From Streptomyces flavochromogenes (GTDB taxonomy: Bacteria; Actinomycetota; Actinomycetes; Streptomycetales; Streptomycetaceae), in contig NZ_JNZO01000019.1 in the NCBI RefSeq assembly GCF_000717595.1, positions 62,001-126,000 of the forward strand: a DNA stretch of 64,000 bases, given 5' to 3'. The notes below the pieces were generated by a model that saw only the letters and a program-made list of their open reading frames with translations, did not search any database and had not been told where the DNA came from. Below are positions 1 through 64,000 of this stretch, in pieces. The position numbers and the translations under genes were made by a program. Positions within the stretch are counted from its first letter, which is position 1. Every line of letters begins with the position of its first letter.

Positions 1-2
1 CC

Positions 3-725
3 GTGACAGAGCCCTTCACGGGCCCCACGGCCGACGGCTCGGGCGGGTCGCCCGCGGCGGACCGCGGGGGCGTCGGGATCATGGCCCTGTCGATGCCCTA
101 CCAAGTCGTCCTCGCCGTGGCGCTCGCCGTCGCCGGGGTCTTCGCGTGCGTCCATCTGGCGATGGTGTTCCTGCACGTCGCGCCGTCCAACACGCTGACC
201 AAACGGCACGGTCAGGCCGTCGACGACTGGGTCTATCCCGAGTTCGAACAGAACTGGAAGCTCTTCGCGCCCAACCCGCTCCAGCAGAACGTCTCCGTCG
301 AGGTCCGGGCCGAGATCGTCGCCGCCGACGGCAGCCGCCGGACCACCGGCTGGATCGATCTCACCGCCCAGGACACCGAGGCGATCCGGCACAACCCGAT
401 GCCCAGCCACGCCCAGCAGAACGAGCTCCGGCGGGCCGTGGACTTCTACCTCAACTCGCACTCCGACGACCACACCCCCAACGGGATGCGCGGCCGTCTC
501 TCGGAGGAGTACATGCGCCGCATCGCGATGCTCCGCCTCGCGGACCTGTCCGGTGACGTGGAGCGCGTCCAGCTGCGTACCGTCACCCGGGCGGTCCCCG
601 CCCCCGGGTGGAGCTCCGAGAAGAACGACACCGCTCCCTCCTACCGTGACTTCCCGTGGTGGCCGGTCACCGACGCCGACCGGCCCGCCGGGGTCGACCG
701 AAGCCGCACGGAGGCGGGCCGATGA
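3..725 (+). CDS. DUF5819 family membrane-anchored protein
   Basis: Protein of 240 residues beginning at a GTG three bases into the window, so a start further upstream cannot be excluded. One hydrophobic segment at about residues 30-55 is a single N-terminal membrane anchor. It is followed by a soluble domain with the conserved stretch QNWKLFAPNPLQQN, characteristic of the DUF5819 family. No catalytic motif is visible and the molecular function is unknown. The stop codon overlaps the ATG of the next gene by four bases, so it is translationally coupled to the HTTM gene. DUF5819 and HTTM genes are commonly paired in actinobacteria (family knowledge), which suggests joint work at the membrane. 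Family call is firm, function open. Confidence 0.8.
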   Translation: MTEPFTGPTADGSGGSPAADRGGVGIMALSMPYQVVLAVALAVAGVFACVHLAMVFLHVAPSNTLTKRHGQAVDDWVYPEFEQNWKLFAPNPLQQNVSVEVRAEIVAADGSRRTTGWIDLTAQDTEAIRHNPMPSHAQQNELRRAVDFYLNSHSDDHTPNGMRGRLSEEYMRRIAMLRLADLSGDVERVQLRTVTRAVPAPGWSSEKNDTAPSYRDFPWWPVTDADRPAGVDRSRTEAGR

Positions 726-2017
726 GCACTCCCACCCCCAGACCCGCTCCTGGCCCCGGCCCCGCTCCTGCCTCCTCCGCCGCTCCCACGCCCACGCGTG
801 GCCGTGCCCGCGAGCCCTTCGACCGTCGGCTCGCCCGCGCCGTCCAGAACGTCACAGGCCGTTCCCTCGGCCCGTACCAGACCGCGATCGTGCGGATCGG
901 CTTCTCGCTGACCTGGCTGGTCTTCCTGCTGCGCGAGCTGCCGTTCCGGCACGAGCTGTACGGCCCCGACGGCCCCTGGTCCTGGGAGATGGCCCGCCGG
1001 CTGATCGCCGACAACCGGTCCTTCACCGTGCTCATGTGGTCGGACGGCCGGCTCTGGTTCGAGCTCGTCTACGGGCTCGCCGTGCTCTCGGCCGTGCTGC
1101 TCCTGGTCGGCTGGCGAACCCGCGCCGTGTCGGTGGTCTTCATGGCCGGCGTGCTCTCGCTGCAGAACCGGTCCGTCTTCGTCGGCGACGGCGGCGACAA
1201 CGTCCTGCACCTCGCCGCGATCTACCTCGTGCTGACCCGCTGCTCCCAGGTGTGGTCCCTCGACGCCCGTCGGGCAGCCCGCGCGGCCGGCGCCGCGGCC
1301 GCCGGAGAACCCGCGCGCCACGATCCCGTCGGCCCCCTCCTGTGGACGGTGCTCGGCGGCTTCCTCCTCGCCACCACCTGGTTCAGCCAGGTCACCGGCG
1401 AGTGGTGGCTTCCGGTGCTGCTGTGGGTCCTGTGGCTGGGGAACGGGCTGTGGTGGCTGGTGTGCCGGTTTGCGCCCGGGGAGCCTCGCACCCTGCTCGA
1501 CGCCCTCGCGAACCTCGCGCACAACACCGCCCTCGTCGTGATCATGGCGGAGGTCTGTCTGATCTACGCCACGGCCGGCTGGTACAAGATCCAGGGCTCG
1601 CGCTGGCAGGACGGCACCGCGCTGTTCTACCCGCTCAACCTCGACTACTTCACGCCCTGGCCCGCCCTCTCCGAGCTGCTCGGGACCAGCGGGGTCATGG
1701 TGATGCTGCTGACCTACGGCACGGTGATCGTGCAGGTCGCCTTCCCGTTCACGCTCTTCCACCGCAAGGTCAAGAACGTCCTGCTCGTCGCGATGATGCT
1801 GGAGCACGCCGGGATCGCGGTGCTCCTCGGGCTGCCGGTCTTCTCGCTCGCGATGATCTCCGCCGACGCCGTGTTCCTGCCGACGCCGTTCCTGGTGGCG
1901 CTCGGCGCCCGGGTCGTACGGGGCAGGGACCGGTTGTGGCGGCGGACACCCGCCGGGACGGTGCCCGAGCAGCGCCGTACGGGTGAGGAGCACGGTCCCC
2001 GTACCCTCGTCGGGTGA
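722..2017 (+). CDS. HTTM domain integral membrane protein
   Basis: Protein of 431 residues with several hydrophobic helices. It matches the HTTM (horizontally transferred transmembrane) family related to vitamin K-dependent gamma-carboxylase, with the typical opening region YQTAIVRIGFSLTWLVFLL and a later tract GWYKIQGSRWQDG. The ATG at 722 overlaps the upstream stop (ATGA) and is preferred over the frame's earlier GTG because of that coupling. The first 30 residues are Pro/Ala-rich and cytosolic. Substrate is unknown; gamma-carboxylation has not been shown for bacterial members as a group. Its stop overlaps the next start (GTGA), making a three-gene operon with the upstream DUF5819 gene and the downstream methyltransferase. 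Confidence 0.85.
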   Translation: MSTPTPRPAPGPGPAPASSAAPTPTRGRAREPFDRRLARAVQNVTGRSLGPYQTAIVRIGFSLTWLVFLLRELPFRHELYGPDGPWSWEMARRLIADNRSFTVLMWSDGRLWFELVYGLAVLSAVLLLVGWRTRAVSVVFMAGVLSLQNRSVFVGDGGDNVLHLAAIYLVLTRCSQVWSLDARRAARAAGAAAAGEPARHDPVGPLLWTVLGGFLLATTWFSQVTGEWWLPVLLWVLWLGNGLWWLVCRFAPGEPRTLLDALANLAHNTALVVIMAEVCLIYATAGWYKIQGSRWQDGTALFYPLNLDYFTPWPALSELLGTSGVMVMLLTYGTVIVQVAFPFTLFHRKVKNVLLVAMMLEHAGIAVLLGLPVFSLAMISADAVFLPTPFLVALGARVVRGRDRLWRRTPAGTVPEQRRTGEEHGPRTLVG

Positions 2018-2691
2018 GCACCACCGAAGAGACGGCAGCGCCCGAGGCGTCGGAGCCGGTCCAGTACGACGAGGGCTTCGGCCCCGAGATCGGCGTCGGG
2101 CCGCACCCCGAGCCGTGGCCCGAGGACGAGCGGTACGACCCCGAGCTGCTCGCCGGGGGCGACCGGCGCAATGTCGTGGACCGCTACCGGTACTGGACGC
2201 GGGAGGCGGTCGTCGCCGACCTGGACACCCGGCGGCACGACTTCCACGTGGCCGTGGAGAACTGGGGCCACGACTTCAACATCGGTTCGGTGGTACGGAC
2301 GGCCAACGCGTTCCTGGCGAAGGAGGTCCACATCGTGGGCCGGCGGCGCTGGAACCGGCGCGGGGCCATGGTCACCGACCGCTACCAGCACGTCCGGCAC
2401 CACCCGGACACCGAGTCGCTGACCTCGTGGGCGGCGGCCGAGGGCATCCCGGTCATCGGCATCGACAACCTGCCCGGTGCCGTACCGCTGGAGCGGACCG
2501 TGCTGCCCCGCCGCTGCGTGCTGCTCTTCGGGCAGGAGGGCCCGGGGCTCACCGAGGAGGCCCGCGCCCATGTGGAGACGGTCTGCTCGATCGCCCAGTT
2601 CGGCTCGACCCGCTCGATCAACGCGGGAGCGGCCGCCGCCATCGCCATGCACGCGTGGGTCCAGCGCTACGCGGAGATCGAGACCCCCTAG
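2014..2691 (+). CDS. TrmH/SpoU family RNA 2'-O-methyltransferase
   Basis: Protein of 225 residues with the three SPOUT-class motifs in order: motif 1 NIGSVVRTANAFL (binding and catalytic Asn/Arg), motif 2 LLFGQEGPGLT, and motif 3 NAGAAAAIAMHAW, which forms the knotted SAM site. It should methylate a ribose 2'-OH in tRNA or rRNA using SAM; the specific nucleotide cannot be read from sequence. The GTG start overlaps the HTTM stop, so it is co-translated with two membrane genes, an odd pairing functionally. The stop codon TAG falls at the junction of an 18-bp tandem duplication (2673-2708), so the present C-terminus may result from that duplication. Confidence 0.88.
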   Translation: MSTTEETAAPEASEPVQYDEGFGPEIGVGPHPEPWPEDERYDPELLAGGDRRNVVDRYRYWTREAVVADLDTRRHDFHVAVENWGHDFNIGSVVRTANAFLAKEVHIVGRRRWNRRGAMVTDRYQHVRHHPDTESLTSWAAAEGIPVIGIDNLPGAVPLERTVLPRRCVLLFGQEGPGLTEEARAHVETVCSIAQFGSTRSINAGAAAAIAMHAWVQRYAEIETP

Positions 2692-2729
2692 GAGATCGAG
2701 ACCCCCCTGGGGGAGAGCGCCCGCGGGAG

Positions 2730-2761
2730 CCGTGTGGAGGCCCCGGGGAGCCTCCACACGG
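2730..2761. terminator. Terminator hairpin between convergent trmH-like and paaN genes
   Basis: Perfect 12-bp stem (CCGTGTGGAGGC with its complement) and an 8-base loop, placed between two convergent stop codons. No U-tract on either side, as is common in Streptomyces. Confidence 0.7.
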
Positions 2762-2768
2762 GTGTGCC

Positions 2769-4466
2769 TCAGGCCTGGCGGCGGACCTCCACCACCCGGA
2801 AGCGGTTGGAGACGAAGGCGCCGTCGCACAGGGCCGCGTTCGCCGCCGGGTTGCCGCCGGAGCCGTGGAAGTCGGAGAACGCGGCGGTCTGGTTCACATA
2901 GACCCCGCCCGTGAGGTTCAGCGACAGCTGCGCCGACTCCTCCAGACAGACCTCCTCCACCGCACGCTCGACGTCCGCCGAGGTCGTGTAGGCCCCGACC
3001 GTCATCGCGCCCTTCTCGCGGACCGTGCGCCGCAGCAGCTCCAGGGCGTCGGCGGTGGAGTCCACCGAGACGGCGAAGGAGACCGGGCCGAAGCACTCCG
3101 AGAAGTACGCGGCCTGGGCGTCCGGCTTGGATCCGTCCAGCTTCACGACGACCGGCGTACGGACCACCGCGTCCGGGTAGTCCGGGTTGACGACCTCGCG
3201 GGAGGCGAGCGCCACCTCGCCGAGACCGGCGGCGGCCTCGAGTCGCGCCTTCACGTCCGGGTTGACCAGGGCGCCCAGCAGACCGTTCGCCCGGGCGTCG
3301 TCGCCGAGCAGACCGCCGACCGACGCGGCGAGGTCGGCGACGACCTCGTCGTACGACTTGGGGCCCTGGTCGGTGGTGATGCCGTCGCGGGGGATCAGCA
3401 GGTTCTGCGGGGTGGTGCACATCTGGCCGCTGTACAGGGACAGCGAGAAGGCCAGGTTGGCGAGCATCCCCTTGTAGTCGTCGGTGGAGTCGACCACCAC
3501 CGTGTTGACGCCGGCCTTCTCGGTGTAGACCTGCGCCTGGCGGGCGTTCGCCTCCAGCCAGTCGCCGAAGGCGGTCGAGCCGGTGTAGTCGATGATCCGG
3601 ATCTCGGGGCGCACGGCCAGGGTCTTGGCGATGCCCTCGCCCGGCCACTCGACGGCGAGCGCGACCAGGTTCGGGTCGAAGCCGGACTCGGCGAGCACCT
3701 CACGGGCGACCTGCACGGTCAGCGCGAGCGGGAGCACCGCGCGCGGGTGCGGCTTGACCAGGACCGGGTTGCCGGTGGCGAGGGAGGCGAACAGGCCCGG
3801 GTAGCCGTTCCACGTGGGGAAGGTGTTGCAGCCGATCACCAGGGCGATGCCGCGGCCGACCGGGGTGAACTCCTTGCTCAGCTCCAGGGGGTCGCGCTTG
3901 CCCTGCGGCTTGGACCAGTCGGCCCTGCCGGCGGGGGTGCGGGTCTGCTCCGCGTACGCGTACGCCACGGCCTCCAGGCCGCGGTCCTGGGCGTGCGGGC
4001 CGCCGGCCTGGAACGCCATCATGAACGCCTGGCCGCTGGTGTGCATGACGGCGTGGGCGAACTCGTGGGTGCGGGCGGAGATCCGGGCGAGGATCTCCAG
4101 ACAGACCAGGGCGCGGGTCTCGGCCCCGGCGTCGCGCCAGGCACCCATGCCCGCGCGCATCGCGGGGAGCAGGACGTCGATGTCGGCGTGCGGGTACTCG
4201 ATGCCGAGCTCCGGGCCGTACGGCGAGGTCTCGCCGCCGGTCCAGCCGTCGGTGCCGGGCTGGTCGAGCTCGAAGCGGGTGTTCAGCAGGGCCTGGTGGG
4301 CGGCGAGACCGGCCGCCGCGTCGAGCGAGCCGCCCTCCCCGTACGCCTTCGGGTGCTCGGGATACGGCGACCAGTAGGCACGGGTCCGGATGGTGTCGAG
4401 CGCCTGGTCGAGCGTGGACCGGTGCTTCTCGGCCAGACGGTCGGTGGTCGGCAGAGCGGTGGCCAT
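2769..4466 (-). CDS. paaN: Phenylacetic acid degradation protein PaaN (aldehyde dehydrogenase family)
   Basis: Protein of 565 residues of the aldehyde dehydrogenase superfamily, PaaN type (dehydrogenase only, without the hydratase domain fused in E. coli PaaZ). It should oxidise the semialdehyde from ring opening in the phenylacetyl-CoA pathway using NAD(P). Visible motifs: nucleotide-binding region with PVLVKPHPRAV, and the probable catalytic Cys350 in SGQMCTTPQNLL. The ATG at 4466 was chosen over longer in-frame starts because GAGGAG lies 11 bases upstream and the protein then begins at the family's usual N-terminus. It is transcribed divergently from paaH across a palindromic operator. The paaABCDEK oxygenase genes are not in this window. 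Confidence 0.9.
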   Translation of the reverse strand: MATALPTTDRLAEKHRSTLDQALDTIRTRAYWSPYPEHPKAYGEGGSLDAAAGLAAHQALLNTRFELDQPGTDGWTGGETSPYGPELGIEYPHADIDVLLPAMRAGMGAWRDAGAETRALVCLEILARISARTHEFAHAVMHTSGQAFMMAFQAGGPHAQDRGLEAVAYAYAEQTRTPAGRADWSKPQGKRDPLELSKEFTPVGRGIALVIGCNTFPTWNGYPGLFASLATGNPVLVKPHPRAVLPLALTVQVAREVLAESGFDPNLVALAVEWPGEGIAKTLAVRPEIRIIDYTGSTAFGDWLEANARQAQVYTEKAGVNTVVVDSTDDYKGMLANLAFSLSLYSGQMCTTPQNLLIPRDGITTDQGPKSYDEVVADLAASVGGLLGDDARANGLLGALVNPDVKARLEAAAGLGEVALASREVVNPDYPDAVVRTPVVVKLDGSKPDAQAAYFSECFGPVSFAVSVDSTADALELLRRTVREKGAMTVGAYTTSADVERAVEEVCLEESAQLSLNLTGGVYVNQTAAFSDFHGSGGNPAANAALCDGAFVSNRFRVVEVRRQA

Positions 4467-4522
4467 GAGTGGACCAACTCCTCGTCGAGCTGGGCAGGGA
4501 GACACGTACGGAGTTAGAGTAA

Positions 4523-4538
4523 CCGAACGATCGGTCGG
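4523..4538. promoter_or_regulatory. Palindromic operator in the paaN/paaH divergent promoter region
   Basis: CCGAACGATCGGTCGG is an inverted repeat with 7 of 8 base pairs matching, typical in size and form of a TetR-family operator. The TetR gene two positions away (6198) is the obvious candidate. A 14/16 identical copy lies before the bkd operon (7625-7640). Confidence 0.65.
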
Positions 4539-4590
4539 GACAAGGGGGCCTGTCGATCCTGTGGAAAACCCATCGGGGAGGATCACTCCT

Positions 4591-6201
4591 ATGAGCGCCA
4601 ACGTGACCGTCAGGGGGAGCGACGACGTGACCGCCAGTGAGCCTGCCGCCGCCGTGGAGGCATCCGAAGCCGTGGCCGGAGGGGTCCTGGGCCCCGTCGG
4701 GCGGGACCGGACCGTCGCCGTCGTCGGCACCGGCACCATGGGCCAGGGCATCGCCCAGGTCGCACTGGTCGCCGGCCACCCCGTGCGGCTCTACGACAGC
4801 GCCCCCGGCCGCGCCGAGGAGGCCGTGGCCGCCCTCACGGCACGCCTCGACCGCCTCGTCGAGAAGGGGCGTCTCGACGCCACCGCGCGCGAGGCCGCCG
4901 CCGGACGCCTGTACGCCGCCCAGGACCTCGGGGAGCTCGCGGACGCGGCGCTCGTCGTCGAGGCGATCGTCGAGCTGCTCCCCGTCAAGCAGCAGCTCTT
5001 CGCCGACCTGGAGAAGGTCGTCGGCGACGACACCGTCCTCGCCACCAACACCTCCTCGCTCTCCGTCACCGCCATCGCGGGAGGCCTGCGGCTGCCCGGC
5101 CGGTTCGTCGGACTGCACTTCTTCAACCCGGCGCCGCTGCTCCCCCTCGTCGAGGTCGTCAGCGGCTTCGCCACCGAGCCGGACGTCGCCACGCGCGCGT
5201 ACGAGACGGTGAAGGGCTGGGGGAAGACCCCGGTGCGCTGCGCGGACACCCCCGGTTTCATCGTGAACCGGGTCGCCCGTCCGTTCTACGCGGAGGCGCT
5301 GAGGGTCTTCGAGGAGGGCGCGGCCGACCCGGCCACCATCGACGCGGCCCTGCGCGAGTGCGGCGGCTTCAAGATGGGCCCGTTCGAGCTGACCGACCTC
5401 ATCGGCCAGGACGTGAACGAGGCCGTGACCCGGTCCGTCTGGGAGTCCTTCCACCAGGACCCGAAGTTCACGCCGTCGCTCGCGCAGCGGCGGCTCGTGG
5501 AGTCGGGGCGCCTCGGCCGCAAGACGGGCCAGGGCTGGTTCTCGTACGCGGAGGGCGCCGAGCGGCCCGAGCCGCACACGGCGGCGCCGGCGCCGGCGCC
5601 CGAGCGGATCGTCGTCCGGGGCGATCTCGGACCGGCGGAGCCTCTGGTGGGGCTTTTCGAGGCGGCCGGGATCGCGGTCCGGCGCAAGAAGGGGGACGGC
5701 GGGTACATCAAGCTGCCGTGCGGCGGCGAGCTCAGCCTCGCGGACGGCGAGTCCTCCTTCGAGTACCACAAGGAGGAGATCCTCTACTTCGACCTCGCGC
5801 TCGACTACGCCGCCGCGAGCAGGATCGTGCTGTCGGCGCGCGAGGGCGTCGACCCCGAGGTCCTCGCGGAGGCGGTGGGGCTCTTCCAGGCTCTCGGCAA
5901 GAAGGTCTCCGTCATCGGGGACGTGCCCGGCATGATCGTCGCCCGTACGGTCGCCATGCTGGCCGATGTCGCGGCCGACGCGGTCGACCGGGGCGTCGCG
6001 ACGGCGGAGGACGTGGACACGGCGATGCGGCTCGGGGTCAACTATCCCGCCGGACCGCTGGAGTGGGCGGGGAAGGTCGGCTACCGGCGCACGTGCGGTC
6101 TGCTGAGCGAGCTGCACTCGCGGTATGCGAACGGCCGCTACGCGCCGGGTATCGGTCTCATGCGCCGGGGGTACGCCGAGGAAGCGGGGGACTCCCGATG
6201 A
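4591..6201 (+). CDS. paaH: 3-hydroxyacyl-CoA dehydrogenase, PaaH type
   Basis: Protein of 536 residues. An N-terminal Rossmann domain carries the NAD motif VVGTGTMGQGIAQVA at about residues 48-62, followed by the 3-hydroxyacyl-CoA dehydrogenase C-domain with HFFNPAPLLPLVEVV (catalytic His region) and DTPGFIVNRVARPFYAEA, and a second C-domain copy at residues 430-530. It is the two-lobed PaaH arrangement that oxidises 3-hydroxyadipyl-CoA to 3-oxoadipyl-CoA in phenylacetate breakdown, though related 3-hydroxybutyryl-CoA enzymes look alike. Start ATG 4591 has GGGGAGG ten bases upstream; the first 40 residues are a low-complexity Ala/Glu-rich extension, so an internal GTG (4627) remains possible. 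Its stop overlaps the TetR start. Confidence 0.87.
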   Translation: MSANVTVRGSDDVTASEPAAAVEASEAVAGGVLGPVGRDRTVAVVGTGTMGQGIAQVALVAGHPVRLYDSAPGRAEEAVAALTARLDRLVEKGRLDATAREAAAGRLYAAQDLGELADAALVVEAIVELLPVKQQLFADLEKVVGDDTVLATNTSSLSVTAIAGGLRLPGRFVGLHFFNPAPLLPLVEVVSGFATEPDVATRAYETVKGWGKTPVRCADTPGFIVNRVARPFYAEALRVFEEGAADPATIDAALRECGGFKMGPFELTDLIGQDVNEAVTRSVWESFHQDPKFTPSLAQRRLVESGRLGRKTGQGWFSYAEGAERPEPHTAAPAPAPERIVVRGDLGPAEPLVGLFEAAGIAVRRKKGDGGYIKLPCGGELSLADGESSFEYHKEEILYFDLALDYAAASRIVLSAREGVDPEVLAEAVGLFQALGKKVSVIGDVPGMIVARTVAMLADVAADAVDRGVATAEDVDTAMRLGVNYPAGPLEWAGKVGYRRTCGLLSELHSRYANGRYAPGIGLMRRGYAEEAGDSR

Positions 6202-6791
6202 CCACCGCCAAGCGCGACACCTACACCCCGGAGACGCTGCTCTCGGTGGCCGTGCGGGTCTTCAACGAGCGCGGCTACGACGGCACGTCCATGGAGCACC
6301 TCTCCAAGGCGGCCGGGATCTCCAAGTCGTCGATCTACCACCATGTGTCCGGCAAGGAGGAGCTGCTGCGGCGGGCGGTCAGCCGGGCGCTCGACGGGCT
6401 CTTCGCGATCCTCGACGAGCCGGACGCCGGGCGCGGCCGGGCCGTCGAGCGGGTCGAGTACGTCACGCGCCGCACCGTGGAGGTGCTGATCGCGGAGCTG
6501 CCGTACGTGACGCTGCTCCTGCGGGTGCGCGGCAACACCGGCACCGAGCGGTGGGCCATGGAGCGGCGGCGCGAGTTCGACCACAAGGTGGCCGACCTGC
6601 TCAAGGCGGCCGCCGAGGAGGGCGATCTGCGGGCCGATGTGGACATCAGGCTCGCGACCCGGCTGCTCTTCGGAATGATCAATTCGCTGGTGGAGTGGTA
6701 CCGGCCGCATCCGGACGCGGCGGCGGAGCGCGAGCAGCTCGCGGAGACCGTCGCGCACCTGGCGTTCGACGGGCTCAGGACGGCCCGCTGA
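6198..6791 (+). CDS. paaR: TetR/AcrR family regulator (PaaR-like)
   Basis: Protein of 197 residues. The N-terminal helix-turn-helix of TetR proteins is clear: FNERGYDGTSMEHLSKAAGI followed by SKSSIYHHVSGKEELL. The remainder is a helical ligand-binding and dimerisation domain. The ATG overlaps the paaH stop by four bases, so it is co-translated with the pathway enzyme. Family knowledge: actinobacterial PaaR repressors are released by phenylacetyl-CoA. By inference it binds the palindrome at 4523-4538 and perhaps the near-identical site at 7625-7640 before bkdA. The gene name rests on context rather than on a unique motif. Confidence 0.8.
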   Translation: MTTAKRDTYTPETLLSVAVRVFNERGYDGTSMEHLSKAAGISKSSIYHHVSGKEELLRRAVSRALDGLFAILDEPDAGRGRAVERVEYVTRRTVEVLIAELPYVTLLLRVRGNTGTERWAMERRREFDHKVADLLKAAAEEGDLRADVDIRLATRLLFGMINSLVEWYRPHPDAAAEREQLAETVAHLAFDGLRTAR

Positions 6792-6879
6792 AGGACTGAG
6801 GAGCCCTGCTGAGGGGCCGTCCGAAGGTCCGTGGCCGGAGGGCCCGCCCCACGGTCCTTCGACGGCCCCTGTGGGCCCT

Positions 6880-6918
6880 GACGGGAGGACGGCCCCTGGC
6901 GGGGGCCGTCCTCCCGTC
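6880..6918. terminator. Strong terminator between convergent paaR and Lrp genes
   Basis: Perfect 17-bp stem with a 5-base loop. A second long, slightly bulged hairpin lies just before it (6813-6869). Together they fill the 128-base gap between two convergent genes. Confidence 0.8.
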
Positions 6919-6919
6919 G

Positions 6920-7522
6920 TCAGGCGTGCGGGTCCGTGTTGAGGTCCGTCTCCTCGAAGACCAGCAGCGTGCGCGTGGACAGCACCTCGGGGATCGCCTG
7001 GATCCGGGTGAGCACCAGCTCGCGCAGCGTCCGGTTGTCCGGCGTGTGCACCAGCAACAGGACGTCGAAATCGCCGCTGACCAGCGCGATGTGCGTGGCC
7101 CCCGGCAGCGCGCCGAGCTGCTCGCGGACCGTGCGCCAGGAGTTCTGGACGATCTTGAGCGTGATGTAGGCGGAGGCGCCGTGGCCCGCCCGCTCGTGGT
7201 TGACCCGGGCGCTGAAGCCGCGGATCACCCCGTCGTCGATGAGCCGGTTGATGCGCGCGTAGGCGTTGGCCCGGGAGACGTGCACCCGCTCGGCGACGGA
7301 GCGTACCGAGGCGCGACCGTCCGTTTGCAGCAGTCGCAGGATGTCCCGGTCGATCGCGTCCAGCGGGCGTGCCGGAAGGGCGCCCGTCGGCGTGCCGATC
7401 GGGGCGCTCAGGGCCTCGCCGGGCACCTCGCTCCCGGTCCCGCGGAGCGCGCCGCCCGGGTCGCCGCCCGTCTCGTCGTCCGGAGCCCCGCTCCGGTCGA
7501 CGGCCATTTGTTCATCCGCCAT
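6920..7522 (-). CDS. Lrp/AsnC family transcriptional regulator divergent from bkdABC
   Basis: Protein of 200 residues: an unusual 45-residue Gly/Ala/Pro-rich N-terminal extension, then a winged helix-turn-helix (LDAIDRDILRLLQTDGRASV, ERVHVSRANAYARINRL) and a RAM ligand-binding domain (GDFDVLLLVHTPDNRTLRELV). It should sense an amino acid or keto acid and control the divergent bkd operon; a BkdR-like role is the natural inference. ATG 7522 has GAGAGG nine bases upstream; a second in-frame ATG lies five codons in. The usual Lrp/AsnC length is near 150 residues, and the difference is all in the N-terminal extension. Confidence in family is high, in target moderate. Confidence 0.9.
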   Translation of the reverse strand: MADEQMAVDRSGAPDDETGGDPGGALRGTGSEVPGEALSAPIGTPTGALPARPLDAIDRDILRLLQTDGRASVRSVAERVHVSRANAYARINRLIDDGVIRGFSARVNHERAGHGASAYITLKIVQNSWRTVREQLGALPGATHIALVSGDFDVLLLVHTPDNRTLRELVLTRIQAIPEVLSTRTLLVFEETDLNTDPHA

Positions 7523-7566
7523 GTCCCCCCGCCTCTCTCCGGTGGACGACCTGTACTCATCCCAGG

Positions 7567-7590
7567 CTGTGGAGAACCGTTTGTCCACAG
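7567..7590. other. DnaA-box-like inverted pair in the Lrp/bkd promoter gap
   Basis: TTGTCCACA at 7581-7589 equals the preferred Streptomyces DnaA box. Facing it, 7567-7575 reads as TTCTCCACA on the minus strand, with one mismatch. The two form a 7-bp perfect inverted repeat (CTGTGGA/TCCACAG) with a 10-base loop. It may bind DnaA or simply be an operator. Confidence 0.4.
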
Positions 7591-7624
7591 GCTGCAGGTG
7601 CCTGTAGCCAAAATGCCTCCACGA

Positions 7625-7640
7625 CCGAACAATCGGTAGG
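7625..7640. promoter_or_regulatory. PaaR-type operator copy upstream of bkdA (first operon)
   Basis: CCGAACAATCGGTAGG differs at only two positions from the operator in the paaN/paaH gap (4523-4538). It lies 69 bases upstream of the bkdA start, in the divergent Lrp/bkd promoter region, and suggests that the TetR regulator of the paa genes also acts here. Confidence 0.55.
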
Positions 7641-7708
7641 TGAGGCGCGCCACACTCGCGCCACCCGCCTTCGGGTCTTATGCCCGCTCCCACGAGGAGG
7701 TGGACTCG

Positions 7709-8860
7709 TTGCAACAGCGCAGTTCGACAGTCCAAGAGCCGCCCGGTGCCGTTCCCGCCTACCGGCCGACCCCGCCGCCGGCATGGCAGCCGCGGACCGA
7801 CCCCGCCCCGCTGCTGCCCGACACCGAGCCGCTGCGCGTGCTCGGCACGGACGCCGTGGCCGACGCCGACCCCGCGCTGCTGCTCCGGCTCTACGCGGAG
7901 CTGATCCGCGGCCGCCGGTACAACACGCAGGCCACCGCCCTCACCAAGCAGGGCCGGCTCGCCGTGTATCCCTCCACCCACGGCCAGGAGGCGTGCGAGA
8001 TCGCCGCCGCCCTCGCCCTGGAGGAGCGGGACTGGCTCTTCCCCTCGTACCGCGACACCCTGGCCGCGGTCGCCCGTGGCCTCGACCCCGTGCAGGCCCT
8101 GACCCTGCTGCGCGGCGACTGGCACACCGGGTACGACCCGCACGAGCACCGCATCGCGCCGCTCTCCACCCCGCTGGCCACCCAGCTCCCGCACGCCGTG
8201 GGCCTCGCCCACGCCGCCCGGCTCAAGGGCGACGACGTCGTCGCGCTCGCCATGGTCGGCGACGGCGGCACCAGCGAGGGCGACTTCCACGAGGCGCTGA
8301 ACTTCGCGGCCGTCTGGCAGGCCCCCGTGGTCTTCCTCGTGCAGAACAACGGCTTCGCGATCTCCGTACCGCTCGCCAAGCAGACCGCCGCCCCGTCCCT
8401 GGCCCACAAGGCCGTCGGATACGGCATGCCCGGCCGGCTCGTCGACGGCAACGACGCGATCGCCGTCCACCAGGTGCTCACCGAGGCCGTGGCCCGCGCG
8501 CGGCGCGGCGGCGGCCCCACCCTCGTCGAGGCGATCACGTACCGCATCGACGCCCACACCAACGCCGACGACGCCACCCGCTACCGCGCGGCCGGCGAGG
8601 TCGAGACCTGGCGGGCACACGACCCGATCCTGATCCTCGAACGGGAACTGACGGAGCGCGGCCTGCTCGACGAGGACGGCAGGCGCGCGGCGGCCGAGGC
8701 CGCCGAGACGATGGCCGCGGAGCTGCGCGAGCGGATGAACGCCGACCCCGTGCTGAACCCGATGGACCTCTTCTCGCACGTGTACGCCGAGCAGACCACG
8801 CAGCTGCGGGAACAGGCGGCGCAGCTGCGCGCCGAGCTCGAAGCCGAGGGTGAGGCGTGA
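7709..8860 (+). CDS. bkdA: Branched-chain 2-oxo acid dehydrogenase E1 alpha subunit (first copy)
   Basis: Protein of 383 residues, thiamine-diphosphate-dependent E1 alpha subunit. Motifs: RRYNTQATALTKQGRLAVYP, the Mg/ThDP motif starting VGDGGTSEGD and ending in VFLVQNN (GDG...NN spacing), and the phosphorylation-loop-like region YRIDAHTNADDATRYR. With BkdB and BkdC it decarboxylates the keto acids of Val, Leu and Ile to branched acyl-CoAs, which feed catabolism and starter units for branched fatty acids and polyketides. TTG at 7709 is preferred because GGAGG precedes it closely; an ATG 69 bases upstream lacks a ribosome site and would overlap the operator region. The stop overlaps the bkdB start. 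Confidence 0.92.
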   Translation: MQQRSSTVQEPPGAVPAYRPTPPPAWQPRTDPAPLLPDTEPLRVLGTDAVADADPALLLRLYAELIRGRRYNTQATALTKQGRLAVYPSTHGQEACEIAAALALEERDWLFPSYRDTLAAVARGLDPVQALTLLRGDWHTGYDPHEHRIAPLSTPLATQLPHAVGLAHAARLKGDDVVALAMVGDGGTSEGDFHEALNFAAVWQAPVVFLVQNNGFAISVPLAKQTAAPSLAHKAVGYGMPGRLVDGNDAIAVHQVLTEAVARARRGGGPTLVEAITYRIDAHTNADDATRYRAAGEVETWRAHDPILILERELTERGLLDEDGRRAAAEAAETMAAELRERMNADPVLNPMDLFSHVYAEQTTQLREQAAQLRAELEAEGEA

Positions 8861-9924
8861 TGACGACGGCGACGACCGGACCCACGGCGGACAGGACCGC
8901 CGGGAACGCCGGTAAGGGCGGCAAGGCCGGGAAGGCCAAGCCCGCCACGATGGCGCAGGCGCTCCAGCGCGCCATGCGCGACGCGATGGCCGAGGACCCG
9001 ACCGTCCATGTGATGGGCGAGGACGTCGGCACCCTCGGCGGCGTCTTCCGGGTCACCGACGGGCTCGCGAAGGAGTTCGGCGAGGACCGCTGCACGGACA
9101 CCCCGCTGGCCGAGGCCGGCATCCTCGGCGCGGCCGTCGGCATGGCCATGTACGGCCTGCGGCCGGTCGTCGAGATGCAGTTCGACGCGTTCGCCTACCC
9201 GGCGTTCGAGCAGCTGATCTCCCACGTGGCGAAGATGCGGAACCGGACGCGCGGCGCGATGCCGATGCCGATCGTCATCCGTGTCCCGTACGGCGGCGGG
9301 ATCGGCGGCGTCGAGCACCACAGCGACTCCTCCGAGGCCTACTACATGGCCACCCCGGGACTCCACGTCGTCACCCCGGCCACCGTCGAGGACGCCTACG
9401 GGTTGCTGCGCGCGGCCATCGCCTCCGACGACCCGGTGGTCTTCCTGGAGCCCAAGCGGCTCTACTGGTCCAAGTCCGACTGGTCCCCCGAGGCGCCGGC
9501 GGCCGTGGAGCCGATCGGCAAGGCCGTGGTGCGACGGCGGGGCACCGGTGCCACGCTGATCACCTACGGTCCGTCCGTTCCCGTCTGTCTGGAGGCGGCG
9601 GAGGCCGCGCAGGCGGAGGGCTGGGACCTGGAGGTCGTCGACCTGCGCTCGCTCGTCCCCTTCGACGACGAGACGGTCTGCGCCTCGGTGCGGCGCACCG
9701 GCCGCGCGGTCGTCGTCCACGAGTCGACGGGCTTCGGCGGCCCCGGCGCGGAGATCGCCGCGCGCGTGACCGAGCGCTGCTTCCACCACCTGGAGGCGCC
9801 GGTGCTGCGGGTCGCGGGCTTCGACATCCCCTACCCGCCGCCGATGCTGGAGCGGCACCATCTGCCGGGCGTCGACCGGGTCCTGGACGCGGTGGCGCGA
9901 CTGCAGTGGGAGGCGGGAAGCTGA
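8857..9924 (+). CDS. bkdB: Branched-chain 2-oxo acid dehydrogenase E1 beta subunit (first copy)
   Basis: Protein of 355 residues from GTG 8857, or 354 from the ATG directly after it (8860); both overlap the bkdA stop. It belongs to the transketolase-like E1 beta family: MGEDVGTLGGVFRVTDGL in the ThDP-binding half, VRIPYGGG-type loop (here VRVPYGGGIGGVEHHSDSSE) and C-terminal transketolase domain ending FDIPYPPPMLERHHLPGVDR. A 25-residue Gly/Lys/Ala-rich N-terminal extension precedes the domain. It pairs with BkdA in the alpha2beta2 E1 component. Stop and bkdC start overlap by one base (TGATG). Confidence 0.93.
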   Translation: MMTTATTGPTADRTAGNAGKGGKAGKAKPATMAQALQRAMRDAMAEDPTVHVMGEDVGTLGGVFRVTDGLAKEFGEDRCTDTPLAEAGILGAAVGMAMYGLRPVVEMQFDAFAYPAFEQLISHVAKMRNRTRGAMPMPIVIRVPYGGGIGGVEHHSDSSEAYYMATPGLHVVTPATVEDAYGLLRAAIASDDPVVFLEPKRLYWSKSDWSPEAPAAVEPIGKAVVRRRGTGATLITYGPSVPVCLEAAEAAQAEGWDLEVVDLRSLVPFDDETVCASVRRTGRAVVVHESTGFGGPGAEIAARVTERCFHHLEAPVLRVAGFDIPYPPPMLERHHLPGVDRVLDAVARLQWEAGS

Positions 9925-11312
9925 TGGCGCAGGTGCTCGAGTTCAAGCTGCCCGACCTCGGTGAGGGACTCACCGAGGCGGAGATCGTCCGCTGGCTGGT
10001 CGCAGTCGGCGACGTCGTCGCCATCGACCAGCCGGTCGTCGAGGTCGAGACGGCCAAGGCCATGGTCGAGGTGCCCTGCCCGTACGGCGGTGTCGTCACC
10101 GCCCGGTACGGCGAGGAGGGCACCGAACTGCCCGTCGGCGCGCCGCTTCTGACGGTCGCGGTGGGTGGCACGGGCGCGCCGGAGGAGCTCGCGGAGGCGG
10201 CTCCCGGAGCCACCCCCACGGTGGGGGAGACCGCCGCCGAGTCCGCCGTGTCGTCCGAGTACTCGGGCAATGTGCTCGTCGGGTACGGCACGGCCGAGCC
10301 CGCCGCCCGGCGCCGCCGGGTGCGGCACGAGAGCCACGCCGTGGCGAAGACCCCCGCACCCGCCCCGGTCGCGGTGGCGGCTCCGGCTCCCGTCGCCGTC
10401 CCGGGCCACGAGGGCCCGGTGCCGGTCATCTCGCCGCTCGTGCGGAAGCTGGCCAGGGACCGGGGGCTCGATCTGCGCGAGGTGCGCGGATCGGGGCCCG
10501 AGGGCCTGATCCTGCGGGCCGATGTGGAGCTGGCCATCGCGGCCCTGGAGCGGCCCGTCGCCGCGTCGGCGCCCGCCCCGGCCGCCGTGCCCGCTTCGGC
10601 GCCCTCCTCCGCGGCCGCTTCGGCCGGTGAGCGGGTGCCGCTACGAGGGGTCCGCGGCGCCGTGGCGGACAAGCTGTCGCGCAGCCGTACGGAGATCCCG
10701 GACGCGACCTGCTGGGTGGACGCCGACGCGACCGAGCTGATGGCCGCGCGGGCGGCGATGAACGCGGCGGGTGGGCCGAAGATCTCCCTGCTCGCGCTCC
10801 TCGCCCGCATCTGTGTCCACGCCCTGGCGCGGTTCCCCGAGCTCAACTCCACCGTGGACATGGCGGCCCGGGAGATCGTCCGGCTGCCGGCCGTGCATCT
10901 CGGTTTCGCCGCCCAGACCCCGCGCGGTCTGGTCGTCCCCGTGGTCAAGGACGCGGGGACCCGGACGGCCGAGTCGCTGACGGCGGAGTTCGCCCGGCTG
11001 ACGGAGGCCGCAAGGGAGTCGGCGCTCACCCCGGCCGACCTGACGGGCGGCACGTTCACCCTGAACAACTACGGGGTGTTCGGGGTCGACGGATCCACGC
11101 CGATCATCAACCACCCCGAGGCCGCGATGCTCGGCGTCGGCCGGATCATCCCCAAACCGTGGGTCCACCAGGGCGAACTGGCCGTACGTCAGGTGGTGCA
11201 GCTCTCGCTCACCTTCGACCACCGCGTCTGCGACGGCGGCACGGCGGGCGGCTTCCTGCGGTACGTGGCGGACTGCGTCGAGCAGCCCGCGGTCCTGCTG
11301 CGCACGCTCTGA
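9924..11312 (+). CDS. bkdC: Dihydrolipoamide branched-chain acyltransferase E2 (first copy)
   Basis: Protein of 462 residues with the standard E2 layout: one lipoyl domain (lipoyl Lys45 in VETAKAMVEVP), Ala/Pro linker, peripheral subunit-binding domain (PLVRKLARDRGLDL), second linker, and acyltransferase core ending in the catalytic motif DHRVCDGG with His433. It takes the acyl group from E1, passes it to CoA, and needs a dihydrolipoamide dehydrogenase (E3), which is not encoded here and is presumably shared with other complexes. Last gene of the operon; a hairpin terminator follows 11 bases after the stop. Confidence 0.93.
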   Translation: MAQVLEFKLPDLGEGLTEAEIVRWLVAVGDVVAIDQPVVEVETAKAMVEVPCPYGGVVTARYGEEGTELPVGAPLLTVAVGGTGAPEELAEAAPGATPTVGETAAESAVSSEYSGNVLVGYGTAEPAARRRRVRHESHAVAKTPAPAPVAVAAPAPVAVPGHEGPVPVISPLVRKLARDRGLDLREVRGSGPEGLILRADVELAIAALERPVAASAPAPAAVPASAPSSAAASAGERVPLRGVRGAVADKLSRSRTEIPDATCWVDADATELMAARAAMNAAGGPKISLLALLARICVHALARFPELNSTVDMAAREIVRLPAVHLGFAAQTPRGLVVPVVKDAGTRTAESLTAEFARLTEAARESALTPADLTGGTFTLNNYGVFGVDGSTPIINHPEAAMLGVGRIIPKPWVHQGELAVRQVVQLSLTFDHRVCDGGTAGGFLRYVADCVEQPAVLLRTL

Positions 11313-11323
11313 CACCCGGCGCT

Positions 11324-11350
11324 CCGGCGGGACCTTCCCGGTCCCGCCGG
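11324..11350 (+). terminator. Terminator after first bkd operon
   Basis: Perfect 11-bp stem (CCGGCGGGACC) with a 5-base loop, 11 bases after the bkdC stop. The rest of the gap to 11556 is C-rich with several degenerate GGACCG-type repeats and no gene. Confidence 0.7.
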
Positions 11351-11556
11351 ACCGCCCCCGGATCGCCCCTCGGACCGCGGCCCCCGGAACGTCCACCGGG
11401 CCTCCCTCGGACTCTCCCCCGGACCGTCCACCGGCCCCTCCCCCGGACTGTCCGCACCCGTCCGTGGTCCCGTCCGCCGCGGGTTCCGCCACCCGCGTCG
11501 TCCCACCAAGGGAGACCAGCCGACGGCGGGAAGAGGCGGCGGACCATACTGCTGGG

Positions 11557-12411
11557 GTGACCACCCCACACGACGCCGTCGTACTCGCCGGAGGCGCCGC
11601 CCAGCGACTCGGCGGTGCCGACAAGCCCGGCGTACGGGTCGGAGGCCGGGCGCTCCTCGACCGGGTCCTCGCCGCGTCCCGTGGCGCGGACCGGACGGTG
11701 GTCGTCGGCGACTCCCGGCCGACCGTCCGCCCCGTCCGCTGGACCAGGGAGGACCCGCCCGGTGGGGGGCCGCTCGCCGCCCTCGGCGCGGGAGTACGGG
11801 AGACCGGGGCCGACGTTCTGCTCGTCCTCTCCGCCGACCTGCCCTTCCTCGACGAGGACACCGTCCACCGACTGCTCGGAGCGCTCGCCGACGCCCCCGA
11901 CGCCGAGGCCTCCCTCCTCACCGACGCCGGGGGACGGGACCAGCCGCTCGTCGCCGCCTACCGAGCCGCCCCGCTGCGGCGGGAGTTGGCGCGGATCACC
12001 GAGGAGCGTGGCACCCTCGCCGGCGGCCCGCTGCGGCAGCTCACCGGCGCACTGAGCCTCACCCGGGTCGCCGCCGGGCCTCTCGCCTCCTTCGACTGCG
12101 ACACCTGGGAGGACATCGCCACGGCCCGGGCCCGTATCAGGGAGCATGGGACCGTGCTGGATGAATGGATCACCGCAGTCAAGGACGAACTGGGCATCGA
12201 GCTGGACGTCGACACCGGCGTACTGCTCGATCTGGCCCGCGACGCCGCCCATGGAGTGGCGCGTCCCGCCGCGCCCCTGACCACCTTCCTGGTCGGATAC
12301 GCGGCGGCGCGCGCGGGCAGCGAGGGAGGTCCCGAGGCGGTCGCCGAGGCCGCCCGCAAGGCCGCCGCGCTGGCCCAGCGCTGGGCCGCCGAGCAGGACG
12401 AGGCGGGATGA
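11557..12411 (+). CDS. MobA-like molybdenum cofactor nucleotidyltransferase with C-terminal DUF6457 domain
   Basis: Protein of 284 residues. Residues 1-195 form a nucleotidyltransferase domain with the signature LAGGAAQRLGGADK (LAGG..R.GG.DK) and the metal-binding SADLPFL. This fold transfers GMP or CMP onto molybdopterin. Residues 200-284 (LDEWITAVKDELGIELDV onward) are a separate helical domain of the DUF6457 type, a fusion I recall as usual in Streptomyces. GTG 11557 has no ribosome site, but CATACT lies six bases upstream, so a leaderless transcript is likely. It is coupled by ATGA overlap to moeA, consistent with a molybdopterin role. Confidence 0.8.
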   Translation: MTTPHDAVVLAGGAAQRLGGADKPGVRVGGRALLDRVLAASRGADRTVVVGDSRPTVRPVRWTREDPPGGGPLAALGAGVRETGADVLLVLSADLPFLDEDTVHRLLGALADAPDAEASLLTDAGGRDQPLVAAYRAAPLRRELARITEERGTLAGGPLRQLTGALSLTRVAAGPLASFDCDTWEDIATARARIREHGTVLDEWITAVKDELGIELDVDTGVLLDLARDAAHGVARPAAPLTTFLVGYAAARAGSEGGPEAVAEAARKAAALAQRWAAEQDEAG

Positions 12412-13793
12412 CCCTGAAGGAGCCCCTCCCGGTGGCCCCCGGAACCGACGACACGCGGGCCGGGGGGCCGCACCGGGCCGCCGCCTGGCCCGAGGCCCGT
12501 GCCGCGGCCGTCCGCGCCGGGGCCTCGGCGCGGGCAGGCCGGGCGCCGCTCGGCGTCCCCCTCGGGCAGGCGCTCGGACAGGTCATGGCCGAGCCGCTGC
12601 TCGCCCTCACCGACCTGCCGCCCTTCGACACCTCCGCCATGGACGGCTGGGCGGTCGCGGGTCCCGGACCCTGGACCGTACGCCCGGAAGGCGCCGTCCT
12701 CGCCGGACAGGCGTCCCCGGCCGTGACGGCCGACGGCGAGGCCGTACGGATCGCCACCGGCGCTCGCGTCCCCGCCGGGACCACCGCCGTCGTCCGCACC
12801 GAGCACTCACGCACGGAGGGTGCGCTGCTGCACGCCCTGCGCGAGGTCGTGCCGGGTCAGGACATCCGGCCCCGGGGCCAGGAGTGCCGTGCAGGCGACG
12901 AGCTGCTGCCCGCCGGCACCGCCGTGACCCCCGCCGTGCTCGGCCTCGCCGCGGCCGCCGGTTACGACGAGCTCCCCGTACCGCCGCGCCCCCGGGTCGA
13001 GATCCTGGTCCTCGGCGACGAGCTGCTCACGACGGGTCTCCCCCACGACGGCCTGATCCGCGACGCCCTCGGCCCCATGCTCGGCCCGTGGCTGACAGCG
13101 CTCGGCGCCGACGTCCTCGCCACCCGCAGGATCGGCGACGAGGCCGAGGAGCTGTACGCGGCCGTCACCGGTTCCACCGCCGACCTGGTCCTCACCACCG
13201 GCGGGACCGCCGCCGGGCCCGTGGACCACGTCCACGGCGTACTGGACAAGGCCGGCGCGACCCTCCTGGTCGACGGCGTGAAGGTCCGGCCCGGTCACCC
13301 GATGCTGCTCGCCCGCCTCGCCGCCGAGCCCACCCGGCCCGAGCCAACCCGGCCCGATCCCACGCCGTCCGATCCCACGCCGTCCGTGGCCACGTCGTCC
13401 GAGCGCACCCGGCCCGCGCGCGTCCGTCATCTCGTCGGGCTCCCCGGCAACCCGCTCGCGGCCGTCTCCGGGCTTCTGACCTTGGCGCAGCCGCTCCTGG
13501 CCGCCCTGACCGGGGCCGCGGCGGCGGCGCCCGCCCCGCCCCGCGTTCCTGTCCGGGACGAGGTGCACGGGCATCCGTTCGACACCCGGCTCGTCCCGGT
13601 CGTCCGCCGTGGTGGACGCGCCGTAGCCCTGCGCTTCAACGGACCGGCCATGCTCCGTGGCATCGCCGCCGCCGACGGCCTGGCCGTCATTCCGCCCGGC
13701 GGCGCCCGCCCCGGCCAAGAGTTGGATGTCCTCGACCTTCCCTGGCCGGCGGCCGAGGGGGCCGTACCGGCCCAAGGAGCGTGTTTCACGTGA
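12408..13793 (+). CDS. moeA: Molybdopterin molybdenumtransferase MoeA
   Basis: Protein of 461 residues with MoeA domains in order: N-terminal domains with LPPFDTSAMDGWAV and IATGARVPAGTTAVVRTEH, the MoCF-binding domain with GDELLTTG, TTGGTAAGPVDHVHGVL and the product-binding loop LVGLPGNPLAAVSG, and the C-terminal beta domain. It inserts molybdate into adenylylated molybdopterin. Odd feature: residues 307-336 are six codon-aligned pentapeptide repeats of the type EPTRP/DPTPS (15-bp DNA unit, 13326-13415) inserted between PGHPMLLARL and the conserved HLVGLPGNP. The end of the gene is a perfect parS site, which supplies its stop codon. Confidence 0.9.
   Translation: MTLKEPLPVAPGTDDTRAGGPHRAAAWPEARAAAVRAGASARAGRAPLGVPLGQALGQVMAEPLLALTDLPPFDTSAMDGWAVAGPGPWTVRPEGAVLAGQASPAVTADGEAVRIATGARVPAGTTAVVRTEHSRTEGALLHALREVVPGQDIRPRGQECRAGDELLPAGTAVTPAVLGLAAAAGYDELPVPPRPRVEILVLGDELLTTGLPHDGLIRDALGPMLGPWLTALGADVLATRRIGDEAEELYAAVTGSTADLVLTTGGTAAGPVDHVHGVLDKAGATLLVDGVKVRPGHPMLLARLAAEPTRPEPTRPDPTPSDPTPSVATSSERTRPARVRHLVGLPGNPLAAVSGLLTLAQPLLAALTGAAAAAPAPPRVPVRDEVHGHPFDTRLVPVVRRGGRAVALRFNGPAMLRGIAAADGLAVIPPGGARPGQELDVLDLPWPAAEGAVPAQGACFT
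13326..13415 (+). repeat. In-frame 15-bp tandem repeat inside moeA
   Basis: Six consecutive 15-bp units with variation, codon-aligned, encoding EPTRP, EPTRP, DPTPS, DPTPS, VATSS and ERTRP. A length-variable linker is likely, since the flanking sequences are the conserved MoeA core. Confidence 0.85.
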
Positions 13794-13796
13794 AAC
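13783..13796. other. parS: parS site (perfect)
   Basis: GTTTCACGTGAAAC, the 14-bp perfect palindrome recognised by ParB in Streptomyces. It spans the moeA stop codon (13791-13793) and the GTG start of the potassium channel gene (13790-13792), so the same bases serve two coding functions and chromosome segregation. Confidence 0.88.
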
Positions 13797-14875
13797 TTCC
13801 CAGTCGTGACGCGATGGCCCGTCACGCGGACGAGCGGATCTCCGGTCCGCAGATCAGGCTGCCGCGCCGAGAGGTCGAGCGGCCCCTGCGTCAGGTCGGC
13901 AAGCGGCTCCTGATGGCCCTCGGCGTGCTGGTGGTGACGGTCCTCATCGTCTACGTCGACCGTGAGGGCTACCACGACAACGCCAACGAGACGCTCGACT
14001 TCCTCGACTGCGCCTACTACGCGACCGTCACGCTCTCCACCACCGGATACGGCGACATCGTCCCGTACAGCGACTCGGCGCGGCTCGCCAACATCCTGCT
14101 GGTCACGCCCCTGCGCGTGCTGTTTCTGATCATCCTGGTCGGCACCACCCTCGAGGTCCTCACGGAGCGGACCCGCGAGGAGTTCCGGCTGAACCGCTGG
14201 AGGTCCACCTTGCGCGACCACACCGTCATCGTCGGCTTCGGCACCAAGGGGCGGTCCGCGATCCAGACGCTCTGCGCGACCGGGCTCAGCAAGGAGCAGA
14301 TCGTCATCGTCGATCCCTCCAACAAGGTGATCGAGACGGCGAACGCGGACGGTTTCGTCGGCGTGGTCGGCGACGCGACCCGCAGCGACGTCCTGCTCCG
14401 TGCCGAGGTGCAGCGGGCCCGGCAGATCGTCATCGCCACCCAGCGCGACGACACGGCCGTCCTGGTGACCCTCACGGCCCGGCAGCTCAACCGGGGCGCG
14501 AAGATCGTCGCCGCGGTCCGCGAGGAGGAGAACGCGCCGCTGCTGCGCCAGTCCGGCGCGGACGCGGTCATCACCAGTGCCAGCGCCGCCGGGCGCCTGC
14601 TCGGCCTCTCCGTGCTGAGCCCCAGTGCCGGCACGGTCATGGAGGACCTCATCCAGCAGGGCTCCGGTCTCGACCTGGTCGAACGCCCGGTGACCAAGAG
14701 CGAGGTCGGGAAGAGCGTGCGGGAGACCGATGACCTGGTCGTGACCGTACTCCGCGGCCACCGGCTGCTCGGCTACGACGACCCCGCGGCCAGCCCGCTC
14801 CAGCTCACCGACCGAGTGATCACCATCGTGCGTGCCGCCCCGGTCACCCCGCTCAGGACGCCGCCGGAGGACTGA
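13790..14875 (+). CDS. Potassium channel with RCK (TrkA-N) regulatory domain
   Basis: Protein of 361 residues. First membrane helix at 40-56, pore helix and selectivity filter TTGYGD at 84-89, second helix at about 100-122; then a cytosolic RCK domain with Rossmann motif GFGTKGRS (149-156) and a TrkA-C-like domain to about residue 350. It is a two-helix ligand-gated potassium channel of the MthK/Kch type, tetrameric in the membrane. The GTG start lies inside the parS palindrome, with AAGGAG ten bases upstream, and overlaps the moeA stop by four bases. The coupling to moeA is positional rather than functional. Confidence 0.88.
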   Translation: MKLPSRDAMARHADERISGPQIRLPRREVERPLRQVGKRLLMALGVLVVTVLIVYVDREGYHDNANETLDFLDCAYYATVTLSTTGYGDIVPYSDSARLANILLVTPLRVLFLIILVGTTLEVLTERTREEFRLNRWRSTLRDHTVIVGFGTKGRSAIQTLCATGLSKEQIVIVDPSNKVIETANADGFVGVVGDATRSDVLLRAEVQRARQIVIATQRDDTAVLVTLTARQLNRGAKIVAAVREEENAPLLRQSGADAVITSASAAGRLLGLSVLSPSAGTVMEDLIQQGSGLDLVERPVTKSEVGKSVRETDDLVVTVLRGHRLLGYDDPAASPLQLTDRVITIVRAAPVTPLRTPPED

Positions 14876-14923
14876 GCCCGGAGGACCGCGCCCCCGGCCG
14901 GTGCCGGGAGTAGCCTCGCCGCC

Positions 14924-15910
14924 ATGTATGCGATCACGATTCCGGAACCCGGTGGTCCCGAGGCCCTCGTCTGGGCCGAGGTGCCCGATCCCGTACCCGG
15001 CGAGGGCGAGGTCCTCGTCGAGGTGGTGGCGAGCGCGGTCAACCGCGCCGATCTGCTCCAGCGCCAGGGCTTCTACGACCCGCCGCCGGGCAGCTCGCCC
15101 TACCCCGGCCTGGAGTGCTCGGGCCGAATCGCCGGGCTCGGCCCGGGGGTATCCGGCTGGGCTGTCGGCGACGAGGTCTGCGCGCTGCTCGCCGGCGGCG
15201 GTTACGCGGAGAAGGTCGTCGTCCCCGTGGGGCAGCTGCTGCCGGTGCCGGAGGGCGTCGACCTGGCCACGGCCGCGGCGCTCCCCGAGGTCGCCTGCAC
15301 CGTCTGGTCCAACATCTTCATGATCGCGCATCTGCGTCCCGGCGAGACGCTGCTCGTGCACGGTGGTGCGAGCGGGATCGGCACGATGGCGATCCAGCTG
15401 GCGAAGGCGGTCGGGGCGCGGGTCGCGGTCACCGCCGGTGGCCCCGAGAAGCTGGCGCGCTGCGCCGAGCTCGGCGCGGACGTTCTCATCGACTACCGCG
15501 AGCAGGACTTCGTCGAGGAGCTGGCCAAGGCGACCGACGGGGCGGGCGCGGACGTCATCCTGGACATCGTCGGCGCCAAGTACCTGGAGCGGAACGTGAA
15601 GGCGCTGGCCGTGAACGGCCGGCTCGTCGTCATCGGTCTCCAGGGCGGCGTCAAGGGCGAGCTGAACCTCGGGGCGCTGCTCGCGAAGCGCGCCGCGGTC
15701 ATGGCGACCACGCTGCGGGCGCGCCCGGCGGACGAGAAGGCGGCGATCGTGGCCGCCGTACGGGAGCACGTCTGGCCGCTGATCGGCGCGGGCACGGTCA
15801 GGCCGGTCGTCGACCGGACGCTGCCGCTGGACGACGCCGCCGAGGGCCACCGGGCGCTGGAGTCCGGCACCCATGTGGGCAAGGTCCTGCTCGTGGCCCC
15901 GAAGGGCTGA
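14924..15910 (+). CDS. NAD(P)H-quinone oxidoreductase / zeta-crystallin type medium-chain reductase
   Basis: Protein of 328 residues of the medium-chain dehydrogenase superfamily, quinone oxidoreductase branch: N-terminal GroES-like domain (NRADLLQRQGFYDPPPGSSP) and NADPH-binding domain with VHGGASGIGTMAIQLAK. It lacks the zinc-ligating cysteines of alcohol dehydrogenases. It likely reduces quinones or enones with NADPH. TAGCCT sits seven bases before the ATG and no good ribosome site is present, so the transcript may be leaderless. Related proteins are named PIG3 or QorA; the exact substrate is unknown. Confidence 0.85.
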   Translation: MYAITIPEPGGPEALVWAEVPDPVPGEGEVLVEVVASAVNRADLLQRQGFYDPPPGSSPYPGLECSGRIAGLGPGVSGWAVGDEVCALLAGGGYAEKVVVPVGQLLPVPEGVDLATAAALPEVACTVWSNIFMIAHLRPGETLLVHGGASGIGTMAIQLAKAVGARVAVTAGGPEKLARCAELGADVLIDYREQDFVEELAKATDGAGADVILDIVGAKYLERNVKALAVNGRLVVIGLQGGVKGELNLGALLAKRAAVMATTLRARPADEKAAIVAAVREHVWPLIGAGTVRPVVDRTLPLDDAAEGHRALESGTHVGKVLLVAPKG

Positions 15911-16168
15911 GGGGCCCCCAGGGCGGCGGGCGGACTGCCGCAGGGGCCGGCGGGCGGCGATCTCGGGGCCAGGAGGGGCGCCCTCACGGCCGGCGGGGCG
16001 GCGATCTCAGGCCCGGGCGGGCGGCGACCTCGGGCCGGCCGGGCCCGGGCCCTCCCCGGGGTCACCCCGCCCTCAGGACCTCCCGTGGGTCACCCGCGCC
16101 CGCAGCCCCTGTGGCACCCCGACCTCCGGCCGCTCCGGGCTCACCCCGTCCTCCCCGTGCAGACGCGT

Positions 16169-16201
16169 GAGGGGCCCGGCACGCGGCGTGCCGGGCCCCT
16201 C
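16169..16201. terminator. Terminator hairpin between convergent quinone reductase and bpa; content of gap 15911-16223
   Basis: Perfect 15-bp stem (GAGGGGCCCGGCACG) with a 3-base loop, 22 bases from the bpa stop. The remainder of this 313-base gap is G+C-rich with three degenerate copies of GGCGGCGATCTC (near 15953, 15999 and 16018) and no convincing gene. Confidence 0.75.
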
Positions 16202-16223
16202 CTCGTACGTCTTCCGCCGCGGC

Positions 16224-16772
16224 CTACAGGTACGGCCCCGAGCGGACCGCGTGGCCGTGGCCGCGGTCGTCGTCGTCATCGTCGTGCGACGCACCCGGCG
16301 GGAGCGCCCTGCGCATCTGCTCCAGCTGGGCGCGGGCCGCCATCTGCTGGGCGAAGAGCGCCGTCTGGATGCCGTGGAAGAGGCCCTCCAGCCAGCCCAC
16401 CAGCTGAGCCTGCGCGATGCGCAGCTCCGCCTCGGAGGGGATCGCCTCGTCCGTGAACGGCAGGGAGAGACGCTCCAGTTCCTCGACCAGCTCGGGCGCG
16501 AGCCCGTCCTCCAGCTCCTTCACGGAGCTTGCGTGGATGTCCTTGAGCCTGACCCGGCTGGCCTCGTCGAGAGGTGCCGCGCGTACTTCCTCCAGGAGCT
16601 GCTTGATCATGCTGCCGATCCGCATGACCTTCGCAGGCTGCTCGACCATTTCCGTCACCGGGACCTCGCGGGGTTCGTCGTCGCCCTGAGTGCCGCCGAG
16701 CGCCATCCCGTCCTGTCCCACGATGAGGACCTGGGGGCTCTCCTGCGACCTGTCATTCCTCGGCATCTCCAT
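16224..16772 (-). CDS. bpa: Bacterial proteasome activator Bpa (PafE-like)
   Basis: Protein of 182 residues, mostly helical, with the family core MVEQPAKVMRIGSMIKQLLEE and AELRIAQAQLVGWLEGLFHG. Bpa forms a ring that docks on the 20S proteasome and opens its gate without ATP for degradation of unfolded proteins. Mycobacterial Bpa does this with a C-terminal GQYL; here the protein ends GPYL after an Asp-rich, His-containing linker, so the penultimate YL is kept and Gln is replaced by Pro. ATG 16772 was chosen, with GAGAG about ten bases upstream; an ATG two codons later is an alternative. Single gene between two terminators. Confidence 0.85.
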   Translation of the reverse strand: MEMPRNDRSQESPQVLIVGQDGMALGGTQGDDEPREVPVTEMVEQPAKVMRIGSMIKQLLEEVRAAPLDEASRVRLKDIHASSVKELEDGLAPELVEELERLSLPFTDEAIPSEAELRIAQAQLVGWLEGLFHGIQTALFAQQMAARAQLEQMRRALPPGASHDDDDDDRGHGHAVRSGPYL

Positions 16773-16808
16773 GCCGCCATTCTCTCGTACACATGCGTCA
16801 CCACGGGG

Positions 16809-16851
16809 TGTGCCCCCGCACGAGGGTGATCCACCCTCGTGCGGGGGCACA
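16809..16851. terminator. Perfect 20-bp terminator between ABC permease and bpa
   Basis: Twenty perfectly paired bases (TGTGCCCCCGCACGAGGGTG and its complement) closed by a 3-base loop, 18 bases after the permease stop on the minus strand and 36 bases upstream of bpa. Confidence 0.85.
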
Positions 16852-16869
16852 GGACGACAACGAAGACCG

Positions 16870-19734
16870 TCAGGTCGCCTCGCGCCGGGACAGCGCGCCG
16901 CGTGAGCGGGTCACCAGGGCGGCGAGCAGCGCGGCGCCCACGGGGACGGCGACGAGCAGGCCGGCGAGGGTCTCCCAGGGGATGACGATCGGGACGTACG
17001 GCACCTCCGAGGCCGCGCTCCAGCCCTGGGCGACGGCGTCCTCGTGCCAGCGCATCTGCTGCCGCTCCTCGTTGAGCCGGAGGCCCATCGCCGGCAGCAC
17101 TCCGGCGGCCGATCCGAGGAGTACGCCCATCGCGGCGACGACGCCACACTGGAAGCCGCTGAGGGTCCGACGGACCCGCGGCGGGGCGCCCACGGCGGCC
17201 AGCGTCTTCAGATCGGCCTCGGCGTCGGCCTGGGCGAGCCCGGTGGCGATGCCGGCGGCGCCGACGGTGACGAGCCCCGCGAAGATCGCCAGCGACAGCA
17301 GGATGAGGCTGTTGTCGTTGACGAATCCTTCCTCCACACGGAGGTCGACGTTGCTGCCGAGCTTGGTGAGCTCGCCGTCGAGCTTCTGGCGTGCCTCGGT
17401 GTCGGGCAGCCGGTCGGTGCTGGCGTACGTGCCGAGCGGCGCCGTCGCGAGTCCGGCGGCCTTGGCGGTGGCCGGCGTCATCAGGGCCTGGACGCCGTAG
17501 GACTTCTGGTCCCCGGGCACCTGGTAGGCGGGCAGGGCGACGACCTTGCCGGGAGCGGGCCTGCCCTGCTCGGAGGCCTTGTCGGCGGCGGCGAGGTCGG
17601 TGATCTGCTTGATCCCGTACATGCCGTTCTTGTCGACGTTGACAGGGTTGAAGCTGACGACCTTGCCGTCGGCGAGGGCCTTCACGGTCGCCGGCTCGTC
17701 GAGGCCGAGCACCTTCAGAAGCGCGGCGTCACCGACGAGCAGCCCGCCGTCGGAGACGTACATCCCGCTGCTCCGGCCCTCCTTGCACCGCCAGTCGTCG
17801 GTGATCATCTTCAGTCGCTGTTCGGGCGTGTACTTCTCCGAGGCGTCTCCGCCGCCGGGGATCGTCGCGTACATGGGGCATTCGTTCGCCGGGGGGACGA
17901 CGACCTCGAAGCGGCCGCAGCCCGGTCCGCTGTCCCACGGCTGGCAGCTGGGCTTGCCGACCGCGACGCGCGCGACATCCGCACGGACGTCGACGGGGAC
18001 GTACCGCTCGATCGCCTCGCGGACCGCGGGGACGTCCCGGCCGCCTTCCTCCATGACGAACGCGGCGACGGTTCCGTGCGGCATCTGGGCGGTGTACTCG
18101 GCCCGGTGCTGGGTCTCCTCGCTGGCCATGTACGTGGAGACGGCGACCGTACCGGCGACGGCGGCGAGGACGGCGGCGACGGCGGGAGCCGTACGGCCCC
18201 GGTTGCGCACGGCGTCCCGCAGCGCGAGCCGCGGCGACAGCGGCAGCCAGCGCCCGGCCCGCCCGAACAGACCCACCAGGGCCGGGGTCATCGCGACGAC
18301 GCCCAGCTCGGCGATGGCAGAGCCGCCGGCCACGACGATGAACTGCTGGCTGATCATGGAGCCGAAGAGCGCGATGGCGCCGCCGATCAGGAGGGCCGCG
18401 AGGCCGATCAGGGGCAGCACCCGGCTGCTGCGGCGGACACCGCGCCGGCCGGTGAGCGAGGCGAGGACGGTCTGCCGGGAGGCGGTGATCGCCGGCACGA
18501 TGGCGGCGAGCAGGCCGGTCAGCACGGCGAGCAGCGCGATGCCGAGGATTTCGAGCGGCCGGATGTCGAAGGCTCCGAACCGCTGGCCCATGGTCTCCTC
18601 CAGGTACGGCTGGAGCACCTTGGTGAGGATCAGGGCGAGGACCGTACCGGTGACCGCGGCGGCGACGCCGATGACCAGACCGCCGCTCAGCACGATGGCC
18701 CGGATGTGGCTGCGGGCACCGCCGTTGGCACCGACCAGACCGAGCTGGCGGCGCGAGCGGCGGGCGCCGACCGCGAAGGCGGGTCCGGCGAGCAGGCAGA
18801 TCTCCAGCATCGCCAGACCGACGACGGTGCCGACGGCGGCGAGTTGGGCGGCGTTGGCACCCGCGCTGGATTCGAAGTTGCCCCAGTTCTCCTTCTGGTA
18901 GAGCGGGACCTCGGATGTGGCGGGCGGGTCGAGGATCACGGCACGCGAGGCGACGATGACACCCTTGGTGTTGAGCTCCTTGACCATGTTCCACGTGAAA
19001 CCACCGGACTTGCGCACCAGGTACGTGGTGCTGATGTCGGGCTTCTGCAGACCGGCCTTCTCGACGGCCTTCGCGTACGGGGCGAGGAAGGCCCCGGGGA
19101 CCGCGTTGACCTGGACGGCGTTCAGGTCGTCGGGGATCTCGTAGGAGCCGACGATCCGATACGGGCGGTCGAAATTGCGTGCGGAAAGGGTCGAGCCGAC
19201 CGACAGACCGCTGCTCTCCAGGAAGCGCGAGGTCGCGACGACCTCGTCGTTCTTCTCCGGGTAGCGCCCCTCCAGAAGGGTCGTGATGCCCCGGGCGATC
19301 GGATCGGCCGCCTTGAGCTCACGCACGTGCGTCACGAGCAGGCCGTGCTTCGTCGTCAGCTTGGCCGTGCCGGAGCTGTCCGAGAGGAACGTGGAACCCG
19401 CGGGGAACGTCTTGGTGACATCGGTGGGGCCGCTCGGCCAGGACGTGTTCTCGTAGTCCTTGGCCGTCGTGCTCATCTCACCGATCGGATCCTGGAAGAT
19501 CGGTGCCCCGCCGTAGCCGGGGTCCCTGAACTGGGCGTCCGCCGCGCCGATCATGCGGTCCGCCCGCTCGGTGGGGGACAGCTCGGAGCTTCGGTAGGTC
19601 AGATCGAGGGCGCTGACGCCCAGGATCGGCAGGGCGATCATGGCCAGGACGAGGGCGCTGCGGCCCTTGGAACGCCATGCGTCGCGGCGGGCGATCCGGA
19701 TCGCGGCCCGCCAGGAGTGGAGCCAGGTCTTCAC
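16870..19734 (-). CDS. FtsX/MacB-type ABC transporter permease
   Basis: Protein of 954 residues. One membrane helix near residues 28-44, a large extracytoplasmic domain (to about 300), three helices with the FtsX-domain pattern (about 300-440), a further set, a second extracytoplasmic domain and three C-terminal helices (LILLSLAIFAGLVTVGAAGI onward). This is the duplicated-FtsX layout of actinobacterial permeases that work with LolD-like ATPases, often in peptide-antibiotic resistance or lipoprotein and cell-envelope processes. Its ATG overlaps the ATPase stop by four bases. A one-mismatch parS sequence lies within the gene at 18988-19001. Substrate unknown. Confidence 0.87.
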   Translation of the reverse strand: MKTWLHSWRAAIRIARRDAWRSKGRSALVLAMIALPILGVSALDLTYRSSELSPTERADRMIGAADAQFRDPGYGGAPIFQDPIGEMSTTAKDYENTSWPSGPTDVTKTFPAGSTFLSDSSGTAKLTTKHGLLVTHVRELKAADPIARGITTLLEGRYPEKNDEVVATSRFLESSGLSVGSTLSARNFDRPYRIVGSYEIPDDLNAVQVNAVPGAFLAPYAKAVEKAGLQKPDISTTYLVRKSGGFTWNMVKELNTKGVIVASRAVILDPPATSEVPLYQKENWGNFESSAGANAAQLAAVGTVVGLAMLEICLLAGPAFAVGARRSRRQLGLVGANGGARSHIRAIVLSGGLVIGVAAAVTGTVLALILTKVLQPYLEETMGQRFGAFDIRPLEILGIALLAVLTGLLAAIVPAITASRQTVLASLTGRRGVRRSSRVLPLIGLAALLIGGAIALFGSMISQQFIVVAGGSAIAELGVVAMTPALVGLFGRAGRWLPLSPRLALRDAVRNRGRTAPAVAAVLAAVAGTVAVSTYMASEETQHRAEYTAQMPHGTVAAFVMEEGGRDVPAVREAIERYVPVDVRADVARVAVGKPSCQPWDSGPGCGRFEVVVPPANECPMYATIPGGGDASEKYTPEQRLKMITDDWRCKEGRSSGMYVSDGGLLVGDAALLKVLGLDEPATVKALADGKVVSFNPVNVDKNGMYGIKQITDLAAADKASEQGRPAPGKVVALPAYQVPGDQKSYGVQALMTPATAKAAGLATAPLGTYASTDRLPDTEARQKLDGELTKLGSNVDLRVEEGFVNDNSLILLSLAIFAGLVTVGAAGIATGLAQADAEADLKTLAAVGAPPRVRRTLSGFQCGVVAAMGVLLGSAAGVLPAMGLRLNEERQQMRWHEDAVAQGWSAASEVPYVPIVIPWETLAGLLVAVPVGAALLAALVTRSRGALSRREAT
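18988..19001. other. Degenerate parS-like site inside the permease gene
   Basis: GTTCCACGTGAAAC differs from the parS consensus at one position (T to C at base 4). It is constrained by coding for FTWNMV, so it may be coincidental or a weak ParB site. Confidence 0.45.
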
Positions 19735-20465
19735 GCCTCAGCCACCTGGCCCGACAGCAGGGAATCGGCCTCGCTGCGCACGGTCTGGTCGACGATGGCG
19801 CCGTCCCGCAGGAACACGACCCGGTCCGCCCAGGCCGCGAACCGCGGCTCGTGGGTGACGAGGACACCGGCGGCGCCGGCGTCGCAGCGGCTGCGGAGCA
19901 GGGCGAGCACGGACTCGCCGGTCTCGGAGTCGAGGGCGCCGGTCGGCTCGTCGGCGAGGACGAGCCGGCGATCGCCGACGAGCGCGCGGGCGATGGCGAC
20001 ACGCTGCTGCTGGCCGCCGGACATCTCGTCCGGGAAGCGGTCGGAGAGGTGGCCGAGGCCCATCTCCTCCAGTGCCTTGAGGGCCTCGACGCGCGCCTTG
20101 CGGGAGGAGGTCCCGTCCAGTTCGCGCGGAAGGGCCACGTTCTCGGCGGCGGTGAGGGCGGGGATGAGGTTGTAGTCCTGGAAGACGTAGCCGATGCTGC
20201 GGCGGCGCAGGGCCGCGAGCTCCTTGACGCTCGCCGTGGTGATGTCGGTGTCCTCGACGATCACGCGGCCCGAGGTGGGGGCGTCGAGGCCGCCGGCGAT
20301 GGTGAGGAGCGTGGACTTGCCGGAGCCGGACGGGCCCATGACGGCGACGAGTTCACCCGGGTACACGGCGAGGTCGATGCCGCGCAGGGCATGCACCTCG
20401 GTGGCACCCGCGCCGTGGACGCGGGTCAGGTTCTGGAGTTGCAGCACGGGCTGCTGTGCGGACAT
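19731..20465 (-). CDS. ABC transporter ATP-binding protein (LolD/MacB type)
   Basis: Protein of 244 residues with Walker A GPSGSGKST (44-52), the ABC signature MSGGQQQRVAIARAL, Walker B LVLADEPTGALD and the switch His in VLVTHEPR. It powers the FtsX-type permease that follows with a 4-base overlap. It is transcribed in the same direction as the PadR gene upstream, 146 bases away. The ATG at 20465 gives the family's usual length. The gap before it is a GC-rich stretch with several GTACGGCGGG-like repeats. Confidence 0.92.
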   Translation of the reverse strand: MSAQQPVLQLQNLTRVHGAGATEVHALRGIDLAVYPGELVAVMGPSGSGKSTLLTIAGGLDAPTSGRVIVEDTDITTASVKELAALRRRSIGYVFQDYNLIPALTAAENVALPRELDGTSSRKARVEALKALEEMGLGHLSDRFPDEMSGGQQQRVAIARALVGDRRLVLADEPTGALDSETGESVLALLRSRCDAGAAGVLVTHEPRFAAWADRVVFLRDGAIVDQTVRSEADSLLSGQVAEA

Positions 20466-20611
20466 GAGGGGTCCCCCCTTGGGCGTGCCCGGCGGTCGGC
20501 CGAGTACGGGAGCGAGCGGTGGAAAGGTGATGCGGGAGTGGTACGGCGGGCGATGCGCGGGCCGTACGGCGGGTGAGGCGCGAGCGGTACGGGTGGGGCG
20601 CGACGGTGCGG

Positions 20612-21301
20612 TCAGCGCGCTCCGGCCGCGGGTGACGCGGCCTCGGGTGGTGCGGCTTCGGTGGGCGCCGCATCGGCGCCTGTCGGGGCGGCCGCGGTCG
20701 GTGCCCCCGCGGTGCCCGCGGCCGTGGTCGCCGTGGCGGACCCGGTGTGCGCGGCCGTCGCCGAGAGGCGGATCAGCCGGGACTCGCAGTGGTCCAGCCA
20801 GCGGGCCTCGGCCTCGGTCTGGAAGATCAGCTGCTCCAGGACGAGCAGCCAGGCCACGTCGTCCCGTTCCCGGGCCCCGCCGCTCTCGACGGCGATGAGC
20901 GCCTGGGCCTTGAGGCGGGTGTAGTCCTGCATGGCCTTCACGGTGTGCCGGCGCTGGGACTGGATGACGTCGCGGATGTCGACGTTGGGAGCGCCGACGG
21001 CCATGGCGAGCTTGATGGCCAGCTCGTCACGTGCGGGGCTGGTGCGGTCCACCGGCTTCTCGAACCAGGTCCTGAGTTCGGCGCGGCCGCTGTCCGTGAT
21101 CGCGTAGAGCGCGTGCCCGGCCGCGTCCTCGCCGCCCTGGGCGACCATGCCGTCGCGCTCGAGCCGGCTGAGGGTCGTGTAGACCTGGCCCACGTTGAGC
21201 GGCCAGGTGGAACCGGTGCGGGACTCGAACTCCGTACGGAGCTGGGAGCCGTACCGAGGGCCGCGTTCGAGGAGGGCGAGAAGCCCGTGGCGGATCGACA
21301 T
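20612..21301 (-). CDS. PadR family transcriptional regulator
   Basis: Protein of 229 residues: N-terminal winged helix of the PadR type (RHGLLALLERGPRYGSQL, NVGQVYTTLSRLERDGMV), a helical PadR C-domain, and an extra Ala/Thr/Pro-rich tail from about residue 175. It most likely represses itself and the ABC transporter genes that follow, a common PadR arrangement. ATG 21301 lies within a 24-base near-palindrome, so repressor binding would block the start itself. TATACA eight bases upstream of the ATG and the absence of a ribosome site point to a leaderless transcript. Confidence 0.87.
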   Translation of the reverse strand: MSIRHGLLALLERGPRYGSQLRTEFESRTGSTWPLNVGQVYTTLSRLERDGMVAQGGEDAAGHALYAITDSGRAELRTWFEKPVDRTSPARDELAIKLAMAVGAPNVDIRDVIQSQRRHTVKAMQDYTRLKAQALIAVESGGARERDDVAWLLVLEQLIFQTEAEARWLDHCESRLIRLSATAAHTGSATATTAAGTAGAPTAAAPTGADAAPTEAAPPEAASPAAGAR

Positions 21302-21323
21302 ACTCAGTATGTATACCGAGTAT
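21300..21323. promoter_or_regulatory. PadR operator overlapping promoter and start codon
   Basis: Twenty-four bases with 10 of 12 pairs matching; outer arms ATACTC and GAGTAT, inner GTAT/ATAC. This matches the usual PadR operator form (ATAC/GTAT arms). It covers the -10 region and the ATG of the padR gene. Confidence 0.7.
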
Positions 21324-21396
21324 GGTGCCGCGAACAACCGTCCTGAGGGGGAAGGGACGCGTCCGCCTCAAGGGGGACCCGGGCGGGCCGGGGGGC

Positions 21397-22146
21397 TCAG
21401 CGGCGCCGCATCCGGAGCCCGAGGAAGCCGATTCCGAGTCCCATCAGGGCAAGTCCGACCCCCAGTGTGAGCACGGGAATCCGCTGGTCGCCGAGGGGTG
21501 ACGTGGATTCGGCCGCCATCCGCGGCGCCGTGCCCGGCCGGCTGGCGGGCGCCGCCTCCGGTACGACGGCCTCCTCCTCGCGTACCCCTTCGACTTCCTG
21601 TTCGACGGCGTCGGGGCCCTCGGGGCTCTCCGGGTCTGTTGCAGTTTCGGTACGAGAGGACTCCGGCGGCGGGGTCGTGTCGCCCGCCGGGGGCGTCGGC
21701 GGCACGGAGCGTCCGGGTCTCGGCCGCCCTTCGCCCGCGGGCCGGCCCGCAAGCGACGCGGAGCCGTCGGGAGAGGGCGCGTCGCTGGGCTCGGCGCTCG
21801 GCGTGGCGGGGGGCAGCGCCCCGGTGCCGGTCGGCGCGGGCGCGGGACGCGCGGGTGTGCCGGCGCCCCCGGTCCGCCCCGGAGAGGCGGAGGTGGAGGC
21901 GGAGGGCGTGACCGTCGCGGAGGGCGTGACGGAGGAGGGTGACGGAGCGACGGACGTCGAGGAGGGTGAGGACGGGAGCGGCGCGGGGGTCGACGGCGTG
22001 GTCGGGGCCGTGGCCCCCACGGAGCTGCCGGGGGCCTCGGCTCCGTACGCGAGCGGCACCCCGTACAGGACGCACGCGCAGGCGAACACGCAGGTGAGAG
22101 CGGGGCCGAGGGCCCGCGCCCGTGCCCTGCGGAGTGCTGGAGTCAC
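21397..22146 (-). CDS. Secreted Pro/Ser/Thr-rich protein with C-terminal membrane anchor
   Basis: Protein of 249 residues. Arg-rich N-terminus and hydrophobic segment (about 13-33) with a plausible signal peptidase site after AYG (residue 35); then about 180 residues very rich in Pro, Ser, Thr and Ala; and a C-terminal membrane helix (about 222-244) closed by RMRRR. There is no LPXTG or LAXTG motif, so sortase anchoring is not indicated and the tail helix probably holds it in the membrane. GTG 22146 has GGGAGGGGG seven bases upstream. It lies 167 bases downstream of a PASTA Ser/Thr kinase in the same direction. No recognised domain. Confidence 0.7.
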   Translation of the reverse strand: MTPALRRARARALGPALTCVFACACVLYGVPLAYGAEAPGSSVGATAPTTPSTPAPLPSSPSSTSVAPSPSSVTPSATVTPSASTSASPGRTGGAGTPARPAPAPTGTGALPPATPSAEPSDAPSPDGSASLAGRPAGEGRPRPGRSVPPTPPAGDTTPPPESSRTETATDPESPEGPDAVEQEVEGVREEEAVVPEAAPASRPGTAPRMAAESTSPLGDQRIPVLTLGVGLALMGLGIGFLGLRMRRR

Positions 22147-22313
22147 CGGGTGACCCCCTCCCGTACCGAGCCGCCGAGACAATGAACTCAGCGTCACATG
22201 TCGGGACACTTCCGGCATCCGGGACGGGGTCGGCAGACGTAAAGGAGCGTCAGGAGGAGTAAGGGCGAGCCCCCGGGAACACGGACGGGTCCGGGAGCGG
22301 GGGCAGGCCCGCC

Positions 22314-23993
22314 CTACTGCCCCGGGTCGCCCGTCGAGATGGTGAGGGTGAACTCGGCGTCCTTGGCCTCGATGTCCTGGCCCGCCGGCGGGTACTGCTC
22401 GAGGACGGTGCCCTCGCCGTACGTCGCCTCGTCCACCGGACGCTGGGTCATGAGCTTCCAGCCGGCCGCTTGGATGCACTCCTTCACCGACTGGATGTTC
22501 TTGTAGGTGAAGTTGGGGACCTCGAACTTCGCGGGGTCGTCGCTCGACTCGGTCGGCTGGGTGCACTTCTTCGGGTCGATCGTCTTGGTCAGGTCCGGGC
22601 CCTTGTGGCCGGGGGCCGCCGACTGGCTCTGCTGGGTCTCCGTGCCGCCCGTGCCACCCGTGGCACCGGCCTGGGGGTCGTCGTCCTTGTCCAGGTTGAC
22701 GGCCGCGATGACGCCGCCGATCGCGAGCAGCGCGACGACGGCCGCGCCCACGATCACCGGCATGTTCCGCCGCGAACCGCCGCCCGCCGGGGAGGGCACG
22801 GGCGTGTGCACCGGGGCGTACGGCGCGGAGGCGGGCGCCTGGTAGGAGGCCTGTGGGGCGGGGGCCTGGGTCTGGTACCCCGGAGCGGGCGTCGGCGCCT
22901 GCTGCGGGTAGCCGTACGAAGGGGCGGGCGCCGGGGTGGCCGGACCGTACGGTCCCGGCTGCGGCGTCGGCGGCTGGTAGGGGTGCTGCACCCCGTGCGG
23001 TCCGGACTGCGGGGCCGGCGGCGGGGTCTGGCCGACGGGCGGGAAGACCGCCGAGCCGACACCCGAGCCGCTGCTGACGGGACCGCCGGGGACGATCATC
23101 GGGGCACCGGTCTGACCGGCGGAGAGCACCCGGAGGCACTCGTCGCGCATCGCGGCCGCGCTCGGGAACCGCTCGTTCGGGTTCTTTCGCAGCGCGCGGG
23201 CGACGAGCGCGTCCATCGCCGGCGTCACCGCCCGGTTGACGGTCGACGGGGCGACCGGCTCCTCCTGCACGTGCGCGTAGGCGATCGCCAGCGGGGAGTC
23301 GGCGTCGAAGGGCAGCCGGCCCGTCAGCAGCTGGAAGAGCATGATGCCGACCGAGTAGAGGTCGGAGCGGGCGTCCACCGCGCGCCCGAGGGCCTGCTCG
23401 GGGGAGAGGTACTGAGGGGTGCCGACGACCATGCCGGTCTGGGTCATCGAGGTGACGCCGGACTGCATGGCCCGCGCGATGCCGAAGTCCATGACCTTGA
23501 CCACGCCGCGCTTGGTCTGCATCACGTTGCCGGGCTTGATGTCGCGGTGGACCAGGCCCATCTCGTGGCTGACCTCGAGGGCGGCGAGCACGTCGGCCGT
23601 GACCTTCAGCGCCTTGTCGGCCGGCATCGCGCCGTACTGCTGGATGTCCGAGGCGAGGACGGAGCCGAGCGGCTGCCCCTCCACGTACTCCATGACGATG
23701 TACGGCATGACGGCGCCGTCGAGGGTGTCCTCGCCGGTGTCGAAGACCGAGACGATGTTGGTGTGCGACAGCTTCGCGACCGCCTGCGCCTCGCGGCGGA
23801 AGCGCTCGCGGAAGGACTGCTCCCGGCCGAGCTCGGTGTGCAGCGTCTTGATGGCGACCTGGCGGTCGAGCGCGCTGTCGTAGGCCAGGTAGACCGACGC
23901 CATGCCGCCCTCGCCGAGAAGGTCGCGCAGCTGGTACCGGCCGCCCGCGACCGAACCGCCCGCATAGCGGCCCTGTGCGCCGTCCTGGCTCAT
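22314..23993 (-). CDS. Membrane Ser/Thr protein kinase with one PASTA domain
   Basis: Protein of 559 residues. Hanks-type kinase domain at about 20-285: glycine loop GEGGMAS, catalytic Lys49, HRDIKPGN with Asp151, DFG Asp169, and activation loop SMTQTGMVVGTPQYLSPEQA with phosphorylatable Thr/Ser. A Pro/Gln-rich linker follows, then a membrane helix (about 410-431) and a single extracellular PASTA domain (about 490-555, ending QYPPAGQDIEAKDAEFTLTI). PASTA repeats bind muropeptides or beta-lactams; the PknB of cell division usually has three to four, so this is a different sensor. It is divergent from a second kinase 275 bases away. Confidence 0.92.
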   Translation of the reverse strand: MSQDGAQGRYAGGSVAGGRYQLRDLLGEGGMASVYLAYDSALDRQVAIKTLHTELGREQSFRERFRREAQAVAKLSHTNIVSVFDTGEDTLDGAVMPYIVMEYVEGQPLGSVLASDIQQYGAMPADKALKVTADVLAALEVSHEMGLVHRDIKPGNVMQTKRGVVKVMDFGIARAMQSGVTSMTQTGMVVGTPQYLSPEQALGRAVDARSDLYSVGIMLFQLLTGRLPFDADSPLAIAYAHVQEEPVAPSTVNRAVTPAMDALVARALRKNPNERFPSAAAMRDECLRVLSAGQTGAPMIVPGGPVSSGSGVGSAVFPPVGQTPPPAPQSGPHGVQHPYQPPTPQPGPYGPATPAPAPSYGYPQQAPTPAPGYQTQAPAPQASYQAPASAPYAPVHTPVPSPAGGGSRRNMPVIVGAAVVALLAIGGVIAAVNLDKDDDPQAGATGGTGGTETQQSQSAAPGHKGPDLTKTIDPKKCTQPTESSDDPAKFEVPNFTYKNIQSVKECIQAAGWKLMTQRPVDEATYGEGTVLEQYPPAGQDIEAKDAEFTLTISTGDPGQ

Positions 23994-24268
23994 CTGTGCT
24001 TCCCCCTACGCGCGCGTGGCGGCGTTGATCCGGAATTTCCTGGCCAAGTCTGCCCGAGGGCAGTGACACGTCAAGCCAGGTGCCCGTTCCGTGACCCTCC
24101 GCACAGGAAGGTTCCCCGAACCGTTTCCGCGGGGGCGGAGGAATCCTGCCGAATTTGCACAGGTGTACGTGGAAGGGGTTGGATGGCCGGTCCATCTCGG
24201 ACCGTGGTGTCGTACGGAGCCTGTAGCGTGACGACTGGACACGGCACGACAGACGACGGCGAGGACTG

Positions 24269-25885
24269 ATGGCACCCGAATCCGGAGCAGGCGGCGGTGT
24301 GCCGGAGTCGTCGGCGGAGTCCTGGGGCGTCGGCGGAGTCGTCGGCGACGGCCGCTACCGCTTGACGCACCGTCTGGGGCGCGGCGGCATGGCGGAGGTC
24401 TTCGCCGCCGAGGACGTACGGCTCGGCCGCACGGTCGCGGTCAAGCTCCTCCGCGCCGATCTCGCCGAGGACCCGGTCTCCAAGGCCCGTTTCACCCGCG
24501 AGGCGCAGTCGGTCGCCGGGCTCAACCACCACGCCATCGTCGCGGTCTACGACTCCGGCGAGGACCTCGTGGCCGGCCGGCCCGTGCCGTACATCGTGAT
24601 GGAGCTGGTCGAGGGACGCACGATCCGCGACCTGCTGCTCAGCGCCGAGGCCCCCGGGCCCGAGCAGGCCCTCATCATCGTCTCCGGAGTCCTGGAGGCG
24701 CTGGCCTATTCGCACCAGCACGGCATCGTGCACCGTGACATCAAGCCGGCGAACGTGATCATCACCCACGGCGGCGCCGTGAAGGTCATGGACTTCGGCA
24801 TCGCCCGTGCCCTGCACGGCGCGCAGTCGACGATGACCCAGACCGGCATGGTCATGGGCACGCCGCAGTACCTCTCCCCGGAGCAGGCGCTCGGCAAGGC
24901 CGTCGACCACCGCTCCGACCTGTACGCGACGGGCTGCCTCCTCTACGAACTCCTCGCGCTGCGGCCCCCGTTCACCGGTGAGACCCCGCTGTCCGTCGTG
25001 TACCAGCACGTCCAGGACGCCCCGGTCCCGCCGTCCGACGTCACGCAGTCCGTGCCGCCGGAGCTGGACGGTCTGGTGATGCGCTCGCTCGCGAAGGACC
25101 CGGACGACCGGTTCCAGAGCGCCGAGGAGATGCGCGGCCTCATCCAGTACGGCCTGCAGATGCTCCAGCAGCAGGGCGGTCACACCGGCACGTGGAACAC
25201 CGGGCCGGTCGAGATGCACGACGGCGGTCACACCCCGGGCGGCGGCATGGCCGCGACGACCGCGATGGGCCACCCCATGCACGGCGAGACCGCGCAGCGC
25301 CCGATCCTTCCCCCGGTGAACCCGGAGGACGGCGGGTACGGCTACGACGGCGGTACGGGCGGGAACGGCGGCTACGGCCAGGACGGCTCGTACGGCTCGC
25401 ACAACGGTGGCAACGGCCGCCGCGGCAAGATCTGGCTGTTCGCCGCGCTCGCGCTGATCGCGGTCGTCGCCGGTGTCGTCTACGCCCTCGACAAGGCGGG
25501 CGACGCGGGCAACCAGAAGGGCGGCACACCGACGCCGACGGTCAGCACCTCGCCGTCGACGCAGTCGGAGGAGCCGACGCCCTCGGACGAGCCCTCCGAG
25601 CAGCCGTCGACCGACTCGGGCACGAGCGACGGGGGCGTCACGGAGGCGCCGTGGCCGCCGCCGACCTCGTACGAGCCGACGACCCAGCCGCCGACCACGA
25701 CTCCGCCGACGACCGAGCCGTCGAGGACGACCGAGCCGCCGACGGATCCCACGGACGAGCCGACGGAGCCGACGGGTCAGCCCACGAATCCCACGGGCAC
25801 GCCGTCGACCGATACGCCCACCGACCCCACCGGGGGCGGCAACAACTCGGACCCGCCGCCCTCGGGCGGCGCCCAGACCGGCTGA
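24269..25885 (+). CDS. Membrane Ser/Thr protein kinase with Thr/Pro-rich external tail
   Basis: Protein of 538 residues. Kinase domain at about 30-290 with Lys59, HRDIKPAN with Asp157, DFG Asp175 and the activation loop STMTQTGMVMGTPQYLSPEQ. A Gly/Tyr/Asp-rich juxtamembrane region is followed by one membrane helix at about 387-408 and a roughly 130-residue external tail made of Thr/Pro/Glu/Ser-rich repeats (TEPP, PTDP) with no PASTA domain. The kinase part is closely related to the divergent neighbour, so the pair is likely an old duplication in which the sensor halves diverged. The 275-base gap between them, which includes AT-richer stretches, should hold both promoters. Confidence 0.92.
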   Translation: MAPESGAGGGVPESSAESWGVGGVVGDGRYRLTHRLGRGGMAEVFAAEDVRLGRTVAVKLLRADLAEDPVSKARFTREAQSVAGLNHHAIVAVYDSGEDLVAGRPVPYIVMELVEGRTIRDLLLSAEAPGPEQALIIVSGVLEALAYSHQHGIVHRDIKPANVIITHGGAVKVMDFGIARALHGAQSTMTQTGMVMGTPQYLSPEQALGKAVDHRSDLYATGCLLYELLALRPPFTGETPLSVVYQHVQDAPVPPSDVTQSVPPELDGLVMRSLAKDPDDRFQSAEEMRGLIQYGLQMLQQQGGHTGTWNTGPVEMHDGGHTPGGGMAATTAMGHPMHGETAQRPILPPVNPEDGGYGYDGGTGGNGGYGQDGSYGSHNGGNGRRGKIWLFAALALIAVVAGVVYALDKAGDAGNQKGGTPTPTVSTSPSTQSEEPTPSDEPSEQPSTDSGTSDGGVTEAPWPPPTSYEPTTQPPTTTPPTTEPSRTTEPPTDPTDEPTEPTGQPTNPTGTPSTDTPTDPTGGGNNSDPPPSGGAQTG

Positions 25886-25892
25886 CCGGGCT

Positions 25893-25913
25893 CGGCCCGG
25901 GCTTCCCGGGCCG
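25893..25913. terminator. Hairpin after kinase gene
   Basis: Perfect 9-bp stem (CGGCCCGGG) with a 3-base loop between the convergent kinase and phosphotransferase stops. Confidence 0.55.
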
Positions 25914-25922
25914 GACCCCGCC

Positions 25923-27038
25923 TCACCCCGCGAACGCGTCGCTCACCGCCTCGTACTCGCGGGTCCACCAGACCGCCAGGGCCGACACCGCGGGAAACTG
26001 CGGGTCGGCCCTTCGGTCGTGCAGCTGGTAGCGCCAGCGCAAGGTCCAGAAGTCGTTGAGCCGCTCCCACCACACCCGGTGCGCCGCCGCCGCCAGCTCG
26101 GCGCGGTCGGCGCCGGTCGCCCGCCGGTACGCGCGCGCGTACGCCCGGACCTTCTCCAGGGCCAGCTCGCCCCCCGGCCGTACGAAGAAGATGGCGGCGG
26201 CCCTGACCGCCTCCTCGGCCCTCGGACGGACCCCGAGCCGGTCCCAGTCGACGATCGCGGCGGGCTCGGCGCCCCGGTAGAGCAGGTTCAGCGGGTGGAA
26301 GTCGCCGTGCACCCAGCCGACGGCCGCGGCCGGCGGCGGCCGGTGGTGGGCGTGCTGGGCGAGAAGCCGGCGGCGCTCCCTGAGCCGGTGCTCGGCCAGC
26401 GCGTCGAAGCTGTCGCGGGGGCGGTGGGCACGGGCCAGGCGGATCAGCTCGTCGATGGCCCGGAAGGTGTCCTGGAGGTCGGCGCTGGCGCAGACACCGT
26501 CGTCGGCGGTCTCGGGCGCCCCGTCCGGCCCCGAGGGCTCCATGACCCGGTCCAGTGCCGTGTGGACCTGTCCGAGGAGGGTGCCGAGGCGCCGGGAGCA
26601 GCCGGTGGAGAGCTGGGCGCCGTCGCGGTGTCGGCCGTCGACCCAGGGGTGCAGGGCGTAGCAGTGGCCGTCGACGACGGCGACCGTGCGGCCGGTGGCG
26701 TCGGGCAGCGGCGGGGCGACGGGCAGGCCGAGGGCGTGCAGCCGCTGGGTGGCGCGGTGCTGGCGGACGATGGTGGCGCGGTCGGCAGTGGGGGCGTCCA
26801 GGTGCTGCTTGAGGAAATAGGTGCCGCGGGTGGTGGAGAGGCGGAAGCCGCGGTTGAGCAGCCCTTCGGCGACGGGCACGCAGGAGAGGGGTTCTCCGGC
26901 GTGCCGGTGGCGGCGGAGCAGGGCACCGACCGGAGGAGCGGGTGGGGCGTCGGCGGGCCGGGTCGCGCCCGGTCGACCACCGGTCCGCGGGGCGGGCGGT
27001 TGGGCCGATGGGGTGAGCGTTTCAGATGAGCGCGGCAC
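25923..27038 (-). CDS. Aminoglycoside phosphotransferase-fold (APH/ChoK-like) kinase
   Basis: Protein of 371 residues. A 30-residue Pro/Ala-rich leader, then the APH fold: N-lobe with TTRGTYFLKQHLD (ATP-binding Lys), catalytic loop VGWVHGDFHPLNLLYRG and metal-binding AAIVDWDRLG. The family phosphorylates small hydroxyl substrates (homoserine, choline, sugars, aminoglycosides); no sequence feature fixes the substrate and resistance should not be assumed. The start is a GTG with weak ribosome-site support 15 bases after the stop of the FMN split-barrel gene, so the two form a short operon. Confidence 0.78.
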   Translation of the reverse strand: MPRSSETLTPSAQPPAPRTGGRPGATRPADAPPAPPVGALLRRHRHAGEPLSCVPVAEGLLNRGFRLSTTRGTYFLKQHLDAPTADRATIVRQHRATQRLHALGLPVAPPLPDATGRTVAVVDGHCYALHPWVDGRHRDGAQLSTGCSRRLGTLLGQVHTALDRVMEPSGPDGAPETADDGVCASADLQDTFRAIDELIRLARAHRPRDSFDALAEHRLRERRRLLAQHAHHRPPPAAAVGWVHGDFHPLNLLYRGAEPAAIVDWDRLGVRPRAEEAVRAAAIFFVRPGGELALEKVRAYARAYRRATGADRAELAAAAHRVWWERLNDFWTLRWRYQLHDRRADPQFPAVSALAVWWTREYEAVSDAFAG

Positions 27039-27053
27039 CCGCCAGATGTTAGA

Positions 27054-27506
27054 TCACGCTACGTGGTGGAGGTGTCGCCGGACGGAGTGGGCGGCGGGCC
27101 GGGTCACCGGGGTCTCGTTCGCGTAGTCGAGCGCGTGCACCGTCACGAACTGCGGTTCGATCCGCATGTAGACCGGGTCGAAGGCCTCGCCGTCCACCAG
27201 TTCCGGCTCGGCACCGAAGTTCGCGAGCTCCTTCGCGGTCGGCTCGACGATCTCGGCGGTGCCGGTGAACTGCACGGACCAGAGGTTCGCGGATCCGGAG
27301 CTGAAGTTGTCCGCGCCGTAGGCGACGACGCTGCCGTTGCAGGCGCGGTGGTAGCCGAGGCCCCGGTGCAGCCGGAGCAGGACGCACCCGTCGGCCACGA
27401 TGTGGCGGGCGGGGGCGACGAACGGCATCGCCCGCATGCTCGTCGCCACCCGGCCGTACGACACGCGGCTGAGCAACTCGATGGCGCGGATCTCGTCGGT
27501 GGACAT
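27054..27506 (-). CDS. Pyridoxamine 5'-phosphate oxidase family / FMN split-barrel protein
   Basis: Protein of 150 residues with the split-barrel fold: helix AIELLSRVSYGRVATSM, strand MPFVAPARHIV, LLRLHRGLGYHRAC and the strand containing LWSVQFTGTAEIVE. Such proteins bind FMN or F420 and reduce small molecules, or sense them; true PNPOx residues are not evident. ATG 27506 has GGAGAG eight bases upstream, which selects it over an in-frame upstream ATG. It precedes the phosphotransferase gene by 15 bases. Cellular role unknown. Confidence 0.78.
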   Translation of the reverse strand: MSTDEIRAIELLSRVSYGRVATSMRAMPFVAPARHIVADGCVLLRLHRGLGYHRACNGSVVAYGADNFSSGSANLWSVQFTGTAEIVEPTAKELANFGAEPELVDGEAFDPVYMRIEPQFVTVHALDYANETPVTRPAAHSVRRHLHHVA

Positions 27507-27684
27507 GGCATCCACTCTCCGCCACCGGCACCGTGTCGGAAAAGGGGCCCCCGCCCCGCTCTCACGGGGACGTAGGTCCCGAATCGGGGCCGCCGGGCGC
27601 ACTCTGGCCCGTACGGGTGAGGGGTCCGAGCGGCCGGTCCGGCGTCACCGACGCCTCACGACGGGCTCCGGGCCCCGCCGTACG

Positions 27685-28344
27685 TCAGTGGCGTTCCGCC
27701 TGGAGCCGCGCCACGTAGGCGGCGGCCTGCGAGCGCCGCTCCATGCCCAGCTTCGACAGCAGGCTGGAGACATAGTTCTTGATGGTCTTCTCCGCGAGGT
27801 GCAGCCGCTCGCCGATGACCCGGTTGGTCAGGCCCTCGCCGATCAGGTCCAGGATCTTGCGCTCCTGCTCCGTCAGATTGGCGAGCCTGTCGTCACCCTT
27901 CGGATTGTTGCCGTCGCGCAGCCGCTCCAGGACGCGGGCGGTCGCCACCGGGTCGAGCAGCGACTTGCCGGCCGCCACGTCCCGTACCGCGTTCAGGAGT
28001 TCGTTGCCGCGGATTGCCTTGAGGACGTAACCCGAGGCTCCGGCCATGATCGCGTCGAAGAGCGCCTCGTCGTCCGCGTACGAGGTCAGCATCAGGCACT
28101 TGATGCCCTCGTCCTGCGAACGGATCTCGCGGCACACCTCCACGCCGCTGCCGTCGGGCAGCCGGACGTCGAGCACGGCGACGTCGGGACGGGTCGCAGG
28201 GATCCTGACCAGCGCGTCCGCGGCCGTCCCGGCCTCCCCGACGACCTCGATGTCGTTCTCCACGGAGAGCAGCTCGTGGACGCCGCGCCGGACCACTTCG
28301 TGGTCGTCCAGCAGAAATACCCGGATTTTTCCTTCTTCGCGCAC
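27685..28344 (-). CDS. Orphan NarL/LuxR-type response regulator (DevR-like)
   Basis: Protein of 219 residues. Receiver domain 6-125 with acidic pair Asp13/Asp14, phosphoacceptor Asp59 (VAVLDVRLPDGSG), Thr/Ser in LMLTSY and conserved Lys in YVLKAIRG; LuxR helix-turn-helix at about 150-210 (LTEQERKILDLIGEGLTNRV, EKTIKNYVSSLL). No histidine kinase is adjacent, so its partner is encoded elsewhere. It resembles DevR/DosR-type regulators. It starts with GTG; GAGACT six bases before it and no ribosome site suggest a leaderless message. It is divergent from the second bkd operon over a 338-base gap, so that operon is a candidate target. Confidence 0.88.
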   Translation of the reverse strand: MREEGKIRVFLLDDHEVVRRGVHELLSVENDIEVVGEAGTAADALVRIPATRPDVAVLDVRLPDGSGVEVCREIRSQDEGIKCLMLTSYADDEALFDAIMAGASGYVLKAIRGNELLNAVRDVAAGKSLLDPVATARVLERLRDGNNPKGDDRLANLTEQERKILDLIGEGLTNRVIGERLHLAEKTIKNYVSSLLSKLGMERRSQAAAYVARLQAERH

Positions 28345-28466
28345 GCTGCCAGTCTCACATATTGGCTCTTCCCGCGCCCGGGGTGCGCGGGATAACGTGC
28401 CGGATGTTCCGACGACGGTGTCGGGCCGTTGTCCATGCGCTGACCAGCAGCGAGTCCCCCTTTTCT

Positions 28467-28495
28467 CGATTTACTTGGAAATCCAAGCAAAATCG
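28467..28495. promoter_or_regulatory. AT-rich dyad in the response regulator/bkd gap (28345-28682)
   Basis: Nested inverted repeat: outer arms CGATTT/AAATCG and inner arms CTTGGA/TCCAAG around AA. It is distinctly A+T-rich for this genome and the only strong symmetry in this 338-base gap. It is a likely operator for bkdA or the response regulator. No gene or structured RNA was recognised in the rest of the gap. Confidence 0.55.
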
Positions 28496-28682
28496 CAGGT
28501 CAAGTGGGGTTTCGCGGGAATGCTGCACTATGGGTAACGTGCCTATGACGGCGCTCGCCGGGGCACCTGTCACGCCCGACTCCGGCCGCGTCGCACCCAC
28601 CCCGTGCGAAGGGTACGGATAAGGCGGAGCCGCACTGGCTTACCGGCGAACCCGGAGGCCGGACCGACGGAGGAGCACGCAC

Positions 28683-29861
28683 GTGACCGTGGAGAGCACT
28701 GCCGCGCGCAAGACGACGCGACGCAGCAGCGGCGCCAAGCGCACCACCAGCGCCGCAAGCGCTAAGAAGGCACCGGCAGCGCAGGGCGCAGAGCCCGAGC
28801 TCGTTCAGCTGCTGACGCCCGAGGGAGAGCGCGTCCAGCACCCCGATTACGACATCGACCTGAGCGCCGAGGAGCTGCGCGGTCTCTACCGCGACATGGT
28901 CCTCAGCCGTCGCTTCGACGCGGAGGCCACCGCGCTCCAGCGCCAGGGCGAGCTGGGCCTGTGGGCGTCGCTGCTCGGCCAGGAGGCCGCCCAGATCGGC
29001 TCCGGCCGTGCCCTGCGGGACGACGACTACGTCTTCCCCACCTACCGTGAGCACGCCGTCGCGTGGTGCCGTGGGGTCGACCCCACCAACCTGCTCGGCA
29101 TGTTCCGCGGTGTGAACAACGGCGGCTGGGACCCGAGCACCAACAATTTCCACCTGTACACGATCGTTCTCGGCTCGCAGACCCTGCACGCCACCGGTTA
29201 CGCCATGGGCGTCGCCAAGGACGGCGCGGATTCCGCCGTGATCGCGTATTTCGGTGACGGCGCCTCCAGCCAGGGTGACGTGAACGAGTCGTTCGTCTTC
29301 TCCGCGGTGTACAACGCCCCGGTCGTGTTCTTCTGCCAGAACAACCAGTGGGCCATTTCCGAGCCCATCGAGAAGCAGACCCGCGTCCCGCTCTACCAGC
29401 GCGCCCGCGGCTTCGGCTTCCCCGGCGTCCGCGTCGACGGCAACGACGTCCTCGCGTGCCTGGCCGTGACCCGGTCGGCGCTGGAGCGCGCCCGCCGCGG
29501 CGAGGGCCCGACGCTCATCGAGGCGTACACCTACCGCATGGCCGCCCACACCACCTCCGACGACCCGACCCGCTACCGCCGCGACGCAGAGCGCGAGGAG
29601 TGGGAGGCCAAGGACCCGATCCAGCGCCTCAAGACGTACATGGAGAACGAGGGCCACGCCGACGCGGCCTTCTTCGAGGAGCTGGAGACGGAGAGCGAGG
29701 CGCTCGGCAAGCACGTCCGCGAGGTCGTCCGCGCCATGCCCGTCCCGGAGCACATGGCGATCTTCGACAACGTGTACGCGGACGGGCACGCGCTCGTCGA
29801 CGAGGAGCGGGCTCAGTTCGCCGCCTACCAGGCGTCCTTCGAGGGCGGAGAGGCCGAGTAA
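28683..29861 (+). CDS. bkdA: Branched-chain 2-oxo acid dehydrogenase E1 alpha subunit (second copy)
   Basis: Protein of 392 residues, thiamine-diphosphate E1 alpha. A 50-residue Lys/Arg/Ala/Ser-rich leader precedes the domain; motifs are DMVLSRRFDAEATALQRQGE, the ThDP motif beginning YFGDGASSQGD and ending VVFFCQNN, and YRMAAHTTSDDPTRYR. GTG 28683 has GGAGGAG seven bases upstream. It differs clearly from the copy at 7709, for example having GELGLWASLLGQEAAQ where the first has GRLAVYPSTHGQEACE, so the two enzymes may differ in keto-acid preference. The gene is first in a second bkdABC operon; bkdB follows after two bases. Confidence 0.92.
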   Translation: MTVESTAARKTTRRSSGAKRTTSAASAKKAPAAQGAEPELVQLLTPEGERVQHPDYDIDLSAEELRGLYRDMVLSRRFDAEATALQRQGELGLWASLLGQEAAQIGSGRALRDDDYVFPTYREHAVAWCRGVDPTNLLGMFRGVNNGGWDPSTNNFHLYTIVLGSQTLHATGYAMGVAKDGADSAVIAYFGDGASSQGDVNESFVFSAVYNAPVVFFCQNNQWAISEPIEKQTRVPLYQRARGFGFPGVRVDGNDVLACLAVTRSALERARRGEGPTLIEAYTYRMAAHTTSDDPTRYRRDAEREEWEAKDPIQRLKTYMENEGHADAAFFEELETESEALGKHVREVVRAMPVPEHMAIFDNVYADGHALVDEERAQFAAYQASFEGGEAE

Positions 29862-29863
29862 TC

Positions 29864-30844
29864 ATGGCTGTTCAGAAGCTTCCCCTCGCGAAGGCGCTCA
29901 ACGAGTCCCTGCGCAAGGCCCTGGAGACCGACCCCAAGGTCCTGATCATGGGCCTGGACGTCGGCAAGCTCGGCGGTGTCTTCCGGATCACCGACGGGCT
30001 GCAGAAGGACTTCGGCGAGGACCGGGTCATCGACACCCCGCTCGCCGAGTCCGGCATCGTCGGCACCGCGATCGGTCTCGCCCTGCGCGGCTACCGCCCG
30101 GTCGTGGAGATCCAGTTCGACGGCTTCGTCTTCCCGGCGTACGACCAGATCGTGTCCCAGCTGGCGAAGATGCGGGCCCGTTCGCTCGGCACGGTGAAGA
30201 TGCCGATCGTCATCCGCATCCCGTACGGCGGCGGCATCGGTGCCGTCGAGCACCACTCCGAGTCCCCCGAGGCGCTCTTCGCGCACGTCCCGGGCCTCAA
30301 GGTCGTCACCCCGGCGAACTCCAACGACGCCTACTGGATGCTCCAGCAGGCGATCCAGAGCGACGACCCGGTCATCTTCTTCGAGCCCAAGCGCCGCTAC
30401 TGGGACAAGAGCGATGTCGACACCGATGCCATCCCCGGCGAGCTGCACAAGGCCCGGGTCGCCCGTGAGGGCACGGACCTCACCCTGGCGGCCTACGGCC
30501 CGATGGTGAAGACCTGCCTGGAGGTGGCCGAGGCCGCCGCCGGAGAGGGCAAGTCGATCGAGGTCGTGGACGTGCGCTCGATCTCCCCGCTCGACTTCGA
30601 CACCCTCCAGGCCTCGGTCGAGAAGACCCGCCGCCTGGTCGTCGTCCACGAGGCGCCGGTGTTCTTCGGCTCCGGCGCGGAGATCGCCGCCCGGATCACC
30701 GAGCGCTGCTTCTACCACCTGGAGGCCCCCGTCCTGCGGGTCGGCGGCTACCACGCGCCGTACCCGCCGGCGCGCCTGGAGGAGGAGTACCTGCCGGGTC
30801 TCGATCGCGTGCTCGACGCCGTCGACCGTTCGCTGGCGTACTGA
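29864..30844 (+). CDS. bkdB: Branched-chain 2-oxo acid dehydrogenase E1 beta subunit (second copy)
   Basis: Protein of 326 residues with E1 beta motifs MGLDVGKLGGVFRITDGL, IRIPYGGGIGAVEHHSESPE and the C-terminal VGGYHAPYPPARLEEEYLPG. ATG 29864 lies two bases after the bkdA stop; GGAGAGG is at a suitable distance inside the bkdA end. The protein is shorter than the first copy because it lacks the Gly/Lys-rich leader. It forms the heterotetrameric E1 with the preceding subunit. Confidence 0.93.
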   Translation: MAVQKLPLAKALNESLRKALETDPKVLIMGLDVGKLGGVFRITDGLQKDFGEDRVIDTPLAESGIVGTAIGLALRGYRPVVEIQFDGFVFPAYDQIVSQLAKMRARSLGTVKMPIVIRIPYGGGIGAVEHHSESPEALFAHVPGLKVVTPANSNDAYWMLQQAIQSDDPVIFFEPKRRYWDKSDVDTDAIPGELHKARVAREGTDLTLAAYGPMVKTCLEVAEAAAGEGKSIEVVDVRSISPLDFDTLQASVEKTRRLVVVHEAPVFFGSGAEIAARITERCFYHLEAPVLRVGGYHAPYPPARLEEEYLPGLDRVLDAVDRSLAY

Positions 30845-30854
30845 GGAGAGCACC

Positions 30855-32306
30855 GTGACGATCCGCGAATTCAAGATGCCCGATGTGGGCGAGGGCCTCA
30901 CCGAGGCCGAGATCCTCAAGTGGTACGTCCAGCCCGGTGACACGGTCGAGGACGGCCAGATCGTGTGCGAGGTCGAGACGGCCAAGGCCGCGGTCGAGCT
31001 GCCGATCCCCTTCGACGGCACGGTCCACGAGCTGTGCTTCCCCGAGGGGACCACGGTCGACGTCGGCCAGGTCATCATCTCGGTGAACGTCGGCGGCGGG
31101 GCGGCGCCCGAGGCGCCGGTGGCCGAGGCCGCTCCGGTCGCCCAGGCCGTGGCGCCCGCGCCCGCTCCGGTCGCCGAGGAGGAGGCCGAGCCGAAGGGCC
31201 GCACGCCGGTCCTCGTCGGCTACGGCGTGGCCGCCAGCTCCACCAAGCGGCGCCCGCGCAAGGCGGCGCAGGGCGCGGTTCCGGCCGCTCCCGTCGCTCC
31301 GGCGCAGGCCGCTCCGGCGACCGTCGCCGTCCCGGTGTCCGTACCGGAGCAGCTCAACGGGCACGGCCCGGGCGGCGGGCGCCCGCTGGCCAAGCCGCCG
31401 GTCCGGAAGCTCGCGAAGGACCTCGGCGTCGACCTGGCGACGGTCACCCCGACCGGCCCGGACGGCATCATCACCCGTGCGGACGTCCACGCGGCGGCCG
31501 CGCCGGCGCCCGCGCCGGTCGTCGAGGCCCCGGCCCCGACGCCCGTCGCCCAGTCCGTGGCCGCGCCGGCGGCCGCGCAGGCGGCTCCCGTCGTGTCGAC
31601 CGACGCCCGGGAGACCCGTATCCCCGTCAAGGGCGTACGGAAGGCCACGGCGGCGGCGATGGTCGGTTCGGCCTTCACCGCCCCGCACGTCACCGAGTTC
31701 GTGACCTTCGACATCACGCGCACGATGAAGCTGGTCGAGGAGCTCAAGTCCGGTACGGACATGGCGGGCCTGCGGGTCAACCCGCTGCTTCTCATCGCGA
31801 AGGCCGTCCTGGTCGCCGTCCGGCGCAACCCGGAGATCAACGCGGCCTGGGACGAGGCGGCGCAGGAGATCGTCCTCAAGCACTACGTGAACCTGGGCAT
31901 CGCCGCGGCCACCCCGCGCGGTCTGCTCGTGCCGAACATCAAGGACGCGCACGCGCAGACCCTGCCCGAGCTCTCGGCGTCGCTGAGCGAGCTGATCTCC
32001 ACCGCCCGCGACGGGAAGACGACCCCGGCGGCGATGCAGGGCGGCACCTTCACCATCACCAACGTCGGCGTCTTCGGCGTCGACACCGGTACGCCCATCC
32101 TGAACCCCGGCGAGTCCGCGATCCTCGCGGTCGGTGCGATCAAGCTCCAGCCGTGGGTCCACAAGGGCAAGGTGAAGCCGCGTCAGGTCACCACGCTGGC
32201 TCTCTCCTTCGACCACCGACTGGTCGACGGCGAGCTCGGCTCCAAGTTCCTGGCGGACGTCGCCGCGATCCTGGAGCAGCCGAAGCGCCTGATCAGCTGG
32301 GCGTGA
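30855..32306 (+). CDS. bkdC: Dihydrolipoamide branched-chain acyltransferase E2 (second copy)
   Basis: Protein of 483 residues: lipoyl domain with Lys44 in VETAKAAVELP, long Ala/Pro/Val linker, subunit-binding domain (PPVRKLAKDLGVDLATVTPT), second linker and acyltransferase core ending DHRLVDGE with catalytic His454. GTG 30855 follows GAGGAGAG. It is the last gene of the operon; a perfect parS (32322) and an adjoining terminator lie within 61 bases of the stop. As in the first operon, no E3 gene is present. Confidence 0.93.
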   Translation: MTIREFKMPDVGEGLTEAEILKWYVQPGDTVEDGQIVCEVETAKAAVELPIPFDGTVHELCFPEGTTVDVGQVIISVNVGGGAAPEAPVAEAAPVAQAVAPAPAPVAEEEAEPKGRTPVLVGYGVAASSTKRRPRKAAQGAVPAAPVAPAQAAPATVAVPVSVPEQLNGHGPGGGRPLAKPPVRKLAKDLGVDLATVTPTGPDGIITRADVHAAAAPAPAPVVEAPAPTPVAQSVAAPAAAQAAPVVSTDARETRIPVKGVRKATAAAMVGSAFTAPHVTEFVTFDITRTMKLVEELKSGTDMAGLRVNPLLLIAKAVLVAVRRNPEINAAWDEAAQEIVLKHYVNLGIAAATPRGLLVPNIKDAHAQTLPELSASLSELISTARDGKTTPAAMQGGTFTITNVGVFGVDTGTPILNPGESAILAVGAIKLQPWVHKGKVKPRQVTTLALSFDHRLVDGELGSKFLADVAAILEQPKRLISWA

Positions 32307-32321
32307 CGGACAGCTTGGCCC

Positions 32322-32335
32322 GTTTCACGTGAAAC
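32322..32335. other. parS: parS site (perfect)
   Basis: GTTTCACGTGAAAC, extended by one more pair (C/G) to 16 symmetric bases. It lies between bkdC and its terminator and touches the hairpin. Same ParB-binding palindrome as at 13783. Confidence 0.88.
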
Positions 32336-32367
32336 GTCCGGCGGTGGCCTCGGCCACCGCCGGACGT
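32334..32367 (+). terminator. Terminator of second bkd operon
   Basis: Perfect 15-bp stem (ACGTCCGGCGGTGGC) with a 4-base loop, followed by CTTTCC. It overlaps the last two bases of the parS palindrome. Confidence 0.8.
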
Positions 32368-32387
32368 CTTTCCACAAGGGTGGGGGA

Positions 32388-32858
32388 ATGGACCTGCTCC
32401 TCGAACCTCCGCACGGCGCCGGGCCCGTGCGGCTCGGCATGACGCTCGACGAGGCGGTGGCCGCCGTCTCCCCCTGGGGTGAGCCCCGGGTGCGGACCCG
32501 GCCGAACCGCGTCCTCGTGACCCTCTCGACGGCCTGCGACCGTGTCGGCGGCGAGGTGCTCCTGGAGGAGCGGGACAGGGTCACGGCCGTCGAGCTGTGG
32601 TGGCCGGGGGAAGGCCGGGAGACCGCGACGCGGGTCCTCCTGGACGGTGCCGACGTGTTCCGTACCCCCGCCGACGAGTTGTTGCGGGGCCTCCCGGCTC
32701 GCGGGGCGGACGGCGAGTCCCCCTTCGTCCCCGGCCTCTCGCTCGGCTTCACCCGCAGCACCTCCCAGGAGGTCCCGCGCCGGCCGGACGGGCTCCCGGT
32801 GCATGTCACCTCGGTCCTCGTCGGTGGCGCGGACTACTACGACCACAGGCTCCCGTAG
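32388..32858 (+). CDS. Uncharacterised actinobacterial protein
   Basis: Protein of 156 residues, soluble, without signal peptide or membrane helix. It opens MDLLLEPPHGAGPVRLGMTL, and its middle alternates short strands (VLVTLSTACDR, VTAVELWWP). No known domain is recognised. ATG 32388 follows GGGTGGGGGA. It stands alone between the bkd terminator and the GntR promoter. The LGMTLDEA opening resembles small bacterial proteins annotated only as hypothetical. Function unknown; coding status is supported by codon bias and ribosome-site placement. Confidence 0.65.
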   Translation: MDLLLEPPHGAGPVRLGMTLDEAVAAVSPWGEPRVRTRPNRVLVTLSTACDRVGGEVLLEERDRVTAVELWWPGEGRETATRVLLDGADVFRTPADELLRGLPARGADGESPFVPGLSLGFTRSTSQEVPRRPDGLPVHVTSVLVGGADYYDHRLP

Positions 32859-32913
32859 GCGCCCCCTCGTTCCAGGATGCGGACAGGGGGGTCTGTTGCA
32901 CCTCTGTTGTATC

Positions 32914-32919
32914 TATGCT
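32914..32919 (+). promoter_or_regulatory. -10 box of a leaderless GntR promoter
   Basis: TATGCT lies six bases before the ATG at 32926, the spacing expected for leaderless Streptomyces transcripts. No ribosome site is present before that ATG. Confidence 0.5.
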
Positions 32920-32925
32920 GTGCGC

Positions 32926-33579
32926 ATGCCCTCCGCCCCGGCCAAGCAGGCCCCCGCAGCCGACCGTGTCTACATGCACGTCAAGCAGGCCGTACTCGAC
33001 CGGCGCTACGAGGGAGGCACCCTCCTCACCGAGGGCGAACTCGCCCTCGCCGTAGGGGTGTCACGGACGCCCGTCCGGGAGGCGCTGCTCAAGCTGGAGA
33101 TGGAAGGGCTGCTCAAGCTCTACCCGAAGAAGGGCGCCCTCGTCCTCGCCGTCTCCGCGCAGGAGATCGCCGACGTCGTCGAAACCCGGCTGCTCGTGGA
33201 GGAGTTCGCCGTCCGCCGGGCCGTGCCCGCCCCCGCCTCGCTCATCGAGCGGCTGGAGGAGCTCCTGGAGGAGCAGAAGCTGCGTGCCGCCGCCGGGGAC
33301 CTCGCCGAGGTGGCGGTCACCGACCGGTGCTTCCACGCCGAGATCGTGCAGCACGCCGGCAACCAGATCCTCTCCCGCCTCTACGACCAGCTCCGCGACC
33401 GTCAGCTGCGGATGGGCGTCGCCGTGATGCAGTCCCAGCCCGACCGCGTCGCCAAGAACATCACCGAGCACGCCGAGATCCTCGACCGGATAAGAGCCGG
33501 CGACGCCGAGGGCGCGGCGCACTGCGTCCGCCAGCACCTCAGCTGGGTCAAGGTCCTGGTCCGGGGCGAGGACCGATGA
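32926..33579 (+). CDS. GntR family (FadR subfamily, FCD domain) regulator
   Basis: Protein of 217 residues. Winged helix at about 12-75 (GTLLTEGELALAVGVSRTPV, EALLKLEMEGLLKL) and an all-helical FCD effector domain (ETRLLVEEFAVRRAV, CFHAEIVQHAGNQILSRL, with the metal-binding His residues). The stop overlaps the MFS gene start by four bases, so it probably regulates uptake or export by that transporter; the ligand is likely an organic acid. Upstream, TATGCT six bases from the ATG indicates a leaderless transcript. Confidence 0.88.
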   Translation: MPSAPAKQAPAADRVYMHVKQAVLDRRYEGGTLLTEGELALAVGVSRTPVREALLKLEMEGLLKLYPKKGALVLAVSAQEIADVVETRLLVEEFAVRRAVPAPASLIERLEELLEEQKLRAAAGDLAEVAVTDRCFHAEIVQHAGNQILSRLYDQLRDRQLRMGVAVMQSQPDRVAKNITEHAEILDRIRAGDAEGAAHCVRQHLSWVKVLVRGEDR

Positions 33580-34892
33580 GCAACCGCAACGGATACGGCT
33601 CCGCCGTCACCCTCCCCGGCGATCCGCCCGGCGGCCGCCGGGCGGCCCTCGTCTGGGGCGTCGGTGTCGCCGTCTACTTCGTCGCCGTCATCTTCCGTAC
33701 GTCCCTCGGTGTCGCCGGCCTCGACGCCGCCGACCGCTTCGACGTCAACGCCTCCGCGCTCTCCACCTTCTCCATACTCCAGCTGCTCGTCTACGCGGGC
33801 ATGCAGATACCCGTCGGCCTCATGGTCGACCGGCTCGGCACCAAGAAGGTCCTCGCCCTCGGCGTCGTCCTCTTCACCCTCGGCCAGCTGGGCTTCGCGC
33901 TCTCCCCGTCGTACGGCACCGCCCTCGCCTCCCGGGCGCTGCTCGGCTGCGGCGACGCCATGACCTTCATCAGCGTCCTGCGGCTCGGCAGCCGCTGGTT
34001 CCCGGCCCGCCGAGGCCCGCTCATCGGGCAGGTCGCCGCGCTCTTCGGCATGGCCGGCAACCTCGTCTCCACCGTCTTCATCGCCCGCGCCCTGCACGGC
34101 CTCGGCTGGACCACCACCTTCGTCGGCAGCTCCCTCGCCGGCGTGGTCGTCCTGGTCCTGCTGCTGCTCTTCCTCAAGGACCACCCCGAGGGACACGAGC
34201 CGCAGCCCGCCACGCACGCGGGCGCCGCCTTCGTGCGCCGTCAGATCGCCGAGTCCTGGCGGGAACCCGGCACCCGGCTCGGCATGTGGGTGCACTTCAC
34301 CACCCAGTTCCCCGCGATGGTCTTCCTGCTGCTGTGGGGACTGCCGTACCTGGTGGAGGCACAGGGCCTGTCCCGGTCGACCGCCGGGACCCTGCTCACC
34401 CTGGTCGTCCTGTCGAACATGGTCGTCGGCCTCGCGTACGGGCAGATCATCGCCCGTCACCACACGGCTCGCGCCCCGCTCGCCCTCGGTACCGTCGCCG
34501 CGACCGCGCTGCTGTGGGCGACCACCCTCGCGTACCCCGGCGATCACGCCCCGATGTGGCTGCTCGTCACCCTCTGCCTGGTCCTCGGCGCCTGCGGACC
34601 GGCCTCGATGATCGGCTTCGACTTCGCCCGCCCGGCGAACCCGCCGGAGCGTCAGGGCACCGCGTCCGGCATCGTCAACATGGGCGGTTTCGTGGCCTCG
34701 ATGACGACGCTGCTCGCCGTGGGCGTGCTGCTCGACGCGACCGGCGACAACTACCGGATCGCGTTCTCGTCGGTCTTCGTCCTGGAGGCCCTGGGGGTCG
34801 TGCAGATCCTGCGCCTCAAGGCCCGTACCCACCGCAGGGAACGGGACCGGCTCGTCGCCAGCAGGGTGGAAGCCGTGCACGTCCCCGTCTAG
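33576..34892 (+). CDS. Major facilitator superfamily transporter
   Basis: Protein of 438 residues with twelve hydrophobic segments, the MFS motif A region in the loop between helices 2 and 3 (VGLMVDRLGTKKVLALG), and the second-half region GPASMIGFDFARPANPPERQ. It resembles anion:cation symporter-type MFS proteins that take up carboxylates. It overlaps the GntR gene by four bases and is presumably controlled by it. The end of the gene runs directly into a tandem repeat tract. Substrate unknown. Confidence 0.87.
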   Translation: MSNRNGYGSAVTLPGDPPGGRRAALVWGVGVAVYFVAVIFRTSLGVAGLDAADRFDVNASALSTFSILQLLVYAGMQIPVGLMVDRLGTKKVLALGVVLFTLGQLGFALSPSYGTALASRALLGCGDAMTFISVLRLGSRWFPARRGPLIGQVAALFGMAGNLVSTVFIARALHGLGWTTTFVGSSLAGVVVLVLLLLFLKDHPEGHEPQPATHAGAAFVRRQIAESWREPGTRLGMWVHFTTQFPAMVFLLLWGLPYLVEAQGLSRSTAGTLLTLVVLSNMVVGLAYGQIIARHHTARAPLALGTVAATALLWATTLAYPGDHAPMWLLVTLCLVLGACGPASMIGFDFARPANPPERQGTASGIVNMGGFVASMTTLLAVGVLLDATGDNYRIAFSSVFVLEALGVVQILRLKARTHRRERDRLVASRVEAVHVPV

Positions 34893-34897
34893 GGAAC

Positions 34898-35013
34898 GCC
34901 GGACGTCGAACCGCCGGACCTCGACCGCCGGACCTCGACCGCCGGACGTCGAACCGCCGGACCTCGACCGCCGGACCTCGACCGCCGGACGTCGAACCGC
35001 CGGGCGTCGAACC
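34898..35013. repeat. 14/15-bp tandem repeat tract
   Basis: Eight units of GCCGGACCTCGACC or GCCGGACGTCGAACC, arranged as a higher-order 43-bp repeat (15+14+14) at 34898 and 34941, then 15-bp units at 34984 and 34999. It fills nearly the whole 134-base gap between the convergent MFS and isomerase genes. Confidence 0.9.
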
Positions 35014-35026
35014 GCCGCGGCGCGGA

Positions 35027-35854
35027 CTAGCGCGGAGTCACCGCGAAGTTGTCGAGGATGGCCCGGGCCAGCGCCTCGTCGCCCTCCGTCTTGACCCGGT
35101 CGGCCACATCGGCCGGCCGGACCCGGCCGCAGGCGAGCCGCACGAACGTCTCCCAGTCCGTCGCGAGCGTCACCGCGGGGCCCAGCGAGGGCGCGCCGTC
35201 GATGGAACCCCGGCCCTCCGCGTCGACCCGTACGGTCCGCAGGAACTCCACCGGGCCGCTGACGTCTATGACCACGGCCGAAGAGGCGGGTGCCCCCGCG
35301 TCCTTGGCGATGACCTTCGGCAGGGCCTCCAGAAGCACGTCACGCGTCACGTGCGCGCCCGCCGAGTCCAGGTTGCCCGGCGTGCCGAGCGCGACCCGCA
35401 GGTCCTGCTCGTGCACCCACACGTCGAAGGCGCGCATCCGGTACGCCAGTTCCAGGGACTGCTCGGCGCCGAGGGGCGCGCGGATCAGGTGCTCGGGGGA
35501 GCGGTTCTCGTTGCGGAGCTGCCGGGCCCGGCGGATCAGGATGTACTCGAGCTCCGACGTCATCTCCGGCGCGGTGTGGTGCCGCCGCACGTCGACCTGG
35601 ACCTCCATGTAGCGCGCGAAGTCACTGCGTACGTGGTAGAGGTCGCGCGGCAGGGAGTGGATCGGGCGCGGGTCGCCGAGCATCTCGGTCTCCATGCCGA
35701 TCACATGGGACACGATGTCCCGCACCGACCAGCCGGGGCACGGTGTGGGCCGGTTCCACTCGCCCTCCACGAGCGGCTGCACCAGCTCGGCTATCGCCTC
35801 GATGGAGTGGGTCCAGGCGTCGGCGTAGTTCTGGAGGCTGGGATGGACGGTCAC
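35027..35854 (-). CDS. Maleylpyruvate isomerase family (DinB/MDMPI fold) protein
   Basis: Protein of 275 residues. The N-terminal DinB-like helical bundle with RPTPCPGWSVRDIVSHVIGM (metal-binding His region) is followed by an MDMPI C-terminal alpha/beta domain from about 185. The family includes mycothiol-dependent maleylpyruvate isomerase and many uncharacterised mycothiol transferases, and Streptomyces uses mycothiol. The start is a GTG at 35854. It is divergent from the amidohydrolase gene at 36010. The specific reaction cannot be assigned. Confidence 0.82.
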   Translation of the reverse strand: MTVHPSLQNYADAWTHSIEAIAELVQPLVEGEWNRPTPCPGWSVRDIVSHVIGMETEMLGDPRPIHSLPRDLYHVRSDFARYMEVQVDVRRHHTAPEMTSELEYILIRRARQLRNENRSPEHLIRAPLGAEQSLELAYRMRAFDVWVHEQDLRVALGTPGNLDSAGAHVTRDVLLEALPKVIAKDAGAPASSAVVIDVSGPVEFLRTVRVDAEGRGSIDGAPSLGPAVTLATDWETFVRLACGRVRPADVADRVKTEGDEALARAILDNFAVTPR

Positions 35855-36009
35855 GGGACCCCTCGGCGGTTCTTCGGTGCGCGGGCTGAAAACACGACTG
35901 GGTGGGAGGCTCGGACGCTAAGTTACGCTGCCCGAAGGCACCCCGGCAGTGCTTTCGTGTGACGATCGTAGGCCGGTGTTGACGGCTCGAATGCCAGGAC
36001 GGTGGTAGT

Positions 36010-36807
36010 GTGCGCGCCTCGCTGATCCAGATCGCGGTAGACCCGGACGAACCGGTCGACGCCCGACGTGCCCGCGTGGCCCGTCTCGTACGGGAGGAAT
36101 CCGGCCGCGCCGACCTCGTCGTCCTGCCGGAACTGTGGCCCATGGGGGCCTTCGCGTACGAGTCCTTCGCCGCCGAGTCCGAGCCGCTGAACGGCCCCAC
36201 GCACCGCGCGATGGCCGCCGCCGCGCGTGACGCCGGGGTCTGGCTCCACGCCGGATCCTTCGTCGAGGCGGAGGGCGGCGCGCTGTACAACACCTCGCTG
36301 GTCCTCTCCCCCGACGGCGAACTCGCCGCCTCCTACCGCAAGATCCACCGCTTCGGCTTCGACAAGGGCGAGGCGGTGATGATGGCCGCGGGAGAGGACC
36401 TGGTCACCGTCGACCTGCCGCACCTCACCGTCGGCGTCGGCACCTGCTACGACCTGCGCTTCCCCGAGCTGTTCCGCGGGCTCGTCGACGCGGGCGCCCA
36501 GGCCTTCGTCGTCCCGGCGGGCTGGCCGGCCCGTCGCCGCGCCCACTGGAGCCTGCTCGCCAGGGCCCGTGCCGTCGAGAACCAGGCGTACGTCCTCGCC
36601 TGCGGTACGGCGGGCACGCACGCGGGCGTGGAGCAGGCCGGTCACTCGATCGTCGTCGACCCCTGGGGCGAGACCGTCGCCGAGGCGGGCCCGGACGAGG
36701 AGACCCTCCGGGTGGTCCTGGACCCGGCGAAGGTCACGGCGACCCGCGAACAGTTCCCGGCGCTGAAGGACCGCGTGCTGGGAATCGCACCGCCGAAGCG
36801 GGGCTGA
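36010..36807 (+). CDS. Carbon-nitrogen hydrolase (nitrilase superfamily amidase)
   Basis: Protein of 265 residues with the nitrilase catalytic triad: Glu41 (VVLPELWP), Lys111 (SYRKIHRFG) and Cys146 (GVGTCYDLRFPE). It hydrolyses an amide, in the branch close to omega-amidase and deaminated-glutathione amidase. GTG 36010 follows AGGA at about nine bases. TTGACG at 35979 is a possible -35 box, with the -10 unclear. It may be a metabolite-repair or omega-amidase enzyme; substrate not determined. Confidence 0.87.
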   Translation: MRASLIQIAVDPDEPVDARRARVARLVREESGRADLVVLPELWPMGAFAYESFAAESEPLNGPTHRAMAAAARDAGVWLHAGSFVEAEGGALYNTSLVLSPDGELAASYRKIHRFGFDKGEAVMMAAGEDLVTVDLPHLTVGVGTCYDLRFPELFRGLVDAGAQAFVVPAGWPARRRAHWSLLARARAVENQAYVLACGTAGTHAGVEQAGHSIVVDPWGETVAEAGPDEETLRVVLDPAKVTATREQFPALKDRVLGIAPPKRG

Positions 36808-36860
36808 GGGGCCGGGAGCCACAGGGGCCCGGCCCGGAAGCAGTCCCTGACCGGACCCGG

Positions 36861-37019
36861 ACCCGAAAGCGCCTCCCGCCCGGGGAAGCGGCCCCGGAGG
36901 CAGTCCGGGACCCGACTTGGACCCGCCCCGGACCCGACCCGGGACCCTGCCCCGGGGCCCGACCCGAAGCCGCCTCCCGCCCCGGGAAGCGGCCCCGGAG
37001 ACAGTCCGGGACCCGACCA
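36861..37019. repeat. 101-bp spaced duplication in the 36808-37184 gap
   Basis: A 58-base segment at 36861-36918 recurs at 36962-37019 with a few changes (both contain GCCTCCCGCC and GCGGCCCCGGA). The surrounding 377-base gap is filled with degenerate GACCCGACCCGG tracts and holds no gene. Confidence 0.75.
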
Positions 37020-37111
37020 GGACCCGACCCGGCCCCTGCCCGGGACCCGACCCGGGAGCCTGCCCGGACCCCCGCCCGGGATCCGGCCCCGGAAGCGCCG
37101 CCGGCCCCGCA

Positions 37112-37139
37112 GTCGGCCCCCGTCGGTGCGGGGGCCGAC
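37112..37139. terminator. Terminator between amidase and EspG-like gene
   Basis: Perfect 11-bp stem (GTCGGCCCCCG) with a 6-base loop, between convergent genes. Confidence 0.7.
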
Positions 37140-37184
37140 GTGGGGCCGGTGCCTTTTCTCGTACGAGCTCCGCCGCGCAGGCCG

Positions 37185-38036
37185 CTACGGCTGTGCCGGG
37201 GCCTCCCGCCGGACGATCTCCGACTCGTCCGGGAGCAGGCCCGTCAGCTCCTGCCAGATCCGCTTCGGGGCGACGCGGCGCAGCCGGAACGGGCTGCCGG
37301 CCGCCGCCCCGCCCTCCGCCATCGGCTCGGCGGGCAGCTCGCGCAGCCAGTATCCGAGCGGACCGCAGTCCCAGGCGGCGACCGCGCGGGCCGTCACACC
37401 CGGCACCCCGTCCTGGCGGCCCTGCCAGGCCGCGGTCATCCGCCAGTTGGAGCGCACCTCCACGATCAGCTGCGAGAGCCGCGTGGCGGTGCCCTCCGCC
37501 GTTCCGGCCGCCCGCAGCGCCTCGACGACCAGGGACCGCTCGTCCGCGCCGGGCGTCGACGCGGCCTTCTCCAGGGCCTGGAGGCCCGCCTCCAGGACGC
37601 CGACGGTGGTCTCGACGACCTGCTCCTCGGTGTTGCCGGCGCCCGCGGCGTCGGACTGGCGCAGGGCGATCAGGTCGGCCAGCGTCCACACCACGGTCCG
37701 CGGCTCGACGAGCCGGTAGACCGCCTCCTCCTCGCCCGGCCAGGTTTCGTGGCAGACGACGTGCTCGTCGCCGATGAGCAGCCCGTGGTGCAGGGTGCCC
37801 TGCCGGCCGCCCGCTTCCAGGGAGACGATCACGGAGGGGTTGACGAGGGTCTGCATCAGGGGCAGCAGGAGCGTGGACAGCTCCCCGGCCCCGCTCATGA
37901 GCCCGGCGTCCCGGAGCCGCGCCTCGGCGGGCGCCATGGACTCCGGGACCGGCTGACCGGTCGCCAGCTGGGCGAGGACGAAGACCTCGTCGTCGGCCAG
38001 CCGGAAACGGGATCGGGTCACGTCGAAGGAAGGCAT
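37185..38036 (-). CDS. EspG-like protein (putative type VII secretion-associated)
   Basis: Protein of 283 residues, soluble. I do not recognise it by a unique motif. Its layout fits the EspG family: an N-terminal segment FRLADDEVFVLAQLATG, then a GL...G...L pattern (DAGLMSGAGELSTLLLPLMQ), LVNPSVIVSLEAGGR, and short strands describing a handled signal value, followed by helices and a C-terminal Arg-rich strand region. EspG proteins are chaperones of type VII secretion substrates. The position at the end of a gene set with WXG-like proteins (38782, 40254) supports this, but it remains an inference. It lies 88 bases after the 202-residue gene, with a short GGGCAGGGC repeat between. Confidence 0.5.
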   Translation of the reverse strand: MPSFDVTRSRFRLADDEVFVLAQLATGQPVPESMAPAEARLRDAGLMSGAGELSTLLLPLMQTLVNPSVIVSLEAGGRQGTLHHGLLIGDEHVVCHETWPGEEEAVYRLVEPRTVVWTLADLIALRQSDAAGAGNTEEQVVETTVGVLEAGLQALEKAASTPGADERSLVVEALRAAGTAEGTATRLSQLIVEVRSNWRMTAAWQGRQDGVPGVTARAVAAWDCGPLGYWLRELPAEPMAEGGAAAGSPFRLRRVAPKRIWQELTGLLPDESEIVRREAPAQP

Positions 38037-38066
38037 GTGTCGCTCACTCGGGTAGGCGGGGACGGC

Positions 38067-38104
38067 GGACAGGGCGGGCAGGGCGGGCAGGGCGGGCAGG
38101 ACGG
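38067..38104. repeat. Short 9-bp tandem repeat
   Basis: About four copies of AGGGCGGGC between the 202-residue gene and the EspG-like gene. Confidence 0.6.
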
Positions 38105-38124
38105 ATGGGTCCGGGGGCGGGGAA

Positions 38125-38733
38125 TCAGTACGTCGCCTCGGTCCAGAAGTGGGTCACGCGGGAGATGCCCGCCTTCACCGCGCCGATCCGGGTCAGGGTC
38201 GACCGGTCGACGCCCGCGAAGATCAGTCCGAGGGCCAGGTCCCCGCCCTCGGCGCGCCCTTCGACCCGCACGGAGAGCCGGCGGTTCTTGCCGCGCCCGG
38301 TCTCGCGGACGGTCATCCGGACCCCGGGGTCCTCGTCGTCGGGCTCGCGGGTCAGGACGTAGGCGTTCTTGTCGAGGGCCGCGAGCCGGTACTGGTCGCC
38401 CGCGTACTTCATCTCCAGGGCGCGCTGGTCGAGCGTGGCGCCGAATCGGTTCCGCGAGACGTACACCATCCGGTCGCCGACCCGCAGCGTGGACCGGTTC
38501 AGGGTCGGCAGCTTGAGCCCCTCGGCATGCATCCCGCGGGCCTCGAACGAGGCCACGGGGAGCAGCCCGCCGCGCACCTCCGAGACGAGCGTCTCGGGGT
38601 TGGTGCGGGGGAGGGGAGCCGTCAGCGTGATCTCGCCGAACTCCGGCGAGACCCCCTTCCAGCCCGCGCTGTAGTTGTGCCGGTTCCCCTCCTTCCAGGC
38701 GTGGAGTTCGAACGGGCTGACCTGGGTGTGCAT
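38125..38733 (-). CDS. Uncharacterised protein of the type VII-like gene set
   Basis: Protein of 202 residues without signal peptide or membrane helix, predicted mainly beta. It opens MHTQVSPFELHAWKEGNRHN and contains a central region with VGDRMVYVSRNRFGA and a basic stretch ETGRGKNRRLSV. ATG 38733 has AGAGGA nine bases upstream. It lies 48 bases downstream of the WXG-like gene in the same direction, suggesting an operon of four genes (40254, 38782, 38125, 37185). No family recognised; it could be an immunity, chaperone or accessory protein for its neighbour, but nothing in the sequence shows this. Confidence 0.6.
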   Translation of the reverse strand: MHTQVSPFELHAWKEGNRHNYSAGWKGVSPEFGEITLTAPLPRTNPETLVSEVRGGLLPVASFEARGMHAEGLKLPTLNRSTLRVGDRMVYVSRNRFGATLDQRALEMKYAGDQYRLAALDKNAYVLTREPDDEDPGVRMTVRETGRGKNRRLSVRVEGRAEGGDLALGLIFAGVDRSTLTRIGAVKAGISRVTHFWTEATY

Positions 38734-38781
38734 GAACGGATTCCTCTTCGGTCTCAGGGATCTCGGGTCTCGCGGTCGGCG

Positions 38782-40239
38782 TCAGTCGAAGGGGTTCAGG
38801 GCACTGCCCAGTTTCTTCGCTCCGCTCGCGATCCCGGAGCCCACGTCGGACGCCTTGTCGCCGATCCAGTCCCCGGCCTCCTCGATACCCTTCCCGATGG
38901 CCTCGTGGTTGTCCCAGATGAGCGCGGCTCCGTAGGCCACGCCGGTGCCGACGGCGAGGCCGAGGGTCACCGGGTTCGGGGCGACGGTCAGCGCCGTCAT
39001 CGAGGCGCTGAAGGCTGTTCCGGTGAGGTCCGAGGCGAACTTCGCCGGGTCGGCCTTGATCATGTCCGAGTTGTACGTGGTGAGGTTGGCGATGCCGTAC
39101 GCGGTGGCCGCGACGCCGCCGACGACACCGGCGCCGCGCAGCACGCCGGCCGCCTTGGCGGCGTTGGCGAGACCGCCGTTCTGCGCGACCTTCAGGAGGT
39201 TGGCCTCGGCGGCGGTCGGCATGAAGAAGGCGCCGTTGCGCATGAACCCGCCGAGCATGGCGGCCTCGTCCGAGCCGGTCAGCGCGGTCGCGAGGCCCGG
39301 CGGGATCTTGGTGAGCAGGCTGCCGGGAGCCGCGCCCGCGAGCCGCATGTTGAAGTGCTTGGACAGGAAGGTGCCGGGCGCCGTCGGGTGGACGAACGGC
39401 GGCCGGATCGCCTTGGACAGCTTGTACGAGTACAGGCCGGCCGCGGTCAGGGCGCCCGCGAACGCGCCCGCCGTGACGGTGCCCTTGGTGAACCCCGCGA
39501 CCAGGTCGGCCAGTTTCTCGTTGCCGGTGAGCTTGGCGAGGCCGTCGCGCTGAAGCCGCTGGACGTAGTCGTCGAGCGTCTCGTTGTCCTTCATCTTCAG
39601 CCAGGCCAGGTTCATCCGGTCGTCCTTGGCCTTGTCGTCGGCCGCGGCGACCTTCCCGGCGTCACCGTTGAACCCGGTGCCGGCGGTGGCGTCGTTCTTG
39701 TTGCCCTGGCCGTCCTTGACCACGGCCTCCAGGTCCTTCTTCAGGTCCTGGTCGGCGAGGTCGAAGGCCTTGACGCAGCCGTCGATGTGCTCGGTCCAGG
39801 CCGTCTCGGCCTCCCGCACGCTCTTGGCGCCGTCCGGGTCGTGGTGCAGGGCGCTGCGCTCGCTCGGCGAGAGCCGCTCGTAGTCGTAGGCGACCCTGCC
39901 CTGCTCGGACACCTTCATCCCGGCCTTGACGGCGTCGGCGCGGGCGTTCTCCAGCTGCTTCTTCAGCTCGGTGAACTGCTCGTGGGCGTTGCGCAGCACC
40001 GTCGCGGTGGCCTTCGCCTGGGTCTGGGCGGCCTGGTACTCGTAGCGGGTGGCCGCGAAGTTGGTCTGCGCGGCGGTGGCGCTCTCGCCCAGCCAGGCCT
40101 GGGAGGTCGTCAGCGATTCGACGCTGTCGCGGTAGCGCTCCTCCACCTTGTGCAGGTCGCCCGCCATCTCGGTCCACTTGTCGGCGGTGGTGGCGAGCTT
40201 GCCCAGGTCGGTCGTCATGATCTCGGAGTACGTCAGCAT
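38782..40239 (-). CDS. WXG/LXG-like protein with hydrophobic C-terminal half (putative type VII substrate)
   Basis: Protein of 485 residues. The N-terminal 130 residues are helical and WXG100-like: DKWTEMAGDLHKVEERYRDS, then AWLGESATAAQTN (W-L-G turn) and a long second helix QFTELKKQLENARADAVKAG. The middle is charged. The second half (about 245-450) has Gly/Ala-rich hydrophobic stretches such as GVVGGVAATAYGIANLTTY and LGLAVGTGVAYGAALIWD, and the protein ends SGAKKLGSALNPFD. The layout is that of actinobacterial type VII secreted or pore-forming polymorphic proteins. The N-domain resembles that of the hydrolase at 55077. No toxin catalytic motif is visible. Confidence 0.6.
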   Translation of the reverse strand: MLTYSEIMTTDLGKLATTADKWTEMAGDLHKVEERYRDSVESLTTSQAWLGESATAAQTNFAATRYEYQAAQTQAKATATVLRNAHEQFTELKKQLENARADAVKAGMKVSEQGRVAYDYERLSPSERSALHHDPDGAKSVREAETAWTEHIDGCVKAFDLADQDLKKDLEAVVKDGQGNKNDATAGTGFNGDAGKVAAADDKAKDDRMNLAWLKMKDNETLDDYVQRLQRDGLAKLTGNEKLADLVAGFTKGTVTAGAFAGALTAAGLYSYKLSKAIRPPFVHPTAPGTFLSKHFNMRLAGAAPGSLLTKIPPGLATALTGSDEAAMLGGFMRNGAFFMPTAAEANLLKVAQNGGLANAAKAAGVLRGAGVVGGVAATAYGIANLTTYNSDMIKADPAKFASDLTGTAFSASMTALTVAPNPVTLGLAVGTGVAYGAALIWDNHEAIGKGIEEAGDWIGDKASDVGSGIASGAKKLGSALNPFD

Positions 40240-40253
40240 GTACGTCCGCCCCC

Positions 40254-40694
40254 TCAGTACTGCTCGATGCGCGAGGTCGGCCTGACCCCGGCGAGACGGG
40301 CCCGGTTGTCGAGCTCCTGCTGGCCGAACGTGAGCGCCGTGCTGCGCAGGGCGGTCTTCTCGGAGGCGAGGCGGGCGAGGAGTGTCTTCACCTGGCTGTC
40401 CCAGGTGGTCTCGACCGTCTTCAGGCCGGCCGCGGTCGCCCAGCCCTCGAAGCCGCCGACGGCGGCGGTCGTGGCGGCGTCTGCCACCTTGGCGGCCTTG
40501 GCCGTGTCCGGTTCCAGCTCGTTCTCGATGGTGTTTGCCGCCGCCTTCTTCTTTGCTGGTGCGGTAGCGAGGCTGGGCGGCCCGCCGGACGGGCCGCCAC
40601 CGCCGCCGCCGTCGAGCTGGTTCAACCGCATTCCGACGGGGGCTTGTTCGGTCGCGCCGGACCGTATTCCGGCCCAGTCCTCGTCAAAACCCAT
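40254..40694 (-). CDS. Small WXG100-like helical protein, first gene of the set
   Basis: Protein of 146 residues: a Gly/Pro-rich N-terminal half (LNQLDGGGGGGPSGGPP) and a helical C-terminal half (VETTWDSQVKTLLARLASEK, TALRSTALTFGQQELDNRA). Pattern and order match the 145-residue protein at 56864 (GTWKTRLTAVRDECGRLEGA), so the two are likely paralogues. It lies 14 bases upstream of its large partner at 38782. By analogy with ESAT-6/CFP-10-like proteins it may be a co-secreted partner or a helper. ATG 40694 has a GGGGG-rich upstream sequence and only moderate start support. Confidence 0.6.
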   Translation of the reverse strand: MGFDEDWAGIRSGATEQAPVGMRLNQLDGGGGGGPSGGPPSLATAPAKKKAAANTIENELEPDTAKAAKVADAATTAAVGGFEGWATAAGLKTVETTWDSQVKTLLARLASEKTALRSTALTFGQQELDNRARLAGVRPTSRIEQY

Positions 40695-40795
40695 GCCGCT
40701 GCGCCCCCATGAGAAAGAATGATCATCACTTTGCAGGTGCACCGTATGTTTCCGTGGTGAAGCCCGGGATGCAAGGCTGGATATCTCCTGCCTGG

Positions 40796-42310
40796 TCAGA
40801 GCGTGATGCCCTGAAGCGACGCCCCCGGTTTCCCGCCCGGTTTCGCCTTCGCCTCCTCGTCCGGCTCCGCTCCCAGGGCCGGCGCGTACTCCGCCCAGGC
40901 CGCCGCCAGTCTCCGTACCGCCTCCGTGAGCACGTCCGGCGGCAGCAGGAAATGCAGCCGCAGGTGCCGGACGCTGCCGCCGAGGGCATCGGCGGTCGCA
41001 CCCGGCAGGACGGCCACCCCGTGCCGGAGGGCGACCTGGGCGAAGGAGACGCCGTCGCCGTGCGGGAGCCGCACCCAGAGGGTCTGGCCGCCGGTCGCCG
41101 GGGCGCAGGACCACGACGGGAGGAGCCGGGCGAGCTCGCCGCGCAGATGGGCGTGACCCGCGCGGAGGGTGCGCAGCCGGGCGGCCCGTACGGACCCGAG
41201 ATCGCCGAGGAGACGCACCGCGACCAGCTGGGACGGCACGTCGCAGCCCAGGTCGTGCAGGGCCTTCAGCCGGGCGAGGCGGGCGATCAGCGACGCCGGG
41301 CCGCGCACCCAGCCGATCCGCAGCCCGCCCCACACGACCTTGCTGAGCGAACCGACGGCGATCACCTCGCCGTACGCGGAGAGGGGCAGCGGCTCCCGCG
41401 CCGTGCCGAACGCCAGGTCGGCCAGCACCTCGTCGTCCACGAGCGGCACCCCCAGCGCGTTCGCCGCCTCGACGAGCCGGCGCCCGGCGAGCGGCGGGAG
41501 CACGGTGCCCGTGGGGTTCTGGAAGCGGGCCACCACGTAGGCCAGGGCGGGACGGTGCCGTTCCATCACCCGTACAGCCTCCGCCACGTCGAGCCCGTCC
41601 GGCCCGACGGCCACGGGCAGCGGCACGGCCGCGGCCTCCCGGAACAGATCGAGCGCCCCCGGATACGTCGGCGCCTCCACCAGCACCCCGTCCCCCGGCG
41701 CCAACAGCAGCCGGGCGAGCAGGGAAAGCCCCTGCTGCGCACCGGTGGTGACCAGGATCTGCCCGGGTCCGGTCGGAACGCCCCGCCCGGCGTACCGCGC
41801 GGCCACCGCCTCCCGCAGTACGCCGAGACCGGCCGGGTGGTAGCCGAGGTCCCCGCCCGGCAGGACGAGCGAGTGGTACGCCTCCGCCAGCTCGGGCGGC
41901 GGCTCCGCGGGGGCGGCGCAGCTCAGCAGGATGACGTCGTCCGGCGCCTCCAGGAGATGCAGGAACAGCGGGTTGGACGTCTCCGTCACGCGGGGCGCGT
42001 CCCCCGCCACGGCCGCCGCCGGCGCGAGCGCGGCCCGCGCGACCCGGGTCCCGCTGCCCTGCCGCCGTACGAGCCGCCCCTCCTGGCGCAGGGTGTCGTA
42101 CGCCGCGACCACCGTCGTACGGCCCACGGCCAGGGCCTTCGCGAGCCGCCGGTCGGGCGGCAGCAGGCTGCCCGGGGGCAGCGCACCCTCGTCGACGAGG
42201 CGGCGCAGCCGGGCCGCGAGCAGCAGGTAGAGGGGCCCGCGGCCGGCGGACCAGCGGCCGAGCCGCGAGACGAGGTCGTCGGGATCAGGAGAGTGGGCGA
42301 TTGGCTTCAT
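40796..42310 (-). CDS. MocR family regulator (GntR HTH fused to PLP aminotransferase domain)
   Basis: Protein of 504 residues. The GntR-type winged helix at about 25-90 (LPPGSLLPPDRRLAKALAVG, RTTVVAAYDTLRQEGRLVRR) is joined to a fold-type I aminotransferase domain with the PLP lysine in AVGSLSKVVWGGLRIGW and the NPTG motif in ARFQNPTGTVLPP. MocR proteins sense PLP or amino compounds and often activate a divergent gene. Here a trans-sulfuration-family PLP enzyme is divergent 63 bases away, with an inverted repeat between, so it is the likely target. The ATG at 42310 fits the family start. Confidence 0.9.
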   Translation of the reverse strand: MKPIAHSPDPDDLVSRLGRWSAGRGPLYLLLAARLRRLVDEGALPPGSLLPPDRRLAKALAVGRTTVVAAYDTLRQEGRLVRRQGSGTRVARAALAPAAAVAGDAPRVTETSNPLFLHLLEAPDDVILLSCAAPAEPPPELAEAYHSLVLPGGDLGYHPAGLGVLREAVAARYAGRGVPTGPGQILVTTGAQQGLSLLARLLLAPGDGVLVEAPTYPGALDLFREAAAVPLPVAVGPDGLDVAEAVRVMERHRPALAYVVARFQNPTGTVLPPLAGRRLVEAANALGVPLVDDEVLADLAFGTAREPLPLSAYGEVIAVGSLSKVVWGGLRIGWVRGPASLIARLARLKALHDLGCDVPSQLVAVRLLGDLGSVRAARLRTLRAGHAHLRGELARLLPSWSCAPATGGQTLWVRLPHGDGVSFAQVALRHGVAVLPGATADALGGSVRHLRLHFLLPPDVLTEAVRRLAAAWAEYAPALGAEPDEEAKAKPGGKPGASLQGITL

Positions 42311-42317
42311 GGCCGAA

Positions 42318-42335
42318 CCAATCTGCCGGGATTGG
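42318..42335. promoter_or_regulatory. Inverted repeat in MocR/PLP-enzyme divergent promoter
   Basis: CCAATC and GATTGG separated by six bases. It lies eight bases from the MocR start and overlaps TTGGAC (42332-42337), a possible -35 box for the + strand gene. Likely MocR operator. Confidence 0.5.
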
Positions 42336-42373
42336 ACCTGGGAAGACAAACGCGCTGTCCACAGACTGAGTTC

Positions 42374-43621
42374 ATGAGCACCGACTCCACGTCCGCCGTG
42401 TCCGCAGTCCCCGCCACGGCCTCCCCCACGGCCGCCTCCTCGTCGTCTCCCCGCCCCGAGACCCTCGCCGTCCACCCCCCGCACGTGGAGATCACCGGCA
42501 GCCGGCCCCTCGGCGTCCCGCTCCACCAGGGCCATGTCTTCGCCTTCGACTCGGCCGACGCCCTCGCCACCGCCTTCACCTCCACGGAGGCCTTCCTCTA
42601 CAGCCGCCACGGCAACCCCACCGTCCGCACCCTCGAGGACGCCGTCGCCCGCCTCGAAGGCGGCACCGCCGGCGTCTCCTTCGCCTCGGGCATGGGCGCG
42701 GTGAACGCCGTCCTCCTCGGCCTGCTCGGCAGCGGCGGCCACGTCATCGCCCAGACCTGCCTGTACGGCGGCACGTACGCGGTCCTCACCGACCTCGCCA
42801 CGCGCTGGGGCGTCGACGTCACCTACGTCTCCGGCACCGACCCGGAGGAGGTCCGGGCGGCGCTGCGCCCCGAGACCCGGCTGCTCTACCTGGAGACCAT
42901 CGCCAACCCGACCACCCGGGTCTCCGACGTGCCCGCGCTCGCCGCCGTCGCCGCCGAGGCCGGGGTCCCGGTCGCCGTCGACAACACCTTCGCCTCGCCG
43001 CTCCTCTTCCGGCCGCTCGACCACGGCGCCGACATCGTCATCCACTCCGCGACCAAGTACCTGTCCGGGCACGCGGACGTCCTCGGCGGCCTCGCCGTCT
43101 TCAAGGACGCCGGGCTGTACGGGCGGATCCGCCACCACGCGGTCGAACAGGGCGCGTCCACCGACCCGTTCGCCGCCTGGCTCACCCTGCGCGGCATGCA
43201 GACCCTCTCCCTGCGCATGGAGCGCCAGTGCGCGAGCGCCGCCGATCTGGCGGCCAGGCTCGCCGCGCACCCGGCGGTGGCGGCCGTACGCCACCCCGCC
43301 CTCGCCGACCACCCGGACCGGGCGATCGCCGCGCGCCTGCTGCCCGACGGGGGAGGCGGCGTGATCTCGGTCGACCTGGCGGGTGGCCGGGAGGCGGGCC
43401 GCACCTTCGTCGAGGCGGTCCGGCTCGCCTCCCTCAGCGTCTCCCTCGGCGATGTGAAGACCCTGGTGATGCACCCGGCCTCCACCTCCCACCACCAGCT
43501 CGACGCGACGGCCCTGGAAGCGGCGGGGATCGGCCCCGGCACGGTCAGGATCTCCATCGGCATCGAACACGTCGAGGACCTGTGGGCGGACCTGGAGCAG
43601 GCGCTGGAGAAGGCCGTCTAG
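42374..43621 (+). CDS. Cys/Met metabolism PLP-dependent enzyme (trans-sulfuration family)
   Basis: Protein of 415 residues of the cystathionine gamma-synthase/gamma-lyase/O-acetylhomoserine sulfhydrylase family. After a 40-residue low-complexity leader it shows YSRHGNPTVRTLEDAVARLE, the substrate Tyr/Arg region, VAVDNTFASPLLFRPLDHGA and the PLP Schiff-base lysine in IHSATKYLSGHADVLGG; the C-domain has HPASTSHHQLD and RISIGIEHVEDL. Members perform beta- or gamma-elimination or replacement on Cys/Met-type substrates; methionine gamma-lyase and O-acetylhomoserine sulfhydrylase are both possible. The divergent MocR gene is its probable regulator. Confidence 0.85.
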   Translation: MSTDSTSAVSAVPATASPTAASSSSPRPETLAVHPPHVEITGSRPLGVPLHQGHVFAFDSADALATAFTSTEAFLYSRHGNPTVRTLEDAVARLEGGTAGVSFASGMGAVNAVLLGLLGSGGHVIAQTCLYGGTYAVLTDLATRWGVDVTYVSGTDPEEVRAALRPETRLLYLETIANPTTRVSDVPALAAVAAEAGVPVAVDNTFASPLLFRPLDHGADIVIHSATKYLSGHADVLGGLAVFKDAGLYGRIRHHAVEQGASTDPFAAWLTLRGMQTLSLRMERQCASAADLAARLAAHPAVAAVRHPALADHPDRAIAARLLPDGGGGVISVDLAGGREAGRTFVEAVRLASLSVSLGDVKTLVMHPASTSHHQLDATALEAAGIGPGTVRISIGIEHVEDLWADLEQALEKAV

Positions 43622-43633
43622 GCGTCCGCCGCG

Positions 43634-44125
43634 TCAGTCCTCCCGCTCCCGCTCGGCCATCCGGATCACGCACACCGCGACAGCGACGAGCAGCGCGGCG
43701 TCCGCGTCCTCGCGGATCACGTTCACCGCGTAGGTCTCGCGGACGTGGAACCACTGCCGGGAGATGTGGGCCAGGAGTTCACCCTCGTACTCGACGGTGA
43801 ACTCCCGGTCCAGGATCCGGCCGCTGACGTCGAGCTCCGTGCCCTCGACCAGCGTCACCCGGTAGTGGTTGCGCAGCAGCGAGAGCCGCTTGCGGCGGAC
43901 GGTCGCGAGCGGCCGCTCGCCGCGCTCGATCGTCATGGCGTCCCGCAGGCTGAACATCTTCTGCCGCAGGGTGATCAGGACCTGCCCGTCGGGGTCCTTC
44001 AGCTCCAGGGTGTCGCGCAGGCGCAGGGCCTTGCCGTCGACGAGGAAGGCGTGGCGGCCCTGCTCGTCCTCGATCCAGTAGTCGTCGCCGATCGCGAAGA
44101 TCTTGTCCCGTACGAGATATTTCAC
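43634..44125 (-). CDS. LURP-one-related (YxjI-like) protein
   Basis: Protein of 163 residues with the LURP-one beta-barrel pattern: VRDKIFAIGDDYWIEDEQGR, LELKDPDGQVLITLRQKMFS, ERGERPLATVRRKRL and RDREFTVEYEGELLAHISRQ-like strands. The fold is related to tubby C-domains; function is unknown in bacteria. GTG 44125 lacks a ribosome site but CAGCAT lies six bases before it, so it may be leaderless. It converges with the PLP enzyme over a 12-base gap. Confidence 0.82.
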   Translation of the reverse strand: MKYLVRDKIFAIGDDYWIEDEQGRHAFLVDGKALRLRDTLELKDPDGQVLITLRQKMFSLRDAMTIERGERPLATVRRKRLSLLRNHYRVTLVEGTELDVSGRILDREFTVEYEGELLAHISRQWFHVRETYAVNVIREDADAALLVAVAVCVIRMAERERED

Positions 44126-44303
44126 GCCGTTATGCTGCCCGCGCGTCCGGTGTCTCTCACCCGGATCCCACCCGGATCCCACCCGGATCTCCCGGGGATC
44201 TCACCCTGACGTGTTCACCCGAAACACCGGGTCGGCCATCCGCACGGCACCCCCGACGTACACGCGTGATCCGGCATTCACACCCGGATGGCAAGCTTGA
44301 ACC

Positions 44304-46109
44304 ATGAACGATGCCGCTTCGGCGCCCACTCCCGCGCCCGCGTCCCGCCGTGCCCGTGTCCGCGCCCCCGAGCTGATCGGCAAGGGTGGCTGGCTGAACA
44401 CGGGCGGGGACGATCTGACCCTCGCCGACCTGCGAGGAAAGATCGTTCTGCTCGACTTCTGGACCTTCTGCTGTGTGAACTGCCTCCACGTGCTCGACGA
44501 GCTGCGCGACCTGGAGGAGAAGCACCGCGACACGCTCGTCATCGTCGGCGTGCACTCGCCGAAGTTCGTCCACGAGGCCGAGCACCAGGCCGTCGTCGAC
44601 GCCGTCGAGCGGTACGAGGTGCACCACCCCGTCCTCGACGACCCGGAGCTCGCGACGTGGAAGCAGTACGCCGTGCGCGCGTGGCCGACGCTCGTCGTGA
44701 TCGACCCCGAGGGGTACGTCGTCGCCCAGCACGCGGGTGAGGGGCACGCCAACGCGATCCGGACGCTCGTCGAGGAGCTGGAGGCCGAGCACGAGGCCAA
44801 GGGGACCCTGCGGCGCGGCGACGGACCGTACGTGGCGCCCGAGCCCGTCGCCACCGACCTGCGCTTCCCGGGCAAGGCGATCCTTCTGCCCTCCGGGAAC
44901 CTCCTGGTCTCCGACACCACCCGGCACCAGCTCGTCGAGCTGGCCGCCGACGGCGAGACCGTCGTACGGCGGATCGGCGAGGGCGTCTTCCGGGAGCCGC
45001 AGGGCCTCACGCAGCTGCCCGACGGCACCGTCGTCGTCGCGGACACCGTGAACCACGCCCTGCGCGTCCTCGACCCGGCGACCGGCGCGATCGAGCGGAT
45101 CGCCGGCACCGGGAAGCAGTGGTGGCAGGGCTCCCCCACGTCCGGGCCCGCCCTGGACGTCGACCTGTCCTCGCCGTGGGACGTCGCCTGGTGGCAGGGC
45201 AAGGTGTGGATCGCCATGGCCGGCGTCCACCAGCTGTGGACGTACGACCCGGCCACCAAGACCGTCGAGGTCGCGGCCGGCACCACCAACGAGGGGCTCG
45301 TCGACGGGCCCGCCGCCGAGGCCTGGTTCGCGCAGCCCTCCGGGCTCGCCGCCACCGAGGACCGGCTGTGGGTCGCCGACTCCGAGACCAGCGCGCTGCG
45401 CTGGGTCGACACGGAGGGCGTGGTCCACACCGCCGTCGGCACCGGACTCTTCGACTTCGGCCACCGCGACGGCGCCGCCGGCCAGGCCCTGCTCCAGCAC
45501 CCGCTGGGCGTGACGGCCCTCCCGGACGGCTCGGTCGCGGTCTCCGACACGTACAACCACGCCCTGCGCCGCTACGACCCGGCGTCCGGCGAGGTGACGA
45601 CGCTCGCCACGGACCTGCGCGAGCCCAGCGACGCGGTCCTCGTCGACGGCGACATCGTGGTCGTCGAGTCCGCCCGGCACCGGCTGACCCGGCTGCGTCT
45701 CCCCGAGGAGGCCGTCCGGGTCGAGGCCGTCGCCCACCGCACCCGCCGCGAGGCCACCGAGGTCGCCCCGGGCCGCCTCCGTCTGGACGTGGTCTTCCAG
45801 GCGCCCACCGGCCAGAAGCTGGACGAGCGGTACGGCCCCTCGACCCGCCTCCTGGTCTCCTCGACCCCGCCGGAACTGCTCCTCGCGGGCGAGGGCACGG
45901 GCACGGACCTCTTCCGCGAGCTCGACCTCGACCCCGAGCTCACCGAGGGCGTCCTGCACGTCTCGGCCATGGCCGCGTCCTGCGACGACGACCCGGCGAA
46001 CGAGTACCCGGCCTGCCACGTCCACCAGCAGGACTGGGGCGTCCCGGTGAAGATCACGGAGGCGGGTGTGTCCCGGCTGCCGCTGATCCTGGCCGGTATG
46101 GACGCGTAG
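44304..46109 (+). CDS. Thioredoxin-like protein with NHL beta-propeller
   Basis: Protein of 601 residues. The N-terminal thioredoxin/TlpA-like domain (25-160) has the redox motif WTFCCVNC (Cys57-Val-Asn-Cys60) and the cis-Pro segment RAWPTLVVIDPEG. NHL repeats follow, forming a propeller (about 190-480; QGLTQLPDGTVVVADTVNHA, LWVADSETSALRWVD), then a C-terminal domain related to the thiol:disulfide interchange region. There is no signal peptide, so it is cytosolic. It resembles human NHLRC2. Redox partner unknown. It ends face to face with the small membrane protein gene, whose stop codon begins on the next base. Confidence 0.87.
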   Translation: MNDAASAPTPAPASRRARVRAPELIGKGGWLNTGGDDLTLADLRGKIVLLDFWTFCCVNCLHVLDELRDLEEKHRDTLVIVGVHSPKFVHEAEHQAVVDAVERYEVHHPVLDDPELATWKQYAVRAWPTLVVIDPEGYVVAQHAGEGHANAIRTLVEELEAEHEAKGTLRRGDGPYVAPEPVATDLRFPGKAILLPSGNLLVSDTTRHQLVELAADGETVVRRIGEGVFREPQGLTQLPDGTVVVADTVNHALRVLDPATGAIERIAGTGKQWWQGSPTSGPALDVDLSSPWDVAWWQGKVWIAMAGVHQLWTYDPATKTVEVAAGTTNEGLVDGPAAEAWFAQPSGLAATEDRLWVADSETSALRWVDTEGVVHTAVGTGLFDFGHRDGAAGQALLQHPLGVTALPDGSVAVSDTYNHALRRYDPASGEVTTLATDLREPSDAVLVDGDIVVVESARHRLTRLRLPEEAVRVEAVAHRTRREATEVAPGRLRLDVVFQAPTGQKLDERYGPSTRLLVSSTPPELLLAGEGTGTDLFRELDLDPELTEGVLHVSAMAASCDDDPANEYPACHVHQQDWGVPVKITEAGVSRLPLILAGMDA

Positions 46110-46454
46110 TCAGCGGACGAGACCCTGATGCCTGGACGGCCGCCCGGCGGCGGCGTCCAGGCACCCGTCCACCCAGGCGGCCGGGTCGTGCACGGCCCGG
46201 TCGCCGCCCATGCCCTGCCGCTCCATGAGCGCGCACTCCCCGGCGAGCAGCGCCTTCGTCCGCGAGCCGTCCACGTCGTACCCGCGGATCCGGGACGCCA
46301 TGATGAAGCCGCCCTCGTAGGCGATGTCCGTCCCCCACGGCGGCCGGTCGTTGTACGTGCCGATCAACACCCCCGCCGCCGCCGTGGCGACCACGACGGC
46401 GCCCCCGACACCCGCGAAGAACCTGCCCCGGGAGGGCCCCTCATGACGATGCAT
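46110..46454 (-). CDS. Small single-pass membrane protein of unknown function
   Basis: Protein of 114 residues. Basic N-terminus, one membrane helix at about 11-32 (FFAGVGGAVVVATAAAGVLI), then a soluble external part with ECALMERQGMGGDRA and a second Cys in WVDGCLDAA, possibly a disulfide pair. No known domain. ATG 46454 with AGGG about nine bases upstream. The stop codon directly abuts that of the thioredoxin gene. It lies at the edge of the accessory segment and by codon bias still looks like core sequence. Confidence 0.65.
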   Translation of the reverse strand: MHRHEGPSRGRFFAGVGGAVVVATAAAGVLIGTYNDRPPWGTDIAYEGGFIMASRIRGYDVDGSRTKALLAGECALMERQGMGGDRAVHDPAAWVDGCLDAAAGRPSRHQGLVR

Positions 46455-46507
46455 GAGGCGACCCTGCCAAGCGGCACCTTTCGCGGATGTTTCGCGACCG
46501 GGGCCGC

Positions 46508-48835
46508 CTACTCCGCGTAGGTGTCCTCGTCGTCCACCACGTCGTACGGATCCTCGCCCAGGTCGTCGGCCGGGGTCCTGCGCCGCAGGTTCTCCACGTC
46601 GGTCTGGATGCCCAGGAGCAGCTTGTGGAGGTCGTCGAGCGTGCTCAGTGGCGCGAGCGGGGTGTGCTCGCCGACCTCCGGCTCCAGGGCGAGGAGGCGG
46701 TCCATGGCGTCCCGGGCAGCCAGCACATGGAGGCGCAGATCCTTGCGGTGCTCGGCCGCCCGCTGGCTCGGGGGCACGGGCGTGTCGAAGGTCCTGGGCG
46801 GGGGAATGGCGCCGGAGGCCGGGGTGCCGTCCTCGGGGAACTGTCCTTCGAACTCGGGAATCCAGTCCGGATCGGCGTCCGAGCCGCCCTCCTCGTTAGA
46901 GGGGGAGGAGGACGGAGCCTGCTGGGTGGCGGGAGCGGGGCCGGGGACCACGGGCTTCTTGACTCGGTCCGGGTCGGACGCGGCGACGACGTCCCACTCG
47001 TAGAGCAGCACCGGAACGCCGTCCGCGGTCCGCGCGATCTTGTCCTCCGCCGTCAGATCGACCTGGAAGTAGGCGTAGGGCTTCTCGTCGGACTCGGCCG
47101 TCTCCCTCCCGGTGAGGCTCTGCCTGGTGACCGAGTTCAGCGGCAGGTCGTCGGCCCGGAAGGTGTTGGCGGCTGTCGCCAGGGTCCAGAGGCCCAGCTC
47201 GTTGCCCTCACGGGACAGCCCTTCGATGACGACGCTGGTGTCGGCCCGGAACGGGACTCCGCTCTTCTCCTTCGGCGCGTCGAGCGACGAGCCGACGTTT
47301 CGCGTGAGCAGTTTGTCCGCGATCAGCGCCACACCGCCGGCCACGGCCAGCGTGCAGCGGGCGTTGACGTCCCCGAGCAGGGCCGGCTCCACCAGCGTGG
47401 TGAAGTCGTCCGTGGGCACGGGATCCCATTCGCCGGTGACCACGGCGGCAAGCACGCCGCCGTTGCTCCACGCGTTGCGCGCGGTCTTGGTGACCAGGCT
47501 CTTCCGCGAGCGCCACGGCAGGTCGATCATCGGTCCGAGCAGGCCGCCGAAGGCCTTCATGGCCATACGCTTGCCGCCCTTGATGGCCTTGGCCTGGTCT
47601 TTGAGCGCCTCAAGCAGGTCGGGCTTGGTCAGGGCGCTGACCAAGTAGACGGCGCGCCAGAGTGCGGTGCCCGGAGGGCGCCCGGTGCTGCCGAACACCT
47701 CAGGGAGGTCGGCCACGGGGATGCGGCCGACAGCGAGCCCGTACACGTCCTGGAGGTCGGAGGTGCTCCAGCGAGGATCTCCGATCTGGATGACTCGCTT
47801 GAGCGCACGCGTGATGACCTCCACGTTCTGGGCGGCGGTGTCCCACTGCCTGAACTCGACGTGGATCGAAGCGAGTACGGAGCGGATGGCGTCGTCGAAG
47901 AGGTCTTCCGGAGACAGCAGACGCCCCGTGTGCCCGTCGACGCCGACGGCGATCTGAGCCGGCACGGCGTAGGACTGGAAGATCTGGGCAGCGCGCGGTC
48001 CGGGCACCTCTCCCTTGATCTCCGCGTCGAACTCCTCCCGGAGCTTCGCTCGCCATGACGCTCGGGAGTCCGCCAGACGTTTTCCCAGGTCAGAGCCGTT
48101 TTCTTGGGCTGAGGCGACCGAGATGCCGCCGAGGAGAGCGTCCGTGGCCGTCGTGGCGACGGTGCTCGGTTCCTCGCCCGGCCCGGCGTACACGGACCAG
48201 GTGCTCGCGAGCCGGGTGATGCCGTCCCGTACCACGAGCACCTCGACCGGATCGGTGCCGTCCTCGAACGTGATCCTGACCGGATGGACGATCAGGTTGC
48301 GGGTCACCGACCGGGTCAGGATCGACTGGGCGTAGCTGTTGATCGACAGCGTGGAGTTGATGGTCTGCCACATGTGATCCCGCAGGTGGGCGAAACTTTC
48401 GTAGCGGTACTCGACGATCGCGCTCGGCTGTCCGTCGTGGGTCAGGCCCTGGACCTGGGGGTCGGGGACCTCCATGACCGACATGCCGGTGCGTGGCTGG
48501 ATGCCGGGGAACAGCTCACTCGTCAGGACGCGGGTCCCGGCCGAGCGGAGTGTGGCGCCCTCGACGTTCTCGGCCATGAGGATGCCGGTGGGGTCGCTCG
48601 GGGTGGGGCGGAGCTGGACGGCCAGGGCGTCGGGGTGGGTCGTGGCACGGGCTATGGCGGCCCAGGCGCCGTCCGGAAGCTGAATCCCCGGGTTGCTCAG
48701 CGCGGCGGAGAGGACGGCGCTCTGCTGCTCGGCGGTCGGCTCCTGGGGGAGCTGGCGGGCGATGTTGGCAACCTGGACGGTTTCCCCTTCCCAGGGGACG
48801 TCCAGAGTGAGAGTGGTGGTCGGGCCTGTGGACAC
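46508..48835 (-). CDS. Large uncharacterised protein with ParB-N-like segment (accessory)
   Basis: Protein of 775 residues, no signal peptide, no obvious membrane span. Residues about 168-215 read like a ParB/sulfiredoxin-type N-domain: SYAQSILTRS, then LIVHPVRITF and VVRDGITRLAS, matching the usual order 'elaeSI...G...PI.V...dG.rRL.A'. The canonical GERR is here GITR. The remainder, helical to about 590, has FRADTSVVIEGLSREGNELG; an acidic Pro/Ser linker (about 615-690) and a C-terminal helical, coiled-coil-like end follow. GTG 48835 has a perfect AAGGAGG eight bases upstream. Function unknown; DNA- or nucleotide-related activity is a hypothesis only. It is downstream of the 232-residue gene across a 21-bp hairpin. 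Confidence 0.65.
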   Translation of the reverse strand: MSTGPTTTLTLDVPWEGETVQVANIARQLPQEPTAEQQSAVLSAALSNPGIQLPDGAWAAIARATTHPDALAVQLRPTPSDPTGILMAENVEGATLRSAGTRVLTSELFPGIQPRTGMSVMEVPDPQVQGLTHDGQPSAIVEYRYESFAHLRDHMWQTINSTLSINSYAQSILTRSVTRNLIVHPVRITFEDGTDPVEVLVVRDGITRLASTWSVYAGPGEEPSTVATTATDALLGGISVASAQENGSDLGKRLADSRASWRAKLREEFDAEIKGEVPGPRAAQIFQSYAVPAQIAVGVDGHTGRLLSPEDLFDDAIRSVLASIHVEFRQWDTAAQNVEVITRALKRVIQIGDPRWSTSDLQDVYGLAVGRIPVADLPEVFGSTGRPPGTALWRAVYLVSALTKPDLLEALKDQAKAIKGGKRMAMKAFGGLLGPMIDLPWRSRKSLVTKTARNAWSNGGVLAAVVTGEWDPVPTDDFTTLVEPALLGDVNARCTLAVAGGVALIADKLLTRNVGSSLDAPKEKSGVPFRADTSVVIEGLSREGNELGLWTLATAANTFRADDLPLNSVTRQSLTGRETAESDEKPYAYFQVDLTAEDKIARTADGVPVLLYEWDVVAASDPDRVKKPVVPGPAPATQQAPSSSPSNEEGGSDADPDWIPEFEGQFPEDGTPASGAIPPPRTFDTPVPPSQRAAEHRKDLRLHVLAARDAMDRLLALEPEVGEHTPLAPLSTLDDLHKLLLGIQTDVENLRRRTPADDLGEDPYDVVDDEDTYAE

Positions 48836-48883
48836 GGTGGTGACCTCCTTGATGGAGAGGCAGTGGGGAACGAGTACGGCGAG

Positions 48884-48934
48884 CGCCCCTCCGGGCGGCG
48901 GCGAGGCAGGTGATCGCCGCCGCCCGGAGGGGCG
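48884..48934 (-). terminator. 21-bp perfect hairpin between the two accessory genes
   Basis: Stem of 21 perfect pairs with a 9-base loop, 10 bases after the 232-residue gene's stop and 49 bases before the start of the 775-residue gene. No U-tract. It acts as a terminator or as an attenuator setting the ratio of the two products. Confidence 0.7.
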
Positions 48935-48943
48935 TTGTGCGTG

Positions 48944-49642
48944 CTAGAGCTCGATCGGGGACTCGGCACCCGGCGGCGGCGACGAGGGCCGTCGCGGGTC
49001 GTCTGTCGTGGCCGGACGGTGGAGGTACTGGTGGCTCGCCCAGGCGTGGTCCCGCGCAAGGTCGACGGGAAGCAGGGTGTCGGCCTCGGAACAAGGCAGC
49101 CCGGCGAGCAGCGGGGAGCCGGGCGGAAGAAGGACCGTACGGTGCTGGGTGAGGTGGTACCCGACGGGGGCGCCGCCCCGCACGCGCATGAGGGCGAGGG
49201 TCGTAGCCCCGTCGGTGAGGCGGTTGGCGATCCTCGCCATAGCCCGCAGGAAGGCCTGCTCCTCGTGGGTCTCCCGCATGTGGAAGACGGTCGTCCTGGC
49301 GGCGGTGAGGGAGGCCAGGGTCCGGAAGAACTCAGCCGGGGGGCCGCCGAAGGGGCCCGGGCGGGGCCGCCTCATCACCTTCAGGTGCAACGTCAACCGG
49401 TCCAGGAAGGCGGGGAGTTCATCGGCCGCGAGCGAAATGGCGGAGAGGGTGGCCCGTCCCCGCCAGCGCGAGTAGCCCATGGCGTGGAAGGACGGGGGCG
49501 GGGCGTCTCGCGCAGGGGGCAACTGGACGTCGATCATCCGCTTCATGACGTGGTGCGACGGCGCGGATTCCGGCGTGAGACCGGTGGAGGCCTCGGTCGA
49601 GTCGTGCTCGCCGAGGCGGGGGGTGTGCGGTGCGGAGCTCAT
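48944..49642 (-). CDS. Uncharacterised accessory protein
   Basis: Protein of 232 residues, soluble. A Pro/Ser-rich start, then a helical core (ATLSAISLAADELPAFLDRL, FFRTLASLTAARTTVFHMRE, EEQAFLRAMARIANRLTDGA) and a Pro/Ser-rich end. ATG 49642 has GGAGG eight bases upstream, giving a clear start; a longer in-frame ATG lacks one. No family recognised. It is upstream of, and in the same direction as, the 775-residue gene, with a hairpin between. The 270 bases upstream (49643-49912) hold no convincing gene and are less G+C rich than the flanks. Confidence 0.6.
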   Translation of the reverse strand: MSSAPHTPRLGEHDSTEASTGLTPESAPSHHVMKRMIDVQLPPARDAPPPSFHAMGYSRWRGRATLSAISLAADELPAFLDRLTLHLKVMRRPRPGPFGGPPAEFFRTLASLTAARTTVFHMRETHEEQAFLRAMARIANRLTDGATTLALMRVRGGAPVGYHLTQHRTVLLPPGSPLLAGLPCSEADTLLPVDLARDHAWASHQYLHRPATTDDPRRPSSPPPGAESPIEL

Positions 49643-49912
49643 GATGGGCGCCTCCGGGGCTCTACGGGGCGCCGACCGCACGCAACACGCCGTGCAATGA
49701 GCCCAGTTGGATAGTGCGACTGCCCTATGAGCGTGGCACGGTCGCGATCTGGGGCGCAACGGCTAATCAGGTTATGGCCGGAACCTAAGCACCTTGAGAT
49801 TTCCCCCTCATCTTCAGGCGTCCTGGTGAGACGACATGGCAAAGGTAACTCGCCGCTCAGGGGCAGCACATGTAAATACGCCACCGTCTATGGCATGCAG
49901 ACGCCGCCGTAG

Positions 49913-50254
49913 TTAGAGCAATCCCTCTTTGGCGTTCGGGTAGTTATCGAAAAGCTTAGGGAGAGGGTTCTGTCCTAGCCTGTCCAGGTTGGCGAACACC
50001 GAGGCCACATCAGTGATTTCACCCAGGATGCTGTCCTTCTGGATGATCCAGACGAAATCGTTCTCGGATGTCGGAAGTGTCCGAGGGATCGTCGTCAGGC
50101 CGAGCCTACTCAGCTCTGCGCTGATCTGGGTGCACAGCTCCCTGCTCAAGCGCGATCGGAGTCCCTCGGTCGCACGATCCTTGAGGAAGCGCATGCTGAG
50201 CCGCTTGGCGCCGTCATCGCACTCGACGGCGTGCTTGATAAGAGTGAGGTCCAT
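49913..50254 (-). CDS. Small low-G+C gene of unknown function
   Basis: Protein of 113 residues, soluble and mixed alpha/beta (RSRLSRELCTQISAELSRLG, VWIIQKDSILGEITDVASVF). No family recognised. A hand count of 49921-50040 gives 64 G+C in 120 bases (53%), far below the neighbouring genes, and codons such as CTT and ACT are used, so recent acquisition is likely. A 13-base palindrome ends against the ATG and no ribosome site is visible, so the gene may be leaderless and autoregulated. The stop is TAA, unusual for this genome. It could be a small regulator or one half of a toxin-antitoxin-like pair, without direct evidence. Confidence 0.6.
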   Translation of the reverse strand: MDLTLIKHAVECDDGAKRLSMRFLKDRATEGLRSRLSRELCTQISAELSRLGLTTIPRTLPTSENDFVWIIQKDSILGEITDVASVFANLDRLGQNPLPKLFDNYPNAKEGLL

Positions 50255-50267
50255 AACTTAGTAAGTT
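50255..50267. promoter_or_regulatory. Palindrome touching the start of the 113-residue gene
   Basis: AACTTAGTAAGTT: two 6-base arms around one base, directly adjoining the ATG of the minus-strand gene in an A+T-rich promoter. Likely operator for self-control. Confidence 0.55.
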
Positions 50268-50342
50268 ACTGAATTAGGAACCCAGTTGTGAAGAGGGGGC
50301 CCGTCCCACCCCTCCCACCTGCGACTTCTCCCCAAAAGAGTA

Positions 50343-50374
50343 CCGCTCCTGGCCCAAGCGCGAACCAGGAGCGG
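50343..50374. terminator. Hairpin downstream of M18 aminopeptidase
   Basis: Perfect 10-bp stem (CCGCTCCTGG) with a 12-base loop, 27 bases after the aminopeptidase stop on the minus strand. It marks the right edge of the accessory segment. Confidence 0.6.
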
Positions 50375-50401
50375 GGAGTTCGGCTCGGATGCGGGTACGT
50401 A

Positions 50402-51709
50402 TCAGCCCTCCAGGAAGGCGACCAGGGCGTTGGCCAGGAGGTACGGGTCGTCGGCGCCGCAGAGTTCGCGGGCGCTGTGCATGGAGAGGATCGCCACGCC
50501 GATGTCGACCGTCTTGATGCCGTGGCGCGCGGCGGTGATCGGGCCGATCGTCGTGCCGCAGGGCATGTCGTTGTTGGAGACGAACGACTGCCACGGCACG
50601 CCCGCCTTCTCGCAGGCGGCGGCGAAGACCGCGCGGCCGCTGCCGTCGGTGGCGTACCGCTGGTTGACGTTCACCTTGAGGATCGGGCCGCCGTTGACGC
50701 GCGGGTGGTGCGTCGGGTCGTGGCGCTCCGCGTAGTTCGGGTGGACGGCGTGGCCGGTGTCGGAGGAGAGGCAGACGGTGCCGGCGAAGGCCCGGGCGCG
50801 GTCCTCGTAGGAGCCGCCGCGCGCGTACACCGAACGCTCCAGGACGTTGCCGAGGAGCGGGCCCTGGGCGCCGGTGTCGGCCTCGGAGCCGTTCTCCTCG
50901 TGGTCGAAGGCGGCGAGGACCGGGATGTACGGGAGGTCGTCGCGGCCCGCGAGGGAGGCGAGCGCGGCGACGGCGGCGTGCACGGACAGCAGGTTGTCCA
51001 TGCGCGGCCCGGCGAGCAGCTCGCGGTCGCGGCCCAGATAGGCGGGCGCGTCGACGGCGTGCACCATCAGGTCCCAGCCGCTCACGTCCTCGGCGTCGAC
51101 CCCGGCCTCGGCGGCGACGAAGGAGATCAGGTCGCCCTCGTGGACCTCGCCGATGCCCCAGATCGGCTGCATGTGGCGCTGGCGCTCCAGCTTGAGGCCG
51201 TCGTTGACGCCCCGGTCGAGGTGGATCGCGAGCTGCGGGACGCGCAGCAGCGGCCGGTCCACGTTGACCAGGTGGTGGCTGCCGTCGCGGAGCGTGAGCC
51301 GCCCGGCGAGGCCGAGGTCGCGGTCGAGCCAGGTGTTGAGCAGGGTGCCGCCGTAGATCTCGACCGCGACCTGTCGCCAGCCGTGCGCGCCCATGTCGGG
51401 CTGCGGCTTGACGCGGAGGTTGGGGGAGTCGGTGTGGGCGCCGACGATCCGGTACGGGGTGTGGGCGGAGGCGCCCTCCGGCACGTACCAGGCGATGATC
51501 GCGCCGCCGCGGATCACGTACTTCCCGCCGCTCGTGGCGTCCCAGGCGGCCGTCTCCTCGACCCGGCGGAACCCGGCCTTCTCAAGCCGCTCGGCGGCGC
51601 TCGCGACCGCGTGGTACGGCGAGGGCGAGGCCGTCAGGAAGGCCATGAGGTCGTCGGTGTGTCCGCGGTCGAAGGGGCCTGCGGCGGGACGGGAGGCTGC
51701 GCTGCTCAT
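50402..51709 (-). CDS. M18 family aminopeptidase
   Basis: Protein of 435 residues of the M18 (DAP/ApeB) metallopeptidase family with zinc-site motifs RIVGAHTDSPNLRVKP (His, Asp), AAFDHEENGSE (Glu, Glu) and the C-terminal DIGVAILSMHSARE (His). It is a tetrahedral cytosolic enzyme that trims N-terminal residues, in the family preferring aspartate or neutral residues. ATG 51709 is favoured by AAGGTGG six bases upstream; a GTG three codons earlier is possible. It is divergent from the YCII-like gene. Confidence 0.9.
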   Translation of the reverse strand: MSSAASRPAAGPFDRGHTDDLMAFLTASPSPYHAVASAAERLEKAGFRRVEETAAWDATSGGKYVIRGGAIIAWYVPEGASAHTPYRIVGAHTDSPNLRVKPQPDMGAHGWRQVAVEIYGGTLLNTWLDRDLGLAGRLTLRDGSHHLVNVDRPLLRVPQLAIHLDRGVNDGLKLERQRHMQPIWGIGEVHEGDLISFVAAEAGVDAEDVSGWDLMVHAVDAPAYLGRDRELLAGPRMDNLLSVHAAVAALASLAGRDDLPYIPVLAAFDHEENGSEADTGAQGPLLGNVLERSVYARGGSYEDRARAFAGTVCLSSDTGHAVHPNYAERHDPTHHPRVNGGPILKVNVNQRYATDGSGRAVFAAACEKAGVPWQSFVSNNDMPCGTTIGPITAARHGIKTVDIGVAILSMHSARELCGADDPYLLANALVAFLEG

Positions 51710-51798
51710 GGGTTCCACCTTACGCAGAGCCCGGTATACGAATACGGGGCCCCGCAGAACGCTCGCCCCGCGCGCCTGTGCGGGGAGATGCTTCGGCC

Positions 51799-52374
51799 AT
51801 GGAGTTTCTCTGCTATCACCGGGACCGGACCGGGTCCCTGGCGTTGCGCGACGAGTTGATCGAGGCCCACTGGGCCTATATGGACCAGTACGCCAAGGAG
51901 ATGATCGCCCGCGGTCCGACCTTCGGTGAGGACGGCGAGACGGTCACCGGCAGTGTGCACGTGCTCGATCTGCCGGATGCCGGTGCGGCCCGCGCGTTCG
52001 CCTTCGACGAGCCCAACTACCAGGCCGGCGTCTACCGGGACGTGCTGCTGCGCCGGTGGCGCAACGTGCTCGGGCGCACCATGTGGGACTTCCCCGGGGG
52101 GCGGGAGGGCGGCGACCGGTTCCTGGTGATCGGCCTCGGTGCGGCGACGGCCGTGGGTCGGGCCGTCGATCCGGAGGTGCCGTCCGCGTGCGAGGACCGG
52201 GGGGACCTGATCGCCTACGGGCCGCTGCTCTCCGACGACGGCGCCACCTGGCTGGGCACGGCGGCGCTGGTCCGGGCGTCGGACCCGGAGGCGGCCCGTG
52301 CCGTCCTGGGGACCCCGGACGCGTACGCCGACATCGAGGTGCACGACTGGCAGTTCGGCGGCCGTCCCTCGTAA
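51799..52374 (+). CDS. YCII-like protein, apparent tandem domains
   Basis: Protein of 191 residues. The first half (1-100) is a YCII-type ferredoxin-like domain: FLCYHRDRTGSLALRDELIE, HWAYMDQYAKEMIARGPTFG and VHVLDLPDAGAARAFAFDEP. The second half has a similar order of elements (DLIAYGPLLSDDGATWLGTA, ARASDPEAARAVLG-like), so it looks like a diverged second copy. YCII proteins bind small molecules or act as dehydrochlorinase-like enzymes; role unknown. ATG 51799 gives the family start; GGGAG lies about 11 bases upstream. A tandem 17-bp duplication begins on the base after the stop. Confidence 0.75.
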   Translation: MEFLCYHRDRTGSLALRDELIEAHWAYMDQYAKEMIARGPTFGEDGETVTGSVHVLDLPDAGAARAFAFDEPNYQAGVYRDVLLRRWRNVLGRTMWDFPGGREGGDRFLVIGLGAATAVGRAVDPEVPSACEDRGDLIAYGPLLSDDGATWLGTAALVRASDPEAARAVLGTPDAYADIEVHDWQFGGRPS

Positions 52375-52408
52375 GGGAGCCTGTCCGCGCAGGGAGCCTG
52401 TCCGCGCA
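52375..52408. repeat. 17-bp tandem duplication after YCII-like gene
   Basis: GGGAGCCTGTCCGCGCA occurs twice in a row, starting on the first base after the stop codon. Confidence 0.85.
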
Positions 52409-52454
52409 CAGGGGTACGGCCCGCCCCCCTCCCCGGGGACGGGCCGTGCCTGTG
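52407..52454. terminator. Two-part terminator between convergent YCII-like and acyl-CoA dehydrogenase genes
   Basis: Outer arms CACAGG/CCTGTG and inner arms ACGGCCCG/CGGGCCGT around a GC-rich loop, between convergent stops. Confidence 0.65.
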
Positions 52455-52467
52455 TGAACGGGGCGTC

Positions 52468-54297
52468 CTAGAACGCGGCCTCGTCCAGGTCCATCAGCGA
52501 GCCGTCGACGGCCTCGGCGAGGGCGCGCTCGGCGCTCACGCCCGGCAGGACGTTGGCGGCGAAGAACTTCGCGGCCGCGATCTTGCCCTGGTAGAAGGCG
52601 GCGTCCTTGCCGGTCGCACCCGCGGCCAGCTTCTCGGCGGCGACGGCCGCACCGCGCAGCAGCAGGTAGCCGACGACGACGTCGCCGGAGGCCAGCAGCA
52701 GGCGGGTGGTGTTGAGTCCGACCTTGTAGATGTTCTTGACGTCCTCGCCGGTGGCGGTGAGGTCGGTGATCATCGTGCCGACGATGCTCTCCAGGTCGAC
52801 GGCGGCCTTGGCCAGCGCGTCGCGGGCGCCGGCCAGGTCCTCGCCGCCGGTGCCGACCGCGAGGAACTTCTTGATCTCCTCGGACAGCGCGTTCAGGGAC
52901 GCGCCCTGGTCGCGGACGATCTTGCGGAAGAAGAAGTCCTGGCCCTGGATGGCCGTGGTGCCCTCGTAGAGGGTGTCGATCTTGGCGTCCCGGATGTACT
53001 GCTCGATCGGGTACTCCTGCAGGAAGCCGGAGCCGCCGAAGGTCTGGAGCGACTGCGCGAGCTGCTCGTAGCCCTTCTCGGAGCCGTAGCCCTTGACGAT
53101 CGGGAGCAGAAGGTCGTTCAGGCCGTGCAGGGCCTTGGCGTCCTCGCCGGCCGCTTCCTTGATCGCGATCTCGTCCTGCACGGAGGCCGTGTAGAGGACG
53201 AGGGAGCGCATGCCCTCGGCGTACGCCTTCTGCGTCATGAGCGAGCGGCGGACGTCGGGGTGGTGCGTGATGGTGACCTTGGGCGCGGCCTTGTCCATGA
53301 AGTTCGCCAGGTCGGTGCCCTGGACGCGCTCCTTGGCGTACTCCAGGGCGTTGAGGTAGCCCGTGGAGAGGGTGGAGATCGCCTTCGTGCCGACCATCAT
53401 GCGGGCGAACTCGATGATGAGGAACATCTGGCGGATGCCGTCGTGCTTGTCGCCGATCAGCCAGCCCTTGGCGGGGTGCTGGTCGCCGAAGGTCATCTCG
53501 CACGTGTTGGAGGCCTTGAGGCCCATCTTGTGCTCGACGTTGGTGGCGTAGACGCCGTTGCGCTCGCCCAGCTCGCCGGTCTCCCAGTCGAACTCGAACT
53601 TCGGGACGAGGAAGAGGGAGAGGCCCTTGGTGCCGGGGCCGGCACCCTCGGGGCGGGCGAGGACGTAGTGGAGGATGTTCTCCTCCATGTCGTGCTCACC
53701 GGACGTGATGAAGCGCTTCACGCCCTCGATGTGCCAGGAGCCGTCCTCCTGCTGGGTGGCCTTGGTGCGGCCGGCGCCGACGTCCGAGCCCGCGTCGGGC
53801 TCGGTGAGCACCATGGTGGAGCCCCAGCGCTTCTCGACGGCGATCTGCGCGACCTTCTTCTGCGCCTCGTTGCCCTCGTTGTAGAGGATGCCGGCGAAGG
53901 CCGGGCCGGAGGAGTACATCCAGATGGCCGGGTTCGAGCCGAGCAGCAGCTCCGCGTACGCCCAGATCAGGGAGCGCGGGGAGACGGTGCCGCCGATCTC
54001 CTCGGGGATGCCCAGACGCCAGTACTCGGACTCCATGAAGGCGTTGTACGACTTCTTGAAGGTGGCCGGCACGGGGGCGGTGTTGGTCTCCGGGTCGAAG
54101 ACCGGCGGGTTGCGGTCGGCGTCGGTGAAGGACTCCGCGAGCTCGTTCTCGGCGAGGCGGCGGATCTCGTCGAGGATGCTCTTGGCGGTCTCGACGTCCA
54201 TCTCCTCGAACGGCCCGGAGCCGTACACCTTGTCGCGGCCGAGGACCTCGAAGAGGTTGAACTCGATGTCGCGGAGATTCGACTTGTAGTGCCCCAT
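52468..54297 (-). CDS. Large acyl-CoA dehydrogenase (FadE family)
   Basis: Protein of 609 residues, the long acyl-CoA dehydrogenase type with an extra C-terminal domain. The N-terminal helical domain is followed by the FAD/substrate motif [54 protein letters not shown], the second helical domain with [20 protein letters not shown] and [19 protein letters not shown], and a roughly 120-residue C-terminal helical extension. It introduces the alpha-beta double bond in fatty acyl-CoA beta-oxidation. ATG 54297 has GGAG eight bases upstream. The promoter region holds two copies of a TetR-like operator. Confidence 0.92.
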
Positions 54298-54363
54298 GGC
54301 GACGGCTCCGTAAAGGCTCGGGGAGGCGGATGTCCTGGTACGCGAGCGTGGCCGTGCTCGTAC

Positions 54364-54411
54364 TACCGGTGAGTAGCCCACGCTTCTCTACGATGATGCT
54401 ACCCACCGGTA
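54364..54411. promoter_or_regulatory. Inverted pair of TACCGGTG(A/G)GTAGC sites before the acyl-CoA dehydrogenase
   Basis: TACCGGTGAGTAGC (54364-54377) and its reverse complement with one change (54398-54411), 20 bases apart. Each half carries a TACC....GGTA-type core. Form and place fit a TetR-family regulator of fatty acid degradation; none is encoded next to it. Confidence 0.65.
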
Positions 54412-54460
54412 ATAAGAGCAACCCCTATCCGGCCATCTGTGACACGAGCCGCAGAAAAAG

Positions 54461-54484
54461 GGCCCGGGGCATGTGCCCCGGGCC
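54461..54484 (-). terminator. Intrinsic terminator with U-tract after the lipoprotein gene
   Basis: GGCCCGGGGCA paired with its complement around a 2-base loop; read on the minus strand it is followed by five T. It lies 20 bases after the lipoprotein stop. Confidence 0.85.
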
Positions 54485-54504
54485 TCCCTCACGCCATGAG
54501 CGCC

Positions 54505-55077
54505 TCAGTACAGACCCTTCAGGTCCGTCCCCTCGGGGGCGCGGAAGCAGCCGGAGGCGACGGTGACGCCGATCAGGTTCTTCTTCTTCGGGTCCGTGCT
54601 GCCGACCCACAGCTCCGCGTTGACGGCGAAGTGCTCCTTCTCGGATTCCGCGAGGAGCTCCAGGCTCTTGGCCTTGCTGTTGTTCGGGCCGTACGAGACG
54701 ACCTTCCAGCCCTTGGCGGGCAGGGCCTGCCGCAGCCGCTCGAAGCCCTGCTTCAGCTCCTCCTCGGAGACGTCGTACACCGACCAGGGGTGGCGGATCA
54801 TGAAGAGGTGCTCGGGGTCCTCCTGGCACGTGGAGGCACCGGCGCCGCCCGGGGTCGTCTTGCCCTTGGGCAGCCCGATCATGTCGAAGATCTCGCTGGA
54901 GATCTCCTTGGTGCGCGTCCGCGCCTTCTCGACGTCGAGGGTCGTCGGGGTGTAGCCGAGGTCGTCGGCACCGCCGGTGTCGTTCATGGAGCATCCCGTC
55001 GCGAGGGTGGTGAGGCAGAGGAGGAGGACGCCGAGCGCCGCCCCGCGGGTCCTGGTGCGGTGGTTGGTGGGGTTCAT
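54505..55077 (-). CDS. Putative lipoprotein of the hydrolase module
   Basis: Protein of 190 residues. Signal peptide with Arg-rich start and hydrophobic core, and a lipobox LATGC with lipidated Cys29; the mature part is soluble (ARTRTKEISSEIFDMIGLP, FMIRHPWSVYDVSEEELKQG). No family recognised. The ATG overlaps the hydrolase stop by one base (TGATG), so it is translated with the DUF1023-like hydrolase and the small W-containing protein. It could be a surface partner or an inhibitor of the hydrolase, which is a guess from context. Confidence 0.75.
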   Translation of the reverse strand: MNPTNHRTRTRGAALGVLLLCLTTLATGCSMNDTGGADDLGYTPTTLDVEKARTRTKEISSEIFDMIGLPKGKTTPGGAGASTCQEDPEHLFMIRHPWSVYDVSEEELKQGFERLRQALPAKGWKVVSYGPNNSKAKSLELLAESEKEHFAVNAELWVGSTDPKKKNLIGVTVASGCFRAPEGTDLKGLY

Positions 55078-56858
55078 CAGTCCTCGTTCACCTTGTCGTA
55101 TTGGCCCGCCACGACCTTGGCCTGGTTCCTGAGGCTCTCCGAGTCCCGCGTCCAGTAGTCGGTGTGGCCGCTGGTGTCCACGTCCATCCGGTGCGCCCCG
55201 AACAGCTCGTCCGACGGCACGGTCTGGACGTACCCGGCGTTGAACGGGACGCCGTTCCAGGTCTCGACGCCCCAGGTGTAGCCGCCGAGACCGGCGAGCT
55301 TGCCGCCCGCCGGCACCACATCGCTCGTCGCCGCCTCGGACCAGACGTGGTCCTTGCCGACGTCGAGGTCCTCGGCCCTGCCGGTGAGCATGCCGGGGCT
55401 GCCGACCGCCACGATGTCGTCGGCGGCCAGATCGCCCTTGTTGGAGGCGTCGCCCACCACCGTCGAACCGTAGCTGTGGCCGATGATCGTCGTGTGGCTG
55501 TTGTCCGGGCCGCCCTGCGCGGTCTCCAGACCGTCCATGAACTGAAGCAGCTTGGGCGAGCCGTCGTACGCGTAGTCCTTCTGCGTGGCATCGGTGACGA
55601 CCGACTGCGGAGCCTCGTAGCCGAACCAGGTGATCGTCGAGACGCTCTCACCCGGCGCCCACTTCTGGGTCTCCCGCCACATGTCGGTCATCCGGCTGAT
55701 GTCCTCGTCGAAGTTGTTCAGGTTCGTCTTCGTACCCGGCACGTAGACGGCGGTGTGGTCGGCGGTGTCGGGGTTGCCGTTGGCGATGATCGCCCGCCCG
55801 ATGCCCTCCTTGTCGTAGCCGAGGAGGTACGCCTCCGGGAGGTTCTCCTTGCCGGTGGCGTCGAAGCGGGCCTGGATCGAGTCGCTGCCCTTGAGCTGCT
55901 CCTTCAGCCGCTCCTGCTCCTTCTGCCACTGCTTGTACTCGGGGCTGAGGACCGCGGCCGGGTAGTTGCCGTTCGGGTTCGGGATGTACTGGTTCGGCGC
56001 GGGTTTGTTCAGGTCCGTCTGGATCTGTGCCCTGTTCTCGGCGAAGACCATCCGGTTGGCATCGTCGCGGACCGAGGACGGGATGCCGTCGAGGGCGCCG
56101 ACGGAGGCCGGGTAGAGCGTGGCGTACTCGTCGCGCTGCTCCTGGCTGAGGCCGTTCCACCAGTCGGCGTTCTCCGTGGCGGACTTGCCGTGCGGGATCC
56201 TGTCGTCGTCGGCGTACTTCCCGGCGGCCTGCTGGAGGGCCTTGGTGTCGGCGGCGGCGTCGACGAGGTCCTCGGCGCTGACCTCCAGACCGGGGTCGGC
56301 CTTGAGCCTGCGCAGGGCGGCGGCGTACCGGCTGTCGATCTCGTCGGCCTCGCGGACGGCGTCGCCGATGCGCTCGGCGATGTCCTCGGCCTTGCCCTTG
56401 TTGGCGTCGGCGCTGCCGACCCCCTCGCCCTTGCCGGGTGCGAGCGGGACGGGGGCGCCGTGCTCGGCGGTGTGGGTGCCGGGCGAGAGGACGAGGGAAT
56501 CGGTCGGGTACTCGACCGAGCCGTCGGGCTTCACGGTGAACCTGAGGTTCTCCGCGTCCTCCAGGGCCTGCTTCAACTTCTTCTGCGGGGCGGCGAGTTC
56601 GGTGGCGAGGCCGTTGAGCGCCGTACGGATGAGCCCGCACTCGGTGTGCAGGTACTGGTAGTTGCGCGAGAGCTGCTGGATGTCGCCGCCCGCCTTCGTG
56701 GCGGCCTCACCCTTCTGCGAGTGGTGGATCTTCGCGAACATGCCGTTGTCGACACGGTCCTTGTCCGAGTTGGCGCGGGAGCTGACCTTGCCCCAGCCGT
56801 CGGCGGCGTCCGAGTACTCGTCGAGCTTCACATCGCGCAGTTGCTGCCAGGTGGGCAC
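55077..56858 (-). CDS. WXG-like N-domain fused to DUF1023-type alpha/beta hydrolase
   Basis: Protein of 593 residues. Residues 1-115 are helical (DEYSDAADGWGKVSSRANSD, LSRNYQYLHTECGLIRTALN, PQKKLKQALEDAENL) and resemble the start of the protein at 38782. A charged helical middle (170-330) follows. The C-terminal third is an alpha/beta hydrolase with nucleophile elbow TTIIGHSYGSTVV (Ser462), oxyanion-side VYVPGTKTNLNNF and a late His in ELFGAHRMDVD or HTDYW, as in DUF1023 proteins. GTG 56858 has GGAAGGAAGG nine bases upstream. No signal peptide is present, so export, if any, would be through a type VII-like route. Substrate unknown; an esterase or lipase activity is likely. Confidence 0.75.
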   Translation of the reverse strand: MPTWQQLRDVKLDEYSDAADGWGKVSSRANSDKDRVDNGMFAKIHHSQKGEAATKAGGDIQQLSRNYQYLHTECGLIRTALNGLATELAAPQKKLKQALEDAENLRFTVKPDGSVEYPTDSLVLSPGTHTAEHGAPVPLAPGKGEGVGSADANKGKAEDIAERIGDAVREADEIDSRYAAALRRLKADPGLEVSAEDLVDAAADTKALQQAAGKYADDDRIPHGKSATENADWWNGLSQEQRDEYATLYPASVGALDGIPSSVRDDANRMVFAENRAQIQTDLNKPAPNQYIPNPNGNYPAAVLSPEYKQWQKEQERLKEQLKGSDSIQARFDATGKENLPEAYLLGYDKEGIGRAIIANGNPDTADHTAVYVPGTKTNLNNFDEDISRMTDMWRETQKWAPGESVSTITWFGYEAPQSVVTDATQKDYAYDGSPKLLQFMDGLETAQGGPDNSHTTIIGHSYGSTVVGDASNKGDLAADDIVAVGSPGMLTGRAEDLDVGKDHVWSEAATSDVVPAGGKLAGLGGYTWGVETWNGVPFNAGYVQTVPSDELFGAHRMDVDTSGHTDYWTRDSESLRNQAKVVAGQYDKVNED

Positions 56859-56863
56859 GGAGC

Positions 56864-57301
56864 TCAGCCTTCCTTCCGCGCGGGCGCCGGCGCTTCGGCG
56901 GCGATCTTCCGCTGGGTCGCGGTCTCGCGCTCGCCGAAGTCCCGGCCCGCGCTCTTCAGCGCGCCTTCGAGGCGACCGCATTCGTCGCGTACGGCGGTGA
57001 GGCGGGTCTTCCAGGTGCCGAGGATCTCGGTGAGGGCGCCCGAGGAGGCGAAGCCGGCGGTGCCGCCGCCGACGCCCTCGTTCGCGGTGTCGAGGTCGGT
57101 GAGCGAGGTGCCGGTGGAGGTGCGCAGTTCGCCGGCGGTGTTCCCGGCCTCGTGCCACGGGCCCACGTCGGCCTTCAGGTTCGCGTCGCCGCCACCACCG
57201 CCGGAGTCGGGGGCGGGCACGCCCGCGAGGGTCATCGTCGCGGGCTGTCCGGGCGGTGCGGATCCGCCGAACAACTCTTCCCAAGTGGCGTTCAGCGCCA
57301 T
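56864..57301 (-). CDS. Small WXG100-like helical protein of the hydrolase module
   Basis: Protein of 145 residues. It opens MALNATWEELFGG, then a Gly-rich turn (DSGGGGGDANL) and helices with GTWKTRLTAVRDECGRLEGA and LKSAGRDFGERETATQRKIA. Spacing of Trp, Leu and Phe parallels the protein at 40254. It is first of the three genes (57301 to 54505), with the next start five bases after its stop. ATG 57301 is preferred over an upstream in-frame ATG because GGGGGTGG precedes it. It is probably a partner or chaperone of the hydrolase. Confidence 0.65.
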   Translation of the reverse strand: MALNATWEELFGGSAPPGQPATMTLAGVPAPDSGGGGGDANLKADVGPWHEAGNTAGELRTSTGTSLTDLDTANEGVGGGTAGFASSGALTEILGTWKTRLTAVRDECGRLEGALKSAGRDFGERETATQRKIAAEAPAPARKEG

Positions 57302-57516
57302 GTTCCACCCCCGTGGTGCCGGAAATTGCTCCCGCGAACCTAGCAAGAGGCGGCGTTGCACACGAAAACGCGTACGAGCGCCAGGTGGGGACGCGCGCGC
57401 CCGGTGGGGCGGGATGGCGAGCGCCCGGCGGGGCGGGGCCCGTGCGAGCGGTGGGGCGGGCCGTGAGTGACCCGTGCCCAGTGCTGCGACCGTCCCCGGG
57501 TCGATAGGCTGGCCCC

Positions 57517-58020
57517 ATGTACGGCTACGAGCAGAATCCGGGTGCCCAGCAGCAGTACGCCCCGCCGCAGCAGGGCGGGATGCAGGCCGGCATGCAGGGT
57601 GGGATGCAGGGAGGCATGCAGGGCGGGTACGGGCAGCAGCCCCCGCTCTACCCGGAGCCCTCGCCGCCCTCCCTCGCCGACGCGGTCCGCGCCTTCACGA
57701 CCGGCACGCTCGCGCCCGAGGACTTCCAGCAGATCTTCGCGACCTCGAAGGTCTACTGCCCGCGCGGCGACAACCCCGGCTTCCTGGCCCTGCACAACAC
57801 CCAGCAGCCGGTCATCCCGATGTTCACCTCGCTCAAGGAGCTGCGGCGGTACGCGGGCAAGGAGTCGAAGTACTTCGTGATCACCGGTGCCGAGGTGATC
57901 GACCTGCTGCCGACCGGCTACGGCTTCGTCCTCGACATGGAGGGCGACCACCGGATGGTCTTCGACGCGAAGGCCGTGGAGCAGATGGTCGACTTCGCGA
58001 TGCGCCGGATGTACGGCTGA
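57517..58020 (+). CDS. SseB family protein with Gly/Met/Gln repeat N-terminus
   Basis: Protein of 167 residues. The first 45 residues are low-complexity with four to five GGMQ/AGMQ repeats; residues 50-167 form an SseB-type domain (DFQQIFATSKVYCPRGDNPG, VIPMFTSLKELRRYAGKESK, LLPTGYGFVLDMEGDHRMVF). SseB proteins have been linked to enhanced serine sensitivity and to type VII/III gene neighbourhoods, with no defined activity. TAGGCT six bases before the ATG and no ribosome site suggest a leaderless transcript. It is divergent from the WXG-like hydrolase module. Followed by a hairpin terminator. Confidence 0.8.
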   Translation: MYGYEQNPGAQQQYAPPQQGGMQAGMQGGMQGGMQGGYGQQPPLYPEPSPPSLADAVRAFTTGTLAPEDFQQIFATSKVYCPRGDNPGFLALHNTQQPVIPMFTSLKELRRYAGKESKYFVITGAEVIDLLPTGYGFVLDMEGDHRMVFDAKAVEQMVDFAMRRMYG

Positions 58021-58048
58021 CGCAGGCTTGGCCCAAGACGTGGGAGAG

Positions 58049-58074
58049 CGCCCGGGAGGAATTACTCCCGGGCG
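58049..58074 (+). terminator. Terminator after SseB-like gene
   Basis: Perfect 10-bp stem (CGCCCGGGAG) with loop GAATTA, 28 bases after the stop. Confidence 0.75.
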
Positions 58075-58088
58075 TTCCGCGTTCTGGG

Positions 58089-58117
58089 TGGCAAGAAGTT
58101 CACTGTTCAACTAAAGT
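58089..58117 (+). promoter_or_regulatory. Possible pirin promoter
   Basis: TGGCAA, a 17-base spacer and TAAAGT form a plausible -35/-10 pair in an A+T-richer stretch; short AGTT/AACT symmetry overlaps it. Confidence 0.4.
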
Positions 58118-58158
58118 GGACGTACAAGGTCGGAGAAGGCCGCTCTAGGAGGTCCGTC

Positions 58159-59121
58159 ATGCCCGCAGTGACTGTCGAGAACCCGCTCACCCTGCCGCGC
58201 GTGGCCGCCCAGGCCGACGCCACTCCGCGCCCGGTACTCGCCGTGACCACGGCACCCTCGGGCTTCGAGGGCGAGGGCTTCCCGGTCCGCCGCGCCTTCG
58301 CGGGGATCAACTACCAGTACCTCGACCCGTTCATCATGATGGACCAGATGGGTGAGGTGGAGTACGCACCCGGAGAGCCCAAGGGCACGCCCTGGCACCC
58401 CCACCGGGGCTTCGAGACCGTCACCTACATCATCGACGGGACCTTCGACCACCAGGACTCCCAGGGCGGCGGCGGCACCATCACCAACGGCGACACCCAG
58501 TGGATGACGGCCGGCTCCGGCCTGCTCCACATCGAGGCGCCGCCGGAGTCCCTCGTCGTCAGCGGCGGCCTCTTCCACGGCCTCCAGCTGTGGGTGAACC
58601 TGCCCGCCGCCGACAAGATGATGGCCCCCCGCTACCAGGACATCCGCGGCGGCCAGGTCCAGCTGCTCACCTCCCCCGACGGAGGCGCGCTGCTCCGCGT
58701 CATCGCGGGCGAGCTCGACGGCCACGACGGGCCGGGCATCACCCACACCCCGATCACGATGATCCACGCGACCCTGCGACCCGGCGCCGAGATCACCCTG
58801 CCGTGGCGCGAGGACTTCAACGGCCTCGCGTACGTCATGGCGGGCCGCGGCAGCGTGGGCACGGAGCGGCGCCCGGTCCACACGGGCCAGACCGCCGTCT
58901 TCGGAAAGGGCGGCTCGCTGACCGTCCGCGCCGACGAGAAGCAGGACGGGAACACCCCCGACCTGGAGGTCGTGCTCCTCGGCGGACAGCCGATCCGCGA
59001 GCCGATGGCCCACTACGGCCCGTTCGTCATGAACACCCAGGCCGAACTCCGCCAGGCCTTCGAGGACTTCCAGGCGGGTCGCCTCGGGACGATCCCGGCG
59101 GTCCACGGGATGGGCGAGTAG
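58159..59121 (+). CDS. Pirin family protein
   Basis: Protein of 320 residues with pirin bicupin motifs: RRAFAGINYQYLDPFIMMDQ, the metal-binding WHPHRGFETVTYIIDG (two His and Glu) and MTAGSGLLHIEAPPE, followed by pirin C-terminal domain with ELDGHDGPGITHTPITMIHA. Pirins are iron-binding cupins with quercetinase activity in some members and regulatory roles in others. ATG 58159 has AGGAGG six bases upstream, the strongest ribosome site in this part of the window. Single gene, followed by a repeat tract. Confidence 0.9.
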   Translation: MPAVTVENPLTLPRVAAQADATPRPVLAVTTAPSGFEGEGFPVRRAFAGINYQYLDPFIMMDQMGEVEYAPGEPKGTPWHPHRGFETVTYIIDGTFDHQDSQGGGGTITNGDTQWMTAGSGLLHIEAPPESLVVSGGLFHGLQLWVNLPAADKMMAPRYQDIRGGQVQLLTSPDGGALLRVIAGELDGHDGPGITHTPITMIHATLRPGAEITLPWREDFNGLAYVMAGRGSVGTERRPVHTGQTAVFGKGGSLTVRADEKQDGNTPDLEVVLLGGQPIREPMAHYGPFVMNTQAELRQAFEDFQAGRLGTIPAVHGMGE

Positions 59122-59163
59122 GAACGGCGGGACCGGTACGGGGTCGGGCGGCGCGCCCGGCCC

Positions 59164-59289
59164 CGTACGCGTGTGGGGGGCGTACGTGCGGCGTGTGGGG
59201 TCCGTACGAGGTGCGCGGCGCGTGTCGGGGTCCGTACGTGCGCGGCGCGTGTTGGGGTCCGTACGAAGTGCGCGGCGCGCGTGAGGGCC
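59164..59289. repeat. Degenerate CGTACG-phased tandem repeat between pirin and AI-2E genes
   Basis: Five units that each begin CGTACG (59164, 59181, 59203, 59233, 59260), with lengths 17 to 30 bases and a shared GTGCGCGGCGCGTGT-GGGGTC core. The remaining 85 bases before the next gene hold nothing clear. Confidence 0.8.
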
Positions 59290-59374
59290 CTGCGAACGGG
59301 ACCGCTGACGCTCCGTCACCCGTACGGTCGGTCCGCGCGCGACGACACGCCGAAGCGCGTGGTCCGGTGGTCGG

Positions 59375-60469
59375 GTGCAGACGTCGTCCCCGCTCCTTCC
59401 CGAACCCGCCCGCCGGGTCGCCGCCTGGTGCGTCGTCCTGCTCCTCGCCGCCGGGGTCGCCGCCGTCGGCATCTGGCTGTGCATCGTCTTCGAGACGGTC
59501 GTCACCCCCGTCCTCCTCGCGATCCTCGGCACCGCCCTCCTCGGGCCCCTCTACCGGCGCCTGCTCCGGATGAAGGTCCGGCAGTCGTCCGCCGCCGCGC
59601 TCACCGTCGTCGCCGTCCTCGCGGTCGTCGGCGGAGCCACGTACATCGTCGTCGCCGCGCTCATCGAGACCGGCGACCAGATCATCACCTCGCTCCGGCA
59701 GGCCGCCACCGACATCGCCGAGCACCTCGGCCCGGCCGGAACCTCTCTCGACGACCTCGCCAAGAACGCCGAGGGCCTCCTGAAGGAGTTCGGCGGCACG
59801 GCCGCGTCGGGCGTGGTCACGGGCCTCAGCGTCGTCGGCGGGATGCTCGCCACCGCCGCCCTCTCCCTGGTCCTGATCTTCTTCTTCCTGCGGGACTCGG
59901 ACCGGGCCGCCGGCGCCCTGCGCGCCCTCGCCCCCCGCACCACCGGCGACCTCGTCGAGGCCATGGCGCGGCGCGCCTTCGAGGCCGTCGAGGGCTTCAT
60001 GCGCGGGACGACCTTCGTCGCCCTCGTCGACGCGATCCTCATCGGCCTCGGCCTCGTCGTCCTCGACGTACCCGGTGCGGTGGGGCTCGCCGCGCTCGTC
60101 TTCGTCACCGCGTACATCCCGTACCTCGGCGCCTTCCTCTCCGGCGCGATCGCCGTCCTCGTGGCGCTCGCGGACCGTGGATTCGCCATCGCGCTGTGGG
60201 TGCTCGGCATCGTCCTGGCCGTCCAGATGATCGAGGGCTATCTGCTCCAGCCGATGGTGCAGAGCCGGACCGTGCAGATGCACCCGGCCGCGGTGATGCT
60301 GGCGATCACGGCCGGGGCCTCCGTCGCGGGCATCCTGGGCATGCTCCTCGCCGTACCGCTGACGGCCGCGGCGACGGGGATCCTCGGTGAGCTGCGGACG
60401 CGGTACGGGGCTCCCCGCGAGTCCCCCGACGACGCTCCGGGCGCTCCGGGCGCTCCGGGCACCGCCTAG
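59375..60469 (+). CDS. AI-2E family (TqsA/PerM-type) transporter
   Basis: Protein of 364 residues with about seven to eight hydrophobic helices: two near the N-terminus (CVVLLLAAGVAAVGIWLCIV), a central polar region (residues 90-145), and a C-terminal set with the conserved FVTAYIPYLGAFLSGAIAVL and VQMIEGYLLQPMVQSRTVQM. The AI-2E family exports small molecules or sodium/protons; few members handle AI-2. GTG 59375. Its stop TAG overlaps the stop of the convergent gene by four bases (CTAG). Confidence 0.88.
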   Translation: MQTSSPLLPEPARRVAAWCVVLLLAAGVAAVGIWLCIVFETVVTPVLLAILGTALLGPLYRRLLRMKVRQSSAAALTVVAVLAVVGGATYIVVAALIETGDQIITSLRQAATDIAEHLGPAGTSLDDLAKNAEGLLKEFGGTAASGVVTGLSVVGGMLATAALSLVLIFFFLRDSDRAAGALRALAPRTTGDLVEAMARRAFEAVEGFMRGTTFVALVDAILIGLGLVVLDVPGAVGLAALVFVTAYIPYLGAFLSGAIAVLVALADRGFAIALWVLGIVLAVQMIEGYLLQPMVQSRTVQMHPAAVMLAITAGASVAGILGMLLAVPLTAAATGILGELRTRYGAPRESPDDAPGAPGAPGTA

Positions 60470-61281
60470 GCCGGCACCGGCCCGTCCGGCTGGAGCGAGG
60501 CCAGGAGCTGTTCGAGGGCGGCCTGGTCGGGGCCCACGAAGGGGTCGGAGTCCGGGACCATCGCGATCGTCTCGATCATCCGGTCCAGCATCCGCACGGC
60601 CGGCGGCAGATGCGTGCACAGCACGATCTCCGGGTCCATCTCCCGTATCGGCTCGATCGTCGCCCGGTACTTCTCCGGGTCCACGAGGTGCGCCCAGGGG
60701 CTGTCGATCGTCGCCCACATCAGCTGCGCCTGCCGCAGGTCCTCCGGCTTGAGGTCGCTCGCGTGCCCGCTCTCCGCGACCTCCGCGCTTGGCATGGGCC
60801 CGCCGAAGCAGTCGGAGCTGAAGCAGATACGGGTGCGGTCGTCGTAGAAGCCGACGGTGGCGGGGTTGTCGAAGAGCGGCGGCCGGAAGGCCTGCAGGGA
60901 GCGGTCGCCGACGTCCAGGGACTGGCCGGGATTGAGGAAGTACACCCGGTCCATGGGCAGCGGGCGTTCGGTGGTCATCTCGCCGGCCCCGAGGAACGTC
61001 GTGATCACCCGCGCGTCCGGGGCGGCGTCGAGGAGGTCGAAGATGCCGCCGGTGTGGTCCCGGTCTGGATGGGTCAGCCAGATCCAGCGCACGTCGGCCG
61101 GGTCGACGACCTCGCCGAGTGCCGCGACGAAGTCACGGTCGGGGAGGGAGACACCGGTGTCGACGACGACGGGCTCGGTGGCGGTGACGACATAGGCGTT
61201 GATCGGCAGGTGCCCGATGCCCGGGACTTCGAGGCTGTCGGCCAGCACGGTGGTGTCGCTGCCGACCTTGTGGGTGTCCAT
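60466..61281 (-). CDS. Metallo-beta-lactamase-fold protein, flavodiiron-like metal site
   Basis: Protein of 271 residues. The N-terminal metallo-beta-lactamase fold has the metal motif LTHPDRDHTGGIFDLLDAAP (H-P-D-R-D-H), which is closer to the flavodiiron HxExDH pattern than to canonical HxHxDH, further ligands in ICFSSDCFGG and a late His in ILCTHLPP. There is no flavodoxin domain. It may bind oxygen or NO, or hydrolyse an ester; related actinobacterial proteins are annotated as oxygen-binding di-iron domain proteins. ATG 61281. Convergent with AI-2E transporter, sharing the four-base CTAG. Confidence 0.75.
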   Translation of the reverse strand: MDTHKVGSDTTVLADSLEVPGIGHLPINAYVVTATEPVVVDTGVSLPDRDFVAALGEVVDPADVRWIWLTHPDRDHTGGIFDLLDAAPDARVITTFLGAGEMTTERPLPMDRVYFLNPGQSLDVGDRSLQAFRPPLFDNPATVGFYDDRTRICFSSDCFGGPMPSAEVAESGHASDLKPEDLRQAQLMWATIDSPWAHLVDPEKYRATIEPIREMDPEIVLCTHLPPAVRMLDRMIETIAMVPDSDPFVGPDQAALEQLLASLQPDGPVPA

Positions 61282-61421
61282 GGCATGCTCCGTGGTCCCC
61301 CCCGACGAAGGTCCCCGACGTGGGTCCCCCGGGCGGCCGTACGACACCAGTCTGCGCCGCGCGGGAGAGCCCCGCACTCGCGGAGCCCGCGCGCCGCGGG
61401 GCGCCCGCCCGCACAGCAGCG

Positions 61422-63542
61422 CTACGCGCAGCAGCCCTGTCCCGAGTCCGGTTCGGTCAGCTCGAACCAGATCGCCTTGCCCTCGCCGCGCGGGTCGACG
61501 CCCCACGCGTCCGCGAGCATCTCCATCAGGACCAGGCCGCGCCCGCTCGACGCCATCTCGCCCGGGTGGCGCTTGTGCGGCAGCTCGTCGCTCCCGTCGG
61601 AGACCTCGACGCGCAGCCGCCGGGCCTTCTCCCCGCAGGCCACCTCGGCGACGAGGAGCGCGTCGCCGTCCGTGTGCACGAGGACGTTGGTGACCATCTC
61701 GGAGACCATGAGGACCGCCGAGTCGAGCTGTTCCTCGTCCCGCCAGTCGTGCAGAAGCTGCCGTACCTGCTCGCGCGCCGAGGCGATCCGTTCCGGCTCG
61801 GCCTGGGCGATCGTCATCAGGATGCGGCGCGGGGCCTCCGGGAGCGTGCCGGCGGGCCGGCGGGAGAGCAGCAGGACGGCGATGTCGTCCTCGCGGCGGT
61901 CGGCGAGCGGCCCGGTCGTGTAGTGGGAGCCGGGGCCGTGGACGGCCTCCACGAGGGTGTCGGCGAGCGCCTCCAGGTCCTCGCCGTCGTGGGACTCCAG
62001 GAGCTCGCGGACCCGCTCCCAGCCGGTGTCGAGGTCGTGCCCGCCGGTCTCCAGGAGGCCGTCGGTGCAGATCATCAGGGTCTCGCCGGGGTCGAGGGTG
62101 AGCCGGGTGGTGGGGTAGTCGGTGTCGGGGTCGATGCCGAGGGGCAGGCCACCCGCGGTGGGCCTCAGGAGAACCGTTCCGTCGTTCATGCGCACCGCCG
62201 GGTCCGGATGACCGGCCCGCGCGATGTCGACGGTCCCGCTCTCCAGATCGACCTCCAGATAGAGGCAGGTGGCGAAGCGCGGACCGGCCTCGCCCTCCCC
62301 GTCGTCGCCGTCGGTGATCCCGTACAGGAAGCGCGAGGCGCGGGACAGGACGGCGTCCGGCCGGTGGCCCTCGGAGGCGTACGCGCGCAGGGCGATCCGC
62401 AGCTGCCCCATCAGCCCCGCCGCCCGCACGTCGTGGCCCTGGACGTCGCCGATCACGAGCGCGATGCGCCCGGCGCCGCGCCCGCCGGTGCGTGAGGTGC
62501 CGCCGGGCAGCCGGATCATGTCGTACCAGTCGCCGCCGACCTGGAGCCCGCCGCCGGTCGGCACGTACCGCGCGGCCACCTGGATGCCGGGGATGCCCGG
62601 CCCGAGGACCGGCATCATCGTCCGCTGCAGTCCGAGCGACAGCTCGCGCTCGGACTCGGCCACGCCCGCGCGTGCGAGGGCCTGGGCGAGCATCCGGGCT
62701 ACCGTCGTCAGCACCGACCGCTCGTCGGGGGTGAAGGCCACCGGATGCTTGAAGGCCGCCATCCAGGCCCCCATCGTGCGGCCGGCGACGACCAGCGGCA
62801 CGAAGGCCCAGGAACGGCGGCCGAAGCGCTGCGCGAGCGGCCAGGTCACGGGAAAGCGGCGCAGGTACTCGTCGGGGGTGGGCAGATAGATCGCCCGGCC
62901 CGTCCGCGCGGCCTCCGCCGCCGGGTAGTCCGTGTCGAGCGACATCGACGAGAACGGACCCTCGTCGCCCTCGCTGTGCCCGTGATGGCCGATGACCGTC
63001 AGCCGGTCGCCCGCCACCCCGAAGACCGCGAGCCCGTCCGGCGAGAACCCGGGCATCGAGAGGGAGGCGGCCACCCGCAGCACCTCGGCCGTCGAGCGGG
63101 CCTCCGCCAGCGCCCGCCCTGCGTCGAGGAGGAACGCCTCGCGGGACCGGCGCCAGTCACCCGTGACGGGGGTGCGCGCGGCGGTCCCCGGCACCTGCTC
63201 GGCGACCTCCTGGAGGGTGCCGACCAGCTGGTAGTCGTTCCCCTCGATGAGCGGCTTCGACCTGCTCCTCACGGTACGGATCACCCGGCCGTGCTCGTCC
63301 ATGATCCGCAGCCGTGCCTCGGCGAGCGTCCCCTCGGCGACGGCGAGGTTCACGACCCCGTCGATCTCGTTCCAGTCGACGGGGTGAAAGCGCGAGCGCA
63401 CGGCCGCCTCGGTGAGCCGAACGGGTGCCGCGGGCAGCCCGAGCAGCCGGGCGGCCTCGGCGTCGAGCGAGACGATCCCGGACGCGTTGTCCCAGCGCCA
63501 CAGGCCGGTCGCGATCGCGGCCAGGACGTCCTCGGTGCGCAT
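61422..63542 (-). CDS. SpoIIE-type PP2C phosphatase with PAS, GAF and HATPase domains
   Basis: Protein of 706 residues. PAS at about 10-115, GAF at about 145-290, PP2C/SpoIIE phosphatase at about 310-540 (VGGDWYDMIRLPGG, VIGDVQGHDVRAAGLMGQLR, ICTDGLLETGG) and a C-terminal RsbW-like ATPase domain at 570-695 (MVSEMVTNVLVHT, ASSGRGLVLMEMLADAWGVD). It should both dephosphorylate an anti-anti-sigma factor and, through the kinase-like domain, act on such partners, with PAS/GAF sensing. No cognate sigma or anti-sigma gene lies nearby. It is divergent from aspS. Confidence 0.92.
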   Translation of the reverse strand: MRTEDVLAAIATGLWRWDNASGIVSLDAEAARLLGLPAAPVRLTEAAVRSRFHPVDWNEIDGVVNLAVAEGTLAEARLRIMDEHGRVIRTVRSRSKPLIEGNDYQLVGTLQEVAEQVPGTAARTPVTGDWRRSREAFLLDAGRALAEARSTAEVLRVAASLSMPGFSPDGLAVFGVAGDRLTVIGHHGHSEGDEGPFSSMSLDTDYPAAEAARTGRAIYLPTPDEYLRRFPVTWPLAQRFGRRSWAFVPLVVAGRTMGAWMAAFKHPVAFTPDERSVLTTVARMLAQALARAGVAESERELSLGLQRTMMPVLGPGIPGIQVAARYVPTGGGLQVGGDWYDMIRLPGGTSRTGGRGAGRIALVIGDVQGHDVRAAGLMGQLRIALRAYASEGHRPDAVLSRASRFLYGITDGDDGEGEAGPRFATCLYLEVDLESGTVDIARAGHPDPAVRMNDGTVLLRPTAGGLPLGIDPDTDYPTTRLTLDPGETLMICTDGLLETGGHDLDTGWERVRELLESHDGEDLEALADTLVEAVHGPGSHYTTGPLADRREDDIAVLLLSRRPAGTLPEAPRRILMTIAQAEPERIASAREQVRQLLHDWRDEEQLDSAVLMVSEMVTNVLVHTDGDALLVAEVACGEKARRLRVEVSDGSDELPHKRHPGEMASSGRGLVLMEMLADAWGVDPRGEGKAIWFELTEPDSGQGCCA

Positions 63543-63713
63543 TGCCCCACTTTATGAATATCGGACACCAGATCGCCACTGAGCGTATTCGAAAACCGAT
63601 CTTGGCCCGGCCGGTACTCTGGGTGGGTCTGCCCGCGTGTCCTGTGACATCTGTGACAGGGGCCACAGGGCGGCGCCCCACGACCACAGATCCCGAAGAC
63701 TGGATGAACGACG

Positions 63714-64000
63714 ATGCATCGGTACAGGTCCCACACCTGCGGCGAGCTCCGCGCCTCTGACGTCGGCACCGACGTCCGGCTGAGCGGCTGGCTGCACAAT
63801 CGGCGCGACCTGGGCGGCATCCTCTTCATCGATCTGCGCGACCACTACGGCATCACGCAGCTCGTCGCCCGGCCCGGCACCGCCGCGGCCGAGGTCCTCG
63901 ACAAGCTGACGAAGGAGACCGTCGTCCGCGTGGACGGCAAGGTCGTCTCCCGCGGCGCGGACAACGTCAACCCGGAGCTCGCCACCGGCGAGATCGAGAT
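63714..64000 (+). CDS. aspS: Aspartyl-tRNA synthetase, 5' part (runs off window)
   Basis: The first 95 codons of a class IIb aminoacyl-tRNA synthetase. The N-terminal OB-fold anticodon-binding domain is visible: [40 protein letters not shown] and [10 protein letters not shown]. The catalytic domain and insertion lie beyond the end. It charges tRNA-Asp (and possibly tRNA-Asn). ATG 63714 gives the known Streptomyces start; an upstream ATG at 63704 is in another frame. Upstream, an 8-base direct repeat CTGTGACA (63642 and 63651) is seen; no T-box structure was recognised. Confidence 0.92.

Follow-up and report, generated by a model that had tools for sequence, protein, structure and literature searches.

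A patchily distributed three-gene cassette of Streptomyces flavochromogenes with a motif-less DUF3800 descendant as a candidate defence-like module

DUF3800 (PF12686) proteins are RNase-H-fold accessory nucleases that occur in some V-A2 and VI-F CRISPR loci, as described in two reports (PMC10910872, PMC12669027). Here, we describe a small group of genes in Streptomyces flavochromogenes, one of which is a diverged descendant of this family. It lies in a stretch of 64,000 nucleotides of contig NZ_JNZO01000019.1, hereafter called the window. The explanation that we favour, and to which we assign about an even chance, is that of a horizontally acquired, self-regulated, defence-like cassette with its origin in a two-gene nuclease system; in the copy described here, the nuclease subunit would be disarmed.

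The three genes form one accessory cassette. It occupies about 3895 bases (46507..50401, no strand; ends accurate to within some bases) between NHL-side core sequence and the stop codon of an M18 aminopeptidase gene (50402), and its ORFs of 775, 232, and 113 residues are all read on the minus strand, as an earlier note on this DNA had stated. That note also saw an accessory segment in a core setting, which is borne out by an empty site in genome G162, whose flank proteins are 99% identical to those of the window. In a blastn comparison, positions 46000-50600 of the window matched G162 at 95.7% identity as far as 46506 and at 98.1% identity from 50402 onward, the two flank matches being separated by 25 bases at the empty site; in four further empty sites, the NHL-side match stops at 46495-46501. 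A fourth small ORF (46110-46454) is located between the NHL gene and the 775-aa gene. Because its sequence occurs in the empty-site relative, it belongs to the core flank and lies outside the cassette.

Between the conserved flanks, the presence of the cassette is patchy and not fixed in nearly all Streptomyces: it occupies the NHL-M18 site in 2 of the 114 genomes that could be assessed. With a threshold of E 1e-3 and the strain's own genome included each time, the 775-aa family was matched in 11 of 199 Streptomyces genomes (two of them remote), in 12 of 200 genomes of the same family (several remote), and, with a query from locus L028, in 6 of 296 genomes of the same class (two marginal). At L009, identity to the window is 91-94% in the core flanks, yet just 64% in the 775-aa protein. 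The cassette has probably moved between genomes. One relative (L158) immediately follows the integrase gene of a pSAM2-type AICE (RepSA, E 1.3e-161), the relatives in L003, L007, L008, L010, L021, and L047 have a complete or fragmented related integrase next to them, and some relatives are plasmid-borne or have BREX or cytosine-methylase genes nearby. The co-occurrence of the genes was also compared: among the 29 loci with enough upstream sequence, the 113-aa gene is placed ahead of the 775-family gene in 24, and the middle gene is found in 27.

Because the NHL-M18 gap often holds a BTAD (SARP-type) regulator in other species, the genes might instead constitute a chromosomal module that regulates development or antibiotic production. 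The gap exceeds 2.5 kb in 30 further genomes, many of them with a cluster of which the single member checked has BTAD; however, the genes in those gaps show no similarity to the cassette proteins, neither flank gene was seen in 19 of the 31 relative loci within the stretch examined around each, and some relatives lie beside integrases and AICE genes. We regard such a module as very improbable.

Base composition had been brought forward in the earlier note as a sharp fall in G+C. The fall itself is present (53.3% at 49921-50040, with 72.0% in the window as a whole) and is confined to the 113-aa gene (57.6%) and its spacers, the 232-aa and 775-aa genes having 72.2% and 69.4%, respectively. As a sign of recent arrival, it fails. 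The 113-aa gene also has a low G+C content (56.8-64.0%) at all 22 other loci where it was measured, and its composition therefore cannot date the insertion.

The 113-aa protein (49913..50254, minus strand) is a predicted winged-helix-like regulator. Its database matches were weak only (E 0.026-0.25 across Pfam, PADLOC, PHROGs, and NCBIfam), and fold comparison of residues 1-77 likewise gave weak matches, many of them titled as winged-helix regulators. The model (pLDDT 90.0) comprises the elements H4-12, E16-20, H21-28, H38-50, E53-56, E67-72, and H76-92 and conforms to the winged-helix topology H-(E)-H-H-E-E, which suggests DNA binding through this fold. The gene lacks a Shine-Dalgarno sequence and is probably leaderless, in which case its transcript would begin with the A of the ATG. 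Directly abutting its ATG is an operator-like imperfect palindrome (50255..50275, no strand; consensus AACTCAGTAnnnTACTGAGTT). Such a palindrome abuts the start in 23 of the 24 loci with the 113-aa gene, 21 of these sites lying within 3 mismatches, and no palindrome within 3 mismatches was found in the 5 assessable loci devoid of the gene. One site per genome was detected in 4 of 4 carriers searched and none in 2 of 2 non-carriers, and the presence of the gene on the tree corresponds to a single change. Conservation and uniqueness point to an operator; since a winged-helix-like model is combined with a carrier-only palindrome at the gene's own start codon, the 113-aa protein is probably an autorepressor.

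The 775-aa core protein (46508..48835, minus strand) is encoded by a gene whose GTG start is preceded, at a distance of 8 bases, by the perfect Shine-Dalgarno sequence AAGGAGG (48844..48850, minus strand) that had been claimed for it. In the AlphaFold2 model (mean pLDDT 77.5), an N-terminal alpha/beta region, which carries an invariant R-D-G-x-T-R (203-208), is followed by a helical middle, a low-confidence linker, and C-terminal helices; in the fold comparison, the core had no informative match, and the alignments covered mainly the C-terminal helices. No Pfam family was matched at E up to 1, and thus no PF02195 (ParB_N), nor was there a match above the cut-off in Pfam, PADLOC, PHROGs, or NCBIfam. 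The family contains at least 224 proteins, nearly all named 'hypothetical' where a name is shown.

What remains of the ParB-like segment proposed for this protein is a motif. D-G-x-x-R is present in 47 of 47 aligned family sequences, the model places strand 197-204 and then helix 206-217 around it, and the better alignments to ParB_N set DGITR on the GERR box; the motif also hints at an ability to bind nucleotides. These features, and the existence of plasmid relatives, would suit a ParB-type partition module or a DndB/DGQHR-type regulatory module of plasmid origin. Profile comparison did not show homology: the best probability was 2.2% for ParB (P 0.022, not significant) and 0.9% for DndB, with the motif unaligned, against 99.5% between two ParB sets, in a test that is not very sensitive (DndB against ParB, 0.1%). 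Moreover, parS sites are clustered, unlike the single palindrome per genome. We consider a partition or DndB-like module quite improbable.

The middle gene encodes the 232-aa protein (48944..49642, minus strand, within a longer listed ORF). It matched no Pfam family at E up to 1, hence gave no direct PF12686 match, and had no match above the cut-off in Pfam, PADLOC, PHROGs, or NCBIfam. To this extent, three genes of no recognised family, as first described, are indeed present; the middle one, on profile evidence, is nevertheless a diverged DUF3800 gene, descended through intermediates from this RNase-H-fold nuclease family. Proteins at the same gene position are connected by hhalign from intact to intermediate, from intermediate to mid, and from mid to the window clade at 99.9, 98.3, and 99.1%; direct comparison of DUF3800 with the window clade gives no signal (0.2%). 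No reversed or shuffled decoy appeared among the hmmsearch results at E up to 10, and 7 of the 24 middle proteins match PF12686 (E up to 0.01). Other relatives have an intact DUF3800 gene immediately upstream of their 775-family gene. Across the aligned motif-bearing DUF3800 proteins, three acids are invariant (11 of 11), and the motifs D[DE]SG, DGxG, and QxAD are all absent from the window protein. Among 29 assessable loci, all three motifs occur in 8, two in 2, and none in 17, the gene being missing from 2; motif-less or lost rows form one clade (support 100/98, and 86/97 in a second tree). The lost motifs are putatively the catalytic ones, and this DUF3800 descendant would then not be a working member of the family.

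Downstream of this gene, before the 775-aa gene, lies a perfect 21-bp inverted repeat with a 9-base loop (48884..48934, minus strand), whose arms are exact complements (MFE -61.8; z -6.9 against composition shuffles). Of the 20 such spacers that were folded, 9 gave a z at or below -2.4, and most others were near zero or above.

In L010, L012, L023, L024, and L042, the middle gene is truncated, in fragments, or not found, and in L041 it is split, as would be expected of a decaying relic, that is, a mobile-element remnant with a dead nuclease whose remainder persists by chance or slow decay. In three intact pairs, its dN/dS (0.10-0.26) resembles that of the 775-aa gene (0.10-0.24), and in motif-less pairs it is the higher of the two in 7 of 8 (0.24-0.60 and 0.17-0.30), these pairs not being independent. 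The rest of the cassette argues against decay: among 11 pairs computed, dN/dS is 0.06-0.36 for the 775-aa gene (11 pairs) and the 113-aa gene (9 pairs), numerous residues of both proteins do not vary among relatives whose identity to the window is 46-85%, and the palindrome has been retained. A relic is, in our estimation, unlikely.

The small autoregulator-like first gene, the operator-like palindrome at its start, and the mobile setting would also be in line with a toxin-antitoxin system, in which the DUF3800 descendant is the toxin, the 113-aa protein an autorepressing antitoxin, and the 775-aa protein an accessory. Yet the pair of DUF3800 and 775-family genes occurs without the 113-aa gene in L025-L028, L031, L044-L046, and L160-L164, and L012, L023, and L042, in which no DUF3800-type gene was found, retain the 113-aa gene. 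Obligate linkage of the two small genes therefore fails, each occurring with the 775-aa family without the other, and we hold this arrangement to be distinctly improbable.

A small defence, plasmid-derived, or regulatory module, as originally suggested, is compatible with the AICE, integrase, plasmid, BREX, and methylase settings of relatives, although defence itself is unproven. The cassette matched no known anti-phage system model in PADLOC-DB (the 113-aa protein weakly, at E 0.026), nor, at E up to 0.01, did the relatives' 775-family (3), DUF3800 (2), 347-aa, and 277-aa proteins. A few remote relatives have a GIY-YIG-like (3 relatives) or methylase/restriction-type gene beside the 775-family gene, the neighbours in L047 being a C5-methylase and an unassigned 277-aa protein. 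The cassette may be part of a system for defence against phages or plasmids, with intact cutters still present in the system's relatives.

In the self-regulated, defence-like cassette that we favour, the ancestral pair would consist of the large 775-family protein and an RNase-H-fold nuclease of the DUF3800 family, its gene lying just upstream. The 113-aa winged-helix-like protein is an addition of one lineage; it most likely binds the 21-bp palindrome, which would overlap the leaderless promoter of its own gene, and thereby holds the operon in a repressed state until it is needed. The DUF3800 partner of this lineage would then have lost its conserved acids, as in the window, and later have decayed or vanished in several genomes, with the large protein staying under purifying selection. 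The role of the family would most likely be defence against incoming DNA (phages, plasmids, integrative elements), the large protein recognising or gating and the partner nuclease cutting; the window copy would act without cleavage by its 232-aa subunit, for example by binding or blocking. A broader reading, which we offer only tentatively, is that an undescribed defence-like system of Actinomycetes has the 775-aa family at its core and interchangeable nucleases as partners, and that one Streptomyces lineage has a new repressor-like gene and a cutter disarmed and later in places discarded, so that the remaining system would work without cutting. The partners concerned are DUF3800 in most relatives, GIY-YIG-like proteins in some plasmid and remote ones, and a methylase with a restriction-type gene in one.

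If these readings are true, a family of mostly 'hypothetical' proteins would become the core of a testable defence-like system. Related strains would offer a natural series from intact nuclease through dead subunit to no subunit, in which one could ask what the system does without its cutter, and Streptomyces genetics would gain a small candidate repressor that has just one operator site.

Compared with known systems, the locus shares parts with several. As in pSAM2-type AICE cargo, the L158 relative comes after RepSA, FtsK-type, and integrase genes; unlike such integrative/conjugative elements, the window insert consists of three genes only, with no integrase, rep, or transfer gene among them. 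The N-terminus of the 775-aa protein bears the strand, D-G-x-x-R, and helix signature of ParB_N and DndB (PF14072) in a plausible box order, but the protein differs from them in having no significant profile match or Pfam hit and 450 further residues. The 113-aa protein resembles winged-helix repressors of the MarR, HlyU, and MecI/BlaI types in its predicted order H-E-H-H-E-E-H and in the palindrome at its own start. Intact relatives of the 232-aa protein retain the D-[DE]-S-G, D-G-x-G, and Q-x-A-D motifs of DUF3800 nucleases; the window copy carries none of them, and its partner is the 775-aa family, not the Cas proteins of the CRISPR loci.

Three minus-strand genes of the window, encoding proteins of 775 (46508-48835), 232 (48944-49642) and 113 residues (49913-50254), form a cassette whose anatomy and history are well supported. 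They had been described in the earlier note as an accessory segment of no recognised family set between core genes, and comparison with other genomes bears out the accessory setting. All three genes are present as claimed, and direct comparison returned no family matches above the cut-off for any of them. In an empty-site relative (G162), whose NHL/thioredoxin and M18 aminopeptidase flank proteins are 99% identical to those of the window, the DNA aligns through 46506 and again from 50402, with merely 25 bases separating both parts. The insert therefore spans approximately 46507-50401 and contains only the three cassette genes; the 114-residue ORF at 46110-46454 is core and lies outside it.

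Among 199 Streptomyces genomes searched, strong matches to the NHL protein occur in 153 and matches to the M18 protein in 195. Based on the best 150 matches of each, both flanks are present in at least 118 genomes, on the same contig in 115, and convergent and less than 20 kb apart in 114 among the matches listed. The gap is below 1 kb in 66 of these 114, 1-2.5 kb in 16 and above 2.5 kb in 32. Two of the 48 gaps of at least 1 kb hold the cassette (the window's own and that of genome G009), and the predicted ORFs of the other 46 include no module proteins, so occupancy is patchy, at 2/114 genomes. The convergent gap, 46110-50401 in the window, is a variable-cargo site across Streptomyces; gaps above 2.5 kb frequently encode large proteins that fall into a single cluster (30 ORFs), the one checked member of which has BTAD, NB-ARC and TPR domains.

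The reported fall in G+C is genuine and is confined to the 113-residue gene and the spacers around it. This gene has a G+C content of 57.6% in the window and 56.8-64.0% in all 22 other loci measured. The perfect AAGGAGG attributed to the 775-residue gene lies 8 bases 5' of its GTG start. Between the 232- and 775-residue genes, a perfect 21-bp hairpin occupies 48884-48934; the corresponding spacers of relatives have hairpins of different sequence in some cases and none in others, with folding z ≤ -2.4 in 9 of 20 spacers folded.

Co-occurrence of the genes was counted in the 29 of 31 genome_contigs loci with upstream sequence. The 113-residue gene is found in 24 of them and the middle, 232-residue gene in 27, the latter by a profile built from many of the same proteins, for which Pfam and chain tests give independent support. 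The loci L007 and L008 are nearly copies of each other, and their middle proteins are identical. For 11 of 15 non-self clusters of the 113-residue protein, the longest contig matches, by eye, the size listed for a 775-family match; the other four are without one.

The middle protein of the window has no direct match to DUF3800 (PF12686), but it is linked to this family through intermediates. Seven of 24 middle proteins match PF12686 at E ≤ 0.01 (best 1.9e-8), the window's not among them. A profile of the intact group (nine proteins) recovers 4/4 intermediates at E ≤ 2.7e-35, with search size set to 30,000, and no reversed or shuffled decoys were returned by hmmsearch at E ≤ 10. The hhalign chain gives 99.9% for intermediates against the intact group, 98.3% for the mid group against intermediates and 99.1% for the window's clade against the mid group; with one step skipped the values are 64.9% and 35.7%, and with the window's clade set directly against the intact group, 0.2%. 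DUF3800 is described as an RNase H fold nuclease family (PMC12669027) and, from AlphaFold2 prediction, as a catalytically rearranged RNase-H fold (PMC10910872). Its motif acids (D-[DE]-S-G, D-G-x-G, Q-x-A-D) are invariant in 11/11 aligned motif-bearing proteins, and, given the fold, the three motifs are probably catalytic.

All three motifs are present in 8 of the 29 loci, two in L022 and L032 (the first motif of L032 lying in the preceding reading frame) and none in 17, while no such gene was found in L012 and L023; it is truncated in L010, fragmented in L024 and split across two pieces in L041. Since the window's protein lacks all three motifs, cleavage by it is unlikely. The middle gene is still under some selection: in eight motif-less pairs, its dN/dS is 0.24-0.60 vs 0.17-0.30 for the 775-residue gene, higher in 7/8, and in three intact pairs the two genes have similar values.

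The core of the 775-residue protein has no match among solved structures by sequence, with the sole exception of a C-terminal match at E 0.8, or by fold comparison. R-D-G-x-T-R is invariant in 52/52 aligned relatives and D-G-x-x-R in 47/47, remote ones included. The ParB-like segment noted earlier stands as a signature, D-G-x-x-R, which the better ParB_N alignments set on the GERR box, but the profile similarity is not significant and no membership is assigned. In calibration, two ParB sets found each other at 99.5% and DndB found ParB at just 0.1%, so the test has limited sensitivity and a distant link may exist.

At E ≤ 1e-3, own genome counted, 775-family matches occur in 11/199 genus genomes (G035 and G153 having remote matches only, at 26-33%), 12/200 family genomes, several of them remote, and 6/296 class genomes, two marginal. 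By tblastn of the flank genes, 12 of the 31 loci lie at the NHL-M18 site (three with M18 without NHL, two with NHL without M18) and 19 show neither flank. On the tree, where site rows number 14 (these 12, the window and L041 of G009), presence at the site takes four changes, at least three forced by starred branches. In L009, identity to the window is 91-94% for the flank proteins and just 64% for the 775-residue protein, which indicates that cassette history departs from species history. Elsewhere, an integrase akin to that of L047, whole or fragmentary, adjoins relatives in L003, L007, L008, L010 and L021, and FtsK-type transfer genes occur in L007 (Pfam), L019 and L026. The L047 integrase ORF (4441-6267) is phage-type, with a LacI-type helix-turn-helix segment in its middle. 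The relative in L158, from another family, is encoded directly after a pSAM2-type element's integrase (RepSA E 1.3e-161). Three plasmids, from Tsukamurella, Kutzneria (as listed; titled Streptomyces) and Streptomyces, carry remote relatives (23-27% identity); no relative was found in the phage records and viral contigs searched. Two like copies of a remote 775-family gene lie near the two ends of contig C1 of G575, an arrangement that terminal inverted repeats of a linear chromosome would produce.

Rows without the motifs or the gene fall into a single clade of 23 (100/98), with L014 and L018 unscored for want of upstream sequence, and the split is retained with remote outgroups (86/97). Presence of the 113-residue gene takes one change (94/100). 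In the simplest order, with the root unsecured, a DUF3800 and 775-family pair would have come first and the 113-residue gene would then have arrived. Its arrival is placed before motif loss because L019-L022 and L032 combine it with motifs wholly or partly retained; motif loss would have followed, and the middle gene would afterwards have been lost repeatedly.

Outside the group paired with DUF3800, ten loci were read, some in part (L047-L049, L155-L158, L165-L167). In the plasmid loci L165 and L167 and in L048, the end of the large gene overlaps with, or directly meets, a gene for a small protein. The invariant residues of these proteins (Y-V, Y-x-G, R, H, E) follow the pattern of GIY-YIG nucleases; only L165 matches in Pfam, sub-threshold (E 0.0088), and the third plasmid relative, L166, lacks such a gene. 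In L048, a DUF3800 gene also lies 2.9 kb downstream. In L047, a C5 methylase and a 277-residue protein, restriction-enzyme-like by eye and matching no Pfam family, precede the large gene. Beside the Tsukamurella plasmid relative, an annotated RNA ligase family gene lies on the opposite strand (L165, 3408-4481). The large protein of L049 is in two parts, with genes called by PADLOC as BREX-type (PglZ, BrxD and BrxHI; L049 128-5606) approximately 2.6 kb upstream. Mainly because of the nuclease neighbours, a pattern of a handful of loci without a statistic, the cassette may function as a defence system. What takes the finding beyond an ordinary unknown segment is the tie between an unnamed family and nuclease partners, together with a natural loss of the nuclease's motifs in a cassette under a candidate switch of its own, the 113-residue predicted winged-helix-like regulator and the palindrome at 50255-50275 abutting its ATG.
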